Below, one piece after another: positions 1 to 64,000 of a stretch of 64,000 nt of DNA. A model generated the notes under the pieces. That model saw only the letters and a list, made by a program, of their open reading frames with translations. It searched no databases and had not been told where the DNA came from. Source of the DNA: Ferrovibrio sp. MS7 (lineage in GTDB: Bacteria; Pseudomonadota; Alphaproteobacteria; Ferrovibrionales; Ferrovibrionaceae); contig NZ_JBBKBA010000002.1 in the NCBI RefSeq assembly GCF_038404985.1, positions 372,001-436,000 of the forward strand, written 5' to 3'. Made by a program: the position numbers and the translations under genes. Positions within the stretch are counted from its first letter, which is position 1, and each line of letters begins with the position of its first letter.

Positions 1-1314
1 GACGTAGTGCAGCAGGTGCATGGCGAACTTGACCGCATGGAAGCCATGGTGCAGGCGGTGCGCAATGGGACCTGGCGCGGCGCCACCGGCGAGACTTTCC
101 GCTATGTGGTGAATATCGGCATCGGCGGTTCCGACCTCGGGCCGCGCATGGTGGTCGATGCCCTGGCCGCCGACCATGAGCCCGGCCTTGACGTAAAATT
201 CGTCAGCAATGTGGACGGCGCCGATCTGATGCGGGTGCTGGCCGGCTGCGAGCCGGCACGCACCCTGATCATTGTCGCCTCCAAGACCTTCACCACTCAG
301 GAAACCATGGCCAATGCCGCCAGCGCGCGGCACTGGCTGCAACAGGCCCTGGGCGAAAAGGCCGACTGGGCGGCGCATTTTGTCGCGCTCTCCGCCGCGC
401 CCAAGGCGGTGGCGGCTTTCGGCCTCAAGGCAGACCGCCGCCTGACCTTCTGGGACTGGGTGGGCGGCCGCTATTCGCTGTGGTCGAGCATTGGCTTTCC
501 CATCGCGCTCAGCATCGGCATGGAGAAATTCCGCGATCTGCTCGCCGGCGCCCATGCCATGGACGAACATTTCCGCACGGCGCCGCTGATCGGCAACCTG
601 CCGGTGCTGATGGCGCTCGCCGGCATCTGGAATGTCAACTTCCTCGGCTTCAACTCCCTGGCCGTGCTGCCCTATGACCAGGGCCTCGGTCGCCTGCCGG
701 CCTATCTGCAGCAGGCCGACATGGAGAGCAACGGCAAGTCCACCGACCGCTGGGGCCGCAGCGTCGGCTATGCCACCGGACCGCTGGTATTCGGCGAGCC
801 GGGCACCAATGGTCAGCATGCCTTCTACCAGTTGCTGCATCAGGGCACCCCGGTAGTGCCCGCGGATTTCATCCTGCCGCTGGAAAGCCGCTATCCGCTG
901 GGCCAGCACCACGCCATGCTCACCGCGAATGTGCTGGCACAGGCCGAGGCGCTGATGCTGGGCCGTACGCTGGAGGAAGTCACCGCCGACCTGCGGGCCA
1001 GCGGCATGAGCGATGAGGCCGCAGCGGCCCTGGCGCCACACAAGGTATTCTCTGGCAATCGGCCAAGCGCGCTGATCGCCCTGCCGATCCTTGATCCTTA
1101 CCATCTTGGGATGCTTATCGCGCTCTACGAGCATAAGATTTTCTGCCAGGGCGTGATCTGGGGGGTGAACTCCTTCGACCAGTGGGGCGTAGAACTGGGC
1201 AAGCGTCTGGCCGGCCCGATCCTGGAAGAGTTGACGGACCCGAGCCGGCAACCGCATCATGACGGCGCAACCAGCGCGCTGATTGCACTGGTCCGCCGGG
1301 CAACGCTTCGGTGA
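1..1314 (+). CDS. pgi: Glucose-6-phosphate isomerase, 5'-truncated by the window
   Basis: Interconverts glucose 6-phosphate and fructose 6-phosphate in the cytoplasm (glycolysis, gluconeogenesis). The frame is open to the first base, so the N-terminus lies outside the window; about 437 codons are visible. Both family signatures are present: DWVGGRYSLWSSIG in the middle and GVIWGVNSFDQWGVELGK near the C-terminus. An N-terminal IGIGGSDLGPRM segment matches the sugar-phosphate isomerase (SIS) fold. The 65-base gap to the next gene on the same strand shows no clear terminator. Identity is secure; only the missing start is uncertain. Confidence 0.97.
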   Translation, partial: DVVQQVHGELDRMEAMVQAVRNGTWRGATGETFRYVVNIGIGGSDLGPRMVVDALAADHEPGLDVKFVSNVDGADLMRVLAGCEPARTLIIVASKTFTTQETMANAASARHWLQQALGEKADWAAHFVALSAAPKAVAAFGLKADRRLTFWDWVGGRYSLWSSIGFPIALSIGMEKFRDLLAGAHAMDEHFRTAPLIGNLPVLMALAGIWNVNFLGFNSLAVLPYDQGLGRLPAYLQQADMESNGKSTDRWGRSVGYATGPLVFGEPGTNGQHAFYQLLHQGTPVVPADFILPLESRYPLGQHHAMLTANVLAQAEALMLGRTLEEVTADLRASGMSDEAAAALAPHKVFSGNRPSALIALPILDPYHLGMLIALYEHKIFCQGVIWGVNSFDQWGVELGKRLAGPILEELTDPSRQPHHDGATSALIALVRRATLR

Positions 1315-1379
1315 ACCAAGCCGCCAGCCGCGCCAGGGTATTTCGCCAATAAGCGTGTGCAAGGGGAAGCCGTCGCGTC

Positions 1380-2516
1380 ATGAGCGACATGGACGCCGTC
1401 CGACAGGGAATGCGGGAGATCGACTTTGTCCTGTATTCCTCCTGGCGCCTGGGCAAGCACATCCTTGCCGGCTGGAGCCATGAAAACAATCAGATCTCCT
1501 TCGCCTTCTCCGCGCCCTACAATGTGCTGGGTAATGCGGAAGCCTATCCGCGTCTGATCCGTGGCCGTCGCCTGATGGGCGGCAAGACTTTCGCCGAAAC
1601 CTGCAAAGTGCTGGGCATCCGGCCGCTGACCATGGACGTGCCGTTCAGCGTCGGTCAGGGCCGCAACGACGTGAACCCGGCGATGATCGAGAATTTGGTC
1701 AAGCGCTATGCCGTGGTTGAAACCGCCAACCGCGCCGTGATGCTGTTCGATATCGTCGGCTTCTCCAAGCATTCGCCGCTGGAGCAGGTGGCGCAGCTTT
1801 CGTCGCTGGAATACTCGATCAACTCGGCCAGCAAACGCCTCAACGAAGTCGGCCTGCGCAACGAACTGGCACGCTCCACCGTGGGTGATGGTTTCTATGT
1901 CTGGAACCGCGCCAAGGGCGTTGAAGCGGATATGCGCACCTATATCGCGCTGATCCTGATCCTGGCCGATAACGCGCTGGCGCGGCGCAAGGGCAATCCG
2001 CGCCTGGTGCCGATCCTGCGTGCCGCCTTCACTGTCGGCCCGCATTTCTCCTACCACCAGGTGGAAGGCAACAATCCGCGCGGCTTCGAGTATATCGTCG
2101 GCGATGTGACCATCGGTCTGGCCCGCATCATCGGCAAAGCCCAGGCGCAGCAGGTGCTGATCGGGCAGTTCAACCGCTCGTCAGACCAGTTGGTGAACCA
2201 GAGCGAGATCGACACCATCCTGTTTCTTGCCCGCGCCGAAAAGCTGGTGCAGCCGCTGATCGGCCAGGAGCTGGGTGGTTACCGTATCACCAATATCCGC
2301 GCCAGCGTCACGTCAGCAGTGGAAGTGCGCAACGGCGTCACGGTCTACCGCATCGTCGACAAGCACGGGTTTTCGCACCAGGCCTTCAATGCCCGTATCA
2401 CCATCGACCGCGATGGCGCGGAATCGATCAGCCTTGGTCTGGGCACCACCGAACTCGGCGAGTTCGGCGCCGAGCCGACGCTTTACGATGTGCGCCAGCT
2501 CTCGGGCCAGAAATAG
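1380..2516 (+). CDS. Class III nucleotidyl cyclase-like protein, possibly degenerate
   Basis: A 378-residue soluble protein. Residues 117-262 look like a class III adenylate/guanylate cyclase catalytic domain: AVMLFDIVGFS carries the first metal aspartate (D124), VGDGFYVW the second (D170), and GDVTIGLARIIGKAQAQQVLI corresponds to the segment normally reading GxxVNxAARL. The conserved Asn of that segment is replaced, while the Arg (R249) is kept, so cyclase activity is uncertain. The N-terminal 110 residues and C-terminal 110 residues match nothing I recognise. The ATG is preceded by AAGGGGAAG. The stop codon directly abuts the stop of the convergent pentapeptide-repeat gene. The domain call is an inference from motifs. 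Confidence 0.6.
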   Translation: MSDMDAVRQGMREIDFVLYSSWRLGKHILAGWSHENNQISFAFSAPYNVLGNAEAYPRLIRGRRLMGGKTFAETCKVLGIRPLTMDVPFSVGQGRNDVNPAMIENLVKRYAVVETANRAVMLFDIVGFSKHSPLEQVAQLSSLEYSINSASKRLNEVGLRNELARSTVGDGFYVWNRAKGVEADMRTYIALILILADNALARRKGNPRLVPILRAAFTVGPHFSYHQVEGNNPRGFEYIVGDVTIGLARIIGKAQAQQVLIGQFNRSSDQLVNQSEIDTILFLARAEKLVQPLIGQELGGYRITNIRASVTSAVEVRNGVTVYRIVDKHGFSHQAFNARITIDRDGAESISLGLGTTELGEFGAEPTLYDVRQLSGQK

Positions 2517-3764
2517 CTAGCGTACAAAGCCAATGGCATCGGTCAGGTCTGCATCGGCAAGATCCGCCGTAGCGAGATCAGCTTCCGTCAGGTCGGCACC
2601 GCGCAGGTTGGCGCGGGTGAGCTTGGCGCCGCGCAGATCGCAGCGGCGCAGGTTGGCACCTTCCAGATTGGCGGGGAAATAGCGGTCGGCACCAACCACC
2701 AGCGCGCTGAGATTGGCATCGCGCAGATCGGCATGGGCCAGCTTGGCGCCCTTCAGGCTGCTGCCACGCAGATCGGCGCCGGCCAGCTTGCTGTTGCGTA
2801 GATCGGCTTCCGCCAGCTTGGCACCCTGCAGCAGCGCGCCTTCCATGTTGAGGCCAAACAGCACGGCCTTGTTCGCCACCAGGCCGACCAGCAGGGCCTT
2901 GTAGAGGCTGCCAAGCTTGCGCAGGTCATAGCCGCTGAAATCGGTCAGCTTGCCTTCCTTGCCGCCGCTCGTGACCCACAGACTATGCAGTCGCAGCGCC
3001 TCTTCCGGCGTCAGGCCGAGGTCTTCCAGCGGCTTGCCTGCCGGCTTGTCGGAAAGCAGGCCATCGGTGTTGGCGCCGGTGAGATCAGCCATCTGCATCT
3101 TGGCGCCGGTGATCACGGCATTGGTCAGTGCCGCACCTTTCAGGCTGGCACCGGAAAGATCGGCGCCGGCCAGATTGGCGCCGGTGAGATTGGCATTGGC
3201 CAGATTGGCGCGCACCAGGTTGGCGCCGATCATGATGGCATCGGTGAAATCGGTATGGGTCGCCACCGAACCGGTCATCTTCGCCGAGGTAAGGTTGGCA
3301 CCGCGCATCTTGGCGCCATTCATTTCCGCCGGGCCGACATCGAAGCCGAGCGCATGAATGTTACCGTGGCGGTCACGTTCGGCGATCATGCCATCGCGCA
3401 GATCTGCGTCGAACAGATTGGCCCGGGTGAGATTGGCGCCATGCAGACAGGCTCCGCGCAGATCGGCCCGCACCAGGCTGGCGCCGGTTAAATCGGCCTC
3501 GCGCAGATCTGCGCCGAACAGCACCGCGCGGTCAAGATTGCAGTCCTGCAGTTTGGTGCCATACAGCACACAGCCGGTGAAATCGGCATCGCTGAGATTG
3601 GCGCCAGATAGGATCAGATTGGAAAGATCATGGAACGACAATATGGCGCGGCGACCGCCCATGATGCCGTTGCGGTAATTCTCATGCGCCTTGATTGCCT
3701 GCGCGATCTCGCTGTGGCTCAATTTTTTGCGGCTGCCACGCGATCCGCCTGTGCCTTCGCTCAT
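2517..3764 (-). CDS. Pentapeptide-repeat protein
   Basis: A 415-residue protein built almost wholly of A(D/N)Lxx-type pentapeptides, which fold as a right-handed quadrilateral beta-helix. Two repeat blocks (about residues 45-235 and 285-412) are separated by a non-repeat insert at about 236-285 that contains LTPEEALRLHSLWV. The N-terminal segment AHENYRNGIMGGRRAILSF resembles the cap found before some pentapeptide helices. There is no signal peptide or membrane segment. The gene has a 15-base DNA periodicity. It is preceded by two unrecognised genes on the same strand (37-base gap), which suggests an operon. Pentapeptide proteins can be DNA mimics or scaffolds; nothing here fixes the role. 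Confidence 0.9.
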   Translation of the reverse strand: MSEGTGGSRGSRKKLSHSEIAQAIKAHENYRNGIMGGRRAILSFHDLSNLILSGANLSDADFTGCVLYGTKLQDCNLDRAVLFGADLREADLTGASLVRADLRGACLHGANLTRANLFDADLRDGMIAERDRHGNIHALGFDVGPAEMNGAKMRGANLTSAKMTGSVATHTDFTDAIMIGANLVRANLANANLTGANLAGADLSGASLKGAALTNAVITGAKMQMADLTGANTDGLLSDKPAGKPLEDLGLTPEEALRLHSLWVTSGGKEGKLTDFSGYDLRKLGSLYKALLVGLVANKAVLFGLNMEGALLQGAKLAEADLRNSKLAGADLRGSSLKGAKLAHADLRDANLSALVVGADRYFPANLEGANLRRCDLRGAKLTRANLRGADLTEADLATADLADADLTDAIGFVR

Positions 3765-3801
3765 CGGCCCATCCCCCCAATGAGGCCGCCCTCGGTGCTG
3801 C

Positions 3802-5223
3802 TTATGCCTGCGGCATCCGTGCGATAGCGGCCATCCCGTCCTTCATCAGCTTGTTGGCATACTGACTGCCGGCGACCAGTTCCAGCATGCGCACCGCCGC
3901 AAACAGCTTGGTACGCGCCGCCTCCGGGCCTTCCGCATTCAGCTTGCCCGCCTTGATATCGGCCAGCAGCGTGTTGCCGGTGCCATCGATCTGGCTGGTA
4001 AGCTGCTTGATCGCGCCGTTGACATCCTTGTCGGCGCCGATCTCGGTCGCCACCCTGGCAACACGCTGCAGCGCATAGACGCGATTCTCGGCCTCGAGCT
4101 TGGCGTCGAACACCGCCTTCTTGGCATCCTCGCTGTCTTCTGCCGGCGGCAGCGACAGCACCGCATCAATGCCGCCCAGCACCTTCTCGTCGATGCCGCC
4201 GAGCACGCCGATGCGCACCATGTCCTTGAGCTGACGACTGGCCGCATCCATCTCAGGCTGCGGCCCCTCGGCCATGCCGTCCTTCTTCAGCCGGCCGATC
4301 AGCGACACGAAATCGCCCACCATGTCAGCCACCTTGGCATCGTCTACCTTTGAAGGATCGGTACGGGTGACGGCACCGAAAAAGCGCTTGGAATCGCCCG
4401 ACAGCATGGCGCGGACATACTGGCCGGGCTTCATGCCTTCGATGCCGGTGGGCAATTCAGCCAGGGAGTCGAAAATCGGCAGCGCCTGGAAGCCATCGGT
4501 GAGGCGCGCCACGGTGATGGCAATCAGGCAGCCGGGCATGCCTTTGCCAGTGGTCGCCACATCGCTGTAGATCTGCTTGATCTCCTCCACCTGCTCTTCC
4601 AGCAGGCGGCCGACCGGCTTCGGCGACATCGCCTCACGCAGCTTTTCGGTTTCCGGCGCCAGTTCCAGGAGGCAGGTCATGTCGGTGAGGTCACCCAGCA
4701 CGTTCTCCCCCCCCAGCTTCTCCACCAGGGCGGCATGCTGGCCGGGATCGGCGGCAGCCTTGTTCAATTCCTCGCGCAGGCGCTGCGCCGCGACTTTCCA
4801 AAGCGTAGCACCCAGGCGCGGAATACGCGGATCGCTGCTGGACCCGATATCGGGGGCCGGTGCGGCGCGCAGCGAGGCTTCAAGCTGCTTCACGGCGGCG
4901 GCATCCAGGCTGGACAGCACGAATTCCCAGCAGGGCGCCAGCGACGAGCGGGCGATGCGGCCGAACGGCTTCACGCCGTCATCGCCCATCACCAGCAGAT
5001 CCTCGAACGGATGGCAGAACACGCGCTGCAGCGTGAGGTAACGCGGCGGCCGGGTTTTCACCAGACGCGGGCGCAGGGTGCCAAGCGCGGCATTGGCAAC
5101 AGCGGCAGAGAGGACGATAGCGCGCGAACGCTCGATGAGCAGTGTGAGCTGCGCCACCTTCTCGTCGGGTATCTCGAACAGCTTGCGTTCGATATCCCGC
5201 AGTTCGGAAGCAAGATCGGTCAT
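3802..5223 (-). CDS. Unrecognised 473-residue protein, mostly helical
   Basis: I do not recognise this family. The predicted protein is acidic, rich in Ala, Leu, Glu and Lys, has no signal peptide or membrane segments, and looks largely alpha-helical. I place the start at the ATG giving MTDLASELRDIERK, because AAGGAGGCAGGT lies just upstream and because this ATG overlaps the preceding stop as ATGA; a longer in-frame extension lacks such support. The 4-base overlap implies translational coupling to the upstream 369-residue gene, so the two proteins probably act together. The pentapeptide-repeat gene follows after 37 bases. The function is unknown. Confidence 0.75.
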   Translation of the reverse strand: MTDLASELRDIERKLFEIPDEKVAQLTLLIERSRAIVLSAAVANAALGTLRPRLVKTRPPRYLTLQRVFCHPFEDLLVMGDDGVKPFGRIARSSLAPCWEFVLSSLDAAAVKQLEASLRAAPAPDIGSSSDPRIPRLGATLWKVAAQRLREELNKAAADPGQHAALVEKLGGENVLGDLTDMTCLLELAPETEKLREAMSPKPVGRLLEEQVEEIKQIYSDVATTGKGMPGCLIAITVARLTDGFQALPIFDSLAELPTGIEGMKPGQYVRAMLSGDSKRFFGAVTRTDPSKVDDAKVADMVGDFVSLIGRLKKDGMAEGPQPEMDAASRQLKDMVRIGVLGGIDEKVLGGIDAVLSLPPAEDSEDAKKAVFDAKLEAENRVYALQRVARVATEIGADKDVNGAIKQLTSQIDGTGNTLLADIKAGKLNAEGPEAARTKLFAAVRMLELVAGSQYANKLMKDGMAAIARMPQA

Positions 5224-6329
5224 ACCTGCCTCCTTTTCGTGGATTCGACCCGTCGCAGCATTTCCATATCCAACGTGCCTGAATTCCAACTCTCAAGCGC
5301 CCGCACCTGGAGCTTGGTGTTTTCCTGCATCGCCTGGGCATTCGGGCGGTTGGCCGCTTCCTTTTCCGGGATGATGGGCAGAATTCGATAAATTTCCGTT
5401 ATCGCCGCCCGCTGGGTATCCCGGTCCTTATCCTGCACATCCTGCCACAGCAGGATAACGTATTCCCAGCCATCAACCGTCCACCACAGCCGTTCCAGGT
5501 CCTTTTGGATCGAGCCGGAAATCTTCTCCCAGTTCATCAGCACCCGCTCGGGATGTTCCAGAGGGCGCATCGCGGAAGCAATGAGTTCCTTGGCATAATC
5601 GCCGGTAAACCCGCAAATCTTGCCAATCGGGCGAGCCAGTTCCGCAGCTTCCGACTTGTCCTCGGCAGACCATTTGGCCATGGCTTCCTCGAGCCCGGCG
5701 ATGGCATTGACGATGCGGCGCAGGCGGCAATCCTTGCTCATGCCGGGCACGCCGAGCGGCGAGATCAGGTTGCCCCAGGATTCCAGCCGGTCGTAAAGCA
5801 GATTCGTCGTAGCCTGCAACCGCTGGGCGATGTCGCCCATGGCATGCTTCACCCGGTCTCGCCCGGAGTCGGACACGAAGTCGGAGACGCGCAGATTCAT
5901 CTGGCCGCCCGACATCTTCTCCAGCGCCCCCTTGAACAGGAAGAAGCGCGTCAGCAGCATCTCGTTTTCATCTTCCGCCAATGCTTCCTCGGCGGACTTC
6001 TGCGCTTCCGGGCCGGCGAGGCCTGATTTCGCCGCCTCCAGCGTGGCACTGCGCACATGTGGCGGCAGACAGGAATTGCGCTTCAGGATCTCTTCATGCA
6101 GCGAACGATCATGCATCGTCAGCGAGAAGATTTCCGGCACATCCTTCCAGCGGATGACGTAATTGCCCTTCACACCGGAGAAGGCGGAGACCGTGAGTTC
6201 AAGCTGCTCGCGGCTATCCACGCGCACACGCGCCTGGCTGATGGCCGGCGTGGTGAAACTGACAGCGGTGCCACGCTCCTCGAATTTCGTCGGCTGAAAC
6301 TGCGAGCCGGCGCCTTTTGGAAAATTCAT
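5220..6329 (-). CDS. Unrecognised 369-residue protein, first gene of the unknown operon
   Basis: I do not recognise this family. Residues 25-75 look beta-rich (for example SREQLELTVSAFSG), with hydrophobic-aromatic strands such as NYVIRWKDV. From about residue 100 on it appears helical and Trp-rich in the C-terminal half (ERLWWTVDGWEYVILLWQDV). There is no signal peptide or obvious membrane helix. It starts an apparent three-gene operon with the coupled 473-residue gene and the pentapeptide-repeat gene. The cyclase-like gene faces the operon from the other side. Function unknown; the context suggests a shared intracellular signalling or assembly role, which is inference. Confidence 0.72.
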   Translation of the reverse strand: MNFPKGAGSQFQPTKFEERGTAVSFTTPAISQARVRVDSREQLELTVSAFSGVKGNYVIRWKDVPEIFSLTMHDRSLHEEILKRNSCLPPHVRSATLEAAKSGLAGPEAQKSAEEALAEDENEMLLTRFFLFKGALEKMSGGQMNLRVSDFVSDSGRDRVKHAMGDIAQRLQATTNLLYDRLESWGNLISPLGVPGMSKDCRLRRIVNAIAGLEEAMAKWSAEDKSEAAELARPIGKICGFTGDYAKELIASAMRPLEHPERVLMNWEKISGSIQKDLERLWWTVDGWEYVILLWQDVQDKDRDTQRAAITEIYRILPIIPEKEAANRPNAQAMQENTKLQVRALESWNSGTLDMEMLRRVESTKRRQV

Positions 6330-6435
6330 TCCCTGCCCCTGAGGGTAGAATAATAGGTCTGTTGCAAGCCACTAAAGCACAATTGGCCCGCGCCGGAAAT
6401 GTCTGTATCCGACTGACAGTTAATCCTTCACATAC

Positions 6436-6867
6436 TCATTGCGACAAAAAGCGACGAGACTGCTCCACCACCCGCAGCGTCTCCTCCCAGAGATCAAGTT
6501 CTTCTAGTTCTTTCGGCGTAAACCAGGCGGCCTCGGCCGCATCATCGCCCGCCACGGTGTCGCCAGAGCGCCAGCGCGCGGCATAGTCGATGATGGTGTA
6601 ATGATACAGCACACGGCCTTCCGTATCGCGCTGGACCGAGTCGATCACTGCAACCAGTCCGAGTAAATCAATTTCGACACCGGTCTCCTCCAGCAATTCC
6701 CGCCGGATACCCTGTTCCACCGTCTCGCCCAATAATTGCCCCCCGCCCGGCAGACTCCATAGCCCCTGACGCGGCGGCTGGCCCCGGCGGATCATCAATA
6801 CCTTGCCCTCATGCCAGACCACGGCGCCAAGGCCGACTATCGGAGCGGAGGGGTATTCACGCGGCAT
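6436..6867 (-). CDS. Nudix hydrolase
   Basis: Hydrolyses a nucleoside diphosphate linked to another moiety; the substrate cannot be told from sequence. The full Nudix box is present: G-x5-E-x7-REL-x-EE-x-GV, read from GGQLLGETVEQGIRRELLEE onward. The preceding strand AVVWHEGKVLMIRR and the PRQGLWSLPGG lead-in are typical of ADP-ribose or house-cleaning Nudix enzymes. I chose the ATG of MPREYPS because GGAGATGGATCG precedes it; the longer frame would begin with TTG. The protein is 143 residues, normal for a single-domain Nudix. It is divergent from the P450 gene with under 50 bases between. Confidence 0.9.
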   Translation of the reverse strand: MPREYPSAPIVGLGAVVWHEGKVLMIRRGQPPRQGLWSLPGGGQLLGETVEQGIRRELLEETGVEIDLLGLVAVIDSVQRDTEGRVLYHYTIIDYAARWRSGDTVAGDDAAEAAWFTPKELEELDLWEETLRVVEQSRRFLSQ

Positions 6868-6914
6868 CGATCCATCTCCATACTCGGGCAAAATAACAGA
6901 CGCCGGGAAGCGCC

Positions 6915-8129
6915 ATGACAGTGACCTTCAACGCCCGCGACGCGGCGGTGATAGCCGATCCGTACCCCTCACTGCATGCCCTGATGGAGCATGATCCGGT
7001 GCATTGGAGCGACAAGCTCGGCGGTTGGATACTGACGCGCTACGACCATATCCGCCAGTCCCTGCGTGACCGGCGCTTTTCCTCCGACCGCATGCGGCCC
7101 TTCTTCGACCGTATGCCAGATGCGGAACGCGCCGACTTGCGTGAACTTGATGCCAGCATGCGGCTCTGGGCGGTGTTCAACGATCCGCCGGCGCATACAA
7201 GGGTGCGAGGGCTGATGAACAAGGCCTTCACCACCAGCGCGCTGGAGGCCATGCGACCGCGCGTGGCAGCCATTGTCGAGCGGCTGCTCGATGACCTCGC
7301 CAAACGCGGTGGGGAAACCGATTTCATCCAGGATTTCGCCTATCCGCTACCGGCCCATGTCATTGCCAGCATGCTGGGCGTGCCGGCCGCCGATGTAGAG
7401 AAACTGAAACATTGGTCAGACCACCTCGGCGCCTTCGTGCTGACCTCGCGCATGTCCGCCGACAAATACCGTCAGGCCAACAGCGCCCTGCTGGAGATGA
7501 ACGCCTATTTTACCGATCTGGTGGAAGCCCGGCGGCGCCAGCCAGAGGCAGATGTCACCACCGGCATGGTGCAAGCGGAACAGCGCGGCGACTTCCTTTC
7601 CACCGAAGAACTGGTGGGCGCCTGCGTATTGCTGCTGTTTGCCGGACACGAGACCACCACGCATCTGCTTGGCAACGGCCTGCTGGCGCTGCTCAAGCAC
7701 CCGGAGCAGATGCATATGCTGCGCGACGATGCGACGCTGGCCGCAACCGCCATAGAGGAGATGCTGCGCTGGGACGGGCCATCACTCGCGCAGGTACGCG
7801 TTGCGGCTGAGGATATCGAGCTCGAAGGCAAGCAGATCAAGCGCGGCGACCGGGTATTCCAGATGCTCTGTGCGGCCAACCGCGATCCGCGCGTGTTCGA
7901 GCAGCCGGACCGTTTTGACATCCGGCGCCAACACAATCCGCACCTGACCTTTGGCTATGGCATCCACTTCTGTATCGGCGCACCGCTGGCACGGCTGGAA
8001 GGCCAAACCGCCTTCCCCGCCCTGCTGCGCCGGCTGCCGCATATCGAACTTGCCGCCGCCCCGGACTGGAGCGACTCAATCGTGGTGCGCGGCCTGAACA
8101 GCCTGCAGATCAGTTATTCCGCCGCCTGA
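6915..8129 (+). CDS. Cytochrome P450
   Basis: A soluble bacterial haem-thiolate monooxygenase of 404 residues, the usual size. Visible motifs are the I-helix oxygen-activation sequence LLFAGHETTTHL, the K-helix E-x-x-R (EEMLR), and the haem-binding loop HLTFGYGIHFCIGAPLAR with the proximal Cys near residue 350. It resembles the CYP107-like bacterial group in these motifs. The substrate is unknown. No ferredoxin or ferredoxin reductase gene is nearby, so redox partners must be encoded elsewhere. Its 3' end overlaps the end of the convergent molybdenum-hydroxylase gene by 16 bases. Confidence 0.95.
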   Translation: MTVTFNARDAAVIADPYPSLHALMEHDPVHWSDKLGGWILTRYDHIRQSLRDRRFSSDRMRPFFDRMPDAERADLRELDASMRLWAVFNDPPAHTRVRGLMNKAFTTSALEAMRPRVAAIVERLLDDLAKRGGETDFIQDFAYPLPAHVIASMLGVPAADVEKLKHWSDHLGAFVLTSRMSADKYRQANSALLEMNAYFTDLVEARRRQPEADVTTGMVQAEQRGDFLSTEELVGACVLLLFAGHETTTHLLGNGLLALLKHPEQMHMLRDDATLAATAIEEMLRWDGPSLAQVRVAAEDIELEGKQIKRGDRVFQMLCAANRDPRVFEQPDRFDIRRQHNPHLTFGYGIHFCIGAPLARLEGQTAFPALLRRLPHIELAAAPDWSDSIVVRGLNSLQISYSAA

Positions 8130-10432
8130 CGCTGCTGCAGGATTTCCCAGATGCGTTCTGGTGTCGCCGGCATATCGACATGCCTGACGTTCAGCGCATC
8201 GGCCAGCGCGTTCATCACCGCCGGCGGCGCACCAACCGCGCCCGCCTCGCCAGCGCCCTTGACGCCCAGCGGGTTGGTCTTGCACGGCACCTCGCAGAGG
8301 ATCACTTGGATGTCCGGCATATCGTCTGCACGCGGCATGCAATAATCGGTGAAGCTGCCGGTGAGCAACTGGCCATCGGCATCATAGACCACGCGCTCAT
8401 ACAGCGCCTGGCCAATGCCCTGAGCGACACCACCCTGGATCTGGCCTTCCACGATCATGGGGTTGATCACCTTGCCCATGTCGTCGGCAACGACATAGCG
8501 GGTGACGGTGGCGATGCCGGTGGCTTCGTCCACTTCCACTTCCGCCACATGGCAGCCATTGGGGAAGGTGATCGCCTGGACCTGGAAATCGGCTGCCGTG
8601 TCGAGGCCAGCCGGCTGATCCGCTGCGGCGCCTGAGCGCAACCGCGCGGTGGCCGCCACTTCCAGGATGCTGGCGCCTCGGTCGGTGCCGGCGATACGGA
8701 ACTGGCCATCATTGAACTCGATATCGGCCACGGCCGCTTCCAGCATGTCAGCGGCGATATCCTTGCCCTTCTCAATCACCTTGTCGCTGGCGGCGAGAAT
8801 GGCGCCGCCCTCGGAATAGAGCGAACGCGCGCCGCCGGTGCCGCCGCCCGTGGGGATGCGGTCGGAATCGCCCTGGGTGACGCGGATTTTCTCGAACGGC
8901 ACGCCAAGCTTGTTGTGGATGAGCTGCATGTAGGCGGTCTCATGGCCCTGGCCGGTCGACTGGGTGCCGACCAGCACTTCCACATCACCGCCCTCATGGA
9001 ACAGGATTTCCGCCCGCTCGGTCGGGGCACCACCGGTGGCTTCGAGATAATAGGCCATGCCGACGCCCAGCCGCTTGCCGCGCTTGGCGGCTTCCTTGCG
9101 CCGTGCTTCCGCGCCGGCCCAATCGAACGCCTTCAGCGCCGTGGCCGAGGTATTCTCGAACTCGCCCGAGTCATAGGTGAGGCCCATGGCGCTGGTCCAC
9201 GGGAAGGCCGAGGGCGGGATATAGTTCTTGCGCCGCAATTCCGAACGCTCGACGCCGAGTTCCACCGCCGCCACGTCGATCAGGCGCTCCATGATGTAGT
9301 TCGATTCCGGGCGGCCGGCACCGCGATAGGCATCCACCGGCACCGTGTTGGTGAATACGCCCTCGACGCGGGCATGCACCGCCTGGAAACGGTAGACCGA
9401 GGACAGCACCTTGGTGCCGGCCATGGTCGGGATCATCGGCGCATAAGTGGAAAGATAGGCGCCCATATCGGCGATGTTATGCACACGCAGCGCCAGGAAA
9501 TTATGGTCCTTGTCCAATGCCAGCTCGGCCTCGGTGAGATTGGCGCGGCCATGGGTATCGGTGAGGAAGGCCTCGGCGCGGTCCGACGTCCACTTCACCG
9601 GACGCTTCAGTTCGCGCGCGGCGAACAGCGTCATCACCTGCTCCGGATAGATGAAGATCTTCATGCCGAAGCCGCCGCCAACATCGGTGGTATGCACCGA
9701 GAATTGCGCCGGCTCGACGCTGAAAATCTTCGACAGCAAATTCTTCTGCACCCACACGCCCTGGGTCGGGGTGTAGAGCGTGAAGCGGTTGCTTTCGGCA
9801 TCATGCGCCGCCAGCGCGGCACGCGCCTCCATCGAGGCGACGACGATGCGGTTGTTGGTCAGGCGCAGCTTCACTGTGTGGGCGGCGGCGGCGAAGAGTT
9901 CGTCCACCTTGTCCTTCTTGCCAACTTCCCAATCGAACACGCGGTTGTTCGGCGCCTCGGGCCAGATCTGCGGCTGGCCGGGCTGCATCGCGGTGGCCAT
10001 GTCGGGCGCCGCCGGCAGCGGATCATAGTCTACCGCCACCAGTTCGGCGCCATCGCGCGCCTGTGCCAGGGTCTCGGCCACAACGAAAGCGATCGGATCG
10101 CCGACATGGCGCACGAAGCCTTCGGCGAGCGCCGGGCGCGGCGGATCGGCGCGCTTGCTGCCATCACGGTTCTTCAGCGGAATGGTACAAGGCAGGTCGC
10201 CGATCTTGGCGTCGCGCAGGTCGGCCACGGTGTAGACCGCCAGCACACCCGGCGCCTGGCGGGCTTCCGAGGTATCGATGCCAAGGATGCGGGCATGGGC
10301 ATGGGGCGAGCGCAGGAAATAACCGAAGGCCTGGCCCGGCAGGCTGATATCGTCGGTGTAGCGGCCCTGGCCGGTAATGAAACGCTTGTCCTCCACCCGG
10401 CGGACCGGCTGGCTGAGGCCGAACTTGCTCAT
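8114..10432 (-). CDS. Xanthine dehydrogenase-family molybdopterin-binding large subunit (CoxL-like)
   Basis: A 772-residue molybdenum hydroxylase catalytic subunit. The N-terminal a/b hammerhead domain (about residues 18-130, GRYTDDI and RSPHAHARI) and the molybdopterin domains with TDVGGGFGMK (250-258) are present. The active-site loop is AYRGAGR (368-374), the form-II/CoxL-homologue type, not the Cys-containing AYxCSFR loop of true aerobic CO dehydrogenase. The C-terminal KGAGEAG holds the expected catalytic Glu. CoxM (FAD) and CoxS (2Fe-2S) partners are absent from the neighbours, so it is an orphan here. AAGGAA precedes the ATG. Substrate unknown; databases may over-call it a carbon monoxide dehydrogenase. 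Confidence 0.92.
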   Translation of the reverse strand: MSKFGLSQPVRRVEDKRFITGQGRYTDDISLPGQAFGYFLRSPHAHARILGIDTSEARQAPGVLAVYTVADLRDAKIGDLPCTIPLKNRDGSKRADPPRPALAEGFVRHVGDPIAFVVAETLAQARDGAELVAVDYDPLPAAPDMATAMQPGQPQIWPEAPNNRVFDWEVGKKDKVDELFAAAAHTVKLRLTNNRIVVASMEARAALAAHDAESNRFTLYTPTQGVWVQKNLLSKIFSVEPAQFSVHTTDVGGGFGMKIFIYPEQVMTLFAARELKRPVKWTSDRAEAFLTDTHGRANLTEAELALDKDHNFLALRVHNIADMGAYLSTYAPMIPTMAGTKVLSSVYRFQAVHARVEGVFTNTVPVDAYRGAGRPESNYIMERLIDVAAVELGVERSELRRKNYIPPSAFPWTSAMGLTYDSGEFENTSATALKAFDWAGAEARRKEAAKRGKRLGVGMAYYLEATGGAPTERAEILFHEGGDVEVLVGTQSTGQGHETAYMQLIHNKLGVPFEKIRVTQGDSDRIPTGGGTGGARSLYSEGGAILAASDKVIEKGKDIAADMLEAAVADIEFNDGQFRIAGTDRGASILEVAATARLRSGAAADQPAGLDTAADFQVQAITFPNGCHVAEVEVDEATGIATVTRYVVADDMGKVINPMIVEGQIQGGVAQGIGQALYERVVYDADGQLLTGSFTDYCMPRADDMPDIQVILCEVPCKTNPLGVKGAGEAGAVGAPPAVMNALADALNVRHVDMPATPERIWEILQQRQAAE

Positions 10433-10507
10433 GCGCGTATTCCTTGGAAGCGGGGCTTAAAACGGGGAGTCAGATTGGGAATGATGATAGGGATTCCGGC
10501 TGGTGTT

Positions 10508-11770
10508 TCAAGCCGCCTCCCGCAGCGCCCGATAGGTCCAGAATGGCAGGGCGCCCAGCACCACGCAGATACCGGAATAGACGAAAACCGCGTTGTAGCT
10601 GCCGGTAAGATCGTGCAGCAGCGCACCGAGATAGCTGCCGGCCGCTATGCCGAGGCCACTGCCGAGCATCACCGTGCCGAAGATGTTACCAAGCCGCCGG
10701 CCCTGGAAGATGCGCGCCGCCGTGGAACTGACCATCGGGCCACGGGCGCCGAAGGTGAGGCCGATGCAGAGCACGAAAACCGCGATCAGCAGCTCATTGA
10801 AATAGAACTGCAACGCCCATAGCGCCAGCAGGCCGGTAAGGCTGAAGATATAGGACAGCAGGGCCGAGGCATGGCGCCCGATGCGGCCATCGGCCCAGGC
10901 GAAACCGATGATGCCGATCGGCGTCAGGATGCCGACCAGACCGTAGACCGAAGCCGCCTTGAGTGGCGGATAGCCGAGTTCGACCAGATAGGCGACACCC
11001 TGCACCATCACCGAGAAGATGCCGGAGCCGGTGAAGAAGAATACCGAAGCCAGGCCCCAGAAGGCCGGCTCGCGCAACGCCTTGCCGAGCGTCCATTCAT
11101 GCTGGCCGCTGCTGCCGCTCGACATCGCCAGCCGTGCTGCCTGCCAGCCGGGCGAGCCCGCCTGGGCGCGGCGCCAGTCCAGTATCGGCAGCAGCATCAC
11201 GCCGACCAGCGGCAAAGCCGCAAGGCCGAGATAGGCGATACGCCAACCAAACGTCTCGATCATCCACTGCGACAACGGCACAATCAGCAATGTGCCGATG
11301 CCGAGTCCGGCATAAACCAGACTGACGCTCCGGGAGAGTTTGGCGCCCTCGAACCAGCGCGCCAGGAAGGCGGAATGCGCGGCATTGCCAAGCGCCGCCG
11401 AGCCACAGCCGACCAGCAGCCCGATGGCGATATAGAGTTGCCACAGTTCCCGGGCGAAGGAGGCGAGGCCGAGACCGAGGATGAACAGCACCAGGCCGGT
11501 GACATAGATGCGCCGCGCCCCGAAACGGTCGAAACCATAGCCGGCCAACGGCGCACCGAAGCCGGCGATCAGCATCATCAGCGAATAGATGGTGGCAACA
11601 TGGGCACGGTCGGCGGCGAATTCACGGGTCAACGGCAGCAGGAAGGCGGTGAAGCATTCGCTCAAGCCGCGATTGATGACACTGAACAGGAAGCAGATCG
11701 TCGCCACCGCCATCGGCAGGCGGGGCGGTACCAGCGTTGTACTACTTGATCCGTCGTCCGGCATGGTCAT
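10508..11770 (-). CDS. MFS transporter
   Basis: A 12-helix major facilitator of 420 residues, located in the inner membrane. The loop between helices 2 and 3 reads GYGFDRFGARRIYV, the standard MFS motif A position. The style resembles monocarboxylate/oxalate-formate-like bacterial MFS carriers, but the substrate is not readable. The ATG overlaps the stop of the upstream acyl-CoA dehydrogenase as ATGA, so the two are probably translated together; the carrier may import the acid whose CoA ester the dehydrogenase uses. A second ATG two codons later is an equally possible start. Confidence 0.9.
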   Translation of the reverse strand: MTMPDDGSSSTTLVPPRLPMAVATICFLFSVINRGLSECFTAFLLPLTREFAADRAHVATIYSLMMLIAGFGAPLAGYGFDRFGARRIYVTGLVLFILGLGLASFARELWQLYIAIGLLVGCGSAALGNAAHSAFLARWFEGAKLSRSVSLVYAGLGIGTLLIVPLSQWMIETFGWRIAYLGLAALPLVGVMLLPILDWRRAQAGSPGWQAARLAMSSGSSGQHEWTLGKALREPAFWGLASVFFFTGSGIFSVMVQGVAYLVELGYPPLKAASVYGLVGILTPIGIIGFAWADGRIGRHASALLSYIFSLTGLLALWALQFYFNELLIAVFVLCIGLTFGARGPMVSSTAARIFQGRRLGNIFGTVMLGSGLGIAAGSYLGALLHDLTGSYNAVFVYSGICVVLGALPFWTYRALREAA

Positions 11771-12936
11771 GCCTGTGCCGCAGCATCGCGCAGCATGTTG
11801 CGCGCGATCACGATCTGCTGCACCTGGCTGGTGCCCTCATAAAGCCGGAACAGGCGCACATCGCGGTAGAAGCGTTCCACCGCATATTCCTGCATGTAGC
11901 CCGAACCGCCATGGATCTGCACCGCGCGGTCGGCGACGCGGCCAACCATCTCGGAAGCAAACAGCTTGCAGCAGGAAGCCTCGGTCGCAACCACCTCGCC
12001 GGCGGCATAGCGCCGGGCCGCGTCCTGCACCATGCAGCGCGCGGCATAGGCTTCCGTGCGGCTGTCGGCCAGCATCGCCTGCACCAACTGGAATTCGGCA
12101 ATAGGCTGGCCGAACTGCTTGCGCTCGCGGGCATAGCTTAAGCTCTCATGGATCAGCCGCTCGGCCGTGCCGACACAGAGCGCCGCGATATGCAGGCGGC
12201 CACGGTCCAGCACCTTCATCGCCGTCTTGAACCCCTGCCCCGGCTTGAGACCGATGATATTCGCCGCCGGCACTTTCACATTGTCGAAGATCACATCGGC
12301 GGTATGGGCGCCGCGCTGGCCCATCTTCTTGTCCGGCTTGCCGATGCGTATACCCGGCGACTTGGCGTCGACGATAAAGGCGGAAATGCCGCCCGCCCCC
12401 TTGTTGCCGGGATCCGTGCGTGCCATCAGGGTGAAGATCGAAGCATGCGGCGCGTTGGTGATGAAGCGCTTGGTGCCATTCACCACGTAATGATCGCCAT
12501 CCAGGTCGGCGCGGGTACGCAGAGAAGCGGCATCGGAGCCTGCTTCCGGCTCGGTGAGCGCGAAGCTGGCCACCATCTCGCCCGCCGCCAGCTTCGGCAG
12601 ATAGGCGCGCTTCTGCTCCTCGGTACCATCGATCAGGATGCCCTGGCTGCCGATGCCGACATTGGTGCCGAACATGCTGCGGAAGGCCGGCGAGGTCCAG
12701 CCTAGCTCCATCACCAGTTCGACTTCCTCGGCCATGTCGAGGCCAAGGCCGCCATATTCTTCGGGGATCGACAGGCCGAACAGGCCCATTTCGGCGAAGG
12801 CGGCGCGGATCTCATCCGGAATCCGGTCGTCATCCGCCACCTGGCGCTCCAGCGGCACCAGGCGTTCACGCACGAAGCGGCGCAACGTGGTGCGAAACTG
12901 ATCGAGAATATCCTTGTCCATCACAATGGCACTCAT
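11767..12936 (-). CDS. Acyl-CoA dehydrogenase
   Basis: A flavoprotein that introduces the alpha-beta double bond in an acyl-CoA, passing electrons to ETF. The length, 389 residues, is typical of the short/medium-chain type. It shows the N-terminal helical domain, FALTEPEAGSDAASLRT (FAD/substrate loop), the middle beta domain, and the C-terminal IHGGSGYMQEY and RLYEGTSQVQQ, where the Glu is in the usual catalytic-base position. It is first of a two-gene unit with the MFS carrier. Chain-length preference is unknown. Confidence 0.95.
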   Translation of the reverse strand: MSAIVMDKDILDQFRTTLRRFVRERLVPLERQVADDDRIPDEIRAAFAEMGLFGLSIPEEYGGLGLDMAEEVELVMELGWTSPAFRSMFGTNVGIGSQGILIDGTEEQKRAYLPKLAAGEMVASFALTEPEAGSDAASLRTRADLDGDHYVVNGTKRFITNAPHASIFTLMARTDPGNKGAGGISAFIVDAKSPGIRIGKPDKKMGQRGAHTADVIFDNVKVPAANIIGLKPGQGFKTAMKVLDRGRLHIAALCVGTAERLIHESLSYARERKQFGQPIAEFQLVQAMLADSRTEAYAARCMVQDAARRYAAGEVVATEASCCKLFASEMVGRVADRAVQIHGGSGYMQEYAVERFYRDVRLFRLYEGTSQVQQIVIARNMLRDAAAQA

Positions 12937-13054
12937 GTCAGAGAAATGAAATGCAATTTCGCATATTGCTTCCCCAGGAGAAAGTGTTGCTGGGAAAAGA
13001 GGTGGCGTCAGAACGCGGGGGGTACGGCAATACCTTTACCCCCACCCACAGCCA

Positions 13055-13828
13055 TCACCTGCGGAACAGCAAAGCTGCGGCCCAGCCAGCCGTCACCGCC
13101 AGCAGTACGGATATGAAACCATAGACCGCCGGCTCGCGGCGGGAAAAGTCGAAGATTTCCTGCTCGATGCCCTGCTTGTCGACGAATAGCGGCGTCGATT
13201 GCGCCGCGATCACACGGTCGTCGCGGATCAGATAGACTTCCGTCGTGTAGGTGCCGACCGGCACGGTGGATGGGAAGCTGATCTCGGTGCGGAACAACTT
13301 GGGCCCCAGGAAAACCACGCTGGTCTCCTCGCGGTAGAGGCCGCCCAGCGCCTTGTGCCGCAGGATGGCAGCGCGGTGCGGACTGGTATCGGGCTCCTCG
13401 GCTGGCCGGGTGAAACGGAAGCGCAGATTCTCGCCACCGATCTGCAGCCGCGCCAGCAAGCTCGGCGAGGCCACTTCCTTCAACGGCCGGGTCGAGGCAA
13501 CGGCGTAATAGGCCGGCACGCCCTCGAAACGCAACGGCGAGCGGTTGAGCCAGATGCCGGCTTCGCGCTTCTTCTGCCGCACGATGGCCGGGCCCGATGG
13601 GCCGCGCACCACCACCACGATATCGCCCGGCTCGTCCACCGAACCGAACAGCAGCAATTCAGTGCCGGTGAAACTGGAGGTGATGGCGATCAGATGCGCC
13701 GAAAGATCGGTGACCAGCGGCGCATCGGCCGGCACCACGGTGGAAGACAGGCCACGCTGCGACCGCGCCTCGCCGGCGCAAACCAGCAGCAACAGCAAGG
13801 TGAACAGCGTGGTGAACCGGCGCGTCAT
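13055..13828 (-). CDS. TIGR02186 family (Alph_Pro_TM) exported membrane protein
   Basis: A 257-residue protein with a cleavable-looking signal peptide (residues 1-24, hydrophobic LFTLLLLLVCAG), a large extracytoplasmic beta-rich domain and one C-terminal transmembrane helix (FISVLLAVTAGWAAALLF). The pattern and the LVTDLSAHLIAITSSFTGTE start match the alphaproteobacterial family TIGR02186, which is often beside TauE/SafE carriers. Here the ATG overlaps the stop of the upstream TauE gene by 4 bases. The likely role is as a periplasm-facing partner of that carrier; the biochemistry is unknown. Confidence 0.85.
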   Translation of the reverse strand: MTRRFTTLFTLLLLLVCAGEARSQRGLSSTVVPADAPLVTDLSAHLIAITSSFTGTELLLFGSVDEPGDIVVVVRGPSGPAIVRQKKREAGIWLNRSPLRFEGVPAYYAVASTRPLKEVASPSLLARLQIGGENLRFRFTRPAEEPDTSPHRAAILRHKALGGLYREETSVVFLGPKLFRTEISFPSTVPVGTYTTEVYLIRDDRVIAAQSTPLFVDKQGIEQEIFDFSRREPAVYGFISVLLAVTAGWAAALLFRR

Positions 13829-14751
13829 CGCAGATTCCCCGGCTCGAGCGAGTAGATATCCGCCGGCGGAATAAACAATTCCAACGCCAGGAAAATCGCG
13901 ACGCCAAGCACCAGGGCCGCCAGCAGGCCACGCAGATGCTCGCCGCGCAAAGCCGCACCGGCACGGGCACCGAATTGCGCCCCGACCACCGAACCGACCA
14001 GCAGCATCAGTGCCAGGGTGACATCCACGGTCTGCGTGGTGATGGCATGCAGCATGGTGACATTGGCGGTGACGAAGATGATCTGGAACAGCGAGGTACC
14101 AACCACCACGGCAGCCGGCATGCCGAGCAGATAAATCATCGCCGGCACCAGCAGGAAGCCGGCGCCCACACCCATGATCGCCGCCAGCACACCCACAACG
14201 AAGCCGAGCAGGAGCGGGAGCAAGGCGCTGATATAGAGCTGCGAGCGACGGAAGCGCATCTTGAAGGGCAGCGCCTTGAGCAGCGGGTGATCATGGAAAC
14301 GCTTGATCTTGCGCGGCGGCGCGGCATCGGCTCGGCGGCGCAGCGCGCGCACCGCATCCACTGCCATCAGGCTGCCGACAGTGCCGAGAATCACCACATA
14401 GGAGAGGCTGATCACCAGATCGAGATGACCGGCCTGGCGCATGTAGCTGAACAGCCATGCGCCGAAGCCGGAGCCGGCAAGGCCGCCGGCCAGCAGCATG
14501 CCGCCCATGCGGAAATCGACATTGGCCTTGCGCCAATGGGCATAGAAGCCGGAAACACTGGCCGCCACCACCTGGTTGGCGGAGGTCGCCACCGCCACCG
14601 CCGGCGGCACGCCGATGAAAATCAGTAATGGCGTCAGCAGGAAGCCGCCGCCGACGCCGAACAGGCCGGAGAGATAGCCAACCGCGCCGCCCAGGCCAAG
14701 CAGCAGCCAGATATTGACCGACAGCTCAGCGATGGGCAGGTAAATCTGCAT
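13825..14751 (-). CDS. Sulfite exporter TauE/SafE family permease
   Basis: An inner-membrane carrier of 308 residues with about eight hydrophobic segments in two halves. The family glycine-rich motifs appear in both: YLSGLFGVGGGFLLTPLLIF near the N-terminus and AIMGVGAGFLLVPAMIYLLG in the second half. Members export sulfite or organosulfonate products or move related anions; the substrate is not determinable. It is translationally coupled to the TIGR02186 protein downstream, a pairing typical of alphaproteobacteria. Confidence 0.92.
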   Translation of the reverse strand: MQIYLPIAELSVNIWLLLGLGGAVGYLSGLFGVGGGFLLTPLLIFIGVPPAVAVATSANQVVAASVSGFYAHWRKANVDFRMGGMLLAGGLAGSGFGAWLFSYMRQAGHLDLVISLSYVVILGTVGSLMAVDAVRALRRRADAAPPRKIKRFHDHPLLKALPFKMRFRRSQLYISALLPLLLGFVVGVLAAIMGVGAGFLLVPAMIYLLGMPAAVVVGTSLFQIIFVTANVTMLHAITTQTVDVTLALMLLVGSVVGAQFGARAGAALRGEHLRGLLAALVLGVAIFLALELFIPPADIYSLEPGNLR

Positions 14752-14779
14752 CGGACTCTAAAACGCCCTTGTTTAAGGG

Positions 14780-15142
14780 TTACACTGCTGCGTGACCGGT
14801 CTGGCTGCTGCTGGTAACGCCGGCGCGCTCAAGCTCTGGCCCGAGCCGGCCGGTGATGAAACAGAAATACATGCGGAAGTCGGAAACCAGCGACCAGTAT
14901 GGATATTTGAAGGTCGCCGGGCGGTTCTTCTCGATGAAGAAATGCGCGATCCAGGCCGGACCGTAGCCCGAGACCAGCGCCACTGGCAGGTACCAGGCAT
15001 TGCCGGTGACAATCAGTGCCGCCAGGGCAATCAGGGCCAGGCTGGTGCCGAAATAGTGCAATGCGCGAGCCTTCGGGTTTGAATGCTCCCTCAGGTAGTA
15101 GGGCCAGAAGGCGGCGTAGGTGGTAATGCGTTCATCCGCCAT
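14780..15142 (-). CDS. DUF962 / Mpo1-like membrane protein
   Basis: A 120-residue membrane protein. [21 protein letters not shown], then two to three hydrophobic stretches, [18 protein letters not shown] and [15 protein letters not shown] match the DUF962 (YGL010w/Mpo1-like) family, whose yeast member is a dioxygenase acting on 2-hydroxy fatty acids. The conserved histidines (HS, LHYF, AHFF) are visible. I chose the ATG of MADERITTY because GGAGGAAATT precedes it; a longer frame without a good site exists upstream. Its proximity to fatty-acid oxidation genes may be relevant, but it is transcribed away from them. Confidence 0.8.
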
Positions 15143-15312
15143 GGCAATTTCCTCCATGCGCTGGCGCGGCTGGCCGGCAGCATAGACCTGCCAGCCTTGG
15201 TTTTCCACAGCCGATTCCACCCCATATGGGCCCCCTTGCTGCCCTAGGGGCAGGTTTTTAACGCGTGGAAGCCGCGACGATAGCTTGGGCGCAATTGTGA
15301 ATAAGAATCCAG

Positions 15313-15335
15313 TTGACGTTTACGTTAACGTAAAC
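15313..15335 (+). promoter_or_regulatory. MerR-type operator: 18-base perfect palindrome in the promoter of the beta-oxidation operon
   Basis: GTTTACGTTAACGTAAAC (15318-15335) is perfectly self-complementary. It directly follows a TTGACG hexamer (15313-15318) that looks like a -35 element, the usual location for a MerR-family binding site. The site lies about 77 bases before the MerR gene, the first gene of the operon. Its form resembles sites described for LiuR-type MerR regulators of acyl-CoA catabolism. The -10 element is not clear. Confidence 0.75.
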
Positions 15336-15411
15336 TAAGAGTCGGCCCCAGCAAGACGCAAGGCCGGCATCGCTCGAAGACGATGCGGCCGGAGGCAGTG
15401 GGAGGCGTTCC

Positions 15412-15864
15412 GTGACCGAGAAGACCTTCACCATCACCGACCTCGCGCAGGAATTCAAAGTTACTGCCCGCGCGATCCGTTTTTACGAAGACAAGGGCCT
15501 GCTGCATCCCTCCCGCCAGGGCATGAACCGGGTCTATACCAAGCGCGACCGCGCCCGCCTGATCCTGATTCTGCGCGGCAAGCGGCTCGGTTTCAGCCTC
15601 GCGGAGATCCGCGAGATGATCAATCTCTACGATCTCGGCGACGGCCAGGGCGAACAGCTCCGCGTCACGCTGCGGCGCTCGGCGGAACGGCTCAAGGCGC
15701 TGGAAGCGCAGCGCCGCGATGTCGATGCCGCCATCGACGAGCTACGTCGCTCGGTTGCCATACTTGAGGAATATCTTGGCCTCAAGGACCGTGGCGGCAA
15801 GGTGCCGAACATTGATGACTTCGTGAAGACCCGCAGCGACGCGATGCTGAACGTCGCTGAATAA
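15412..15864 (+). CDS. MerR family regulator of acyl-CoA catabolism (LiuR-like)
   Basis: A 150-residue DNA-binding regulator. The N-terminal winged helix-turn-helix reads TITDLAQEFKVTARAIRFYEDKGLL, followed by the arginine-rich wing (SRQGMNRVYTKRDRARL), then a dimerisation helix (about residues 80-125). No metal-binding cysteines are present, which argues against metal sensing. The start is a GTG with GGAGG upstream. It leads an operon of thiolase, hydroxyacyl-CoA dehydrogenase and two acyl-CoA dehydrogenases, so it most likely senses an acyl-CoA and controls them through the palindrome upstream. The family role is known; the ligand is inferred. Confidence 0.88.
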   Translation: MTEKTFTITDLAQEFKVTARAIRFYEDKGLLHPSRQGMNRVYTKRDRARLILILRGKRLGFSLAEIREMINLYDLGDGQGEQLRVTLRRSAERLKALEAQRRDVDAAIDELRRSVAILEEYLGLKDRGGKVPNIDDFVKTRSDAMLNVAE

Positions 15865-15928
15865 GCAGTCAGCAAAACCAAACCGTCTCGATCTTTATCT
15901 ATCTCGTACCCCTAGGGAGAAAACCGCC

Positions 15929-17065
15929 ATGCGCAATGTCGTCATCGCCGCCTATGCCCGTTCGCCTTTCACGCTGGCCCGCAAGGGCGCGCTGACCAAG
16001 GTGCGGCCCGATGACCTGACGGCGCAGGTGGTTAAGGCGCTGGTCGAGCGCAGCGGCGTCGATCCGAAGGCCATCGAGGACGTGATCGTCGGCTGCGCCT
16101 TCCCCGAGGGCGAGCAGGGCCTCAACGTCGCCCGCCTGATTTCCTTCCTGGCCGGCCTGCCGCAGGAAGCCGCCGGCACCACCGTCAACCGCTTCTGCGG
16201 TTCGTCGATGCAGTCGATCCACCAGGCCGCTGGCGCCATCCAGATGAATGCCGGCGAAGCCTTTATCTGTGCCGGCGTGGAGAGCATGACCCGCGTGCCG
16301 ATGGGCGGCTTCAACACGCTGCCCAACCCGAAGCTGCTGCAGGATTATCCGCAGGCCTATGTCTCCATGGGCATCACCGCCGAAAACCTGGCGAAGAAGT
16401 ATTCCATCGACCGCAAGGCGCAGGAGCAGATGGCGGTGGAAAGCCATCGCAAGGCCGCCGCCGCGCAGCAGGCCGGCAAGCTGAAGGATGAAATCGTCGC
16501 CATCATCGACGGCAACAACCGCGTTGAGCTGGATGGCTGCATCCGCCCGGATACCTCCGTTGAGGGCCTCGCCGGCCTCAACCCGGCCTTCGACCAGGCC
16601 GGCACCGTCACCGCCGGCACATCCTCGCCGCTCACCGATGGCGCTTCCGCGACGCTGGTATGCTCGGAAGACTTCGCCAAGGCCCATGGCCTGAAGCCGC
16701 TTGCCCGCATCAAGTCGGTGGCTGTCGCCGGCTGCGCGCCGGAACTGATGGGCATCGGCCCGGTGCCGGCGACCGAGAAGGCGCTGAAGCGCGCCGGCCT
16801 CAGCCTGAAGGACATCGACATCATCGAGCTGAACGAAGCCTTCGCCGCCCAGGCACTGGCTTGCGTGAAGCAGGCCGATTACGACATGAGCAAGGTGAAT
16901 ATCGACGGCGGCGCCATTGCGCTCGGCCATCCGATGGGCGCCACCGGCGCCCGCATCACCGGCAAGGCTGCTGCGCTGCTGAAGCGCGAAGGCAAGCAGT
17001 TCGCGCTGGCCACCCAGTGCATCGGCGGCGGCCAGGGCATCGCCACCGTGCTGGAAGCCGTGTAA
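15929..17065 (+). CDS. Acetyl-CoA C-acyltransferase (thiolase), operon 1
   Basis: Cleaves 3-ketoacyl-CoA with CoA, the last step of beta-oxidation. The length is 378 residues. The nucleophilic Cys is in [19 protein letters not shown] (near residue 90); the [10 protein letters not shown] and CIGGGQG segments with the second active-site His and Cys are near the C-terminus. AGGGAG precedes the ATG. The next gene follows after 16 bases. It differs from the second thiolase in this window, suggesting different chain-length or substrate ranges. Confidence 0.95.
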
Positions 17066-17081
17066 GCGGAGCGCGACGCAT

Positions 17082-19400
17082 ATGACCGAGATCAAGAAAG
17101 TTGCCGTCATCGGCTCCGGCGTCATGGGTTCCGGCATCGCCGCCCATGTCGCCAATGCCGGCATTCCGGTGCTGCTGCTGGATATTGTTCCCAAGGGAGC
17201 GAATAACCGCAACGCGCTCGCCGAGGGCGCGATCCAGAAGATGCTCAAGACCAAGCCGGCGCCGTTCATGCATCCGCGTGTCGCCAAGCTGGTCACGCCG
17301 GGCAATATCGAAGATGACCTCGCCAAGCTCGCCGATGTCGACTGGATCTGCGAAGCGATCATCGAGAATGTCGAGCTGAAGCGCGACCTCTATGCCAAGC
17401 TGGAGCAGAACCGCAAGAAGGGGTCGATCGTCACCTCGAACACCTCGACGATCCCGCTCGACCTGCTGACTCAAGGGCTGCCGGAAAGCTTTGCCGCCGA
17501 TTTCGCGGTGACGCATTTCTTCAACCCGCCGCGCTACATGCGCCTGTTCGAACTGGTGAAGGGCCCCAAGACCCGCAGCGATGCCATCGCAGCTTTGCGC
17601 AAGTTCGGCGACGAGAAGCTCGGCAAGGAAGTGGTCGACTGCAAGGACCGCCCGGGCTTCATCGCCAACCGCATCGGCATCTACTGGTCCACGGTCGCCA
17701 CTGCGCTCGCCTATGACATGGGCCTCACCGTCGAGGAAGCCGACAGCATCATCGGCAAGCCGACCGGCATCCCGAAGACCGGTATTTTCGGCCTCGCCGA
17801 CCTCACCGGCATCGACCTCGGCCCCTATGTGGTCGGCTCGATGCTGAAGACTTTGCCCGCCAGCGATCCGCTGCCGCAGTTCCACAAGGCCGATCATCCG
17901 CTGAACGCCTTGATGCAGAAGATGATCAAGGACGGCTATACCGGCCGCAAGGGCAAGGGCGGCTTCTACCGCAACAAGGGCAAGGAAGCCCTGGACCTGC
18001 AGACCGGCGAATACCGCCCGAAGCAGCGGCCCAACTTTGCTTCCGTGAAGGCGGCCCGCAAGGGCCTGCGTGCCCTGGTCGAATTCGACGACAAGGGCGG
18101 CAAATATGCCTGGGGCGTCTTAAGCCGCGTGCTCTCCTACGCCGCTGACCTGGTGCCGGAAATTGTCGACGACATCGCCGCCGTGGATGTGGCGATGAAG
18201 ACCGGCTATGCCTGGAAATACGGCCCCTATGAGCAGATCGACCAGCTTGGCACCGCCTGGTTTGCCGAGAAGCTGAAGGCCGAAGGCATGCCGGTGCCGA
18301 AGATGGTGCAGGTCGCCAATGGCCGGCCCTTCTACAAGGAAGAAAACGGCAAGGCCTATCGCCTCACGCCGGCCGGCGAGTATGCCGAGATCGTGGTGCA
18401 GGAAGGTGCCTGGATGCTGGCCGACGTGAAGCGGGGCAAGCAGCCGATCCTCTCCAACAAGGGCGCCAGCCTGTGGGATGTTGGCGACGGCGTCGCCTGC
18501 CTTGAGCTGCACACCAAGATGAATGCGGTGGATGCCGATATCATCGCCATGGTGAAGGAAGCGGCCAAGATCGACAAGAAGGGCTTCAAGGCCCTGATCA
18601 TTGGCGGCGACTACGACAACTTCTCTGTCGGCGCCAATGTCGGCATCGCGCTGTTCCAAGCCAATATCGCCATGTGGCCGGCCATCGAGCAGGGTATCGC
18701 CGAGGGCCAGGACGCCTATATGAAGCTGAAATATGCCCCCTTCCCCGTGGTTGCGGCGGTGGCGGGCATGGCCTTGGGCGGCGGCTGCGAACTGGCGCTG
18801 CATTCCGATGCCATCCAGGCCCATGCCGAAAGCTATATGGGCCTGGTGGAAGTGGGCGTCGGCGTCATCCCCGGCTGGGGTGGCTGCAAGGAACTGATCA
18901 CCCGCGCCATCACCAACAAGCGCCGCCCCGGCGGCCCGATGCCGGCCTTGGCCCAGGTATTCGAGGCGATCTCGACCGCCAAGGTGGCGACATCCGCCAT
19001 GGAAGCCCGCGACATGCTGATCCTACGCGATGGCGATGGCATCACCATGAACCGCCGCCGTCTGCTGGCCGATGCCAAGGCCAAGGCGCTGAAGCTGGTG
19101 GAAAACTACGCCCCGCCCAAGCCGGTGGAAATCAGCCTGCCCGGCCCGGCCGCCAAGGCGGCGATGAGCCTGGCCGTGGAAGGTTTCGCGCAGCAGGGCA
19201 AGGCGACCAAGCATGACGTGGTGGTTTCCGCCGCGCTCGCCAACGTGGTCTCCGGCGGCAACACCGACATCACCGAGGTGGTGACGGAAAAGCGCCTGCT
19301 GGAACTCGAGCGCGAGAATTTCATGTCGCTGATCAAGACCAACGCCACCCTGGACCGCATCGAGCATATGCTGACCAAGGGCCGGCCGCTCCGCAACTGA
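17082..19400 (+). CDS. 3-hydroxyacyl-CoA dehydrogenase/enoyl-CoA hydratase fusion, dehydrogenase domain first
   Basis: A 772-residue bifunctional beta-oxidation enzyme. The NAD-binding fold is N-terminal ([21 protein letters not shown], residues 6-26), then the hydroxyacyl-CoA dehydrogenase C-terminal domains (FVTHFF-type [25 protein letters not shown]). The crotonase domain is at the C-terminal end (about residues 460-700, including [19 protein letters not shown]). This order is the reverse of E. coli FadB. It probably acts with the thiolase upstream and the acyl-CoA dehydrogenases downstream, all in one operon with gaps under 50 bases. Confidence 0.94.
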
Positions 19401-19426
19401 TCGGGCGCAACTGAGGAGGATTCGAC

Positions 19427-21220
19427 ATGCCGACCTATACCGCTCCGGTGAAGGACTTCCAGTTCGTGCTGCACGATGTGCTGAACCTGGAAAGCTACAC
19501 CTCCATGCCCGGCTTCGAGGAAGCCAGCCGCGACACCATCGACGCCATCCTCGAAGAGGGCGGCAAGTTCATGAGCGAGGTGCTGCAGCCGCTAAACCAG
19601 GTGGGCGACCGCGAGGGCTGCAAGCTGGAAAACGGCGTGGTGCGCACGCCGACCGGCTTCAAGGAAGCCTATCAGCAATATTGCGAAGCCGGTTGGGGCG
19701 GCCTCACCGGTGATCCGAAATATGGCGGCCAGGGCCTGCCGCATGTGGTCGGCTTCGCCATGGCGGAGATGCAATCGGCGGCCAACATGGCGTTTGCCAT
19801 GTATCCCGGCCTGACCCATGGCGCCTACGAGGCGCTGCACCGCTACGGCACCGACGAGCAGAAGCGCACCTATCTGCCGAAGATGCTGTCGGGCGAATGG
19901 ACCGGCACCATGAACCTGACCGAGCCGCATTGCGGCACCGATCTGGGCCTGATGCGCACCAAGGCTGAGCCGCAAGCGGATGGCAGCTACCTGATCTCCG
20001 GCACCAAGATCTTCATCTCGGCCGGCGAACATGACATGTCGCAGAACATCATCCATCTGGTGCTGGCGAAGATTCCGGGCGGCCCGGAAGGCATCAAGGG
20101 CGTCAGCCTGTTCGTGGTGCCGAAGTTCCTGGTCAATGCCGATGGCTCGCTGGGCCAGCGCAACGGCGTCGCAGTCGGCTCCATCGAACACAAGATGGGC
20201 ATCCACGGCAATTCCACCTGCGTGCTGAACTACGACAATGCCAAGGGCTGGCTGGTTGGCCAGATGCACAAGGGCATGCAGGCGATGTTCGTAATGATGA
20301 ATGCCGCCCGCCTCGGCGTCGGCATCCAGGGCCTGGCCCAGGCCGAAGTCGCCTATCAGAATGCCGTCACCTACGCCAAGGACCGCCTGCAGGGCCGCTC
20401 GATCACCGGCACCAAGGCGCCGGACAAGCCGGCCGATCCGCTGATCGTGCATCCCGATATCCGCCGCATGCTCATGAGCATCAAGGCCTTCACCGAGGGC
20501 GCCCGCGCGCTGGCGTTGTGGACCGGCCTGGAAATCGATGTCGCCGGCAAGCATCCCGATCCAGAGCAGCGCCAGGTTTCCGACGACCTGGTGGCGTTCC
20601 TGACGCCGATGATCAAGGCCTACCTCACCGAATACGGCTACCAGTCCACCACCATGGCGCAGCAGGTCTATGGCGGCCATGGCTATATCGCCGAATGGGG
20701 CATGGAGCAGTTCGTGCGCGATGCCCGCATCGCCATGATCTATGAAGGCGCCAACGGCATCCAGGCGCTCGACCTGGTCGGCCGCAAGCTGCCGACGGGC
20801 ATCGGCCGCCTTGCCCGCCGCTTCTTCCATCAGGTGGATGGCTTCATCCAGGCCAACATGGCGGATCCGAAGATCGGCAAGGATTTCGTGATGCCGCTGG
20901 CCAAGGCCTTCGCCCGGCTGCAGACCGCCACCGGCTACATCAGCGAAAAGGGCATGAAGAATCCCGACGAGGCCGGCGCGGCTTCCTGGGATTATCTCTG
21001 CATGTTCGGCCTGGTCGCCATCGGCCTGATGTGGTGCCGCATGGCCAAGGTGGCCCATGCCAAGCTGGCGGCCAACGACGACGACAAGACCTTCATGGAA
21101 AACAAGCTGGCCACCGGCAAGTTCTTCATGGACCGCATGCTGCCCGACACGGCCTCGCAGCTCGCCAAGATTCAGGCGGGGGCCGGCTCGACAATGCATC
21201 TGGAGGCAGCTAATTTCTAA
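19427..21220 (+). CDS. Long-form acyl-CoA dehydrogenase (DmdC/AcdA-like, with C-terminal extension)
   Basis: A 597-residue acyl-CoA dehydrogenase of the large subfamily with an extra N-terminal stretch ([15 protein letters not shown]) and a C-terminal domain after the catalytic core. The FAD/substrate loop [20 protein letters not shown] and the catalytic [18 protein letters not shown] are clear. This subfamily includes 3-methylmercaptopropionyl-CoA dehydrogenase (DmdC), but most members in such operons act on ordinary fatty acyl-CoAs; I cannot separate the two. GAGGAGGATT precedes the ATG. Confidence 0.93.
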
Positions 21221-21263
21221 CAGCCGTTAGGCGGCCTGAGTCTAGGGAACAGGGAAAACAGAA

Positions 21264-22412
21264 ATGACCGAGTTCGCCATCCCGCGCACCATCTTCTCGG
21301 ATGAGCATAATCAGTTCCGCGATGCGGCACGCCGCTTCTTCGAGCGCGAGATCGCGCCATACCACGCCCAGTGGGAAAAGGACGGCATCGTGCCGCGCGA
21401 GGCATGGTTGAAGGCTGGCGCCGCCGGCTTCCTCTGCGCCACCATGCCGGAGGAATATGGCGGTTCCGGCGCCGACCGGCTCTATTCCACCATCCTGATG
21501 GAGGAACAGGGCTATATCGGCGCGTCGGGCCCCGGCTTCTCGCTGCATTCCGACATCGTGGCGCCCTATATCCTGAATTACGGCACGGAAGAGCAGAAGA
21601 AGAAGTGGCTGCCGAAGATGGCTAGCGGCGAAGTGATCGGCGCCATCGCCATGACCGAGCCAGGCACCGGCTCCGACCTGCAGGGCGTCAAGACCACCGC
21701 GGTCCGCGACGGCAACGAATTCGTCATCAACGGCCAGAAGACCTTCATCACCAACGGCCAGAATGCCGACCTGGTGATCGTGGTGACCAAGACCAACCCG
21801 AAGGAAGGCGCCAAGGGCATGTCGCTGTTCCTGGTGGAAGCCGGCCGCGAGGGCTTCACCAAGGGGCGCAACCTGGAAAAACTGGGCATGCACGCCCAGG
21901 ATACGTCGGAACTGTTCTTCAGCGACGTGCGCGTGCCGCCGGAAAACATGCTGGGTGGCGAAGGCCAGGGCTTCTACATGCTGATGCAGGAACTGGCCTG
22001 GGAGCGCCTGCAGATCGCCATCATGTCGGTGGCCGGCTGCGAAGCGGCGCTGAAATGGACGGTGGAATACACCCGCAACCGCAAGGCTTTCGGCAAATCC
22101 ATCGGCGATTTCCAGAATACCCGCTTCCAGCTCGCCGAGATCAAGACCGAGACCCAGGTGGCCCGCGTCTTCGTCGACAAGTGCATCGAACTGGTAGCGC
22201 AGAACAAGCTGGATGTCGCCACCGCCGCGATGGCGAAATACTGGTGCAGCGACCTGCAGAACAAGGTGATCGACCGCTGCCTGCAGCTCCATGGCGGCTA
22301 TGGCTTCATGTGGGAATACCCGATCGCCCGCGCCTATGCCGATGCCCGCGTACAGCGCATCTATGGCGGTACCAACGAGATCATGAAGGAACTGATCAGC
22401 CGCACTCTGTGA
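21264..22412 (+). CDS. Acyl-CoA dehydrogenase, operon 1
   Basis: A 382-residue dehydrogenase, last gene of the first beta-oxidation operon. It carries AMTEPGTGSDLQGVKTTA, the beta-domain NGQKTFITNGQNADL, and a C-terminal LHGGYGFMWEYPIAR followed by RIYGGTNEIMKEL. At the position where short/medium-chain enzymes have the catalytic Glu (YEGT) this protein has YGGT, so the base probably lies elsewhere, as in the long-chain and isovaleryl-type enzymes. A hairpin terminator follows about 50 bases after the stop. Confidence 0.93.
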   Translation: MTEFAIPRTIFSDEHNQFRDAARRFFEREIAPYHAQWEKDGIVPREAWLKAGAAGFLCATMPEEYGGSGADRLYSTILMEEQGYIGASGPGFSLHSDIVAPYILNYGTEEQKKKWLPKMASGEVIGAIAMTEPGTGSDLQGVKTTAVRDGNEFVINGQKTFITNGQNADLVIVVTKTNPKEGAKGMSLFLVEAGREGFTKGRNLEKLGMHAQDTSELFFSDVRVPPENMLGGEGQGFYMLMQELAWERLQIAIMSVAGCEAALKWTVEYTRNRKAFGKSIGDFQNTRFQLAEIKTETQVARVFVDKCIELVAQNKLDVATAAMAKYWCSDLQNKVIDRCLQLHGGYGFMWEYPIARAYADARVQRIYGGTNEIMKELISRTL

Positions 22413-22459
22413 GGCTGACCCGTTTCCATCTCGTAAAAGTGTCAATGCGGTGAAATTTT

Positions 22460-22498
22460 CGGCTGACGTAGCGTAAACCCGCGTCAGCCGCGCTTTTT
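22460..22498 (+). terminator. Rho-independent terminator after operon 1
   Basis: CGGCTGACG and CGTCAGCCG form a perfect 9-base stem around a 13-base loop, followed by CGCTTTTT. It separates the first beta-oxidation operon from the second. Confidence 0.75.
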
Positions 22499-22528
22499 CC
22501 ACCCGTGCCGGCAAATTGCGCCTTGTCA

Positions 22529-22544
22529 CCAAACGATCGTTCGG
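22529..22544 (+). promoter_or_regulatory. Candidate TetR-type operator before operon 2
   Basis: CCAAACGATCGTTCGG is a 16-base dyad with seven of eight pairs matching and a perfect AACGATCGTT core. It lies 40 bases before the second thiolase start, in the promoter region of that operon. The shape suits a TetR-family fatty-acid repressor (FadR/PsrA style), but no such gene adjoins it. Confidence 0.5.
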
Positions 22545-22583
22545 TTTTAATTTCAGCAGACCAAATTAATGGGAGAGAAACAG

Positions 22584-23792
22584 ATGACCGAAGCCTTCAT
22601 CTATGACGCCGTGCGCACGCCGCGCGGCAAGGGCCGCGCCAGCGGCGCCCTGCATGAAGTCACCCCGATGCGCCTGGCCACCACCGTGCTGCAGGCGGTG
22701 CGCGACCGCAACGAACTCGATACCTCTCTCGTCGACGACGTGGTGCTCGGCTGCGTCATGCCCGTCGGCGAACAGGGCGCGGATATCGCCCGCGTCGCCG
22801 TGATCCAGTCCGGCTATGCCGAAACCACTGCCGGCGTGCAGATCAACCGCTTCTGCGCCTCGGGCCTCGAAGCCTGCAACATGGCAGCCGCGCAGGTGAT
22901 GAGCGGCCAGAGCCAGATGGCGATTGGCGGCGGCGTGGAAAGCATGAGCCGCGTGCCGATGGGCTCGGACGGCGGCGCCTGGGCCACCGATCCGGCCGTG
23001 GCGATCCCAACCTATTTCGTGCCGCAGGGCATTTCCGCCGACCTCATCGCCACCAAGTATGGCATGAGCCGCGCCGACGTCGATTCCTATGCCGTCGAAA
23101 GCCAGAAGCGCGCCAAGCGCGCGTGGGACGAGAACCGCTTCAAGAAATCCATCGTACCGGTGAAGGATATAAACGGCCTGCCGATCCTGGCGTATGACGA
23201 GCATATGCGCCCCGACACCACGATGCAGACCCTGGCGCAGCTTGATCCGTCCTTCACTGTGCCGGGCGAGCAATTCGGCTTCAATGCCGTGGCGTTGCAG
23301 CGCTACCCGGAAGTGGAGCGCATTGAGCATGTGCACCATGCCGGCAATTCATCCGGCATCGTCGATGGCGCCTCCGCCGTGCTGATCGGCAATGCCGAGG
23401 CCGGCAAGAAGACCGGCATGAAGCCGCGCGCCCGCATCCGCAGCTTCGCTTCCATCGGCTCAGAACCGACCATCATGCTCACTGGCCCTTCCTTTGCCGC
23501 CGAGAAGGCGCTGCGGCTGGCCGGAATGAAGCCGTCCGACATCGACATCTACGAACTGAACGAGGCTTTCGCCTCGGTGGTGCTGCGCTTCATGCAGGCA
23601 TTGAACATCCCGCATGACAAGATCAATGTGAATGGTGGCGCCATTGCCATGGGTCATCCGCTGGGCGCCACCGGCGGCATGATCCTGGGCACCGTGGTGG
23701 ATGAGCTGGAGCGTTCCGGCAAGAGCACCGCGCTGGTGACGCTCTGCGTCGGCGCCGGCATGGGCACCGCCACCATCATCGAACGCGTCTGA
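22584..23792 (+). CDS. Acetyl-CoA C-acetyltransferase (thiolase), operon 2
   Basis: A 402-residue thiolase. The nucleophile is in [19 protein letters not shown]; the second half has [15 protein letters not shown] and the final Cys in [16 protein letters not shown] sits properly before the ATG of MTEAFIYD, so I prefer it to the ATG 15 bases upstream. The gene is separated by 11 bases from the FadB-type gene, giving a fadA-fadB-like pair transcribed with thiolase first. Confidence 0.95.
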
Positions 23793-23803
23793 GGTATCAC
23801 ACC

Positions 23804-25927
23804 ATGATCGATTACATCGTTGATGGCGACGGCGTCGCCACCATCACCTGGAACATGACCGACCGCTCGATGAACGTGCTCAACGAGCAGTCCATCGCCG
23901 AATTCAAGGCGGCGGTACACAAGGCCATCGCCGACAAGGCGGTGAAAGGTGTGATCATCGCCTCGGCCAAGCCGGATTTCGTTGCCGGTGCCGACCTGAT
24001 CAACCTGTTCAAGAATGTCGAACCGCAAACCATGTTCGACTTCTCGATGAACCTGCAGAAGCTGTTCCGCGACATCGAAAAAGCCGGCAAGCCCTTCGTC
24101 GCCGCCATCCCCGGCACGGCTTTGGGCGGCGGCCTGGAAATCTGCCTCGCCTGCCATCGCCGCATCGCCGCCGACAATCCGAAGGCGCTGATCGGCCTGC
24201 CGGAAGTGACCATCGGCCTGTTGCCGGGCGCTGGCGGCACCCAGCGCCTGCCGCGCATCATCGGTGTACGCAACGCGCTGCCGATGCTGCTGGAAGGCCG
24301 CAAGGTCGATCCCAAGACCGCGCTCGGCATGGGCATCCTGGACGAAGTGGTGCCGGCGGCTGACCTGCTGAAGCGGGCCAAGGAATGGCTGCTCAGCGAT
24401 GGCCCGGCCAATTGCGTGAAGCCCTGGGACCAGAAGGGCTTCCGCATGAAGGATGGCGCCAATACCCCGGCTGGCGCCCAGACCTTCACCGCCGGCAATG
24501 CCATGCTGCGGGCCAAGACTCAAGGCAACTACCCGGCAGCGCAGCACATAATGTCCTGCGTGTTCGAGGGCAGCATCGTCGATATCGATACCGCTTTGCG
24601 TATCGAGACGCGCTACTTCATCGCCTGTGCCCGCTCGGATGCGGCGCGCAACATGATCCGCAGCCTGTTCGTCTCCGTCGGTGAAGCCAACAAGCTGGCC
24701 AACCGGCCGAAGGGCGTGCCGACCCAGAGCTACACCAAGGTCGGCATCCTCGGCGCCGGTATGATGGGCGCGGGCATTGCCTTCGCCGCCTCCTCCGCCG
24801 GCCTCCAGGTGGTGTTGCTCGACAGCACCCAGGAAGCCGCCGAGAAGGGCAAGAGCTACAGCGCCGGCCTGCTGGATAAGCGGGTGGCGTCGAAGAAGCT
24901 GAAACCGGAAGCGCGCGATGCACAACTGGCGCTGATCACGCCGACCACCGATTATGCCCTGCTGAAAGGCTGCGAAATCGTGGTCGAGGCGGTATTCGAG
25001 GACCGCGGCATCAAGGCGGACGTGACCAAAAAGGCCGAGGCACAGCTCTCTCCCGATGCCATCTTCGCCTCCAATACCTCGACCCTGCCTATCACTGGCC
25101 TTGCAGAAGCTTCTGCCCGTCCGGCCAATTTCATCGGCCTGCATTTCTTCTCGCCCGTCGACAAGATGCCACTGGTGGAAATCATCCGTGGCAAGCAGAC
25201 CTCTGATGAGACCCTGGCGCGCTCAATGGACTTCGTGAAGAAGATCCGCAAGACGCCGATCGTGGTCAACGACAGCCGTGGCTTCTACACCAGCCGCGTC
25301 TTCGCCACCTATGTCACCGAGGGCCTGACCATGCTGGCCGAAGGCGTCAATCCGGCACTGATCGAGAATGCCGGCAAGATGGCCGGTATGCCGGTGGGCC
25401 CGCTGGCGCTGGCCGACGAAGTCTCCATGGAGCTGATGCACCGCGTGCGCCAGCAGACCCGCAAGGACCTCGGCGATGCCTACAAGCCGGATGGCTCCGA
25501 GCCGGTGCTCTCCGCCATGGTGGAAAAGCTCGGCCGCATCGGCAAGAAGGCCGGCAAGGGCTTCTATGACTACCCGACCGACGGCAAGAAGCGGCTCTGG
25601 GCCGGCCTTGGCGAAGCCTTCCCGGTGAAGGCGGAACAGCCGGACGTGCAGGACGTGATCAAGCGGCTGGTCTACATCCAGTCGGTGGAGACCGCGCGCT
25701 GCCTGGAGGAAAATGTGGTGATTGATGTGCGCGACGCCGATGTCGGCTCAATCATGGGCTGGGGCTTCCCGCCGTTCCGTGGCGGTACGGTAAGCAATAT
25801 CGACACGGTCGGCCTGAAGCCCTTCGTGGCGGAATGCGACAAGCTGGCGCAGAAATTCGGCGCCCGCTTCACGCCGCCGAAGCTGCTGCGCGAGATGGCA
25901 GACCAGGGCAAGCGTTTCTACGCTTGA
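23804..25927 (+). CDS. Enoyl-CoA hydratase/3-hydroxyacyl-CoA dehydrogenase fusion, hydratase domain first (FadB-type)
   Basis: A 707-residue fatty-acid oxidation alpha-subunit type protein with the classical order. The crotonase domain is N-terminal ([19 protein letters not shown] near residue 110; [20 protein letters not shown]). The NAD-binding fold starts near residue 314 ([21 protein letters not shown]), then the HAD domain with [19 protein letters not shown] and a C-terminal domain. It pairs with the upstream thiolase as a complete hydratase-dehydrogenase-thiolase unit. A strong terminator follows. Confidence 0.95.
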
Positions 25928-25943
25928 TACCACTTCCATGAAG

Positions 25944-25972
25944 AAGCCCCGGACCAAATCCGGGGCTTTTTT
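25944..25972. terminator. Bidirectional intrinsic terminator
   Basis: AAGCCCCGGA and TCCGGGGCTT form a 10-base stem with a 5-base loop, followed by a run of T on the plus strand. It terminates the second beta-oxidation operon and can also serve the convergent histidine kinase gene, whose stop lies at its edge. Confidence 0.9.
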
Positions 25973-27312
25973 CATGCCAGTTTCAGCACCGCGCGCAAGC
26001 CCGGCGCGTTGTCTTCGAGGCTCAGGGCGCCGCCATGCAGGCGGGCGATGGCTTCCACCAGGCTCAAGCCCAGGCCAAAACCGGCAGCGCCGCGCGCCGC
26101 ATCGCCGCGATAGAAACGCTGGGCTGCCAGGCCGCGTTCTTCCTCTGTCATACCGGGGCCGCTATCGGCCACGGTGATGGCCTCGGCTGTCGCCGCCACC
26201 ACGATACGGCCACCCTGTGGCGTGTACTTGATGGCATTGTCGAGCAGATTGCCGATGGCCTGGGCGAGCAATTGCCGGTCGCCGGTGATGCTCGAACCCG
26301 CCACCGCCTCTACGTCCAAGCTGATACCCTTGGCCTCGGCGAAAGGGGTGTATAGCTCCGCCGCCTCCTCCACCAGCAAGGCCGGATCAAGCGACTGGAA
26401 GCCGGCGCGGCGCAGGCCGGAATCCAGTTCGGCCAGCCGCAGCAGGGCATTGAACACGCCGATCAGCCGGTCGATATCGGCAATCGCTGCTGCAATTTCC
26501 TCTTCGCCCTCACCTGGATGGCGCAGCAAACCCTCGAGCCGCGCTCGTGTCTCGGCCAGTGGCGTACGCAGATCATGGGCGATGGCATTCGACACATTGC
26601 GCACGCCTTCAACGAGTTGCTGGATCTGATCCAGCATGCGGTTGATGGTGACGACAAGCTGGTCGAATTCATCATCGCTGCCGCGCTGCGGCAGCCGTTG
26701 CGCCAAGTCGCCCTGACGAATGGCTGAAGCGGTGCGGTTGATGCCTTCGACGCGATGCAGCACGGCGCGGCGGATCAGCCAGCCGCCCGCCAACGCCAAC
26801 ACCAGCATGGCAAGGCCCGACCAGGCCAAGCTGCGCAGCACCAGATTGCGGATCTGCGCCCTATCCTGCACATCGCGGCCGACCAGAAGCTGGAAATTGC
26901 CGGGCAGCACCACATGCAGCATGCGCGTGGCATGCAGCTTGTCGCGATGCACCAGTTCGATTTCATACCAGCCCGGTGCGGCACCGATCTTCAGCGGCCA
27001 GGCATCGACATTGCCGGCCAGCGGACGCAGGCGCGGATCGGTGAGCAGGTAGATGGCGCGGCGGTCGGCATTGGGGCTGGCGGCAGTTGCCACGCGCTCC
27101 TGCAGCATCTGCACTGCGCCAGGCAGGCCAAAGTCGCGCAAGCGATCGCCAATGGCGCGGGTATCGGCAGCGATCACCGCGTCAGTCTCGCGGTCGAGAT
27201 AGCCAGCAGTGTTCCACCATAGCAGGCTGGCCAGGAAGGCGGCACCGATGATGAAGAACACCGCGAACAGCAGCGCGACGCGCAGCGAGGTCGAGCGCCA
27301 GTATTTCAGCAT
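25972..27312 (-). CDS. Sensor histidine kinase (EnvZ/OmpR-type partner)
   Basis: A 446-residue membrane kinase. A first transmembrane helix (VALLFAVFFIIGAAFLASLLWW) is followed by a periplasmic domain of about 130 residues, a second helix (LAWSGLAMLVLALAGGWLI), HAMP, and HisKA with the phospho-acceptor His in AIAHDLRTPLAETR. The HATPase domain has the N box (LLDNAIKYTPQGG), G1 (DSGPGM) and G2 (GFGLGLSLVEAI). I start it at the ATG of MLKYWRST; the longer frame overlaps the regulator. It lies 19 bases after the response regulator, its obvious partner. Confidence 0.93.
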   Translation of the reverse strand: MLKYWRSTSLRVALLFAVFFIIGAAFLASLLWWNTAGYLDRETDAVIAADTRAIGDRLRDFGLPGAVQMLQERVATAASPNADRRAIYLLTDPRLRPLAGNVDAWPLKIGAAPGWYEIELVHRDKLHATRMLHVVLPGNFQLLVGRDVQDRAQIRNLVLRSLAWSGLAMLVLALAGGWLIRRAVLHRVEGINRTASAIRQGDLAQRLPQRGSDDEFDQLVVTINRMLDQIQQLVEGVRNVSNAIAHDLRTPLAETRARLEGLLRHPGEGEEEIAAAIADIDRLIGVFNALLRLAELDSGLRRAGFQSLDPALLVEEAAELYTPFAEAKGISLDVEAVAGSSITGDRQLLAQAIGNLLDNAIKYTPQGGRIVVAATAEAITVADSGPGMTEEERGLAAQRFYRGDAARGAAGFGLGLSLVEAIARLHGGALSLEDNAPGLRAVLKLA

Positions 27313-27331
27313 CGCGCCACCATTCTCTGCA

Positions 27332-28012
27332 TCAGGCTTGCGGCCCCAGCCGGTAGCCGGCGCCGCGCACGGTATGCAGCAAGGTTTGAGCGAAGCCGGC
27401 ATCGATCTTCTGCCGGAGGTTGGAAATATGCACATCGATCACATTGGTCTGCGGATCGAAATGATAATCCCACACATTCTCCAGCAGCATGGTGCGCGTC
27501 ACCACCTGCCCGGCATGGCGCATCAGGTATTCCAGCAGCTTGTATTCGCGCGGCTTCAGCGCGATAGGCTGGCCGGCGCGCGTCACCTTGCGGCTGAGCA
27601 GGTTGAGGCTCAGATCGGCCACCTGCAACTGGGTCTCGGCGGTACTCGTCAAGGCGCGGCGGGTAAGCGCCAGCAGCCGCGCCTCCAGTTCACCATAGGC
27701 GAAAGGCTTGGTGAGGTAATCATCGCCGCCGGCCTTGAGGCCACGGATGCGCTCATCAACATCGGCGAGCGCGGAAAGGATCAGGATCGGCGTGGCATTG
27801 CCGGTGCGCCGCAAAGCCTCGATGATGCCGAGGCCGTCAATGCCGCCGGGCAGCATGCGGTCGAGGATGATGGCGTCGTATTTCTCGGTGATGGCGAGGA
27901 ACAGCCCGTCGCGGCCATTATCGGCATGATCGACCACATGGCCCGATTCAGTCAGGCCCTTGCGCACGAATTGCGCCACCTGGGGATTGTCTTCGACGAG
28001 CAGGAATTTCAT
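27332..28012 (-). CDS. OmpR-family response regulator
   Basis: A 226-residue two-domain regulator. The receiver begins MKFLLVEDNPQVAQFV, with the phospho-acceptor Asp in DAIILDRMLPGGIDG and the Lys in LTKPFAYGELEARL; the C-terminal winged helix includes REYKLLEYLMRHAGQVVTR and RQKIDAGF. The ATG used matches the conserved family start; a GTG-initiated extension runs into the protease gene. It lies between a DegP protease and the kinase, suggesting control of envelope protein quality. Confidence 0.95.
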   Translation of the reverse strand: MKFLLVEDNPQVAQFVRKGLTESGHVVDHADNGRDGLFLAITEKYDAIILDRMLPGGIDGLGIIEALRRTGNATPILILSALADVDERIRGLKAGGDDYLTKPFAYGELEARLLALTRRALTSTAETQLQVADLSLNLLSRKVTRAGQPIALKPREYKLLEYLMRHAGQVVTRTMLLENVWDYHFDPQTNVIDVHISNLRQKIDAGFAQTLLHTVRGAGYRLGPQA

Positions 28013-28028
28013 GGCTTCAGGATAAGAC

Positions 28029-28056
28029 ACCGGGGCGGCTTGGCAACCGCCCCGGT
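28029..28056 (-). repeat. Intercistronic hairpin between the DegP protease and response regulator genes
   Basis: ACCGGGGCGG and CCGCCCCGGT make a perfect 10-base stem with an 8-base loop. No T run follows on either strand, so it is more likely an RNA-stabilising or attenuating element in a shared transcript than a full terminator. Confidence 0.6.
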
Positions 28057-28070
28057 GCGATGTTGAGGGG

Positions 28071-29534
28071 TCAGGCGAGCTGAAGCGCCAAGTAGTAGGT
28101 GGTGCCGGCACGGTTCACCAGCAGCGGCACTGCCTCCTTTTTCTCATGCTGCGCCGCCTTGATCGCGGCCACCGCCTGGGATGGCGTCGCTACCGGCTTG
28201 CCGGCAATGCCGACGATGATGTCGCCCGGTCGCACGCCGCTATCCTCGGCCTTGCTGCTCGGCGCCACCTCGGACACGACGACGCCCTTGGCGGCATTAT
28301 CCAGCCCAAGCCGGCCGCGCAGTTCCGGGTTGAGCGGTGCCAGGCTCAGGCCCACCTTGGCCTCGCCGCCATCGGCGTCACCGGCCGAGGCAGTCTGGTC
28401 CGCCGGCTGACTGCCGATGGTGACAGCCAGCACTTTCTCGCGACCCTCGCGCCAGTAGGTCAGCTTGGCATTATCGCCCGCCTTCAGCCCGGCCACCTGG
28501 GTGGCGAGATCGCGGGCATCCTGCACCGGACGGCCATTCACGGCGGTGACGATATCGCCTTGCTGCAGGCCGGCCTTGGCCGCCGGACCATCGGCCATCA
28601 CATCGTTCACCAGCACGCCATGGGTGTTCGGACGGCCGAGCGCCTTGGCGAGGCTCTCGGTCAGCGGCTGCATGCTTACGCCGAGCCAGCCACGTTCGAC
28701 CTTGCCACCCTCCTTGAGCTGCGCGACGATCTGCTGTGCCATATTAGCCGGCACGCCGAAACCGATGCCGACACTGCCGCCGCTCGGAGAATAGATCGCG
28801 GTGGAGATGCCGATGACATTGCCTGTGGCATCGAAGATCGGGCCGCCGGAATTGCCCGGATTGATCGGCGCGTCGATCTGCAGGAAGCTGTCATAGGGGC
28901 TGTTGTTGAGATCGCGACCACGTGCCGAGAGAATGCCGGCCGTGACCGAGCCGCCGAGCCCGAACGGGTTGCCGACCGCGATCACCCAGTCGCCGACCCG
29001 CGCCGTATCGGAATTGCCGAAGGCGACATAGGGCAGCGGCTTGGCCACCTCGATTTTCAGCAAAGCCATATCGGTCTTGGGGTCGCGGCCCTTCACGATA
29101 GCTGGGTGCTCGCTGCCGTCTTCCAGGGTGACGACGATCTTGCTGGCGCCTTCCACCACGTGGTTGTTGGTGACGATGTAGCCGGCCGGATCAATGATGA
29201 AGCCGGAACCTAGCGCATGCTGCGGCCCACGCGGGCGCTGCTGCTGTTCCATGAACTGGCGGAAAAAGTCTTCCATCGAGGTCGGCGGTTCCGGCGCGCG
29301 GCGCGTCTTGGCTTCGGCCTTCTCGGTGGTGGCGATGTTCACCACCGCCGGCTTCACTTTTTCCACCAGATCGGCGAAGCCAGGGCGGGCGGCCTGCACC
29401 TGGACGGGTGCCGGTGCCGCCGGCAGGTTCAGCGGCGCGCCATTGGATTGTGCGCGGGCAACGATATAGCCGCCGGTACCGGAGAGTACGGTGGTGGCGA
29501 GCAGGACAGCGGCAAGGGTGCGTTTCAACGACAT
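28071..29534 (-). CDS. DegP/HtrA-family periplasmic serine protease
   Basis: A 487-residue Do-family protease/chaperone. The signal peptide or N-terminal anchor (residues 1-28) is followed by a linker, the trypsin-like domain with catalytic H125 (TNNHVV), D155 (TDMALL) and S229 (NPGNSGGP), and two PDZ domains (about 275-365 and 385-480). GGAGCTGACCC precedes the ATG. It is followed by an OmpR/EnvZ-type pair in the same direction, an arrangement seen in other alphaproteobacteria, suggesting that the pair controls or responds to the same envelope stress. Confidence 0.95.
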   Translation of the reverse strand: MSLKRTLAAVLLATTVLSGTGGYIVARAQSNGAPLNLPAAPAPVQVQAARPGFADLVEKVKPAVVNIATTEKAEAKTRRAPEPPTSMEDFFRQFMEQQQRPRGPQHALGSGFIIDPAGYIVTNNHVVEGASKIVVTLEDGSEHPAIVKGRDPKTDMALLKIEVAKPLPYVAFGNSDTARVGDWVIAVGNPFGLGGSVTAGILSARGRDLNNSPYDSFLQIDAPINPGNSGGPIFDATGNVIGISTAIYSPSGGSVGIGFGVPANMAQQIVAQLKEGGKVERGWLGVSMQPLTESLAKALGRPNTHGVLVNDVMADGPAAKAGLQQGDIVTAVNGRPVQDARDLATQVAGLKAGDNAKLTYWREGREKVLAVTIGSQPADQTASAGDADGGEAKVGLSLAPLNPELRGRLGLDNAAKGVVVSEVAPSSKAEDSGVRPGDIIVGIAGKPVATPSQAVAAIKAAQHEKKEAVPLLVNRAGTTYYLALQLA

Positions 29535-29645
29535 GGGTCAGCTCCTGTGGTTGCCGAGGGGTGTTCGGTCCCTTGCAACATAGGAAGCGCCGGCTCCATG
29601 GCACCTGAACGCCAGGTTAATTCCGTTTAATGTTCCAGGCACAAA

Positions 29646-29670
29646 GAACCCCGGGGTTGGCCCGGGGTTC
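29646..29670 (-). terminator. Intrinsic terminator after the TRAP transporter operon
   Basis: GAACCCCGGG and CCCGGGGTTC form a 10-base stem with a 5-base loop; on the minus strand TTTG follows. It lies just after the dctM stop. Confidence 0.75.
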
Positions 29671-29677
29671 CCGTATT

Positions 29678-31132
29678 TTAATCCTCTTCAGGCAGGGGGA
29701 CTTCACCGCCCTCCTCGTCCGGCGTATCCGGCAGTGGCAGATCGCCGCTGTTCTCTATGCCCACCGGCAAGCCGTCGACCGGGATGACATTCTCCGAGCC
29801 GACGCCACCCCCGCCGCCATAAAGCTGTTCGGGCAGCCACAAGGCGATTTCCGGGAAGAAATAGAGCAAGGCCATGGCAACCAGAACGATGGCGACGAAG
29901 GGATAAATGCCGGCGAAAATCTCGTCGATCGAAATATTCTTCGGCGCCACGCCTTTACAATAGAAGGCCGCCATCGCCACCGGTGGTGTGAGGAATGACG
30001 TCTGCAGATTGAGCGCCACCAGGATGCCGAAGAACAGCGGGTCGACGCCGTAATGCTGTAGCAGCGGCAGAAAGATCGGCACGAAAATGACGATGATTTC
30101 GGTCCATTCCAGCGGCCAGCCGAGCAGGAAGATCAGGAACTGCGCCAGCAGCATGAATTGCGTGCTGGAGAGATCGAGATAATCGATCAGATCCTTCACC
30201 ACTTCATGGCCGTTGAGATAGGCAAACACCGCCGAGAAGGTGGCGGAGCCGACGAACAGCCAGCAGACCATCGCCGCCGAGCGGGCGGTAAGGAACACCG
30301 ACTCCTTCAGTTTCTCGATGCTGAAGCTGCGATAGGCTATGGCCAGCACGATGGCACCGGCGGCGCCCACGGCCGCCGCTTCCGTCGGCGTGGCCAGACC
30401 GGCGAGAATCGCACCCAGCACCGAGATGATCAGGGCTGCAAGCGGCACGAAAGAGGTGAACAACGCCCACATCACCTGGGTGAAGGGCACGTCGAGGATT
30501 TCCTTCGGCGGCTTCGGTGCCAGTTGCGGGTTTAGCACGGCCCGCATGATCACATAGAGCACGTAGAGGCCGGCCAGCATCAGGCCCGGGAAGAAGGCAC
30601 CGGCATAGAGCTTCACCACCGAGACGCCGGCCGTGGCGCCATAGAGGATCAGCAGCACGCTGGGCGGAATCAGGATGCCAAGGCAGCCGCCGGCGCAGAC
30701 CACACCGGTGGCCAGCTTCTTGTCATAACCGGCACGCAGCATGGAAGGCAGCGCCAGCAGGCTCATCAGCGTCACCACCGCGCCGACAATGCCGGTGGCG
30801 GTGGCGAACATGGCGCAGGTGAGCAAAGTGGCGACGGCAAGCGAACCAGGTATGTGTTTCGCCGCCAACTCGATACTGAGGAATAATCGGTCGAGGATAT
30901 TGGCGCGCTCGACGATATAGCCCATGAACAGAAACAGCGGCACCGAGATCAGCACGTCATTGGCCATGACCGAGAAGGTGCGCTGCACAAAAAGCTGGAA
31001 GATATGGTCGCCCATGGCGTAGTAGCCAAAGCCGACGCCCATGGCCATCAGGGTGAAGGCGATGGGAAAACCGAACGCGATGGCGAAAAGGAACGCCACC
31101 AGCATGGTAATGCCAACCTGGGGATCGGTCAT
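29678..31132 (-). CDS. dctM: TRAP transporter large permease (DctM family)
   Basis: The 12-helix membrane subunit of a tripartite ATP-independent periplasmic transporter, 484 residues; it is driven by the ion gradient and works with the small permease and binding protein beside it. Typical segments include GVVCAGGCLGILIPPSVLLILYG and GLATPTEAAAVGAAGAIVL. The core ends near residue 430. An acidic, Gly/Pro-rich tail of about 50 residues (through LYGGGGGVGSENVIP to EEGGEVPLPEED) follows, which is unusual for the family. The ATG overlaps the dctQ stop by 4 bases. Confidence 0.95.
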   Translation of the reverse strand: MTDPQVGITMLVAFLFAIAFGFPIAFTLMAMGVGFGYYAMGDHIFQLFVQRTFSVMANDVLISVPLFLFMGYIVERANILDRLFLSIELAAKHIPGSLAVATLLTCAMFATATGIVGAVVTLMSLLALPSMLRAGYDKKLATGVVCAGGCLGILIPPSVLLILYGATAGVSVVKLYAGAFFPGLMLAGLYVLYVIMRAVLNPQLAPKPPKEILDVPFTQVMWALFTSFVPLAALIISVLGAILAGLATPTEAAAVGAAGAIVLAIAYRSFSIEKLKESVFLTARSAAMVCWLFVGSATFSAVFAYLNGHEVVKDLIDYLDLSSTQFMLLAQFLIFLLGWPLEWTEIIVIFVPIFLPLLQHYGVDPLFFGILVALNLQTSFLTPPVAMAAFYCKGVAPKNISIDEIFAGIYPFVAIVLVAMALLYFFPEIALWLPEQLYGGGGGVGSENVIPVDGLPVGIENSGDLPLPDTPDEEGGEVPLPEED

Positions 31133-31731
31133 CGGCTGGCCTCCTGGCCGTCAGCGCCATACTGCTTCTGCAACACCTGTTCGAGTTCCTCCACGTCGCC
31201 AAGACGCGGCGGCCAGACATTGTTACGGATGCAGTAGAGGCAGCGCAGCACTTCCGCCACACCCTGCAGCAGGAACAGCACGCCGGTGATCGGGATGATG
31301 GTCTTGAAATGATAGATTGGCGGCCCGTTCGGACTGAACAGGCTGCGCTCCTTCATCGCCCAGGAATGCGCGGCATAGTCCCAGCCGGAATAGATCAGGG
31401 TGATGATGCCCGGGAAGAAGAACAGGAAGTAGAGCGCCAGGTCGAAGCGCGCCTGGGTCGCCGGCTGCCAACTGCGATAGAGCCAGTCACCACGGACATG
31501 GCCATTGCGTGCCAGCGTATAGGCGCCAGCCATCATGAACAATGTGCCGTAGAGGATATAGGCGGCATCAAAGGCCCAGTCCGTGGGCGCTTTCAGCACA
31601 TAGCGCGAGAACACTTCGTAAGAAGTGGCGGCGGTGAGCAGCAGAATGCACCAGCCGAAAATCTTTCCCACCCAGGTATTGAGGCTGTCGATCCAGTAGA
31701 CCAGACGGCCATCGAAACTCTCCCTGTTCAT
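31129..31731 (-). CDS. dctQ: TRAP transporter small permease (DctQ family)
   Basis: A four-helix membrane subunit of 200 residues. The family features are visible: a first helix (GKIFGWCILLLTAATSYEVFSRYVL), an APTDWAFDAAYILYG segment, and further helices FDLALYFLFFFPGIITLIY and IIPITGVLFLLQGVAEVLRCLY. I start it at ATG (MNRESFD), preceded by GGGGAG, in place of the GTG two codons upstream. It sits between dctP and dctM and is coupled to the latter. Confidence 0.93.
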   Translation of the reverse strand: MNRESFDGRLVYWIDSLNTWVGKIFGWCILLLTAATSYEVFSRYVLKAPTDWAFDAAYILYGTLFMMAGAYTLARNGHVRGDWLYRSWQPATQARFDLALYFLFFFPGIITLIYSGWDYAAHSWAMKERSLFSPNGPPIYHFKTIIPITGVLFLLQGVAEVLRCLYCIRNNVWPPRLGDVEELEQVLQKQYGADGQEASR

Positions 31732-31791
31732 CGTCACTCCCCGCTTATATTTTTACGCTTTTTATACAGAACTGGCCCCCAGTAGCAGAAC

Positions 31792-31820
31792 GGGAACCGC
31801 CGGCCATGCCGACGGCTCCC
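31792..31820 (-). repeat. Long intercistronic stem-loop between dctP and dctQ
   Basis: Two 13-base arms (31792-31804 and 31808-31820) pair completely, with two G-U wobbles on the minus-strand RNA, around a 3-base loop. No T run follows. Such hairpins between a binding-protein gene and its permease genes usually protect the upstream message so that the binding protein is made in excess. Confidence 0.65.
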
Positions 31821-31845
31821 GCCCGGAAGCAAAATACTAACTGTA

Positions 31846-33021
31846 TCAGCCCTTCTTCGGCGCGAAGGTGTGGTTGTAGGCCATCTGCTTGCTCGGGGTG
31901 TTGAGCAGTTCATAACGCACCGTGCGGCGCACCCAGTCGAGCTGCGACTTCACCACCTTGTCGAAGAACGGCTCTTCGCGCTGCGCCTTGAGCACGACAT
32001 CCCAGGCCTTGAGCTGGGCTTCCTGCACCGAACGCGGCGTGGTGTAGACCTTCACCTTGTCCTTGCTCTGCAATTCCTGCAGGTCGCGGGAATAGCGGTC
32101 GAGCGCCTTCCACGACATGTCGGACGAGGCGGCTTCGGCAGCATACTTGATGACCGCCTTCTGCTCGGCCGAGAGGGCATCGAACTTGGTCTTGTTGAAG
32201 ATGATCTCGAAGCATTCCGCCGACTGGTGCCAGCTTTGCAGCATGAACACCTTCGAGACGTCCGGGAAGCCCAGCACGCGGTCGGAAGACGGATTGTTGA
32301 ACTCCGCCGCATCCAGCAGGCCACGATCCATGGCCGGCACGATTTCGCCGCCGGCGACGATGGTGACAGCGGCGCCCATTTCCTTGAACACGTCCGCCGA
32401 GAGGCCGACGGTACGGTATTTCAGGTTCTTGAAGTCGTCCGCCGTCTTCACTTCCTTCTTGAACCAGCCGAGCGGCTGGCACGGCATCGGCGCCGACATG
32501 AAGCCGACAATGTTCAGCTTCAGGATGTCGTGCAGCAGTTCGTTGTAGAACTTGTAGCCGCCGCCATAGGCCATCCAGGCCAGCACGCCATTGGCATCCC
32601 AGCCGAAGGGCGGCACGGTGCCAAACAGCGAGAAGGCCTTGTGCTTGCCATACCAGTAGGCGCTGACGCCATGGCCGGCATCCAGCACGCCGCTATGCAC
32701 CGCATCCTGCATCTGGAAGGCTGGCACCACGGAGCCGGCGGCGAGCAATTCGAGCTTGAGGCGGCCGCCCGACATCTCGTTGACGCGGGTGGCATAATCG
32801 CCAGCCATCTCGTGGAAGATATCCTTCGACGGCCAGGTCGACTGGAATTTCAGGGTCACGGTCTGGGCACGGCTGACATTCGGCATCGCCACCGTGGCAA
32901 CCGCTGCGCCGGCGGCAATACCAGCCCCGCTGAGAAAGCGGCGGCGGCTGCTCTTGCCTTTGTCGAGAGCGGTCGTGGTATCGGCAACAGTCTTCGCTGC
33001 CGGCTTTTGCTGCTCGGTCAT
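31846..33021 (-). CDS. dctP: TRAP transporter substrate-binding protein (DctP family)
   Basis: A periplasmic solute-binding protein of 391 residues. It carries a twin-arginine-type signal (KSSRRRFLSGAGIAAGAAVATVAM, ending near SRAQ), so it may be exported folded. The mature part has the DctP pattern: VTLKFQSTWPSKDIFHEMA, then MSGGRLKLELLAAGSVVPAF and NLKYRTVGLSADVFKEMGA with the Arg that usually holds a substrate carboxylate. This variety, with HxSAECFEIIFN, resembles the subfamily for mannitol/chloroaromatic or alpha-keto acids; the exact ligand is unknown. GGAGGAAACCTA precedes the ATG. Confidence 0.94.
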   Translation of the reverse strand: MTEQQKPAAKTVADTTTALDKGKSSRRRFLSGAGIAAGAAVATVAMPNVSRAQTVTLKFQSTWPSKDIFHEMAGDYATRVNEMSGGRLKLELLAAGSVVPAFQMQDAVHSGVLDAGHGVSAYWYGKHKAFSLFGTVPPFGWDANGVLAWMAYGGGYKFYNELLHDILKLNIVGFMSAPMPCQPLGWFKKEVKTADDFKNLKYRTVGLSADVFKEMGAAVTIVAGGEIVPAMDRGLLDAAEFNNPSSDRVLGFPDVSKVFMLQSWHQSAECFEIIFNKTKFDALSAEQKAVIKYAAEAASSDMSWKALDRYSRDLQELQSKDKVKVYTTPRSVQEAQLKAWDVVLKAQREEPFFDKVVKSQLDWVRRTVRYELLNTPSKQMAYNHTFAPKKG

Positions 33022-33250
33022 TAGGTTTCCTCCGTTGTATCGGCCGCGGTTCGCGACCGGGTTCTTATTATTGTTGACTCAATACTTACGAGTGAGTGGA
33101 GGAATGATTACGGAGGCAGCCGGAGGCTGGCAAGGACAAATATCCAAGTGATCAATAAATCTCACGACTTCGTGCGATATCGGTGGATGCCCAACCTTTT
33201 CGCAGATGCGAAAAGCCCGGATCGTGCCGGTTTGCCCAATCAATAGCCAA

Positions 33251-34192
33251 TCAGTAGGCCGTGAAAAGCACCATGAAGGCGGAGACCGTGATCGTGGCAA
33301 TCACGGTGGTGACCAGAATCGTCGTCGAGGCACGCTCGACATAGGTATTCTGGGTCGTCGCCAGGATATAAACATTGGCCGCCGTGGGCATCGAGGCCTG
33401 GATCACCGCAACGGCAGTAAGGAAGGGATCGAGTTTCAGCACCAGGCTGGCCAGCATCCAGACCACCAGCGGATGGATCGCCAGTTTGCCGATGGTGGTA
33501 AGGGTCACCTCTTCCAGCCCATCGCTCAATGGGCGACCGACCAGGGTAAGGCCGAGCGAGAACAGGGCGCAGGGCGCCGAGGCGGCGGCCAGCAGATTGC
33601 CGAAAGCATCGACCGGGGCCGGCAGCGACCAGCCGGTGAAGCCCCAGGCCAGGCCGGCAAAGGTGGCGATGATCAGCGGATTGCGCGCCATGCCGATCAG
33701 CACGCGTTTGAAAATGGCCTTCACCGAGGCATGGCGACCGCCGGTGCCTTCGATGATGGCGGTGGTGAGCGGGATCAGCACCACATGATCGAACACAATC
33801 ACCAGCACCGCCGGCAGCACGGCGGCATCGCCGAACAGCGCGATCATGATCGGCAGTCCCATATAGCCGACATTGCCGAAGGCTGCGCCCATGCCCTGTA
33901 CGCCACGCTCACCCCAGTTCAAGCGCGGGAACAATAGCCGGCTGAGAAACACCACGAGGCCATAGGTGATCAGGCCGCCACCGGTATAGGCAGCGACGAA
34001 GCGCGGATCGAACGCCTCCACCACCGGTGCCGACGACATCTTCATGAACAGCATCACCGGCAACGCAAACCAGATCACGAAGGCGTTCAGCCCGACATGG
34101 GCATTGGCGGTGATGAGGCGGAAATGGCCGGCACCATAGCCGGTGAAAATCAAGCCGAAGAAGGGCAGCGAAACGGTCAGCAATGTTTCCAT
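33251..34192 (-). CDS. AEC (auxin efflux carrier) family transporter
   Basis: An inner-membrane carrier of 313 residues with about ten hydrophobic helices in two halves. Recognisable parts are the first helix (LPFFGLIFTGYGAGHF), GVQGMGAAFGNVGYMGLPIMIALFG with the family NxGxxGLP pattern, and the second-half ASAPCALFSLGLTLVG and ASMPTAANVYILA. Bacterial members move malate, malonate or other carboxylates. The ATG of METLLTVS is chosen because the longer frame reads back into the thioesterase gene. It is last in an operon with thioesterase, TetR and crotonase. Confidence 0.92.
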   Translation of the reverse strand: METLLTVSLPFFGLIFTGYGAGHFRLITANAHVGLNAFVIWFALPVMLFMKMSSAPVVEAFDPRFVAAYTGGGLITYGLVVFLSRLLFPRLNWGERGVQGMGAAFGNVGYMGLPIMIALFGDAAVLPAVLVIVFDHVVLIPLTTAIIEGTGGRHASVKAIFKRVLIGMARNPLIIATFAGLAWGFTGWSLPAPVDAFGNLLAAASAPCALFSLGLTLVGRPLSDGLEEVTLTTIGKLAIHPLVVWMLASLVLKLDPFLTAVAVIQASMPTAANVYILATTQNTYVERASTTILVTTVIATITVSAFMVLFTAY

Positions 34193-34218
34193 GGCACGCC
34201 TCCCTCCCCCTTGCGGCC

Positions 34219-35616
34219 TCAGGCCAGTTGCAGCAGACGCTTGCCGAAGCTGGCGCGTGCCGGCTCCGGTAGTGGCACCGATTTGCGTGCCTTGAGATCG
34301 AACAGCACCGCCAGCACTTCGGCGGTGGCGATGGTCTCGCCGGTATTGCTGTCGAGCAGCACATGGCAGAAGCGCCAGGTCTTGTCGCGCAATTCCAGCA
34401 CGCCGGTACGGCAATTATAGGCATCGCCGACCCGCATCGCGCGCTTGATTTCGATAGTGTAGTCCAGCGCTGCCGAACCAAGCCCGGCCTCGCGCATCGA
34501 TACGGCATTGTATTCCGAGCCGGACAGCAGGTTCATCGCCGCCGAGGAGAACCGCGCCATCAGGAAACGCTCGGCCATGCGGCCATCATCATAACATTCC
34601 CATTGATCCACCCCGCCACGGCAGGTTTCATACATGCCCGGCTGCACCGTGGTGGGGGCGGCCGGCATACCATTGGGCGGCGCCGGCGCAGGCCCGGCGA
34701 AAGCGGCGGCATAGGCTTGCGCGCGCGCCAGGGCCTCGGGCGGAAACGGCGCGGCGGCACCGCTGTCGCTACGCTCCAGCATGATGCCGGCTTCGACGCT
34801 GGCGGCCAGGATGCCGGTCTCCGGGTCGATTACTTCATGGTAGAGCTGCAGCCCATCGCTGCCAGCGGCGCGGATGCCGCTGCGTACAGTGGTGACGGCA
34901 GCCGCATGCATCTCGCGCTTGAAAGACAGCCGGTAGCGCTGCGCCTGGATGCGCAGACCGAGCGCCTTCAATGCCTTCGGGCCAAGCCCGATGGCATTCA
35001 GCACCTGGCGGTCCGCTTCCGCCGCACGGCCCAGATAAAATTGCACATTGAGATGCCCCATGCGGTCGCATTCCCAGGCATTCACCGGGCTGCGGTGGCT
35101 GGCGATCCAGCCAGGCTCCAGCTTCGGCACGGCATGCTGCACCAGCGGCTCGTCGCCCTTGATCAGCAGCCGGGAGAAGCCCTGTTGCAGATCATCGGGG
35201 AACGGTACCGACTTGCGCGCTTCGAGATCGAAGCAGAGGCCCAGCACATCGGCCTTGAACGCAATATCGCCGCTTTCGGCATCGAACAGGCGGTGGTGCA
35301 GTACCATCTTGCGCCCTTCGATCAGCTTCACCGCGCTTTCCAACCGCAGCAGCGTGCCGGCGCGCAATTCCTTCATGTAATCGAGGTTCTGGTTCACCGC
35401 CACCATACCAAGGCGGCGCTCCTCCAGTCCTTTGCGGCCAAGCCCGCCTTCCAGCAGCATGCTGGCCACCGCATCGCTGAGGCGGCCGACATAGAACTGC
35501 ACATTGAGATGGCCATATTGGTCGCATTCCCAGGCTGCGACCGAGCCGCGATAGGTTTCGCGAAAGGCTGACACGGGGGGGACTCTTCTGTCTCGAGAGG
35601 CGGAATATCCTGCCAT
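34219..35616 (-). CDS. Three-repeat hotdog-fold acyl-CoA thioesterase-like protein
   Basis: A 465-residue protein made of three consecutive 4-hydroxybenzoyl-CoA-thioesterase-like repeats, at about residues 20-155, 170-305 and 328-465. Repeats 1 and 2 share VxAWECDxxGHLNVQFYxGR, with the Asp (D32, D184) in the usual active-site position; repeat 3 has QWECYDDGRMAERFLMAR, with the GH replaced by GR. Repeats 1 and 3 both end in a FDLxARKSVPxP strand. Linker 305-327 is Ala/Pro-rich. It probably hydrolyses an acyl-CoA from the pathway of the crotonase in its operon. A GTG near codon 15 is an alternative start. Confidence 0.88.
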   Translation of the reverse strand: MAGYSASRDRRVPPVSAFRETYRGSVAAWECDQYGHLNVQFYVGRLSDAVASMLLEGGLGRKGLEERRLGMVAVNQNLDYMKELRAGTLLRLESAVKLIEGRKMVLHHRLFDAESGDIAFKADVLGLCFDLEARKSVPFPDDLQQGFSRLLIKGDEPLVQHAVPKLEPGWIASHRSPVNAWECDRMGHLNVQFYLGRAAEADRQVLNAIGLGPKALKALGLRIQAQRYRLSFKREMHAAAVTTVRSGIRAAGSDGLQLYHEVIDPETGILAASVEAGIMLERSDSGAAAPFPPEALARAQAYAAAFAGPAPAPPNGMPAAPTTVQPGMYETCRGGVDQWECYDDGRMAERFLMARFSSAAMNLLSGSEYNAVSMREAGLGSAALDYTIEIKRAMRVGDAYNCRTGVLELRDKTWRFCHVLLDSNTGETIATAEVLAVLFDLKARKSVPLPEPARASFGKRLLQLA

Positions 35617-35625
35617 GTTCGCGGT

Positions 35626-36261
35626 TTATCGCCGCCCGCGCAAGCGCTCGACCACGTGCCCGACCTGGCGGGTAAGGACCATTTCGCCCTCGTCGCCGAG
35701 CATCCGCAGCCTTCCGGTGGCCTGCAGCAGCAGCGTGCCGCAAATGCTGGTGGCCAATTCCACCGTTTCGGCACGCACATGCTCAGGCTCTGTAATGCCA
35801 AGCCCGCCGATAGCATCGCCAAGCAGCGCGAAACACTGGATCAGGCGGCCATTCAGCATGCGGTCCAGTTGCGGGCTGAGGCCGATGGGCTTCAGTCCCT
35901 GGGCGAGATAGAGGCCGAGATGCAGATCCTCGGGGCGGCGCTGATAGAAACGGTAGAAGCCGAGCGCGCCGGCCAGCAGGCGTGCTTCCGGCGGGGCCGC
36001 CGGATCCACCGCCTCGCGCATGCTTTTCAGCAGGTCGGCCAGCGATGCCTGCAGCATCTCGGCATAGATCGCCTCCTTGGACTCGAATTGCAGATACACC
36101 GTGCCGGGCGCGATGCCGGCGGCTTCGGCAATGGCGCGGATGGTGGCGCCTTCCAGCCCCTGCGCGGCGAAGACACCGCGCGCGGCATCGAGGATGGCTT
36201 CGCGCTTGAAGCTCCGCAATGCCGCGCGGCGGCCCTGTTTCTGTTCGACGCTAGCGGGCAT
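35626..36261 (-). CDS. TetR/AcrR family regulator
   Basis: A 211-residue regulator. The helix-turn-helix is AILDAARGVFAAQG to GTVYLQFESKEAIYAEML (about residues 20-65); the ligand domain is divergent. I start it at the ATG of MPASVEQKQ, which overlaps the crotonase stop by 11 bases; a longer frame within the crotonase gene exists. It lies second in the crotonase operon, so it probably represses it through the dyads upstream of that gene, with an acyl-CoA as the likely inducer (inference). Confidence 0.9.
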   Translation of the reverse strand: MPASVEQKQGRRAALRSFKREAILDAARGVFAAQGLEGATIRAIAEAAGIAPGTVYLQFESKEAIYAEMLQASLADLLKSMREAVDPAAPPEARLLAGALGFYRFYQRRPEDLHLGLYLAQGLKPIGLSPQLDRMLNGRLIQCFALLGDAIGGLGITEPEHVRAETVELATSICGTLLLQATGRLRMLGDEGEMVLTRQVGHVVERLRGRR

Positions 36262-37120
36262 TCTTCCACGACAGCGGATCACCGCCATCGCGTTCCTTTA
36301 CCGCCGCCTTGAAGCCGACCTGTTCGCAACGGTCCTTGAAGGCAATGCCTTCCGGCGTATGCCGCGTGATGCCGTCGAACACGGTGGCCAGCGTCTGGGT
36401 GGAATTCAGCCCCATATTGTCCAGCGCCTGGTTCACCATCAGCTTCTGCATCATCAACTGATTCTTCGGCACACTGGCGATACGGCCGAGCAGGTCCTCG
36501 ACATAGTCGTCCAACTGCGACTCCGGCACGCTCTCGATCACCAGGCCATATTCCTTGGCGGTGCGGCCATCAATCAGGTCGCCGGTCAGCAGCATGCGCT
36601 TGGCGCGTTCAGCGCCCAGGCGATAAACCCACATCGCCGTGGTCGGGCAGCCCCAGATGCGGGCTGGCGGATAGCCGATGCGGGCATCCTCGGCCATCAC
36701 CACCAGATCGGAGCAAAGTGCGATGTCGCTGCCGCCTGCCACGGCAAAGCCGCGCACCTTGGTCACCACGGGTTTGAGCGAGCGCCAGAGGCTGAAATAG
36801 CAATCGGTGCAATGGCGCATCCACTGGTAATCCACCATCGGGTCCCAGGGCATGTCCTGGCTGCCCTTCACCGGGCGCGGCGCCTCGGCATAGGCCTTGA
36901 GGTCATAGCCGGCGCAGAAGGCGCGGCCGGCGCCGGTCAGCGCGATGACATGTACTGCATCATCCCAATTGGCGCGCTCAACGGCGGCTTTCAGGGCATC
37001 GGGCAGTTCGTCGTTGATGGCGTTGAGATGTTCCGGCCGGTTCAGGGTGATACGGGCGATGCGGCCATCGCGCTCGTAGAGCACCACAGGCTCTTTGCTG
37101 CTCGGCGGTTCTTTGCTCAT
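36251..37120 (-). CDS. Enoyl-CoA hydratase/isomerase (crotonase) family protein
   Basis: A 289-residue crotonase-fold enzyme. The CoA-binding and oxyanion segments are RITLNRPEHLNAIND, ALTGAGRAFCAGYDLKAY and KVRGFAVAGGSDIALCSDLVVM. The position usually holding the first catalytic Glu of true hydratases (about GGG-CELA) reads GGSDIALCSD, and the second segment is IGYPPARIWGCPTT, so the reaction may be isomerase- or lyase-like and not classical hydration. First gene of the operon crotonase-TetR-thioesterase-AEC. Confidence 0.92.
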   Translation of the reverse strand: MSKEPPSSKEPVVLYERDGRIARITLNRPEHLNAINDELPDALKAAVERANWDDAVHVIALTGAGRAFCAGYDLKAYAEAPRPVKGSQDMPWDPMVDYQWMRHCTDCYFSLWRSLKPVVTKVRGFAVAGGSDIALCSDLVVMAEDARIGYPPARIWGCPTTAMWVYRLGAERAKRMLLTGDLIDGRTAKEYGLVIESVPESQLDDYVEDLLGRIASVPKNQLMMQKLMVNQALDNMGLNSTQTLATVFDGITRHTPEGIAFKDRCEQVGFKAAVKERDGGDPLSWKNAR

Positions 37121-37162
37121 TTATTGCCTCCCATCCTTATTGATGGGCCGGATACTATCATC

Positions 37163-37186
37163 GTTCATTAAAATGAACAATGTTCA
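37163..37186 (-). promoter_or_regulatory. Overlapping dyads: candidate TetR operator for the crotonase operon
   Basis: GTTCATT-AA-AATGAAC (37163-37178) has 7-base arms; TGAACA-A-TGTTCA (37174-37186) overlaps it. Both lie 43-66 bases upstream of the crotonase ATG, and the second reaches the stop of the GNAT gene. This suits two dimers of the TetR regulator encoded in the operon. Confidence 0.6.
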
Positions 37187-37657
37187 TAATTTCAGCTCGC
37201 GATACCGGGTGTCGGGCATCGGATTGTGGTAATAGGCGGGAATATCGCTGAAGCCGAGGTGGTCGTAGAGCCGGTTGGCCTCCACCATGCGCTGGAGCGT
37301 ATCGAGCCGCAGGGCTTTATAGCCCAGCATCCGCGCCTCCTCGATCACCGCTTCCGCCAGTTGCAGGCCGAGTTTCAGCCCGCGTGCCTCCGGCGCGACA
37401 TAGAGCCGTTTCATCTCGGCGATGCCCTCGCCTAGATCGCGCAGGCCGACGACACCAAGCACCTTGCCATCGACCAGCCCGAGCAGCAGGCAGCCGCGCT
37501 TGGCACCGGTATATTTGCCTGGCAAGTCAGCAAGCTCGGCGTCGAAGTCCTGGAAACAGAGGCTGAAATCCAGCGAATCGGCATAGGCCCGGAACAGGCG
37601 GCGGACCTCATCGAGATCGGCATCGCTGCTGGCGGGACGGATAATGACGTTTGGCAT
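37184..37657 (-). CDS. GNAT-family N-acetyltransferase
   Basis: A 157-residue acyltransferase. The acetyl-CoA-binding segment is KRLYVAPEARGLKLGLQLAEAVIEEARMLGY (motif A, with the R/Q-x-x-G-x-G/A pattern in a relaxed form), followed by LRLDTLQRMVEANRLYDHLGF (motif B). The acceptor is unknown. I begin at the ATG of MPNVIIRP, preceded by AAAGG; the longer frame has no evident ribosome site. The stop reaches into the candidate TetR operator. Confidence 0.9.
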   Translation of the reverse strand: MPNVIIRPASSDADLDEVRRLFRAYADSLDFSLCFQDFDAELADLPGKYTGAKRGCLLLGLVDGKVLGVVGLRDLGEGIAEMKRLYVAPEARGLKLGLQLAEAVIEEARMLGYKALRLDTLQRMVEANRLYDHLGFSDIPAYYHNPMPDTRYRELKL

Positions 37658-37682
37658 GGGACAAGCCTTTGCGAATGAGTGC

Positions 37683-37718
37683 GGGCGGGGCGCGCAACAG
37701 GGACAGCGCACCCCGCCC
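37683..37718 (-). repeat. GC-rich hairpin between phzF-like and GNAT genes
   Basis: GGGCGGGG and CCCCGCCC form an 8-base stem with a 20-base loop that can pair further (CGC/GCG). It lies 45 bases after the PhzF-like stop on the minus strand; no strong T run follows, so termination is uncertain. Confidence 0.45.
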
Positions 37719-37763
37719 TACAACCGCGTCCTTCGGGGGACATCGACGCGGCCGATTCGCATT

Positions 37764-38561
37764 CTAGAGGCGGATGCTGCCCTCCAGGAACAGCACCGCC
37801 TTGCCCGCCATGAACACGCGCTCGCCGGCGGCCCGGCAATACAGCGTGCCACCGCGGGCAGAGGCCTGGTAGGCGATGATCTCGGCTTTGCCGAGACGGT
37901 CGGCCCAATAGGGCACGATGGAACAATGCGCCGAGCCGGTGACCGGATCTTCCGGCACGCCGACACGTGGCGCGAAGAAACGCGAAACACAGTCGATGCC
38001 CGGCCGGTCGCCCGGCGCGGTGGCGATGATGCCGTATTTCTCCAAGCTGGCCAGGCCGGACATATCCGGCTTCAGCGCGCGAACTTCGTCTGCCGTGGCA
38101 TAGACCGCCATATAGGCGGCGGATTCGAGCACGCCAAGCGGCTGGCCGCCCAGTGCTGCCAGCAAGACCGGCGGCGGCGCAGCCATCGTCTGGCCGATAC
38201 GGGCGGGGAAATCCATGGTGATGCGGCCCGACTCGCCAGACAGCGTCACATGCAGGTCGCCGCTGCGGGTGGCAAAGGTGGCGGCATTCAGATCCTGCCG
38301 CAGCTTGTTAAAAATCAGCCAGGCGGTGGCGAGCGTTGCATGGCCGCAGAGATCGACTTCGGCTGCCGGGGTGAACCAGCGCAGGCCATAGCGCGCCCCG
38401 CCCTCCGGCACGAAGAAGGCCGTTTCGGCGAGATTATTCTCTGCCGCGATGGCCTGCATCGTGGCATCCGGCAGCCAGGCCTCGAGGGGCACAATGGCTG
38501 CCGGATTGCCGGCGAATACGGCATCGGCAAAGGCGTCGACCTGGTAGATCGGCAATTGCAT
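37764..38561 (-). CDS. PhzF-family isomerase/epimerase-like protein
   Basis: A 265-residue protein of the PhzF fold (diaminopimelate-epimerase-like). Typical are YQVDAFADAVFAGNPAAIVPL at the start, AENNLAETAFF with the catalytic Glu, RWFTPAAEVDLCGHATLATAWLIF, and the C-terminal VGVPEDPVTGSAHCSIVPYW. No phenazine genes are nearby, so phenazine synthesis should not be inferred; many such enzymes act on other small molecules. Confidence 0.93.
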   Translation of the reverse strand: MQLPIYQVDAFADAVFAGNPAAIVPLEAWLPDATMQAIAAENNLAETAFFVPEGGARYGLRWFTPAAEVDLCGHATLATAWLIFNKLRQDLNAATFATRSGDLHVTLSGESGRITMDFPARIGQTMAAPPPVLLAALGGQPLGVLESAAYMAVYATADEVRALKPDMSGLASLEKYGIIATAPGDRPGIDCVSRFFAPRVGVPEDPVTGSAHCSIVPYWADRLGKAEIIAYQASARGGTLYCRAAGERVFMAGKAVLFLEGSIRL

Positions 38562-38593
38562 TGCAGGACTCCACTAGCCCAGCCGTTCAGAAT

Positions 38594-38860
38594 TTATCGA
38601 AGCCAAAAGGGCTTGCCGGCCTCGGCGGCGACATCCGCGCGGGTCAAGCCAACATCCTTCAGCAGTTCATCGGACACGGCGTGCAACGCCGCCCGTTCCT
38701 CGGCCCGCCGCTGCCACTCGAGCAGCGAAACCACCATGGCGCTCGCCCCTACGGCGATCGCAGCTCCCGCCTTGTCCATGGCCCGACCAAACGACCCGAA
38801 CAGCCGTTCCGCCGGACCTAAATAGACGCTCCGTCCAATTGTATCGATGCATTCAGCCAT
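38594..38860 (-). CDS. DUF1127 small protein
   Basis: An 88-residue protein ending in the DUF1127 (YjiS-like) motif: ERAALHAVSDELLKDVGLTRADV, then AAEAGKPFW. A short hydrophobic stretch (AAIAVGASAMVVSLL) precedes it. DUF1127 proteins are abundant in alphaproteobacteria and some affect RNA turnover and phosphate or carbon metabolism. The ATG of MAECIDT is chosen; the same frame stays open far upstream, but that part is antisense to the MocR gene. It is divergent from MocR across a repeat-rich promoter region. Confidence 0.8.
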   Translation of the reverse strand: MAECIDTIGRSVYLGPAERLFGSFGRAMDKAGAAIAVGASAMVVSLLEWQRRAEERAALHAVSDELLKDVGLTRADVAAEAGKPFWLR

Positions 38861-38890
38861 GACACTGTCTCTTTCTCCATCAATTTGAGT

Positions 38891-38973
38891 GACATTGCAT
38901 TGGTTCAATGTCTGGATTGAATTTGTCATTGACACATTGATGCAGTCAATGCAAATATTGTCACCATGACAAT
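38891..38973 (+). promoter_or_regulatory. Repeat-rich divergent promoter with dyads, one overlapping the MocR start codon
   Basis: The stretch is dense in CATTG/CAATG words. Three inverted repeats are visible: GACATTG...CAATGTC (38891-38912), ATTGAC...GTCAAT (38928-38950) and ATTGTCA-CCA-TGACAAT (38957-38973). The last contains the MocR ATG. Clustered direct and inverted sites between a MocR regulator and its divergent neighbour are typical for this family. Confidence 0.6.
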
Positions 38974-40378
38974 ATGGACGCCCAACCTCGAACAATTCCC
39001 TGGCCCGCGCTACCAGGCATTGGCCACGGCCATCGAAACCGCTGTCCGCTCCGGCGAATTGCCGCCCGGCAGCCGCCTGCCGCCGCAGCGCGATCTGGCC
39101 TGGAAGCTGGGCGTCACGGTTGGCACGGTGAGTCGCGGCTACATGCTGGCCGAGCAGAAGGGCCTGCTTTCCGGCGAGGTCGGGCGCGGCACCTTCGTGC
39201 GCACCAGCAACGACGACTCGCCGGCGAGCGAAGCGCTTGGCGAGCTGGCGCCGGTGCAAAGCCTGCGCCTGCCCAGCCTGATCGAGCTGTCGCATAACGA
39301 ACCGATGCTGCCCGACTACGATGCCATCCTGCGGCGCTCGCTGCGCACCCTGGCGGCGCGCGGTGGCCTTGAGCATCTGCTCGGCTACAGCCGCAGCCTC
39401 GGCGATCCGGCGCACCGCGCGGCAGCCGCGCAATGGATCGGCCGCACCGGGCTCAAGCTTTCGCCCGAACAGGTGATCGCCACTGCCGGGGCGCAACAGG
39501 CTATCGCCATCGTGATGATTGCTCTGGTCGAACCGGGCGAGACCGTGCTGGTGGAAAGCCTGACCTATGGCGGCATCCATGAGAATGCCCGGCTGCGCTC
39601 GGCAACGCTGCATGCTGTGGCGATGGATGAGCACGGCATGCTGCCCGACGCGCTGGACGAAGCCGTGCGCGAGACCGGCGCCCGCATGGTGATGCTGCAG
39701 CCGACCATCCATAATCCGACCAATGCTACCATGCCGCTGGAACGCCGCCAGGCGATCATCGACGTAGCGCGGCGGCATGACCTCACCATCGTCGAGGACG
39801 ATGTGTACGGCTTCATCATCTCTGAGCGGCCCTTGCCAATCGCCGCGCTGGCGCCGGAGCGCACCATCTACATCACCAGTGCCTCGAAATGCATGGCGCC
39901 GGGCCTGCGGGTCGGCTGGCTGGCGGCGCCGCTGGCGCTGATCGAGCGTTTCGCCGATGCGCAGCATGCCGTCGCCGTGAATAACCCGCGGCTCAACCAG
40001 GAAATCGTGCGGCAATGGATCGAGGACGGCACCGCCGCAGCGATGCTGGAGCAATTGCGCGTCGAAACCGCTGCGCGCCAGCAGCTTGCCGCCGAGATCT
40101 TCGCCGGCTACCGCCTGAAGAGCCATCCGGCCAGCCTGCATTGCTTCGTCGAACTGCCCGAGCCATGGCAGTCGAATGATTTCACGGCACAGGCGCTGAT
40201 GCAGGGCGTGCGCATTGCCGGCTGCACGTCTTTCGTGCCGGACCACCGGCAGAATCCGGCGCCGTGGGTGCGCGTGTCGCTCGCCCCCTCGCCGAGCCGC
40301 GAGGAACTGACCGAAGGCCTGCGCCGCCTGCGCGGCCTGCTCGACCGCCGCCCCGAAGCCCGCCGCGGCGTTGTTTAA
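38966..40378 (+). CDS. MocR-subfamily GntR regulator (PLP aminotransferase-like)
   Basis: A 470-residue fusion of a GntR winged helix (about residues 12-75: LPPGSRLPPQRDLAWKLGVTVGTVSRGYMLAEQKGLL) with a fold-type-I aminotransferase domain. The PLP lysine lies in YITSASKCMAPGLRVGWLAAP; ATAGAQQAIAIVM and PTIHNPTNATMPLERR are typical. MocR proteins use PLP or an amino-compound adduct as ligand. The stop overlaps the start of a lactate-permease-like gene, so the carrier may be its target. The ATG lies inside a dyad. Confidence 0.93.
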   Translation: MTIWTPNLEQFPGPRYQALATAIETAVRSGELPPGSRLPPQRDLAWKLGVTVGTVSRGYMLAEQKGLLSGEVGRGTFVRTSNDDSPASEALGELAPVQSLRLPSLIELSHNEPMLPDYDAILRRSLRTLAARGGLEHLLGYSRSLGDPAHRAAAAQWIGRTGLKLSPEQVIATAGAQQAIAIVMIALVEPGETVLVESLTYGGIHENARLRSATLHAVAMDEHGMLPDALDEAVRETGARMVMLQPTIHNPTNATMPLERRQAIIDVARRHDLTIVEDDVYGFIISERPLPIAALAPERTIYITSASKCMAPGLRVGWLAAPLALIERFADAQHAVAVNNPRLNQEIVRQWIEDGTAAAMLEQLRVETAARQQLAAEIFAGYRLKSHPASLHCFVELPEPWQSNDFTAQALMQGVRIAGCTSFVPDHRQNPAPWVRVSLAPSPSREELTEGLRRLRGLLDRRPEARRGVV

Positions 40379-41801
40379 CACGCTTGCCTACCTGGCGCCG
40401 ATCCTGCTGGTCGGCGCGCTGGTGCTCGGCAGCCGGCTGCCGCTGCTCTATGCCGGCGGCGCCGGATTGCTCGCCACCCTGCTGGCAGCAGCACTGACCC
40501 AGCAGGATTACTGGCCGCTGGTCTGGACTGAAATGCTGCAAGGCGCCTGGCTGGCACTGCTTTCCGGCGCCATGGTGCTGGGCGGCCTGATCTTTCATCA
40601 CACCCTCGGCAGCAGCAGTGGCAGCCCCGATACCGCACCGCGCCGCCCGCATCTGCATGCCTTCGTGCTCTGTTTCATCGCCGCGCCGGTGGTGGAATCC
40701 GCCATCGGCTTCGGCGTCGGCTTCGCCGTCGCCATCGGCGGCTTGCTGCGCCTCGGCATCGCGCCGCTGCGTGCCGCGGTCTTGAGTCTGGCCAGCCAGA
40801 TGCTGGTGCCCTGGGGCGCCCTCGGCATCGGCACGCTGATCGGGGCATCGTTGGTGCATCTGCCGCTGCAAGGCTTTGGCTTTCATTCCGCCCTGGTGAT
40901 CGCGCCATCGCTGCTGGTAATGCTGGCCTGGTTCTGGCGCGGCCTCGACTTGAGCGGCATCACGGGTGACCGGCGCGACAAGTTCAGTGAACTGGTGCTG
41001 CTGCTGGCGCTGATCGGCCTGCTGATCGCCGCCAATCATGCCGGCATTGTCGATGCTGCCGGCCTGCTTGCCACTGCGCCGCTGCTGGCATTGCTGCATT
41101 GGCGCGATGCCCTTGCTGGCCGCGTCGCCTGGCGGCTGGTGCTGCCCTATGGCCTGCTGCTGGGGCTGTTGCTGTTAACCCGCCTGCTGCCCGGCATCGC
41201 CTCCACCTTGCAGTCCGTGCTGGTCTGGCGTCCCTTTCCGGACATGCCGGCCTTTCCCCTGCTGCATTATGCCGGCACGCTGCTGCTATTCGCCGCACTG
41301 ATCACCCTGGCCCTGCAAGGTGGCCTCGCCCGCCTGCCGGCCATCGCAACGCAGAGTTGGCGCGGCGGCCGGCTTTCCATCGGTGCCACCCTGCTATTCC
41401 TGATCATGGCGCGGCTCTATGCCGGCTCCGGCATGGCAGCCGAGCTCGCAATGCAATGGAATGGCTTTGCCGGCAGCTTGGCGCCGCTCGGCACGCCACT
41501 TTTTTCCGGCCTCGCTGGCCTGCTCACCGGCTCGAACACAGCGTCCAACAGCTTGATGCTGCCGATCCAGGTGGCGCTGGCGGAACAGAGCGGCATGCCG
41601 GTGCTGTGGCTGGCCGGTTTGCAGAACACCACCGGCAGCCTAATCAACAGCCTGTTCCCCGGCAAGCTGGCGCTGGCCTGCGCCTTCGCTGGCATTCCTG
41701 GACAGGAGCGCGCCGTGCTGCGCGCCTCGCTCGGTTATGGCGGGCTGATGCTGGCCAGTGCCATGCTGGTGGCACTGCTGATCCTGCTGTTGAACGCTTA
41801 G
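40371..41801 (+). CDS. L-lactate permease-like transporter (LldP family)
   Basis: An inner-membrane carrier of 476 residues with 12 or more hydrophobic helices. Motifs include APVVESAIGFGVGFAVAIGGLL, LVPWGALGIGTLIGASL and GLLTGSNTASNSLMLPIQVALAEQSG, matching the GSNTxxN region of LldP/GlcA lactate-glycolate permeases; it is shorter than E. coli LldP (about 550). The start appears to be a TTG overlapping the MocR stop by 8 bases, suggesting coupled translation. The last four bases overlap thiD convergently. Substrate probably a 2-hydroxy acid, but the MocR link leaves an amino compound possible. Confidence 0.82.
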   Translation: MFNTLAYLAPILLVGALVLGSRLPLLYAGGAGLLATLLAAALTQQDYWPLVWTEMLQGAWLALLSGAMVLGGLIFHHTLGSSSGSPDTAPRRPHLHAFVLCFIAAPVVESAIGFGVGFAVAIGGLLRLGIAPLRAAVLSLASQMLVPWGALGIGTLIGASLVHLPLQGFGFHSALVIAPSLLVMLAWFWRGLDLSGITGDRRDKFSELVLLLALIGLLIAANHAGIVDAAGLLATAPLLALLHWRDALAGRVAWRLVLPYGLLLGLLLLTRLLPGIASTLQSVLVWRPFPDMPAFPLLHYAGTLLLFAALITLALQGGLARLPAIATQSWRGGRLSIGATLLFLIMARLYAGSGMAAELAMQWNGFAGSLAPLGTPLFSGLAGLLTGSNTASNSLMLPIQVALAEQSGMPVLWLAGLQNTTGSLINSLFPGKLALACAFAGIPGQERAVLRASLGYGGLMLASAMLVALLILLLNA

Positions 41802-42607
41802 ACTATTCGATGCCCATGGTTGAGCGGGCCGTGGCCCTGGCCGAAGCCGGGCGCGGTTTCCATGGCGCGGCGCACATAGCGGCGTGCATCGGTCACAGCC
41901 TCGGCCAGCGGCTGGCCGAGCGCCAGGCCGGTGGCAATCGCGGAGGCCAGCGTGCAGCCGGTGCCGTGCGTCGAGCGGGTATGCAGTTTTGTACTGGTAA
42001 AGCGCTGCACGCCATGGTGATCAAGCAGCAGATCCACCAGTTCATCACCCTCCAGATGGCCGCCTTTCAGCAGCACGGCGCGCGGGCGCAGCGCCAGCAG
42101 GTCGCGTGCCGCCGGCTCCATTGCCGCCGCATCGGCAATAGTGCGGCCGATCAGCGCGCTGGCTTCCGGCAGGTTTGGTGTGATCACCGCCGCGCGCGGG
42201 ATCAATTGCTCGATCAGCGCCACCTCGGCTTCGGGCTGCAACAGCCGCGCTCCGCCCTTGGCCACCATCACCGGGTCGACCACCAGCGGCACGTCGGGTG
42301 CCAGTTCATCCAGCACCTCGACAATGGCATGGATCACCTCGGGCCGGTTCAGCATACCGGTCTTGATCGCGTCGGCGCCGATATCGCGCAGCACCACGCG
42401 CATCTGCTGCGCCACGAATTCCGCCGGCACATCATGCACCGCGTGTACCGTGATGGTGTCCTGCGCGGTCAGCGCCGTGATTGCCGTGGCAGCATAGCCA
42501 CCAAGAGCCGTGACGGTTTTGATATCAGCCTGGATGCCAGCACCACCGCCGGAATCCGATCCGGCGACAATCAGCACACGGCCGCGGTTGCGGTTGTTCA
42601 CGCTCAT
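41798..42607 (-). CDS. thiD: Hydroxymethylpyrimidine/phosphomethylpyrimidine kinase
   Basis: Phosphorylates HMP and HMP-P for thiamine synthesis. The length is 269 residues, normal. Motifs: VLIVAGSDSGGGAGIQADIKT at the N-terminus, GADAIKTGML, VPLVVDPVMVAKGGARLL, and the anionic-hole STHGTGCTLASAIATGLALG near the C-terminus. The start MSVNNRN fits the family. It follows glmM after 10 bases and probably shares its transcript; no thi riboswitch is visible before it. Confidence 0.96.
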   Translation of the reverse strand: MSVNNRNRGRVLIVAGSDSGGGAGIQADIKTVTALGGYAATAITALTAQDTITVHAVHDVPAEFVAQQMRVVLRDIGADAIKTGMLNRPEVIHAIVEVLDELAPDVPLVVDPVMVAKGGARLLQPEAEVALIEQLIPRAAVITPNLPEASALIGRTIADAAAMEPAARDLLALRPRAVLLKGGHLEGDELVDLLLDHHGVQRFTSTKLHTRSTHGTGCTLASAIATGLALGQPLAEAVTDARRYVRRAMETAPGFGQGHGPLNHGHRIV

Positions 42608-42617
42608 TGGCGGCGAC

Positions 42618-43961
42618 TCACGCGGCGCGCTCAAGCGCAGCGACGATGCTGTCGACCACATCGCTGACCAGGCGCTCATCCTCACCCTCGGCCATCACGC
42701 GGATCAGCGGCTCGGTGCCGGACGGGCGGATCAGCACGCGGCCATTGCCGGCCAGCCGCGCCTCGCCGGCCTTGATCGCGTCACGCACGGCGGGAAGCTG
42801 CAGTGGCTCGGCGCCCTGCACGCGCACATTCTTCAGCACCTGCGGAAACGGCTCGAAGCGGCGGCAGAATTCGGAAGCCTTACGGCCCGAGTCGACCAGC
42901 GCCGACATCACCTGCAGGCCGGCGATCAGGCCATCGCCGGTAGTGGCGAAGTCGGACAGGATGATATGGCCGGACTGTTCGCCGCCGAGATTGTAGCCAT
43001 GCTCGCGCATCGCTTCGAGCACATAGCGGTCGCCGACCTTGGTGCGGGTGAGTTCAAGGCCGAGGCCGTTGACGAATTTCTCCAGGCCAAGATTGGACAT
43101 CACCGTGGCCGCCAGGCCGCCCCGGCTGAGCTTGCCCTGGGCGAGCCAGCTTTCGGCGACGATGGCCATGAGCTGGTCGCCGTCAATCACCTGGCCGCGC
43201 TCGTCCACCATCACCAGGCGGTCGGCATCGCCATCCAGCGCCAGGCCGAGATCGGCACCATGCTCCAGCACCGCCTGCTGCAGCCCGCGCGGATGGGTGG
43301 AGCCGCATTCCTTGTTGATGTTGAAACCATCGGGCTTCACGCCGATGGCGATGACATCGGCTTCCAGTTCCCACAGCACATTCGGCGCCACCTTGTAGGC
43401 GGCACCATTGGCGCAATCGACCACCACTTTGAGGCCCGCGAGCTTCTGGCCCTTGGGCAATGTGGCCTTGGCGAATTCGACATAGCGGCCACCGGCGTCT
43501 TCCAGGCGCTTGGCGCGGCCGAGCCTGGCGGAGTCTGCCAGCGGCGGCTGCGCTTCGCCGAGGATCATCGCCTCGATCTCGGACTCGGCGGCATCCGAGA
43601 GCTTGTAGCCATCGGGACCGAACAGCTTGATGCCGTTGTCGTGATAGGGATTGTGCGAGGCCGAGATCATGACGCCGAGATCGCAGCGGAGCGCCCGGGT
43701 CAGCATCGCCACCGCCGGCGTCGGCATCGGCCCGACCATGAACACATCCATGCCCACGGCAGTGAAGCCGGCCACCAGGGCGGGCTCCAGCATGTAGCCG
43801 GAAAGCCGGGTGTCCTTGCCGATCAGCACCCGGTGACGATGATCGCCACGGGTGAAATAGGCACCGGCGGCCATGCCGACTTTCAGCGCCGTCGCCGCCG
43901 AGATCGGCTCGGCATTGGCCAGGCCGCGGATACCATCGGTGCCGAAAAAGCGTCGTGACAT
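42618..43961 (-). CDS. glmM: Phosphoglucosamine mutase
   Basis: Converts glucosamine 6-phosphate to glucosamine 1-phosphate for UDP-GlcNAc, peptidoglycan and LPS. The length is 447 residues, typical. N-terminal [14 protein letters not shown], the phosphoserine loop [15 protein letters not shown], the metal loop [13 protein letters not shown], the sugar-binding GEQSGHIIL and the C-terminal [12 protein letters not shown] are all intact. It lies after folP, the usual folP-glmM arrangement. Confidence 0.98.
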
Positions 43962-44016
43962 AAAGCCTCTGGGAAAGCCGGGGAGCCTCGGGCGACTCGG
44001 TGAGAATGTGGCGGAA

Positions 44017-44850
44017 TTATACGCTACCCTCCAGACCCTGCCAAACCCGCAGCGCCTGAACGGTCTTGTCTACATCATGCACCCGCAGGATATGGGCGCC
44101 ATGGGCAGCCCCCCAGAGCGCGGCAGCGACCGAGCCGGGAATCCTCATGGTCGGCACCGTCTCACCGGTCAGGTGGCCAATGAAACTCTTGCGCGAGACG
44201 CCCAGCAGCACCGGGCAACCCAGGTCGCCGAAACGCGGCAGGGCCTGCATCAGGGCCAGGTTATGCGCCTGGGTCTTGCCGAAACCTATACCGGGATCGA
44301 CGATCAGGCGGGCCTTGGCAATGCCGGCCGCTTCGCAGGCGGCAATGCGGTGCGCCAGATAGCCGAGCACCTCCGCCACCACGTCATCATAGCGCGGCGC
44401 CTGCTGCATGCTGGCAGGCTGGCCCTGCTTGTGCATCAGCACCACCATGCAGTTGCTGCCGGCAACAGCATCCATGGCCGCCGGATCGTCTTCCAGCGCG
44501 CTGATATCGTTGATGATGGCGGCGCCGGCCTGAAGCACAGCACGCATCGTGGCGGCATGGCGGGTGTCGATACTGATCGGACGGCCGAGTTCCCGCAGGC
44601 CATCGAGGATTGGCAACAGGCGGGCGATTTCCGCCTCGGGCGCAATCGCCGGGGCGCCAGGGCGGGTCGATTCCGCGCCGATATCGATTACGTCCGCGCC
44701 CTGCGCCACCATGCTGCGGGCCTGGGCAATGGCGGCATCCGTGGCGGCACCGAGGCCATCGCCGGAGAAGCTGTCGTCGGTGGCATTGACGATGCCCATG
44801 ACAATGGGCCGCGACCAATCCCAGCCGAGCATGGGGGCCAGATCCGTCAT
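44017..44850 (-). CDS. folP: Dihydropteroate synthase
   Basis: Joins p-aminobenzoate with hydroxymethyl-dihydropterin pyrophosphate in folate synthesis. The length is 277 residues. Motifs: [14 protein letters not shown] (usually VNVTPDSFSDGG), [33 protein letters not shown], and [10 protein letters not shown] choose the ATG of MTDLAPML, preceded by AGGAA. It heads a folP-glmM-thiD unit. Its N-terminal loop deviates slightly (Pro to Asp). Confidence 0.96.
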
Positions 44851-44967
44851 ACCGGCGTTCCTATCGCGTTCGATTCGGCATCGCAACCATCTCGCCTGCC
44901 TTGCGAATTGGAACCGCTATAGAAAATAGCGGAAAACTCATTGCCAAACCAATCTGTTGCCACATTT

Positions 44968-44982
44968 CTAGAGTAATTCTAG
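44968..44982 (+). promoter_or_regulatory. Iron-control-element-like dyad before dps
   Basis: CTAGA-GTAAT-TCTAG is an inverted repeat 46 bases before the dps ATG. Its core TAGAGTAATTCTA (44969-44981) differs from the Irr iron-control element TAGAATnATTCTA by one base, so control by the alphaproteobacterial iron/haem regulator Irr is plausible. Inference only. Confidence 0.5.
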
Positions 44983-45028
44983 TCTCGTCCCAAACAGACA
45001 AGCACGGCATATAAGAAGGAGTGTCCCC

Positions 45029-45499
45029 ATGGAAATCGATATTGGCATTGCCGAAAAGGACCGGAAGAAGATCGCGGATGGCCTGTCGCGCCTGCTCGCC
45101 GACACCTACACGCTCTACCTCAAGACCCATAACTACCATTGGAACGTCACCGGCCCGATGTTCCAGACCCTGCATCTGATGTTCGAGACCCATTACAACG
45201 AACTTGCCCTGGCGGTGGATGCCATTGCCGAGCGTATCCGTGCCCTGGGCTTCCCGGCGCCGGGCACCTACGCCAAGTTCGTGAAGCTCTCCAGCATCAA
45301 GGAAGTGGAATCGATCCCGTCCGCCACCGACATGATCAAGGATCTGGTGAAGGGTCACGAGGCCGTGGCGCGCACCGCCCGGGCCGTGTTCCCTGCGGCC
45401 GAGAAGGCCAGCGACGAGCCGACCGCCGACCTGCTGACCCAGCGCCTGCAGGTGCATGAAAAGACCGCGTGGATGCTGCGTTCGCTGCTGGAGAAGTAA
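45029..45499 (+). CDS. dps: Dps family DNA-protection / ferritin-like protein
   Basis: A 156-residue helical protein that forms a dodecameric ferroxidase shell and can bind DNA. Signature residues appear in [44 protein letters not shown], with the His/Asp/Glu ligands of the intersubunit ferroxidase site (HNYHWN, FETHY, DAIAERI). AGAAGGAGTGTCCCC precedes the ATG. It stands alone, with its own terminator and an Irr-like site upstream. Confidence 0.95.
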
Positions 45500-45550
45500 G
45501 CGCCGCTTTTCGTGAGCGGGCGGCCGTGGCGCTCACTCAAGCTTGATTGG

Positions 45551-45591
45551 CACCCGGCGGCGGAAGGACTACCTTCCACGCCGGGTGTTTT
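45551..45591 (+). terminator. Intrinsic terminator of dps
   Basis: CACCCGGC and GCCGGGTG pair, enclosing a second GGAAGG/CCTTCC stem with a 4-base loop; TTTT follows. It lies between dps and msrP. Confidence 0.85.
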
Positions 45592-45612
45592 CATTTCAGG
45601 GCAGGAACAGCA

Positions 45613-46608
45613 ATGCTGATCAAACGCAAGCGCGGCTGGGAGATCAAGGAAAGCGAGATCACGCCGGAGCGGTATTTCCTCGACCGGCGCTCGGCGATTT
45701 TCGGCCTGGCCGGTGCCGCCGCCGTGGCCGCCACTGGCGGGATTGGGCGTACAGCCCTGGCACAGGCCAAGAATGCTCCCCAAACGTCTGGCCTGGTGGC
45801 GCCGGAACTCTACCCGGCCAAGCGCAACGAGGCCTATCAGGCCGGCCGCGAGTTGACCGAAGAAAAGGTCGCAACCAACTACAACAACTTCTACGAATTC
45901 GGCACCAACAAATACATCGCGGACTCGGCCCAGAAGCTGACCATCAAGCCCTGGCGCATCCAGATCGACGGCATGGTGGAAAAGCCGATTGAGATCGATG
46001 CCGAGGAGCTGATCCGCAAGATGCCGGTCGAAGAACGCATCTACCGCTTCCGCTGCGTTGAAGCCTGGGCGATGACGGTGCCATGGAGCGGCTTCCAGCT
46101 CAGCGAGCTGGTGAAATTCGCCAAGCCGGCGGGCGATCCGAAATACCTGCGCATGCAAACCTTCGTGCGCAGCGACGAGGCCCGCGGCCAGCGCCAGGAC
46201 TGGTATCCCTGGCCCTATACCGAAGGCCTCAGCATGGCGGAAGCAATGAACGAGATGGCCTTCATGGTCACCGGCGCCTATGGCAAGCCGCTGCCAAAGC
46301 AGATGGGCGCACCGATCCGGCTCGCCACACCGTGGAAATACGGCTTCAAGTCGGTGAAATCCATCGTGCGCTTTTCCTTCACCAACGAACGCCCGCGCAC
46401 CTTCTGGGAAGGCCTGGCGCCGGATGAATACGGCTTCTGGGCCAATGTGAATCCGGCGGTGGCGCATCCGCGCTGGAGCCAGGCGACGGAAGAGATTATC
46501 GGCACCGGCAAGCGCATCCCAAGCGTGATCTATAATGGCTATGGCGAGCAGGTGGCTGCGCTCTACAAGGATATCGAGGGCGGCACCGGCCGGAAGCTGT
46601 TCATGTAG
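45613..46608 (+). CDS. msrP: Protein-methionine-sulfoxide reductase catalytic subunit, molybdopterin enzyme
   Basis: A periplasmic molybdoenzyme (YedY/MsrP) that repairs oxidised methionine in envelope proteins. The 331-residue protein has a twin-arginine signal (LDRRSAIFGLAGAAAVAATGG), the Mo-ligand Cys in YRFRCVEAW (C148), and GSGxx-type segments such as RLATPWKYGFKSVKSI. The ATG of MLIKRKRG has AGGA in place; a longer frame starts in the dps terminator and is not credible. The haem membrane partner msrQ (yedZ) is not adjacent, so electrons may come from a distant gene product. Confidence 0.93.
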   Translation: MLIKRKRGWEIKESEITPERYFLDRRSAIFGLAGAAAVAATGGIGRTALAQAKNAPQTSGLVAPELYPAKRNEAYQAGRELTEEKVATNYNNFYEFGTNKYIADSAQKLTIKPWRIQIDGMVEKPIEIDAEELIRKMPVEERIYRFRCVEAWAMTVPWSGFQLSELVKFAKPAGDPKYLRMQTFVRSDEARGQRQDWYPWPYTEGLSMAEAMNEMAFMVTGAYGKPLPKQMGAPIRLATPWKYGFKSVKSIVRFSFTNERPRTFWEGLAPDEYGFWANVNPAVAHPRWSQATEEIIGTGKRIPSVIYNGYGEQVAALYKDIEGGTGRKLFM

Positions 46609-46656
46609 GGGCGGCGCGCTATAGTTCGCGTCCCTGATGTTTTCGCGGGACGCGAC

Positions 46657-47307
46657 ATGGCTACGCCTAAGTTGGTTATCTTCGATCTCGACGGCACGCT
46701 GGTGGATTCCGAGCCGCTGGCCAACCGCGTCTTCTATGAAAAGCTGGTGACGCTGGGTCTCGATGCCAGCATCAATCAAGCACGGGTGACGGAAGACTTC
46801 ACCGGCCTCAACCTGCAGAGCTGCTTCAAGCATGCGCGCGAGCATTATGGCCTGGAAATCCCCGAGGGTTTCCGGGACGCGCTGCAGGAAGCCACCTATG
46901 CCCGCATGCGCGCCGAATTGCAGCCGATCCCAGGCGTGCCGGCAATGCTGGAAGCCCTCGCCCTGCCGCGCTGCGTCGCGTCCTCCTCAGACCTTGAGAA
47001 AATCGCGCTGAGCCTGGAACTGACCGGGCTGCGGCCGCATTTCGGCGCGCATATCTTCAGTGCGGAACAGGTGGCGCGCGGCAAGCCGGAACCCGATGTG
47101 TTTCTGCATGCGGCGGCGCGGATGGGCGCATTGCCGGGTGATTGCCTGGTGGTGGAAGACAGCCTGCCCGGCGCCACGGCCGGTATTCGCGCCGGCATGC
47201 GGGTGCTGGCATTCCGCCCGGAACCCTCTGGCGCCGACCAGGCCTTCACTGCCCTGGGCTGCGAATTGCTGCGCGACATGGGCGCGCTACTGGGGCAGCT
47301 GAACTGA
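46657..47307 (+). CDS. HAD-family hydrolase (phosphoglycolate phosphatase/beta-PGM-like)
   Basis: A 216-residue HAD phosphatase. Motif I is FDLDGTLVDSEP, the cap domain is helical, motif II is CVASSSDLEKI, and motifs III/IV are ARGKPEPDVFLHAA and LVVEDSLPGATAGIRAGMRVL. Substrate unknown; such proteins often act on sugar phosphates. Transcribed after msrP with a 48-base gap. Confidence 0.92.
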   Translation: MATPKLVIFDLDGTLVDSEPLANRVFYEKLVTLGLDASINQARVTEDFTGLNLQSCFKHAREHYGLEIPEGFRDALQEATYARMRAELQPIPGVPAMLEALALPRCVASSSDLEKIALSLELTGLRPHFGAHIFSAEQVARGKPEPDVFLHAAARMGALPGDCLVVEDSLPGATAGIRAGMRVLAFRPEPSGADQAFTALGCELLRDMGALLGQLN

Positions 47308-47326
47308 TCCAGTCTGCTCAAAAAAA

Positions 47327-47351
47327 AACCGGCCGGGAAACCCAGCCGGTT
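47327..47351 (-). terminator. Terminator of the PAS kinase gene (minus strand)
   Basis: AACCGGC and GCCGGTT arms, extended by GGG/CCC, form a hairpin followed on the minus strand by eight T. It lies 200 bases beyond the kinase stop. A second GC hairpin (CCGCGCG/CGCGCGG, 47371-47389) lies between; the rest of this gap to 47557 shows nothing else. Confidence 0.75.
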
Positions 47352-47556
47352 AAGTCTTAACAGGGAGGCTCCGCGCGCGAGACGCGCGGACGGCCGGGAC
47401 AGCGGGGGAGCTGTCCACAGCCAAGTTTCTGGCCGAAGCCAAAAACCGGAAGATGCTGCGACGCAACATCTAACGAGGATGGATATAATGCCGTTACGGC
47501 GATTTGAGTATCCGTCGATTTGTCAGGCCAGCCATGCATCGACTGCATAACTACAC

Positions 47557-49767
47557 TCAGGGAGTCAGTCGCTCGACAGGCCCTGCCGGTTCAACCGGAA
47601 AATGTAGTTTCACACAAGTGCCGCGGCCGCGCTCGGAGTCGATCTCCAACTGGCCTTTGTGCAATTCGATCAAGCTCTTAACCAGCGGCAGGCCAAGGCC
47701 AGTGCCGCGCATCTGGGAAACCAGCGCGCTGTCCACCTGGCCAAACGGCTCCAGTGCTTTGCCGATATCCGCCGGGCTCATACCGACGCCAGTATCCTCG
47801 ACCACGAGGCTGACACCCCCATCCTCGCGGATTTCGGGATAAAAGGTCACACGCCCGCCGGATGGCGTGTATTTCACCGCGTTGGTCAGCAGGTTCACCA
47901 GCATCTGCTTGGCCAGGCGTTCATCGGCGGTGATTGGCAGACCATCGAAATCGGTCGGCCCGACAAGCTGCACCAGGCGATCAGCAGCCAGCGGCCGCAC
48001 CAGAGTGAGGCAATCGGCCTTGAGTCGGCTCCAGGGCACTTCGGCAAGATGCAGCTTCATCTTGCCGGCCTCGACCTTGGACAGGTCAAGGATATCGTCG
48101 ATCACCGCCAGCAAATGCCGGCCGGCAGCCAGGATATCGCCGGCATAGCGGTCGTATTGCGGCACGCCGGAACTGCCGAGCAATTGCAGCGCCATGATTT
48201 CCGAGAAGCCGATGATGGCATTCAGCGGGGTGCGCAATTCGTGGCTCATATGCGCCAGGAACTGGCTCTTGGCACGGTTGGCGAATTCCGCCTCCTGCAA
48301 CGCCTTGATCGCGGTACGCCGCGCTGTCTCCAGCGTCTCGGTGCGGGCCGCGAGTTCCTCCGCCTGTTTTCCCAGGCTCTCATTGGCAGCATGCAGGTCG
48401 CGCTCGCGCCGCTTCAGCTCGCTGATGTCGGTGATCAGCGAGGCAGTGCCGCCATCGCTCAGGCGGAAATCGCGGATCTGCAGCCAGCAGCGGTCGCGGG
48501 TGTCGTAGAAGATATGCGGCTCCCCGCGCGCCGCATCGAAGATACGGATGCGCTCGGCGGTCCAGGCAGCATAGTCGGTCTGCACCCCGGCCTCGGCAGG
48601 CAGCGGCCGGGCCCGCACCGATGCGGCGCAGACATCGATATGGCTCAGGCCACGGGCCGCATCCGGCGCCAAGCCGATAATGCCGGCATAGGCATGGTTG
48701 CAGATCAGCAGCTTCTGATCCGGGCCGAACAGCGCCACGCCATCGGGGATGGCGCTGACGGCATCGAGCAGGCGCTGTTCCACTTCCCGCAGCTTCACTT
48801 CCGAGGTGCGCCGCGCGGTGATGTCGTTCACCACGACCAGCGCCGATTCCTCTTCCGCATAGCGCATCGGCACCGCCGCCATGGTGGCCCAGATCACCAT
48901 GCCGCGCGCAGTGATCAGCTGGAATTCCTGATTCGCATCACTGCCGTCGAAAATGCGGGCATGATGCGCCGGGTCGAGCCTGGAGCGGATCGCTTCCACA
49001 CCGACGGCGATACCGAACAATTCCGCTGCTGGGCGATTGGAATAGAGGAAACCGCCATCACGGCGCCGCACCACCACGATGGGGAACGGCGCGGTATCCA
49101 GGATCGAACGCAGGCGGCTTTCGGTTTCCTGCGCCGCCTCGCTGGCGCGATCGCGCTCGCGGAGTGTCGCGCGCAGCCGGCCGACCAACAGGGCGCCGCG
49201 CGAAAAATAGCGATTGAGCCGCCAGGCGAAAGCAGCCAGCAACGCCAACAGCACCACACCCACCAAGGCCAGGATCAGGCTGGCACGGTCGCCACGCCAC
49301 GCCATCAACAGGATTGACGGCAAAATCGCCGGCACCCCGATCAGGCCGGACAGCGGCAGATGTGCCGCCACGGTCAGTGTACCCGACACCACCATGCCCA
49401 TGATGCAAAGCAAGGCCAGCATGGTCTCTTCGGTGCGCGGTGCAATCAGCGTGGCGGCCAGGATGGCGCCGAGCAGCAGGCCATTGAGGCAATAAGCCGC
49501 GCCGAACAGTCGCCGCCAGTTGACCGCACGTTCGAACTCGCGGCGGCGGGGATCAAGGCGAAAACGGGCATGCAGCAGGAATTGCAGCGCCAGCACCAGC
49601 GCGATGCCGACGAAATAGCTATAGCGCCACAGAGCGTCGACATGATCGCGCAGCAACTGCGTGACCAGGAAGGCGACAAGGCCCTGCGCCACCATGTCGA
49701 ACGGCCGGCGCACCCGCACCAGCAGCTCGTTCAGGCGCGGAATAACCTGGTCCGGTTGTGATCGCAT
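47557..49767 (-). CDS. Membrane-bound PAS sensor histidine kinase
   Basis: A 736-residue kinase. The N-terminal half-membrane part has about six hydrophobic helices (residues 30-190). Then come a coiled linker, a PAS domain near 230-340 (FPIVVVRRRDGGFLYSNRPAAELFG), a second PAS near 345-460 (ALFGPDQKLLICNHAYAGIIG), a coiled coil, HisKA with the His in FLAHMSHELRTPLNAIIGFSEIM, and HATPase with LLTNAVKYTPSGG, VEDTGVGM and GTGLGLPLVKSLIELH. It has no receiver domain. The ATG MRSQPDQ is chosen over an upstream TTG. LysR precedes it closely. Confidence 0.93.
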   Translation of the reverse strand: MRSQPDQVIPRLNELLVRVRRPFDMVAQGLVAFLVTQLLRDHVDALWRYSYFVGIALVLALQFLLHARFRLDPRRREFERAVNWRRLFGAAYCLNGLLLGAILAATLIAPRTEETMLALLCIMGMVVSGTLTVAAHLPLSGLIGVPAILPSILLMAWRGDRASLILALVGVVLLALLAAFAWRLNRYFSRGALLVGRLRATLRERDRASEAAQETESRLRSILDTAPFPIVVVRRRDGGFLYSNRPAAELFGIAVGVEAIRSRLDPAHHARIFDGSDANQEFQLITARGMVIWATMAAVPMRYAEEESALVVVNDITARRTSEVKLREVEQRLLDAVSAIPDGVALFGPDQKLLICNHAYAGIIGLAPDAARGLSHIDVCAASVRARPLPAEAGVQTDYAAWTAERIRIFDAARGEPHIFYDTRDRCWLQIRDFRLSDGGTASLITDISELKRRERDLHAANESLGKQAEELAARTETLETARRTAIKALQEAEFANRAKSQFLAHMSHELRTPLNAIIGFSEIMALQLLGSSGVPQYDRYAGDILAAGRHLLAVIDDILDLSKVEAGKMKLHLAEVPWSRLKADCLTLVRPLAADRLVQLVGPTDFDGLPITADERLAKQMLVNLLTNAVKYTPSGGRVTFYPEIREDGGVSLVVEDTGVGMSPADIGKALEPFGQVDSALVSQMRGTGLGLPLVKSLIELHKGQLEIDSERGRGTCVKLHFPVEPAGPVERLTP

Positions 49768-49775
49768 AGGCGACT

Positions 49776-50672
49776 TCAATACTGCCAATCGGCGACTTTG
49801 CGAAGCAGGAAATCCCGGAACACGGCCAGCCGCTTGGTGGCACGCAATTCTTCTGGATAGACAAGATAGGTGTCGAAAGCCGGGCCATCGACATTTGGCA
49901 GCACGCGAACCACGCGCGGGTTATTCTGCACTAGGTAGTCCGGCATGGCGGCGATGCCGAGTCCGCTCGCCACTGCCTGCAGCACGCCATAGACATTGTT
50001 GATGCTGAGCACTGGCTCGCGCGGCCGCGTCGACTCACCAGCCGTGAGCAACCAGTTCAGGTTGTTGAAATGCGCCGGCGCTTCCTCACCGTAAACGATG
50101 ATGCGGTGGCGATCGAGATCCGCCACGGTCTGCGGCGCGCCATGGCGTGTCACGTAATCCACCGACGCATAGATGTGATTATGCACGGTGATCAGCTTGC
50201 GTTGCACCAGATCGGACTGAGTCGGCTTCCACATGCGGATCGCCACGTCCGCTTCGCGCATCGAGAGATCGAGTTCGTGATCGTCCACCAGCAGCGAGAT
50301 GCGGATATCAGGATAGAGATCCATGAATTCCTTCAGCCGCGGTGCCAGCCAGACGGTGCCGAAGGTGACGGTGGAGGTGACGCGCAGGTCGCCAGACGGT
50401 TTGTCCTTGCTGTCGGCAATCATCGCTTCCGCCACCGCCAGGCGCGAGAAGATGTCGCGCGCGGTGCGGAACAGCAATTCACCCTGTTCGGTGAGGATCA
50501 GGCCACGGGCATGGCGGTGGAACAGCGTGGTGTTGAGCTGGGTTTCCAGCGCGCCGATCTGGCGGCTCACTGCCGATTGCGACAGGCCGAGTTGCTCGCC
50601 GGCATGGGTGAGGCTGCCAGCCTCCGCGACCGCATGGAAAATGCGCAGCTTGTCCCAGTCCAGCGCCGACAT
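49776..50672 (-). CDS. LysR family transcriptional regulator
   Basis: A 298-residue LysR protein. The N-terminal winged helix is LRIFHAVAEAGSLTHAGEQLGLSQSAVSRQIGALE (residues 8-45), followed by the linker helix and a periplasmic-binding-type effector domain with VTSTVTFGTVWLAPRLKEFM. In many alphaproteobacteria a LysR gene of this kind follows trxB, as here (32-base gap). Effector unknown. Confidence 0.94.
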   Translation of the reverse strand: MSALDWDKLRIFHAVAEAGSLTHAGEQLGLSQSAVSRQIGALETQLNTTLFHRHARGLILTEQGELLFRTARDIFSRLAVAEAMIADSKDKPSGDLRVTSTVTFGTVWLAPRLKEFMDLYPDIRISLLVDDHELDLSMREADVAIRMWKPTQSDLVQRKLITVHNHIYASVDYVTRHGAPQTVADLDRHRIIVYGEEAPAHFNNLNWLLTAGESTRPREPVLSINNVYGVLQAVASGLGIAAMPDYLVQNNPRVVRVLPNVDGPAFDTYLVYPEELRATKRLAVFRDFLLRKVADWQY

Positions 50673-50704
50673 CGTTCTGTTGCCCCCTCCCCCACGCCGG
50701 GGGG

Positions 50705-51673
50705 TTAATCAGCCGCTTCGGCGGCGTGGTGCGAATGCTCCGCGATGAATTTTTCCGCTTCCAGCGCCGCCATGCAACCGGTACCGGCCGCCGTTACCGC
50801 CTGGCGATAGATTTTATCCTGCACATCGCCGGCCGCGAATACGCCGGGAATGGTTGTCTGCGTCGTACCCGGCTTGGTGGTGATGTAGCCTTCCGCATCC
50901 AGCGGCAACTGGCCCTGGAACAGCGTGGTATTCGGCGTATGGCCAATGGCGATGAACACGCCATCGGTGGCGAGCGTCTGCACCGCGCCGGTCTTCACGT
51001 TCTTGAGCCGCACGGCATTGACGCCCTTCGGCTCCTCGCCGCCCTGGATCTCGTCGATCACATGGTCCCACACCACCTTGATCTTCGGATTGGCGAAGAG
51101 GCGATCCTGCAGGATCTTCTCGGCGCGGAAACCGTCGCGGCGATGCACCACGGTGACTTCCGCCGCGTGATTGGTGAGATAGAGCGCTTCTTCCACGGCG
51201 GTATTGCCGCCGCCGACCACCACCACCTTCTTGCCACGGAAGAAGAAGCCATCGCAGGTGGCGCAGGCGGAAACACCGAAACCCTGGAAAGCCTGCTCGC
51301 TCGGCAGGCCGAGCCAGCGCGCCTGGGCACCCGTGGCGATGATCAGCGCGTCAGCGATGTAGCTATCGCCGGAATCGCCCTTGGCGACGAAAGGCCGCTT
51401 CGAGAGGTCGATCTCGGTGATGATGTCATGAATGATCTCGGTGCCGACATGCTTGGCCTGAGCTTCCATCTGCTCCATCAGCCAGGGGCCCTGGATCACC
51501 TCGGCGAACCCGGGATAGTTCTCGACATCCGTGGTGATGGTGAGCTGGCCGCCAGGCTGCAGGCCATGCACCATGATCGGCTTCAGCGACGCGCGCGCGG
51601 CATAGATCGCAGCGGTGGCGCCGGCCGGGCCGGAACCGAGGATCAGGACTTTGGTGCGAAAGGTCTGTGCCAT
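50705..51673 (-). CDS. trxB: Thioredoxin-disulfide reductase
   Basis: An NADPH-dependent flavoprotein of 322 residues, typical length. FAD binding: VLILGSGPAGATAAIYAARA; the redox-active disulfide is C137-A-T-C140; NADPH binding: VVVVGGGNTAVEEALYL; C-terminal FAD contact: GVFAAGDVQDKIYRQAVTAAG. The start MAQTFRT has AAAGAG before it; an 80-residue upstream extension in frame is not credible. It supplies reduced thioredoxin in the cytoplasm. Confidence 0.97.
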   Translation of the reverse strand: MAQTFRTKVLILGSGPAGATAAIYAARASLKPIMVHGLQPGGQLTITTDVENYPGFAEVIQGPWLMEQMEAQAKHVGTEIIHDIITEIDLSKRPFVAKGDSGDSYIADALIIATGAQARWLGLPSEQAFQGFGVSACATCDGFFFRGKKVVVVGGGNTAVEEALYLTNHAAEVTVVHRRDGFRAEKILQDRLFANPKIKVVWDHVIDEIQGGEEPKGVNAVRLKNVKTGAVQTLATDGVFIAIGHTPNTTLFQGQLPLDAEGYITTKPGTTQTTIPGVFAAGDVQDKIYRQAVTAAGTGCMAALEAEKFIAEHSHHAAEAAD

Positions 51674-51720
51674 CTCTTTAACTTTCTCGTCTCGCAGTGC
51701 GTCACTCGTCTGGCAGCGCG

Positions 51721-53727
51721 TCAGAAGCCGAACATATGATCCAGGCAGAAGCTCTGCCGGCCGTGCTGCAGGCCATGGAAGCCGAACAGCCGGCAGGTAA
51801 CATCGCGGACCTGAACCCAGGCGCCGGCGCCGGCGCGCTGACGCGCCGCCTCGCCAAACAGCGCTGATACCTTGAAGAAATAGGAGCCGCCATGGGGAAT
51901 GGCAATGTCGCACTCCGCCACCGGGCGGTATTGGCCATCGAACAGGGTCAGCTTGGTCTCCGAGGCACCAGGGCCGTAGCTGTCGGCCGGCAGCGAGGCC
52001 GGATAGACCAGATGGCAGATCGAGTCGAAAGGAGCATCGCCCAACCGCAGGAACAGCCGGGTTGTCAGCCCCGGCGGCCGGTGCGTGTAGCTCTGCGGCT
52101 CGTCGCGGTAGGTGATCGGCATATTGTAGATATGCGCGCCGAAAATAGTTTCGGCCTGATGGCCGGAGGCGCGCTGCTCATAAAGCCCGAGCGCATGCAG
52201 CCAGCCATCGCCTTCGCCGCCCTCGCGGAAGTCGTAGAGATATTCCACATGGCCGTAGCCTGAGGGCATGGCCTTGCCGGCAGCTTTCACCCAGGCATCG
52301 ATATCGGCGGGCCGCGACTCGCGCCGCGCCAGACGGCCGAGATACTCCTCCGCCACCGTCTCGCCGGAAGCGTCGATCAAGGCCACGCGCAGCGGCAGTT
52401 CGTTCTGCGCCGTCGACATCGGCGTCGGCAAGGTCACCGAACGCCATTCATCCACCGGCAGGATCGGCAGCGGCATGATGTAACCCTTGCCGATCAGGCC
52501 GCCGAGCTTCGGCAAATTCGGATCCGGCTTGAGGTCGATACGCTCGACATTGGCATGCGCGATGCGCCGGCGACCCGGCTTGGCATTGCCCTCGCCCTGC
52601 ACGATTTCGTAGCGCGGGCGCACGAAATAGCGCCCGGCCTGAATTTCGATCTGGTCCGGGAAACGCGCCTCGGGCAGCAGCGCACCGAGATCCACCGCCA
52701 CGGTGCCGAATGGCGGCACTTCCTGGCCATACCAGGAGATCGCCTGAGCACCCATCAGATTGATGCCGATGGCGCCGGCCGGAATGGTCAGTGGGTGGCT
52801 GTTCTGTACCCAGAGCAGCAGCTTCTCGCCATCCTTCGGCGCCGGCACGCCGGCATAGAGATCCGCCGGCCAGGCATTGGCGTCATGGGTGCAGGAAAGC
52901 TGCAGGCCCGAATCAGAGAAACTGTCGAGCGCGTATTTGACCACATCATGGCCCCTCACGCGCAGGGCATGCAGAAACAGCGAGCCGACGAAATCGTCGA
53001 GGCCGAAACGCTGGCGCACATCACGGCTGTCGATGGCAATGGAGTGGAAGGCACCGCCAAGATTTTCCTCGGTCCATTCCGCCAGCACGCGGCCATCGGC
53101 ACCAAACAGGCAGCACCACAAAGCCGGTGCCTCGGCGCCATAGCCGGTCCAGTAATTCGCCGTCACCACCTTGGTATGCAGGCCATCGTTGCCATTGGCC
53201 GCGCTGGCAGCTTCATCGCGCAGGAAAGCAAAATTGGTGGCGAAATTGATCGGATCGAGGTAGCGACCGCGATTGCTGAGCCAGGTATCGGGCAGCCGCA
53301 TGGCATCAAGCGTCAGCACCTCGCAGCCCGGCGGCAGCAGGCGTTCGATCTGCTTGGCCAACAGTTGCGCGTCAAACGCCGTGATCAGCACGCCATCGGG
53401 CTTGAGCGCCTTGATGTCGGTTACTGGCCGGGTGGTGAGCCCAAGCCGGGTCTGGCCGATATCCTCCACGCGCTGCACCAGCACGGCAGCGAGATTGTCG
53501 CGCGGCACCGGGAAGAAGGCATTGAAATGCTCGGCAGCCGGCGAGGGTTCCGGGTCGTAGACCACCAGGCGCTGGAATTTTGCCAGACTGGCGGCGAGTT
53601 CCCGTCCCTGCGCCATGGTGCGGGGGTGCCCTAAGGCCTTGAACAGGCTATGGCCGCCGAAATTATTGCCCGGACGCCAGCCGCCACGGGCGTCCTGGTT
53701 GGAAAACGTCTCGAATTTGAGCGCCAT
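51721..53727 (-). CDS. Unrecognised 668-residue protein beside trxB
   Basis: I do not recognise this family. The first 160 residues look like an alpha/beta nucleotide- or substrate-binding unit (KFQRLVVYDPEPSPAAEHFN, KPDGVLITAFDAQLLAKQIE, GCEVLTLDAMRLP). The rest appears beta-rich, with many aromatic residues and segments such as LWCCLFGADGRVLAEW, GINLMGAQAISWYGQEVPPFGTVAVDLGALLPEA and GGSYFFKVSALFG. There is no signal peptide or transmembrane helix. The start MALKFETF is chosen from composition; a 32-residue extension exists. It lies 47 bases upstream of trxB on the same strand, so co-transcription is likely. Function unknown. Confidence 0.75.
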   Translation of the reverse strand: MALKFETFSNQDARGGWRPGNNFGGHSLFKALGHPRTMAQGRELAASLAKFQRLVVYDPEPSPAAEHFNAFFPVPRDNLAAVLVQRVEDIGQTRLGLTTRPVTDIKALKPDGVLITAFDAQLLAKQIERLLPPGCEVLTLDAMRLPDTWLSNRGRYLDPINFATNFAFLRDEAASAANGNDGLHTKVVTANYWTGYGAEAPALWCCLFGADGRVLAEWTEENLGGAFHSIAIDSRDVRQRFGLDDFVGSLFLHALRVRGHDVVKYALDSFSDSGLQLSCTHDANAWPADLYAGVPAPKDGEKLLLWVQNSHPLTIPAGAIGINLMGAQAISWYGQEVPPFGTVAVDLGALLPEARFPDQIEIQAGRYFVRPRYEIVQGEGNAKPGRRRIAHANVERIDLKPDPNLPKLGGLIGKGYIMPLPILPVDEWRSVTLPTPMSTAQNELPLRVALIDASGETVAEEYLGRLARRESRPADIDAWVKAAGKAMPSGYGHVEYLYDFREGGEGDGWLHALGLYEQRASGHQAETIFGAHIYNMPITYRDEPQSYTHRPPGLTTRLFLRLGDAPFDSICHLVYPASLPADSYGPGASETKLTLFDGQYRPVAECDIAIPHGGSYFFKVSALFGEAARQRAGAGAWVQVRDVTCRLFGFHGLQHGRQSFCLDHMFGF

Positions 53728-53846
53728 GCGGGCCTGGGCCTTTAGTCTGAAAGCGTGCGGCGGGACGGTAGCACTGCGACCGCCCCACATAAATCGCTTC
53801 GGCCTCGTTTTTTCCCTGCCCACCCCCTTGGAACGGGTGGCATTTG

Positions 53847-53852
53847 TATAAT
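53847..53852 (+). promoter_or_regulatory. Candidate -10 promoter element of the Lrp gene
   Basis: A perfect TATAAT lies 35 bases before the Lrp ATG. A CCACCC...GGGTGG inverted repeat (53820-53840) lies immediately upstream and could be the autoregulatory site; no good -35 hexamer is visible at 17 bases, so activator dependence is possible. Confidence 0.5.
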
Positions 53853-53886
53853 ATTATTGCGCGACGGGGCGCCAGTAGGAATTTTT

Positions 53887-54384
53887 ATGCAAAAAGTTAA
53901 GCTCGATCAGATCGACCGCAAGATCCTTGCCGATCTGCAGGCCGATGGCCGCATGACCAACGTGGATCTCGCCCAACGGGTGGGGATTTCCGCCCCGCCC
54001 TGCCTGCGCCGGGTACGAGCGCTGGAGGAGGCTGGCTATATCAAGGGCTACCATGCCGAGTTGAACGCCCAGTTGCTCGGCTACGGCGTCACCGTGTTCG
54101 CAATGGTGGGCCTGAACAGCCAGGCCGAGCATGACCTGGTGGCCTTCGAGCAAACCGTGGCCGGCTGGGCGCAGGTGCGCGAATGCCACATGCTGGCCGG
54201 CGAGAACGATTTCATTCTCAAGGTGGTGGCCCGCGACTGGGACGCCTACCAGACCTTCCTGACCAAGGAACTGACGGCGTTGCAGAATGTGGCGCATGTG
54301 AAGACCGCGCTGACCATCCGCTGCTCCAAGAGCGAGCCGGGCGTACCGGTGGACATGCCGACCGACGACGCCACGGTGGATTAA
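53887..54384 (+). CDS. Lrp/AsnC family transcriptional regulator
   Basis: A 165-residue regulator. Helix-turn-helix: LDQIDRKILADLQADGRMTNVDLAQRVGISAPPCLRRVRALEEAGYI; the RAM effector domain has VTVFAMVGLNSQAEHDLVAFE, ECHMLAGENDFILKVVARDWDAYQTFL. The ATG of MQKVKLDQ has TAGGA before it; a 44-codon extension is unsupported. It is divergent from the unknown gene and trxB; lrp-trxB-lysR neighbourhoods are common in alphaproteobacteria. Confidence 0.94.
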   Translation: MQKVKLDQIDRKILADLQADGRMTNVDLAQRVGISAPPCLRRVRALEEAGYIKGYHAELNAQLLGYGVTVFAMVGLNSQAEHDLVAFEQTVAGWAQVRECHMLAGENDFILKVVARDWDAYQTFLTKELTALQNVAHVKTALTIRCSKSEPGVPVDMPTDDATVD

Positions 54385-54403
54385 AACCAGCCAGGCGCCG
54401 GCA

Positions 54404-54814
54404 TTACCGCCGGGGCGGCAACCCTTCAAATTGCAGCAGTTGTTCCGGGATGACGTGAAAATCCTGCCGGTCCATCGTGTAGATCGCCATTTTCGGCCCG
54501 CCGAACTTTGCCGGCTCGTCCAGCGTGCCGATCTTCAGCACCACGGCCGGCAGACCCGGACGGCGGGTGATCAGATGGGTACCGCAATCGGGGCAGAATT
54601 CCCGCGTCACCGGCTGCTCCAGATCGCTGCGGGTGAATAACTTCGGCTCGCCGCTGGTATAGCTGAAGCCCTGGGCCGGCATGAGCATGAACAGGTTCGG
54701 CGCGCCGCCACTGATATACTGGCATTCGCGGCAATGGCATTGCGCCTTCATGATCGGATCGCCCTCGGCGCGATAGCGCAGCTTGCCGCAATAGCATCCA
54801 CCTTCCAGCGTCAT
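54404..54814 (-). CDS. GFA-domain protein (glutathione-dependent formaldehyde-activating enzyme-like)
   Basis: A 136-residue zinc-binding protein. The ligand cysteines appear in GGCYCGKLRY, CHCRECQYISGGAP and EFCPDCGTHLI, the CENP-V/GFA pattern. Only some members act on formaldehyde and glutathione, so the enzymatic name is not warranted. GGAGGGTGTG precedes the ATG of MTLEGG. Confidence 0.92.
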   Translation of the reverse strand: MTLEGGCYCGKLRYRAEGDPIMKAQCHCRECQYISGGAPNLFMLMPAQGFSYTSGEPKLFTRSDLEQPVTREFCPDCGTHLITRRPGLPAVVLKIGTLDEPAKFGGPKMAIYTMDRQDFHVIPEQLLQFEGLPPRR

Positions 54815-54896
54815 CACACCCTCCCTCATTGATCTTGGTGGCATTATCCGTCGCGGCAGCAGGCCGCGGTCAAGCATTGCGGCGGGCAAAAAAATA

Positions 54897-54921
54897 CCCG
54901 GCCGAAACGAGTTCGGCCGGG
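54897..54921 (-). terminator. Intrinsic terminator of the MHS-type carrier
   Basis: CCCGGCCGAA and TTCGGCCGGG form a perfect 10-base stem with a 5-base loop; on the minus strand a run of seven T follows closely. Confidence 0.92.
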
Positions 54922-54946
54922 CTCATGCCAGGGCAGGACTGCTCAG

Positions 54947-56557
54947 TCAGGCATGAAGGTCGCGGTCCAACTTGTCGCGGAGGAACAACGAACCAACGAC
55001 AAGCGACATGACCGCGATAGCGATTGGATACCAAAGCCCCATGAAAACATTGCCGGACGCCATCACCATGGCCGGCGCCAGCAGCAGCAGCAGACCGCCG
55101 AAACCACCAAAACCAAGCTGCAGCGGCAACGACAGCGAGGAGACGCGCAGCCGTGCCGGAAAGGTTTCGGCCAGGAAAGCGGCCAGCGGCGCCAACACCA
55201 TCGCACCCAGCAAGGCCAGCAGCGTCAGCCACAGCAAACTGAGCGGATAATTCACCTGAGCCGGATCGGCTGTGACGGGATAGCCGCTATCGCGCATCAC
55301 GGCCAGCAGCCGCGGCGGATCGAAACTGTGCAATTCACGCGCACCGACGCGCAGCGTGAAGGCATGGCCGGGCAAGGCCGGTTGGCTATGGAAGCTCAAG
55401 CCCGCGCGCAGCAGGAAATCACGGGCCTGGTCGCAAGCGTTCCGCTCCGGCCCGGCCAGCATCGGAAATGCGGTGCCGCAATCGGCAGCGATGGCAATCG
55501 GTATGCGCCGCTGGAAATCCGCCAGAGCCGGATGCGCGGCATGGCTCAGCGCATTGAACAGCGGGAAGTAGCCCACCGCCGCCAGCAGGCAGCCAGCCAT
55601 GATGATGCGCAGCCGGCCAATGCGATCCGAGAGCCAGCCGAACAGCACATAGCCCGGAGCCGCCAGCAACAGGGCCGCACCGACCAGGCCGTAGGCAATG
55701 CCGGTATCGAGCTTCAGTGTTTCGGTGAGGAAATTCAGCGCGTAGATGTGGCCGGCATACCACACCACGGCCGGGCCGGCGGTGGCACCAAGCAGCACCA
55801 GCAGCACCAGGCGGCTATTGGGATAGCGGAACAGGCTTTCGCGCAAAGGTGCATCGGCATTGCGGCCCTCGGCCTGCAGCCGCTGGAACACGCTGGATTC
55901 GTTCATGCGCAGGCGCGTGATGGCGAACAGTCCCAGCAGCAGCACACCGCCAAGAAACGGCAGCCGCCAGCCGAGTTCGGCGAATTCTACCGGGGTGAAT
56001 GCCGCCCGGCTTATGGTCAGCACCAGCAGGGCGAGCAGCAGGCCGAGCGAACCTGCCGCCTGCAGCCAGCCGGTGGCCTGGCCGCGCTGGGCCTGCGGCG
56101 CCTGCTCCGCGACATAGGCAATGGCGGCCCCCTGGCCGCCGCCCAGGCTGATACCCTGCAGCGCACGCAACAACAGCAACAGCATCGGTGCCGCCCAACC
56201 GATGCTGGCGAAACCCGGCAGCAGGCCAAGCAGCAACGTGGCGAGGCCCGAAATCAGCAGGGAAAGCAGGAAGGCAGCGCGACGGCCATGACGATCCGCC
56301 AGCGGGCCAAACAGTAATGCTCCCAGCGGCCGGGTCAGCAGGCCGGAAAGATAAGTGGCAAAAAGCGCAAGCAGGGCAGCGGTTTCACTGCCCAGGGGGA
56401 AGAACTGCCCGGCCAGCACCGGCGCCAGCAACAGGTAGATATAGAAATCATACCATTCGAACAGGCTGCCTAATGCCGCAGCGGCAACGGGGCGCCAGCC
56501 GGCAGCAACACCTGTGCCTGCCGTTGTCATCCCCAATCCTGCCACCGCCTCGCTCAT
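54947..56557 (-). CDS. MFS transporter, metabolite:H+ symporter (MHS) type
   Basis: A 536-residue inner-membrane carrier. The start GSLFEWYDFYIYLLLAPVLAGQFF and PLGALLFGPLADRHGRRAAFL, then RALQGISLGGGQGAAIAYVAEQAP, match ProP/ShiA-type MHS symporters. A long non-membrane insert of about 95 residues (HAAHPALADFQRR to ADPAQVNYP), with two cysteines, lies between helices 10 and 11, a known variant in this group. The substrate is unknown. It diverges from the KdpD-like kinase across 285 bases that hold no other gene. Confidence 0.9.
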   Translation of the reverse strand: MSEAVAGLGMTTAGTGVAAGWRPVAAAALGSLFEWYDFYIYLLLAPVLAGQFFPLGSETAALLALFATYLSGLLTRPLGALLFGPLADRHGRRAAFLLSLLISGLATLLLGLLPGFASIGWAAPMLLLLLRALQGISLGGGQGAAIAYVAEQAPQAQRGQATGWLQAAGSLGLLLALLVLTISRAAFTPVEFAELGWRLPFLGGVLLLGLFAITRLRMNESSVFQRLQAEGRNADAPLRESLFRYPNSRLVLLVLLGATAGPAVVWYAGHIYALNFLTETLKLDTGIAYGLVGAALLLAAPGYVLFGWLSDRIGRLRIIMAGCLLAAVGYFPLFNALSHAAHPALADFQRRIPIAIAADCGTAFPMLAGPERNACDQARDFLLRAGLSFHSQPALPGHAFTLRVGARELHSFDPPRLLAVMRDSGYPVTADPAQVNYPLSLLWLTLLALLGAMVLAPLAAFLAETFPARLRVSSLSLPLQLGFGGFGGLLLLLAPAMVMASGNVFMGLWYPIAIAVMSLVVGSLFLRDKLDRDLHA

Positions 56558-56842
56558 GGTTCAGGTCCGGTCCTTTTACGCTGCCGGGTACGCTGCCAGC
56601 ATTCCTGACGCCTCTGATTCCAGACTCCCATGCGGGGTCATAAACTCTCCATGGCTAAAGCCCCCGCACCGCATAAACAAAAAGTAATGCCTGCAGTTGC
56701 ACGGCATCGCATGCCGCCTGCCTGCTCATGGTTGCGGGGGGCGCGCGTTTACGGGAGACTGGCCTGCCGATACCAAGAGTTGCGGTGCCGCTGCATGGCC
56801 ATGCCTGTCTTTTTCCATGTCTCAGATACCGGAGAGCCGGAT

Positions 56843-58375
56843 ATGCGGCCCCGCTGGATGGGGCACCGCGTGGCGCCGGTGCTCGGCAGTGCTGCACTCA
56901 CTGCGGTCTGCGGACTGATCGCGCATGTGCTGGAACTGCTGCTGCCGATCGACCACCTGAGCGTGGTGTTTCTGCCCGCCGTGCTGGCCAGCGCCATTGC
57001 CTGGGGCCTGGGGCCCTCACTGTTCGCCGCTGTGCTGGCGGTCGCGGTATCGAGCTTCTTCTTCTACAAGCCGTTCTACAATCTGCATATCGGCGAACCG
57101 CAGGAGCTGGTCGACTTGGTGGTGTTCACCGCCGTGGCGGTGGTGGCAAGCCACCTTGCTGCCTTCGCACGCCGCCACGCGCTGGAAGCCCGACGCCGTG
57201 AGGCCGATCTCGCCGACCTGCAGCGTTTCAGCCGCCGCTTGGCCGATACCGCCGATCCGGCCGGCGTCGGCCGGGTGATTGTCGAGCATCTTGGCGGTGC
57301 CGCGAAACCGGCGCATCTGTTCGAACCGCAGCGCGGCAGCCTGGAGCCGATTGCCTCCAGCGCCGCTGCGCAACAGCAGCCGTTGCCGTTCGAGGAAGCA
57401 CGCAAGGCCTGGAATGACGCCCTGGCTTCCGGTGCAGCGCGGGTGCAGGCGGATGTCGGCCCGTGGCGCTTTCACTTCCTGCGCGCCGGTGGCCGCGCCA
57501 TCGGCCTGCTGGCGCGACGGCGCGACGATCTCGGTGCCATCGGCGAAACCGATTACGGCGCCGCGCTGCTGGATCAGGCGGCCACCGCGCTGGAACGTGC
57601 GCAACTTGCCCTGGCGATGGAAAATGCCCGCGTCGCCAAGCATGCCGAGCGGCTGCGCGAAGCCGTGATCGGCGCCATCAGCCATGATCTGCAAACACCG
57701 CTGGCGGCCATTATCGGCGCTGCCTCGACGCTGGAAAGCTTCGGCAGCCTAGTGGACGAGCCGCAGCGCGTCGAACTGCTCGGCACCATCCGCGAGGAAA
57801 GCGAACGCTTGGGGCGAAACTTCTCCAAACTGTTCGACATGAGCCAGATCGGTGCCGGCGAACTGGTGCCGAAGCTGGAGCGGCTGGAACTGGCCGATAT
57901 CGTCGACGCCGTGCTGCGCCACACCGCCCGCGTGCTGCGCGCGCATCACGTCGAGGTATCGCTGCCCGTAGACCTGCCGATGCTGCATCTCGATGCCCTG
58001 ATGCTGGAACACGCGCTGGAAAACCTGCTGGAGAATGCGTCGAAATACGCCCCCGCCGGTACCAGCGTAAGCCTCACCGCACGCCAGCAGACCGAAATGG
58101 GCCGCGAGCGCGTGGTGATCGAAATCGCCGATCAAGGCATCGGCATTGGTGCCGACGAGATCGAGCGCATCTTCGAACCTTTCTATCGCGCCGGCCGTAG
58201 CGGCGATGGCCTGGAGCCGCGCCCTGCCGGAAAGGGCCTTGGCTTGATGATCAGCCGCGCCTTCGTCGAAGCCAATGGCGGCACGCTCACGGCCAGCAGC
58301 CCGGGTCCGGGCCAAGGCTCCATTTTCCGTATTTCCCTACCAGTACCGCCGGCTGAACCGGCGTTGGAGGCATGA
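56843..58375 (+). CDS. KdpD-like sensor histidine kinase lacking the KdpD N-terminal domains
   Basis: A 510-residue kinase. A DUF4118 membrane part with about four helices (VAPVLGSAALTAVCGLI to ELVDLVVFTAVAVVASHLA) is followed by a GAF-like linker, HisKA with the His in GAISHDLQTPLAAIIGAAS, and HATPase (LENLLENASKYAP, IADQGIGI, GKGLGLMISRAF). The two cytoplasmic KdpD domains (KdpD and USP-like) are absent at the N-terminus. GGAGAGCCGG precedes the chosen ATG. No kdpFABC is nearby, so the stimulus and target may not be potassium uptake. Confidence 0.9.
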   Translation: MRPRWMGHRVAPVLGSAALTAVCGLIAHVLELLLPIDHLSVVFLPAVLASAIAWGLGPSLFAAVLAVAVSSFFFYKPFYNLHIGEPQELVDLVVFTAVAVVASHLAAFARRHALEARRREADLADLQRFSRRLADTADPAGVGRVIVEHLGGAAKPAHLFEPQRGSLEPIASSAAAQQQPLPFEEARKAWNDALASGAARVQADVGPWRFHFLRAGGRAIGLLARRRDDLGAIGETDYGAALLDQAATALERAQLALAMENARVAKHAERLREAVIGAISHDLQTPLAAIIGAASTLESFGSLVDEPQRVELLGTIREESERLGRNFSKLFDMSQIGAGELVPKLERLELADIVDAVLRHTARVLRAHHVEVSLPVDLPMLHLDALMLEHALENLLENASKYAPAGTSVSLTARQQTEMGRERVVIEIADQGIGIGADEIERIFEPFYRAGRSGDGLEPRPAGKGLGLMISRAFVEANGGTLTASSPGPGQGSIFRISLPVPPAEPALEA

Positions 58376-59097
58376 TGACCCAGAAGAATACGATCCAGAA
58401 AATCCTGGTGATCGACGACGAAGCGCCGATCCGCCGTTTCCTGCGCACCGGCCTGTCGGTGCACGGTTACGATGTCGCCGAAGCCGAATCCGGCCAGGAA
58501 GGCTTGCGACTCGCCGCCGCCTCGCCACCCGACCTGGTGGTACTGGATTTGCAACTTGGCGACATGGACGGCCTGGATGTGCTGAACCGCCTGCGCGAAT
58601 GGAGCGCGGTGCCGGTCTTCATCCTCTCGGTACGCAACCGCGAGGTGGAGAAAGTACGGGCCTTCGAACTCGGCGCCGACGATTACGTGGTGAAGCCATT
58701 CGGCATGGCGGAATTCGTCGCTCGCGTGAAGGCACTGATGCGCCGGCGCAAGGCCGATGCGGTGACCGGCGAGCCGGTATTCAATGTCGGCGAACTGGCC
58801 ATCGACATGGCACACCGCGTGGTATCGATGCGCGGCGAGCCGGTGCGGCTCTCGCCCAAGGAATACAAGCTGCTGAGCCAGCTTGCGCTACATGCCGGCA
58901 AGGTGCTGACCCATGACCAGCTCTTGCGCCATGTCTGGGGCGCTGCCCATGCCGAAGATGTGCATTACCTGCGCATCTTCATGCGCAAGCTGCGCCAGAA
59001 GATCGAACCCGATCCGACCCGCCCGCGCTACATCGCCACCGAACTCGGCGTTGGCTACCGGCTGCTGACTGCCGATCAGGCTCAGCTTGCGCGCTGA
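58372..59097 (+). CDS. KdpE-like OmpR-family response regulator
   Basis: A 241-residue regulator coupled to the kinase by an ATGA overlap. Receiver: KILVIDDEAPIRRFLRTGLSVHGYDV, phospho-Asp in LVVLDLQLGDMDGLDV, Lys in DDYVVKPFGMAEFVARV. Effector wing: SPKEYKLLSQLALHAGKVLTHDQLL and YLRIFMRKLRQKIEPD, the KdpE-like pattern. Targets unknown; the genes around it are not potassium genes. Confidence 0.94.
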   Translation: MMTQKNTIQKILVIDDEAPIRRFLRTGLSVHGYDVAEAESGQEGLRLAAASPPDLVVLDLQLGDMDGLDVLNRLREWSAVPVFILSVRNREVEKVRAFELGADDYVVKPFGMAEFVARVKALMRRRKADAVTGEPVFNVGELAIDMAHRVVSMRGEPVRLSPKEYKLLSQLALHAGKVLTHDQLLRHVWGAAHAEDVHYLRIFMRKLRQKIEPDPTRPRYIATELGVGYRLLTADQAQLAR

Positions 59098-59127
59098 CGC
59101 GCGCGGGCTCAGCTTGCGCACTGAAAC

Positions 59128-59547
59128 CTAATCCAGATTCGGGCGGCCGCGGTTGGCTTTCACGTTGCCGCGCTTCGCCTTTGAATCCATGCGCCGCTGC
59201 TGCGAGCCCTTGGTCGGCTTGGTGGCGCGGCGTGGCTTCGGCTTGTGCGTCGCCTGACGGATCAGGTCAACGAGGCGGGCAATCGCGTCCTCGCGGTTAC
59301 GCTCCTGACTGCGGTGTGCCTGCGCGGTGAGGACGATGACGCCGTCATTGGTCAGCCGCTGACCCGCCAGGGTGAGCAGCTTGGCACGCACCTCCTCGGG
59401 CAATGAAGGCGAGCCCTTGGCATCGAAGCGCAACTGCACGGCCGACGATACCTTATTGACATTCTGCCCGCCCGGCCCGGAAGCACGGATGAAGCTCAAC
59501 TGGATTTCGTCGTCGCGGAGCGCAATCCGCTGCGTCACCTGGATCAT
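59128..59547 (-). CDS. arfB: Alternative ribosome-rescue factor B (peptidyl-tRNA hydrolase, GGQ)
   Basis: A codon-independent release factor that frees stalled ribosomes. The 139-residue protein has the catalytic SGPGGQNVNKVSSAVQLRF and a basic C-terminal tail (KPKPRRATKPTKGSQQRRMDSKAKRG) that enters the mRNA channel. I choose the ATG of MIQVTQRI; it follows the enolase-like stop by 5 bases and is probably co-transcribed. The functional link to that operon is unclear. Confidence 0.95.
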   Translation of the reverse strand: MIQVTQRIALRDDEIQLSFIRASGPGGQNVNKVSSAVQLRFDAKGSPSLPEEVRAKLLTLAGQRLTNDGVIVLTAQAHRSQERNREDAIARLVDLIRQATHKPKPRRATKPTKGSQQRRMDSKAKRGNVKANRGRPNLD

Positions 59548-59552
59548 GGCCT

Positions 59553-60836
59553 TCACCCGAAGGCCAGGGCAGCGCGGCCCCAGAAGCGCGCCCGGCTGCC
59601 CATGGCTTCCTCGATACGCAGCACCTCGTTCCACTTCGCCATGCGTTCGGAGCGCGCGAAGGAGCCGACTTTAAGCTGGCCGGCATTCCAGCCAGTGCTG
59701 AGATGGGCGATGGAAACGTCCTCTGTCTCGCCCGAGCGCGCCGAGACGATACGGCCCCAGCCGGCGGCTTTCGCCACGCGCATGGTGGCGGCGGTTTCGC
59801 TCACTGTACCGGCCTGGTTCGGCTTCAGCAGTACAGCGGTGCAGTCACCGCCGGCAATCGCGGCTGCCGTGCGCGCGGCATTGCTCACCAGGTAATCATC
59901 GCCGATCACCTGGCAGCGGCCGCGTACTGCCCTGGTGAAGGCCCGCATGCCTTCCGCGTCGGTTTCCGCCACCGGGTCTTCAATCGAAACGATGGGGTAG
60001 CGTCCGAGCCAGCCGAGCAGCATGTCGATCATTTCCGGCGTCGCCAGCCGGCGGTGCTCGAGTCCAAGCACGTAATCCCGGCCATCATGAAATTCGGAGG
60101 CCGCGATATCCAGCGAAATCGCCGCGCCCTCGCCGGGCCGGTAGCCGGCCGCCTCAATGGCGCGGGTCAGCATGTCGAGCGCCTGCTCGTTCGACTCGAA
60201 GCTGGGCCAGAAGCCGCCCTCGTCCGCGACGCCGGCGAGCTTGCCGGCATCCGCCATCAGCTTGCCGGCGGCGCGGTAGATTTCAGCCGTGATCACCATG
60301 GCTTCGTCGAAACTCTGCGCGCCGAGCGGCATGACCATGAAATCCTGGATATCGACACGCCGTGCCGCATGGGCGCCGCCGCCGAAAATCTGGATCTCAG
60401 GCAGCGGCAAAGCCACATCGGCATCGCCGGCGAGATAGCGCCAAAGCGGCAGCTTCTCGGCCACGGCTGCTGCCTGCAGCACCGCCAGCGATACGGCGAT
60501 CACCGCATTGCCGCCAAGCCGTGCCTTGTTCGGCGTGCCATCTGCGGCACAGAGCGCCGCATCCACAGTCGCCTGGTCACCCGCATCGAGGCCGCGCACG
60601 GCATCGGCGAGAACGCCGTTCACATGCGCCACCGCCTGGCCGACATCGAAGCCGCCGAACACCACACCGCCATCGCGCAGATCGATGGCCTCATGCCGCC
60701 CGCGCGAGGCGCCGGCCGGCGCAATGCCGCGCCCGCTGCTGCCATCGGCGAGCGTCACGTCCGCCTCCACGGTTGGCCGACCGCGCGAATCCCACACCCG
60801 CCGGCCCTGCACCGTAACGATCTGTCTCGCGCTCAT
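59553..60836 (-). CDS. Divergent enolase-family protein with altered active site
   Basis: A 427-residue enolase homologue. The metal ligands D243, E286 and D313 (SLDIAASEF, SIEDPVAETD, IGDDYLVSN) and lysines K338 and K389, H156 and E206 are kept. By family alignment, however, the Glu of the QEF segment is Asp (DIQDFM, D165) and the His of SHRSGETED is Ala (VSARSGETED, A366); the catalytic loop SGASTGSREA reads AGASRGRHEA. It is therefore unlikely to be the housekeeping phosphopyruvate hydratase and may act on a related phosphorylated substrate. Its ATG overlaps the kinase-like gene stop by 4 bases. Confidence 0.85.
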   Translation of the reverse strand: MSARQIVTVQGRRVWDSRGRPTVEADVTLADGSSGRGIAPAGASRGRHEAIDLRDGGVVFGGFDVGQAVAHVNGVLADAVRGLDAGDQATVDAALCAADGTPNKARLGGNAVIAVSLAVLQAAAVAEKLPLWRYLAGDADVALPLPEIQIFGGGAHAARRVDIQDFMVMPLGAQSFDEAMVITAEIYRAAGKLMADAGKLAGVADEGGFWPSFESNEQALDMLTRAIEAAGYRPGEGAAISLDIAASEFHDGRDYVLGLEHRRLATPEMIDMLLGWLGRYPIVSIEDPVAETDAEGMRAFTRAVRGRCQVIGDDYLVSNAARTAAAIAGGDCTAVLLKPNQAGTVSETAATMRVAKAAGWGRIVSARSGETEDVSIAHLSTGWNAGQLKVGSFARSERMAKWNEVLRIEEAMGSRARFWGRAALAFG

Positions 60837-61822
60837 GCGCCGAATTCCCCGTTCCAGGCCGCCGCCACGGCTGCCAGCCGCACCGGCGGGTCGAGAAGCA
60901 GCGGCCGCGCCACCCGGCGCACCAGCTCCCTGTCCTCGTCACGGGTGACATATTCCACCGGCGACTTGCCGTCCACCCGTGCCAGCAGCAGCCCGGGCAG
61001 CAAGGCGGCGGCGCGCGCCTCCAGCACCGCCGGCGGCTCCCAGGTCACACCGGCGAGATAACGCCGGTGGAGTGCCGCGAAACAGGCCTGAAAAGCGCCA
61101 TGGGCAGCACGGTTCCAGAGGCTTTTCAGCAGCAGATGATTGAGGCAGAAGGCCAGATCGAAAGCTGGATCGCCATACCAGGCACATTCGGCATCCAGAA
61201 AAACCGGCCCCACCGGGCCGGCCAGGATATTCTTCGGGCTGACATCGCCATGCACCAGGGCGCGTTTATTGCCCTGGGTGGTGGCGATCAGCGCCTGGAA
61301 GCAGGCCGCGAGATCGCCATGCGCCCGCCCGGTGGCACCGAGATAGGGATCGAGGCGGATATCGAAAAAGATCCGGTCGGTGGGGAAATCAGCAGCTATT
61401 GCCGCGCTGTTGGCAGTGGCGGCATGGATCGCCACAAGTTTGCCGGCCACCGCGGCGGCGAAATCCGCATCGGCCAGGCCATCGCGCAGCTGCGCCTTCC
61501 AGAGCGGATGCTGCTCCGCCGGCAGGTAGGCCATGGCAAGGCAGCCGGTAGCCTCATCCTGCCCCAGCAAAGCCGGCACTGCGGCCGGCGCCGCACTGGC
61601 CGCCACCTGCATCCAGCGTGCCTCGTAGCGGTTGCGCTCCACCGGCGCCTGCCAATCGGCGGCAACGCGCAGCTTCGGCAAGGCGCGCTTTACGCAAACC
61701 GGGCCGCTCTCGAGTTCGATCCGCCAGATATCGGAAGACACGCCGCCGGTGAGCGGCTCGCCACTCAGCGGCCGGCCCAACCCCATATTGCTAAGGCCGA
61801 CGACAATCTCAGCCGGAATCAC
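60833..61822 (-). CDS. APH/choline-kinase-like phosphotransferase
   Basis: A 329-residue protein-kinase-like phosphotransferase. The nucleotide-loop region is GGVSSDIWRIELESGPVCVKRAL with the Lys; the catalytic loop is ALVHGDVSPKNILAG, and the metal-binding segment VFLDAECAWYGDPAFDLAF. Such enzymes phosphorylate hydroxyl groups of small molecules. The start is a GTG (VIPAEIV) overlapping the metallo-hydrolase stop as GTGA, so it is translationally coupled on both sides. It could make the phosphorylated substrate for the enolase-like lyase downstream (inference). Confidence 0.9.
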   Translation of the reverse strand: MIPAEIVVGLSNMGLGRPLSGEPLTGGVSSDIWRIELESGPVCVKRALPKLRVAADWQAPVERNRYEARWMQVAASAAPAAVPALLGQDEATGCLAMAYLPAEQHPLWKAQLRDGLADADFAAAVAGKLVAIHAATANSAAIAADFPTDRIFFDIRLDPYLGATGRAHGDLAACFQALIATTQGNKRALVHGDVSPKNILAGPVGPVFLDAECAWYGDPAFDLAFCLNHLLLKSLWNRAAHGAFQACFAALHRRYLAGVTWEPPAVLEARAAALLPGLLLARVDGKSPVEYVTRDEDRELVRRVARPLLLDPPVRLAAVAAAWNGEFGA

Positions 61823-62769
61823 CCCTGCAGCCTCGCCCACATATCCTGGTCGCGTTCGGCAGTCCAGATGCGCGGATGCGCCAAGCCACTGGCCTCGTCA
61901 TAGGCCCGGGCGACATTAAACGGCATGCAATGATCGAAGATGGCGAAATTGCCGAAACGCGGCGCCATGGCGGCATTGGCGCGGTCGAAGGCATCCTTGA
62001 GCGGCAAGCCCTTGGCGGCGCTTTCTGCTACCGAGCCATAAAGCGTGGTGAGGAAATCGCGGGTCAGTTTCAGGCCGTCGCCAACCTGATCGCGATGCAC
62101 CAGCGCATCGCCGCGCCCCGGCACCAAGGCCGCCGGATTGAATTCGGCAATTGCATCAAGGGTTTTCGGCCAGTCGGCGAAATGCGCGTCGCCGCAATAG
62201 CAGGCGGAATGGTACTCGACCAGATCGCCGGAAAACATCACGCCGGCATCGGGTACCCAGGCAACGATATCGCCTGCTGTATGGCCGCGCCCGAGATGCA
62301 TCAGGTCAACACGGCGGCGACCGAGATAGATGCTCATCTTGCGCGGAAAGGTCATGGTCGGCCAGGTCAGGCCGGGAATGCTCTCGGCGGATCGGAACAG
62401 GCGTGGGAAGCGGCCATATTCGGAATCCCAATCCTCCTGGCCGCGCTCGACAATCAGGCCGCGCGTGGCATCCGAAGCGATCACCTGCTCGGCGCCATAG
62501 GCAGACGCACCCAGCACGCGCACAGCATGGTAATGCGACAGCACCACATACTTGATCGGCTTATCGGTAACGCCACGGATATACTCGATCACGCTGGCGG
62601 CCATTGTCGGCGTTGCCTGGGCATCGATCACCATCACGCTATCATCGCCGACGATGACGCCGGTATTGGGGTCGCCCTGGGCGGTGAAGGCGTAGAGTCC
62701 TTCGCCAAGCTGGGTGAAGGAAACGACCTTTTCCTCCAGGTCGTTGGTCGACGCGAATCCCTTGGCCAT
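61819..62769 (-). CDS. Metallo-beta-lactamase-fold protein with modified zinc motif
   Basis: A 316-residue MBL-fold protein. The fold is clear: VIVGDDSVMVIDAQAT, the motif SHYHAVRVLGAS, HLGRGHTAGDIVAWVP and VMFSGDLVEYHSACYCG. But the standard HxHxDH reads HYHAVR: the Asp and second His (residues 83 and 84) are Val and Arg, so a normal two-zinc site is not expected; one metal or another mechanism is likely. It leads an operon with the phosphotransferase and divergent enolase. Role unknown. Confidence 0.88.
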   Translation of the reverse strand: MAKGFASTNDLEEKVVSFTQLGEGLYAFTAQGDPNTGVIVGDDSVMVIDAQATPTMAASVIEYIRGVTDKPIKYVVLSHYHAVRVLGASAYGAEQVIASDATRGLIVERGQEDWDSEYGRFPRLFRSAESIPGLTWPTMTFPRKMSIYLGRRRVDLMHLGRGHTAGDIVAWVPDAGVMFSGDLVEYHSACYCGDAHFADWPKTLDAIAEFNPAALVPGRGDALVHRDQVGDGLKLTRDFLTTLYGSVAESAAKGLPLKDAFDRANAAMAPRFGNFAIFDHCMPFNVARAYDEASGLAHPRIWTAERDQDMWARLQG

Positions 62770-62841
62770 GCTGTTCCTCCCGGCGGATTTTTATTCTCTA
62801 CCGGGCAGGATAACCGCAGGCAGCGGCGCGAGGAAGGCGGA

Positions 62842-64000
62842 TCAGCGGGCGGCGCCGGTGAGCTTCAGCTTGTCGGCCAGGGCGCCAAGCGCCTTGGCGG
62901 CGGCCGGCGTGAGGTCGGCCCCCAGGCTCGGTGCCGCAGCCCGGGCCACCGCCGCCGGTCGACGGTGCAGGGCCTGATCCATGGCCTGAATCAGCAGCGG
63001 CAGGTCAATCGGCTTGGTGATGTAGCCATCCATGCCGGCGGCAAGGCAGCGTTCGCGGTCGCCCGCCAGCGCATTGGCGGTGATGGCGATGATCGGCACC
63101 GAGGCATAGGGTTCCGCCATGGCACGTATGGTGCGGCTGGCCGCCATGCCGTCCATTTCAGGCATCTGCATGTCCATCAGCACGATATCGAAACGATCCT
63201 GGCGCAGCCGTGCGCAGGCTTCCAGGCCATTGTCGGCAATCGCGACCTGATGACCAAGTTCATGCAGCATGGTTGAGAGGATCAGTTGGTTGGTCGGGTT
63301 GTCCTCCGCCACCAGGATGCGCAGGGCAGCGCCGCGCCGCGCCATCTCCACCAGCGGCTGTGTCGAAGGCTGCGCCGGCGCAGCGGCACCGGCATGGATC
63401 GGCAGGCTGAAGCGGAACACACTGCCCTGGCCCAATTCGCTCTCCACCGTGATCTCGCCTTGCATCAGCGCGGCAAGCTGGCCACAGATGGCAAGGCCCA
63501 AGCCAGTACCGCCATAGCGCCGGGTGATCGAACGGTCGCCTTGGGTGAAATGCCGGAACAGCAGCGGGCGGACTTCCGGCGCGATGCCGATGCCAGAATC
63601 GGCGACGCTGAATTGCAGCTTGCCGCTGGCGGGGTCCAGCCCGGCTTCCAGCCGCACCCAGCCGCGCTCCGTGAACTTGATGGCATTGCCCAGCAGGTTC
63701 AGCAGCACCTGGCGCAGCCGGCCAGGGTCACCCCGCAATATCGCCGGCAATTCCGGCGCCACCTTCCAGTCGAGTTGCAGGCCCTTCTCGGCGACGCGGC
63801 TCCGCAGCGATGCCGCCAGGCCTTCGACAAGGCGACGGAGATCGAAATCGACTTCCTCCAACTCGACGCGGCCGGCCTCGAGCTTGGAAAAATCCAGGAT
63901 ATCGTTCAGCAGATGCAGCAAATGCTCGGCCGAACCACGCGCGGTATCCAGCAGATCGCGGTCGCGCGGCGCCAGGGTAACGCGGTCGAGCAGGCCGATG
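62842..64000 (-). CDS. Hybrid histidine kinase, N-terminus outside the window
   Basis: About 386 codons of the C-terminal part are visible and the frame is open to the last base. It contains the end of HisKA (LLHLLNDILDFSKLEAGR), HATPase with LLGNAIKFTERG, VADSGIGI and GTGLGLAICGQLAALM, and a receiver with the phospho-Asp in FDIVLMDMQMPEMDG and Lys in GYITKPIDLPLLIQAM. A short tail follows the receiver. The sensor part and start are unseen. It lies 72 bases upstream of the MBL-protein gene, on the same strand, so read-through is possible. Confidence 0.93.
   Translation of the reverse strand, partial: IGLLDRVTLAPRDRDLLDTARGSAEHLLHLLNDILDFSKLEAGRVELEEVDFDLRRLVEGLAASLRSRVAEKGLQLDWKVAPELPAILRGDPGRLRQVLLNLLGNAIKFTERGWVRLEAGLDPASGKLQFSVADSGIGIAPEVRPLLFRHFTQGDRSITRRYGGTGLGLAICGQLAALMQGEITVESELGQGSVFRFSLPIHAGAAAPAQPSTQPLVEMARRGAALRILVAEDNPTNQLILSTMLHELGHQVAIADNGLEACARLRQDRFDIVLMDMQMPEMDGMAASRTIRAMAEPYASVPIIAITANALAGDRERCLAAGMDGYITKPIDLPLLIQAMDQALHRRPAAVARAAAPSLGADLTPAAAKALGALADKLKLTGAAR

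Follow-up and report, generated by a model that had tools for sequence, protein, structure and literature searches.

Genes at the locus

The window, which is the whole stretch of 64,000 nucleotides that was analysed, contains a single open reading frame encoding three hotdog repeats (R1, R2 and R3) within a run of four genes at 33251-37120, all of which are encoded on the minus strand and are either separated by short gaps or overlap slightly. The features of this run are as follows.

33251..34192, minus strand: AEC (auxin efflux carrier-type) permease (PF03547, 122.5 bits), 26 nucleotides downstream of the triple hotdog gene
34219..35616, minus strand: triple hotdog open reading frame, 465 residues, or 451 residues with the GTG at 35574 as start codon
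34231..34635, minus strand: hotdog R3, residues 328-462, putative partner half (Pfam, predicted fold, superposition, residue sets)
34636..34704, minus strand: R2-R3 linker, residues 305-327, less conserved than the domains
34705..35109, minus strand: hotdog R2, residues 170-304, putative catalytic half (Pfam, predicted fold, superposition, residue sets)
35110..35160, minus strand: R1-R2 linker, residues 153-169, the probable fusion point, where the overlapping genes of relatives meet
35161..35565, minus strand: hotdog R1, residues 18-152, putative complete module (Pfam, predicted fold, superposition, residue sets)
35572..35574, minus strand: likely true start codon, GTG (V15), from orthologue starts and low pLDDT
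35626..36288, minus strand: TetR-family regulator, directly upstream of the triple hotdog gene
36251..37120, minus strand: enoyl-CoA hydratase (crotonase, NF006128/PRK08272; 409.5 bits, cut-off 257), its frame overlapping that of the TetR regulator

The annotated ATG start is probably 14 codons too early and the true start is probably the GTG at V15, because seven of eight orthologues start at a matching 'M-x-x-F' (for the eighth, L050, the listed start is further upstream) and the AlphaFold2 model has a pLDDT below 50 for residues 1-13. The sequence AGAAGAG stands upstream of this GTG. Rfam at gathering scores gave no RNA element in 30000-40000, and promoter and terminator matches at the triple hotdog gene were near chance.

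Eight of the nine genus loci compared have the complete series of enoyl-CoA hydratase, TetR regulator, triple thioesterase and AEC permease genes; in the ninth, L050, the contig breaks off on the side where the permease would lie. In other relatives, where the hotdogs are encoded by a pair of genes or by a double hotdog gene, these genes are often located near acyl-CoA dehydrogenase-like, thiolase (in L058, NF006090 at 730.0 bits) and 3-hydroxyacyl-CoA dehydrogenase-like genes; the neighbours in L055, L057 and L060 include acyl-CoA carboxylase-like subunits. The gene neighbourhood alone makes a setting in the catabolism of fatty or branched acyl-CoA likely. A carnitine link was also considered, since the best NCBIfam match of the protein is carnitine 3-dehydrogenase NF005716, which scored 70.4 bits against a cut-off of 592 with its best stretch covering only model positions 354-473 of 495. 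This link was dropped, the neighbours in the window being the enoyl-CoA hydratase, the TetR regulator and transporters.

Downstream of the AEC permease, at 29678-33021, we noticed a TRAP transporter set consisting of a DctP-like protein, a small permease (assigned by position only) and a large permease; the three gene clusters of this set occur near the thioesterase in seven of the nine genus loci. At L036:8994-9488 (G000:C1), near acyl-CoA dehydrogenase-like genes, there is a paralogue, a thioesterase with a single hotdog that shares 40% identity with R1, and a match of this type was listed in seven of the ten genomes of the genus.

Three hotdog repeats and their predicted fold

The whole protein matched PF13279 (4HBT_2) in three stretches with 172.6 bits, and the thirds corresponding to R1, R2 and R3 scored 69.4, 59.2 and 52.7 bits when scanned singly, each above the gathering cut-off of 25.5 bits. 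A sequence-only reading of the window had described three tandem thioesterase-like repeats, and this description is borne out by the three PF13279 matches in one chain and by the AlphaFold2 prediction, which has three hotdog folds rather than one or two. The match to TIGR00051 (YbgC/FadM acyl-CoA thioesterase) reached 47.8 bits and stayed below the curated cut-off of 68.7. PF01643, the acyl-ACP thioesterase N-terminal domain, was found to match R3, the C-terminal repeat (30.0 bits, cut-off 23.7), and also matched a single-hotdog relative at 26.2 bits.

The likeness of the repeats is not due to chance because the local alignment scores of 185 (R1-R2), 183 (R1-R3) and 114 (R2-R3) are far above the maxima of 41, 40 and 46 obtained from 300 shuffles of each pair. 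R1 and R2 had been called closely alike, which holds for the shared motif AWECD-x-x-GHLNVQFY but not for the repeats overall, as these are only 32% identical and R1 and R3 are nearly as close at 30%; R2 and R3 are 25% identical. In R3 the motif reads QWECYDDGRMAERFL. It had been said to have lost its GH, and only half of this is correct: the histidine is replaced (H36 to R346) while the glycine is kept as G345. The view that R3 is without a catalytic set of its own stands, with D32 changed to Y342, N38 to A348, Y42 to L352 and E83 to A393 in addition to the change of the histidine.

The full chain was predicted with a pLDDT of 90.2 and a pTM of 0.89 and shows the strand-helix-strand hotdog pattern three times. 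The alignment used for this prediction consisted of 15 rows of triples and singles with no double-hotdog rows, as MAFFT set the N-terminal halves of the double hotdogs on R1 and not on R2 and these were left out. R2-R3 was also folded apart from an alignment of R2-R3 with doubles, giving a pLDDT of 89.1 and leading again to the acyl-ACP thioesterases (4gak, Z 24.4). In the full-chain model, R2-R3 (residues 166-439) superposes as one body on 4gak with a Z of 25.6 over 246 residues at 2.8 Å, and similar values were obtained for FatA (9hrr, Z 24.6) and FatB (5x04, Z 24.4), at 2.8 Å over 246-253 residues. Taken over the acyl-ACP thioesterases 4gak, 2own, 2ess, 5x04 and 9hrr, the superpositions extend over 240-261 residues at 2.6-3.5 Å. 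R2-R3 is therefore predicted to be a double-hotdog unit arranged as in acyl-ACP thioesterases of the FatA/FatB type, and the superposition of the model suggests that R2 and R3 would pair with each other within the chain. The mouse double hotdog thioesterase ACOT7 (6vfy) also superposes on R2-R3 with a Z of 24.0, which is a match of fold alone.

R1, on the other hand, superposes on single hotdogs such as 3ck1 (Z 20.0) and YbgC (1s5u, Z 18.0). It shares fold and motif with YbgC, YbaW and 2hlj (1s5u, 1njk and 2hlj), all of which differ from it in being single domains, and 2hlj was the top sequence hit for each of the two profiles (E 3.1e-14 and 7.1e-14). For example, Asp18 of YbgC, which PMC2698920 gives as required for hydrolysis in H. 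influenzae, appears to correspond to D32 of R1, an equivalence made by eye.

Hotdog domains always pair according to PMC2698920, and R1 could in principle find its partner in R2 or R3 of the same chain, in which case the remaining domain would need a partner from another chain. R1 is more alike to R2 and to R3 than these are to each other, and two superposition rows, 8p8k (20..439) and 8qs0 (19..441), begin in R1 and end in R3. However, 43 of the best 50 superposition rows lie within 163-465 (R2-R3) and five within 14-159 (R1), none of the 50 spans R1 and R2 alone, and in relatives R1 and R2-R3 are separate proteins. We therefore consider such a pairing of R1 within the chain to be improbable.

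Origin and rarity of the fused gene

The fused gene was found in all ten genomes of the genus, the window's own included, at 52-100% identity and with no stops. Its nearest named relative is from a Ferrovibrio MAG (L064, 98%), and of the eight fused-gene records six are named Ferrovibrio and two only as Alphaproteobacteria. Among the other genomes of the order, six of eight carry a single hotdog gene adjacent to a double hotdog gene, where one gene matches R1 and its neighbour matches R2-R3; G011 has the double only and G009 gave no match at 1e-10. The same pair of single and double was observed in two genomes of another family (G057 and G166).

Eight junctions of these pairs were read, and the stop codon of the single overlaps with an in-frame start of the double by 4 nucleotides (ATGA or GTGA) in seven of them and by 10 nucleotides in one, with later possible starts of the double also present in L052 and L054. 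The frames of the single and the double are offset by one base in each of the seven junctions in which frames were compared. These gene arrangements indicate that an overlapping gene pair became one chain in the genus of the window. Since the genes of relatives overlap in different frames, one indel would fuse them and the fused frame might be suspected to be an assembly or frameshift artefact, but an open frame without stops in ten of ten genomes, at identities down to 52%, makes this scarcely credible.

A tree of the repeats was built by a quick method with SH-aLRT support from 101 rows and 135 columns, which are few columns for this number of rows; L042 T2, L091 T1 and L091 T2 were left out as too divergent. 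The nine R1 rows of the genus group together at 99 within a group that holds 17 of the 18 singles (86), and they adjoin the upstream single of G010 (85). R2 was placed with all 28 N-terminal halves of the doubles (97) and R3 with 23 of the 26 C-terminal halves (97). The remaining C-terminal halves, those of L038, L061_9313 and L073, form one group in which the full catalytic set is kept. These placements of R1, R2 and R3 fit a fusion of two separate genes and not a fresh triplication.

The three-repeat architecture had been regarded as unusual, and our searches agree. Single open frames matching almost all of the query were found in three of 144 Alphaproteobacteria genomes, namely the window's genome, G049 and G161, the latter two belonging to one other genus. 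This was a search by similarity to the triple hotdog protein, which would miss unrelated triple hotdogs, and at least 87 of the genomes gave no match. A long match in G148 contains a stop, and that locus holds separate doubles. Spread by plasmids was set aside, as only two of 72,556 plasmid records matched at 1e-10. One of the two is a triple from Tistrella mobilis plasmid pTM4, a protein of 449 residues that is 99.3% identical to that of G049.

The pTM4 triple (L091:5935-7284) belongs to a second type of triple hotdog that also includes L062:9249-10598 (G049) and L042:8202-9464 (G010:C7). Pfam counted two stretches in L091, three in L062 and two in L042; in the last the first repeat is undetected and the protein is only a possible triple. 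R1 of the pTM4 protein has one of five residues in each of the two residue sets described below, and having lost most of both sets it should leave only R2-R3 active, as far as these residues tell. We also noticed three consecutive double-hotdog thioesterase genes, amounting to six hotdogs, at L061:8351-11062 (G025) and L105:153-2865 (G148), and in the L061 array the middle double keeps catalytic residues in both halves.

In the open-licence PMC literature, no paper pairing Ferrovibrio with a thioesterase was found and no triple hotdog closer than the fungal fatty acid synthase dehydratase was noticed. The triple hotdog architecture looks uncommon, and few triple hotdogs are known. Doubles of which just one half works are already familiar, at least from what the sources cited here say of MFE-2, HadAB and FatA.

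Residue sets and the likely role of the third repeat

Two sets of columns were compared across singles, doubles and triples. In R1 numbering, the catalytic set consists of D32, H36, N38, Y42 and E83, and the second set, which was picked after the columns were inspected, consists of G70, A72, H108, D130 and R134. A total of 104 repeat rows were counted; close relatives are among them and the counts are not independent events. Rows dropped beforehand were L065-L072 (100% identical to kept rows), L062 (99.3% identical to L091), L064 (97.6% identical to the window protein), L088 (a double broken into two frames), the undetected R1 of L042 and the C-terminal halves of L043 and L085 (fewer than 85 model columns).

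In the window protein, R1 carries the whole catalytic set (D32, H36, N38, Y42 and E83) together with four of the five residues of the second set (G70, H108, D130 and R134), where V72 stands in place of the usual alanine. R2 has all five catalytic residues (D184, H188, N190, Y194 and E235) and only H260 of the second set, and R3 has none of the catalytic residues and all five of the second set (G380, A382, H418, D440 and R444). The same distribution was largely observed in relatives. The catalytic D, H, N, Y and E are present in all 18 singles and in all 28 N-terminal halves of the doubles, whereas the C-terminal halves retain D in 24, H in 5, N in 4 and E in 3 of 26. The second set (G, A, H, D and R) is present in 15, 13, 14, 18 and 17 of the 18 singles and in 25, 24, 26, 25 and 26 of the 26 C-terminal halves, and in only 2, 2, 2, 16 and 10 of the 28 N-terminal halves. 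R3 was found to keep the entire second set in 10 of 11 triples.

The residue sets are thus complementary, at the level of the alignment: halves of the R2 type are catalytic by their residues, halves of the R3 type carry mostly the second set, and R1 carries almost the whole of both sets. A natural reading of this pattern is that a site between two hotdogs would take the first set from one domain and the second set from the other, such that singles, being symmetric pairs, would need both sets and the doubles would have divided them. Among 26 doubles the catalytic score of the C-terminal half and the second-set score of the N-terminal half rise together (Spearman 0.64, kinship ignored). Against this reading, the three doubles with an intact catalytic set in the C-terminal half, L038, L061_9313 and L073, belong to a single group of the tree and have only 3, 2 and 3 of the five second-set residues in their N-terminal half. 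The pattern has further exceptions, as the D and R of the second set persist in 16 and 10 of the 28 N-terminal halves, the singles L037, L039 and L040 have only two to three of the five residues of the second set, and H260 is kept in R2 of all 11 triples despite being a 'partner' residue.

The D32 column behaves differently from the other catalytic columns. The aspartate retained in 24 of 26 C-terminal halves is unexpected for a simply dead site and, like H260 in R2, speaks against the reading of two divided sets. In the R3-type domains of the 11 triples this column was observed to hold D in five, E in five and Y in one, the change to tyrosine occurring only in the species of the window. The aspartate of the double C-terminal halves may serve the structure or act as a partner residue.

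The ratio dN/dS over 12 pairs was 0.00-0.39 for R3, 0.03-0.27 for R1 and 0.05-0.52 for R2, and these ratios are rough as some dS values exceed 1. For example, R3 is 100% identical between L044 and L045 at a dS of 0.16 for this repeat. These ratios show purifying selection on R3, with a constraint about equal to that on R1 and R2. The change of all five catalytic columns in the R3 of the window, the aspartate to tyrosine change included, would suit a decaying remnant that merely fills space, but the identity between L044 and L045, the low dN/dS similar to that of R1 and R2 and the intact second set in nearly all triples make such a decay very unlikely.

The sequence-only reading had proposed R3 as a structural or regulatory domain, and we do not find this to be the best reading. 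A regulatory or ligand-sensing R3 controlling catalysis in R1 and R2 would agree with a domain that is constrained even though its catalytic H, N and E are gone. However, halves of the R3 type keep columns that are mostly lost in the first halves of the doubles, R3 superposes together with R2 as an acyl-ACP thioesterase, and halves of this type are found in double-hotdog proteins without R1; none of these observations calls for a regulator. We regard a regulatory role as quite improbable and R3 as an inherited C-terminal half of a double hotdog. Its most likely function, predicted from sequence and model, is to complete the active site and pocket of R2, because the second set is kept, its constraint is like that on R1 and R2, and R2-R3 superposes on the acyl-ACP thioesterases.

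Among the closest comparisons are FatA and FatB, which like R2-R3 have one half with catalytic residues and one without. PMC12713704 proposes Asp262, Asn264, His266, Asn269 and Glu300 in the C-terminal half of FatA as catalytic and places the substrate cavity in the N-terminal half. The spacing of Asp262 and His266 (D+4 H) is that of D184 and H188 in R2, while the position of Asn264 (D+2) is occupied by Y in R1 and by M in R2. The order of the halves is reversed relative to the FatA described there: the catalytic half comes first in R2-R3 and is C-terminal in FatA. The C-terminal half of this unit accordingly lacks the catalytic residues found there in acyl-ACP thioesterases, as R3 has Y342, R346, A348 and A393 and the D, H, N and E are in R2. 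Furthermore, FatA and FatB are without a counterpart of the extra hotdog R1 at the front. In the profile of the doubles, the C-terminal half aligns to the N-terminal half of 4gak, both with ECD-x-x-GRM. This alignment and the PF01643 match of R3 suggest only weakly that R3 is the counterpart of the FatA N-terminal half, as R1 also matches the acyl-ACP thioesterase N-terminal half and a single matches PF01643.

Other hotdog proteins resemble the window protein in part. PMC2698920 terms the dehydratase of the fungal fatty acid synthase a unique triple hot dog, and this enzyme too has three hotdogs per chain of which two form a pseudodimer (PMC2698920, PMC4491049). According to PMC2698920, its domain 1 is partnered by domain 3, with domain 2 as an insertion, whereas here domains 2 and 3 would pair, judging from the superposition of the predicted model, and it belongs to a different subfamily with a different reaction. 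MFE-2 hydratase 2 and HadAB are described as using one hotdog for catalysis and the other for substrate binding, but they are hydratases or dehydratases and not 4HBT_2 thioesterases, and HadAB consists of two proteins. In ACOT7, Asp213 and Asn24 are named in catalysis (PMC2698920), and by the account in the same source it belongs to another acyl-CoA thioesterase subfamily (hexamer type). It is without a third hotdog, and no ACOT7-type model was among the profile matches of the triple hotdog protein.

We consider the protein to be a fused acyl-thioester hydrolase with a probability of roughly 70%, consisting of a complete module (R1) and a split module in which R2 is catalytic and R3 completes the site and pocket. 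Predicted fold, fusion history, residue patterns and the constraint on R3 were computed, and from these we infer what each face binds, an R1:R1' pairing, the hydrolysis and the substrate. Two neighbouring overlapping genes, one for a single-hotdog thioesterase (now R1) and one for a double-hotdog thioesterase (now R2-R3), appear to have fused. With its catalytic residues and almost all partner residues present, R1 should work like the single-hotdog thioesterases and, by analogy with them, would pair with R1 of a second chain to form two sites per pair. R2 and R3 of one chain would form an asymmetric double hotdog that has a single site, to which R2 would bring Asp184, His188, Asn190 and Glu235 and R3 an acyl/CoA-binding face formed by G380, A382, H418, D440 and R444. 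Labour would be split between the halves in the way described for FatA but in the opposite order. Two such chains would amount to six hotdogs and four active sites. Judging from the neighbouring genes, the substrate probably belongs to the acyl-CoAs of fatty or branched-chain acid catabolism, and the AEC permease may carry the acid released from it.

A more tentative extension, less likely than not, is a thioesterase of two specificities, where a symmetric R1:R1' and an asymmetric R2:R3 are locked at 1:1 by the fusion and possibly serve two acyl-chain ranges. R2-R3 would then be a mirror-order counterpart of FatA/FatB in which one site was lost independently. The match to the acyl-ACP thioesterase N-terminal half that R3 has in common with R1 and with a single makes this mirror order somewhat less likely, and the fused hydrolase slightly so.

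The reading as a fused hydrolase turns what had looked like a dead repeat into a testable statement on how duplicated hotdogs share one active site, in which the two residue sets predict the role of each half. The fused and unfused genes of neighbouring genera provide a natural before-and-after pair. In addition, the halves stand in the reverse order of those in FatA, a hint that one division of labour evolved with opposite polarity; this is relevant to the engineering of chain-length selectivity.
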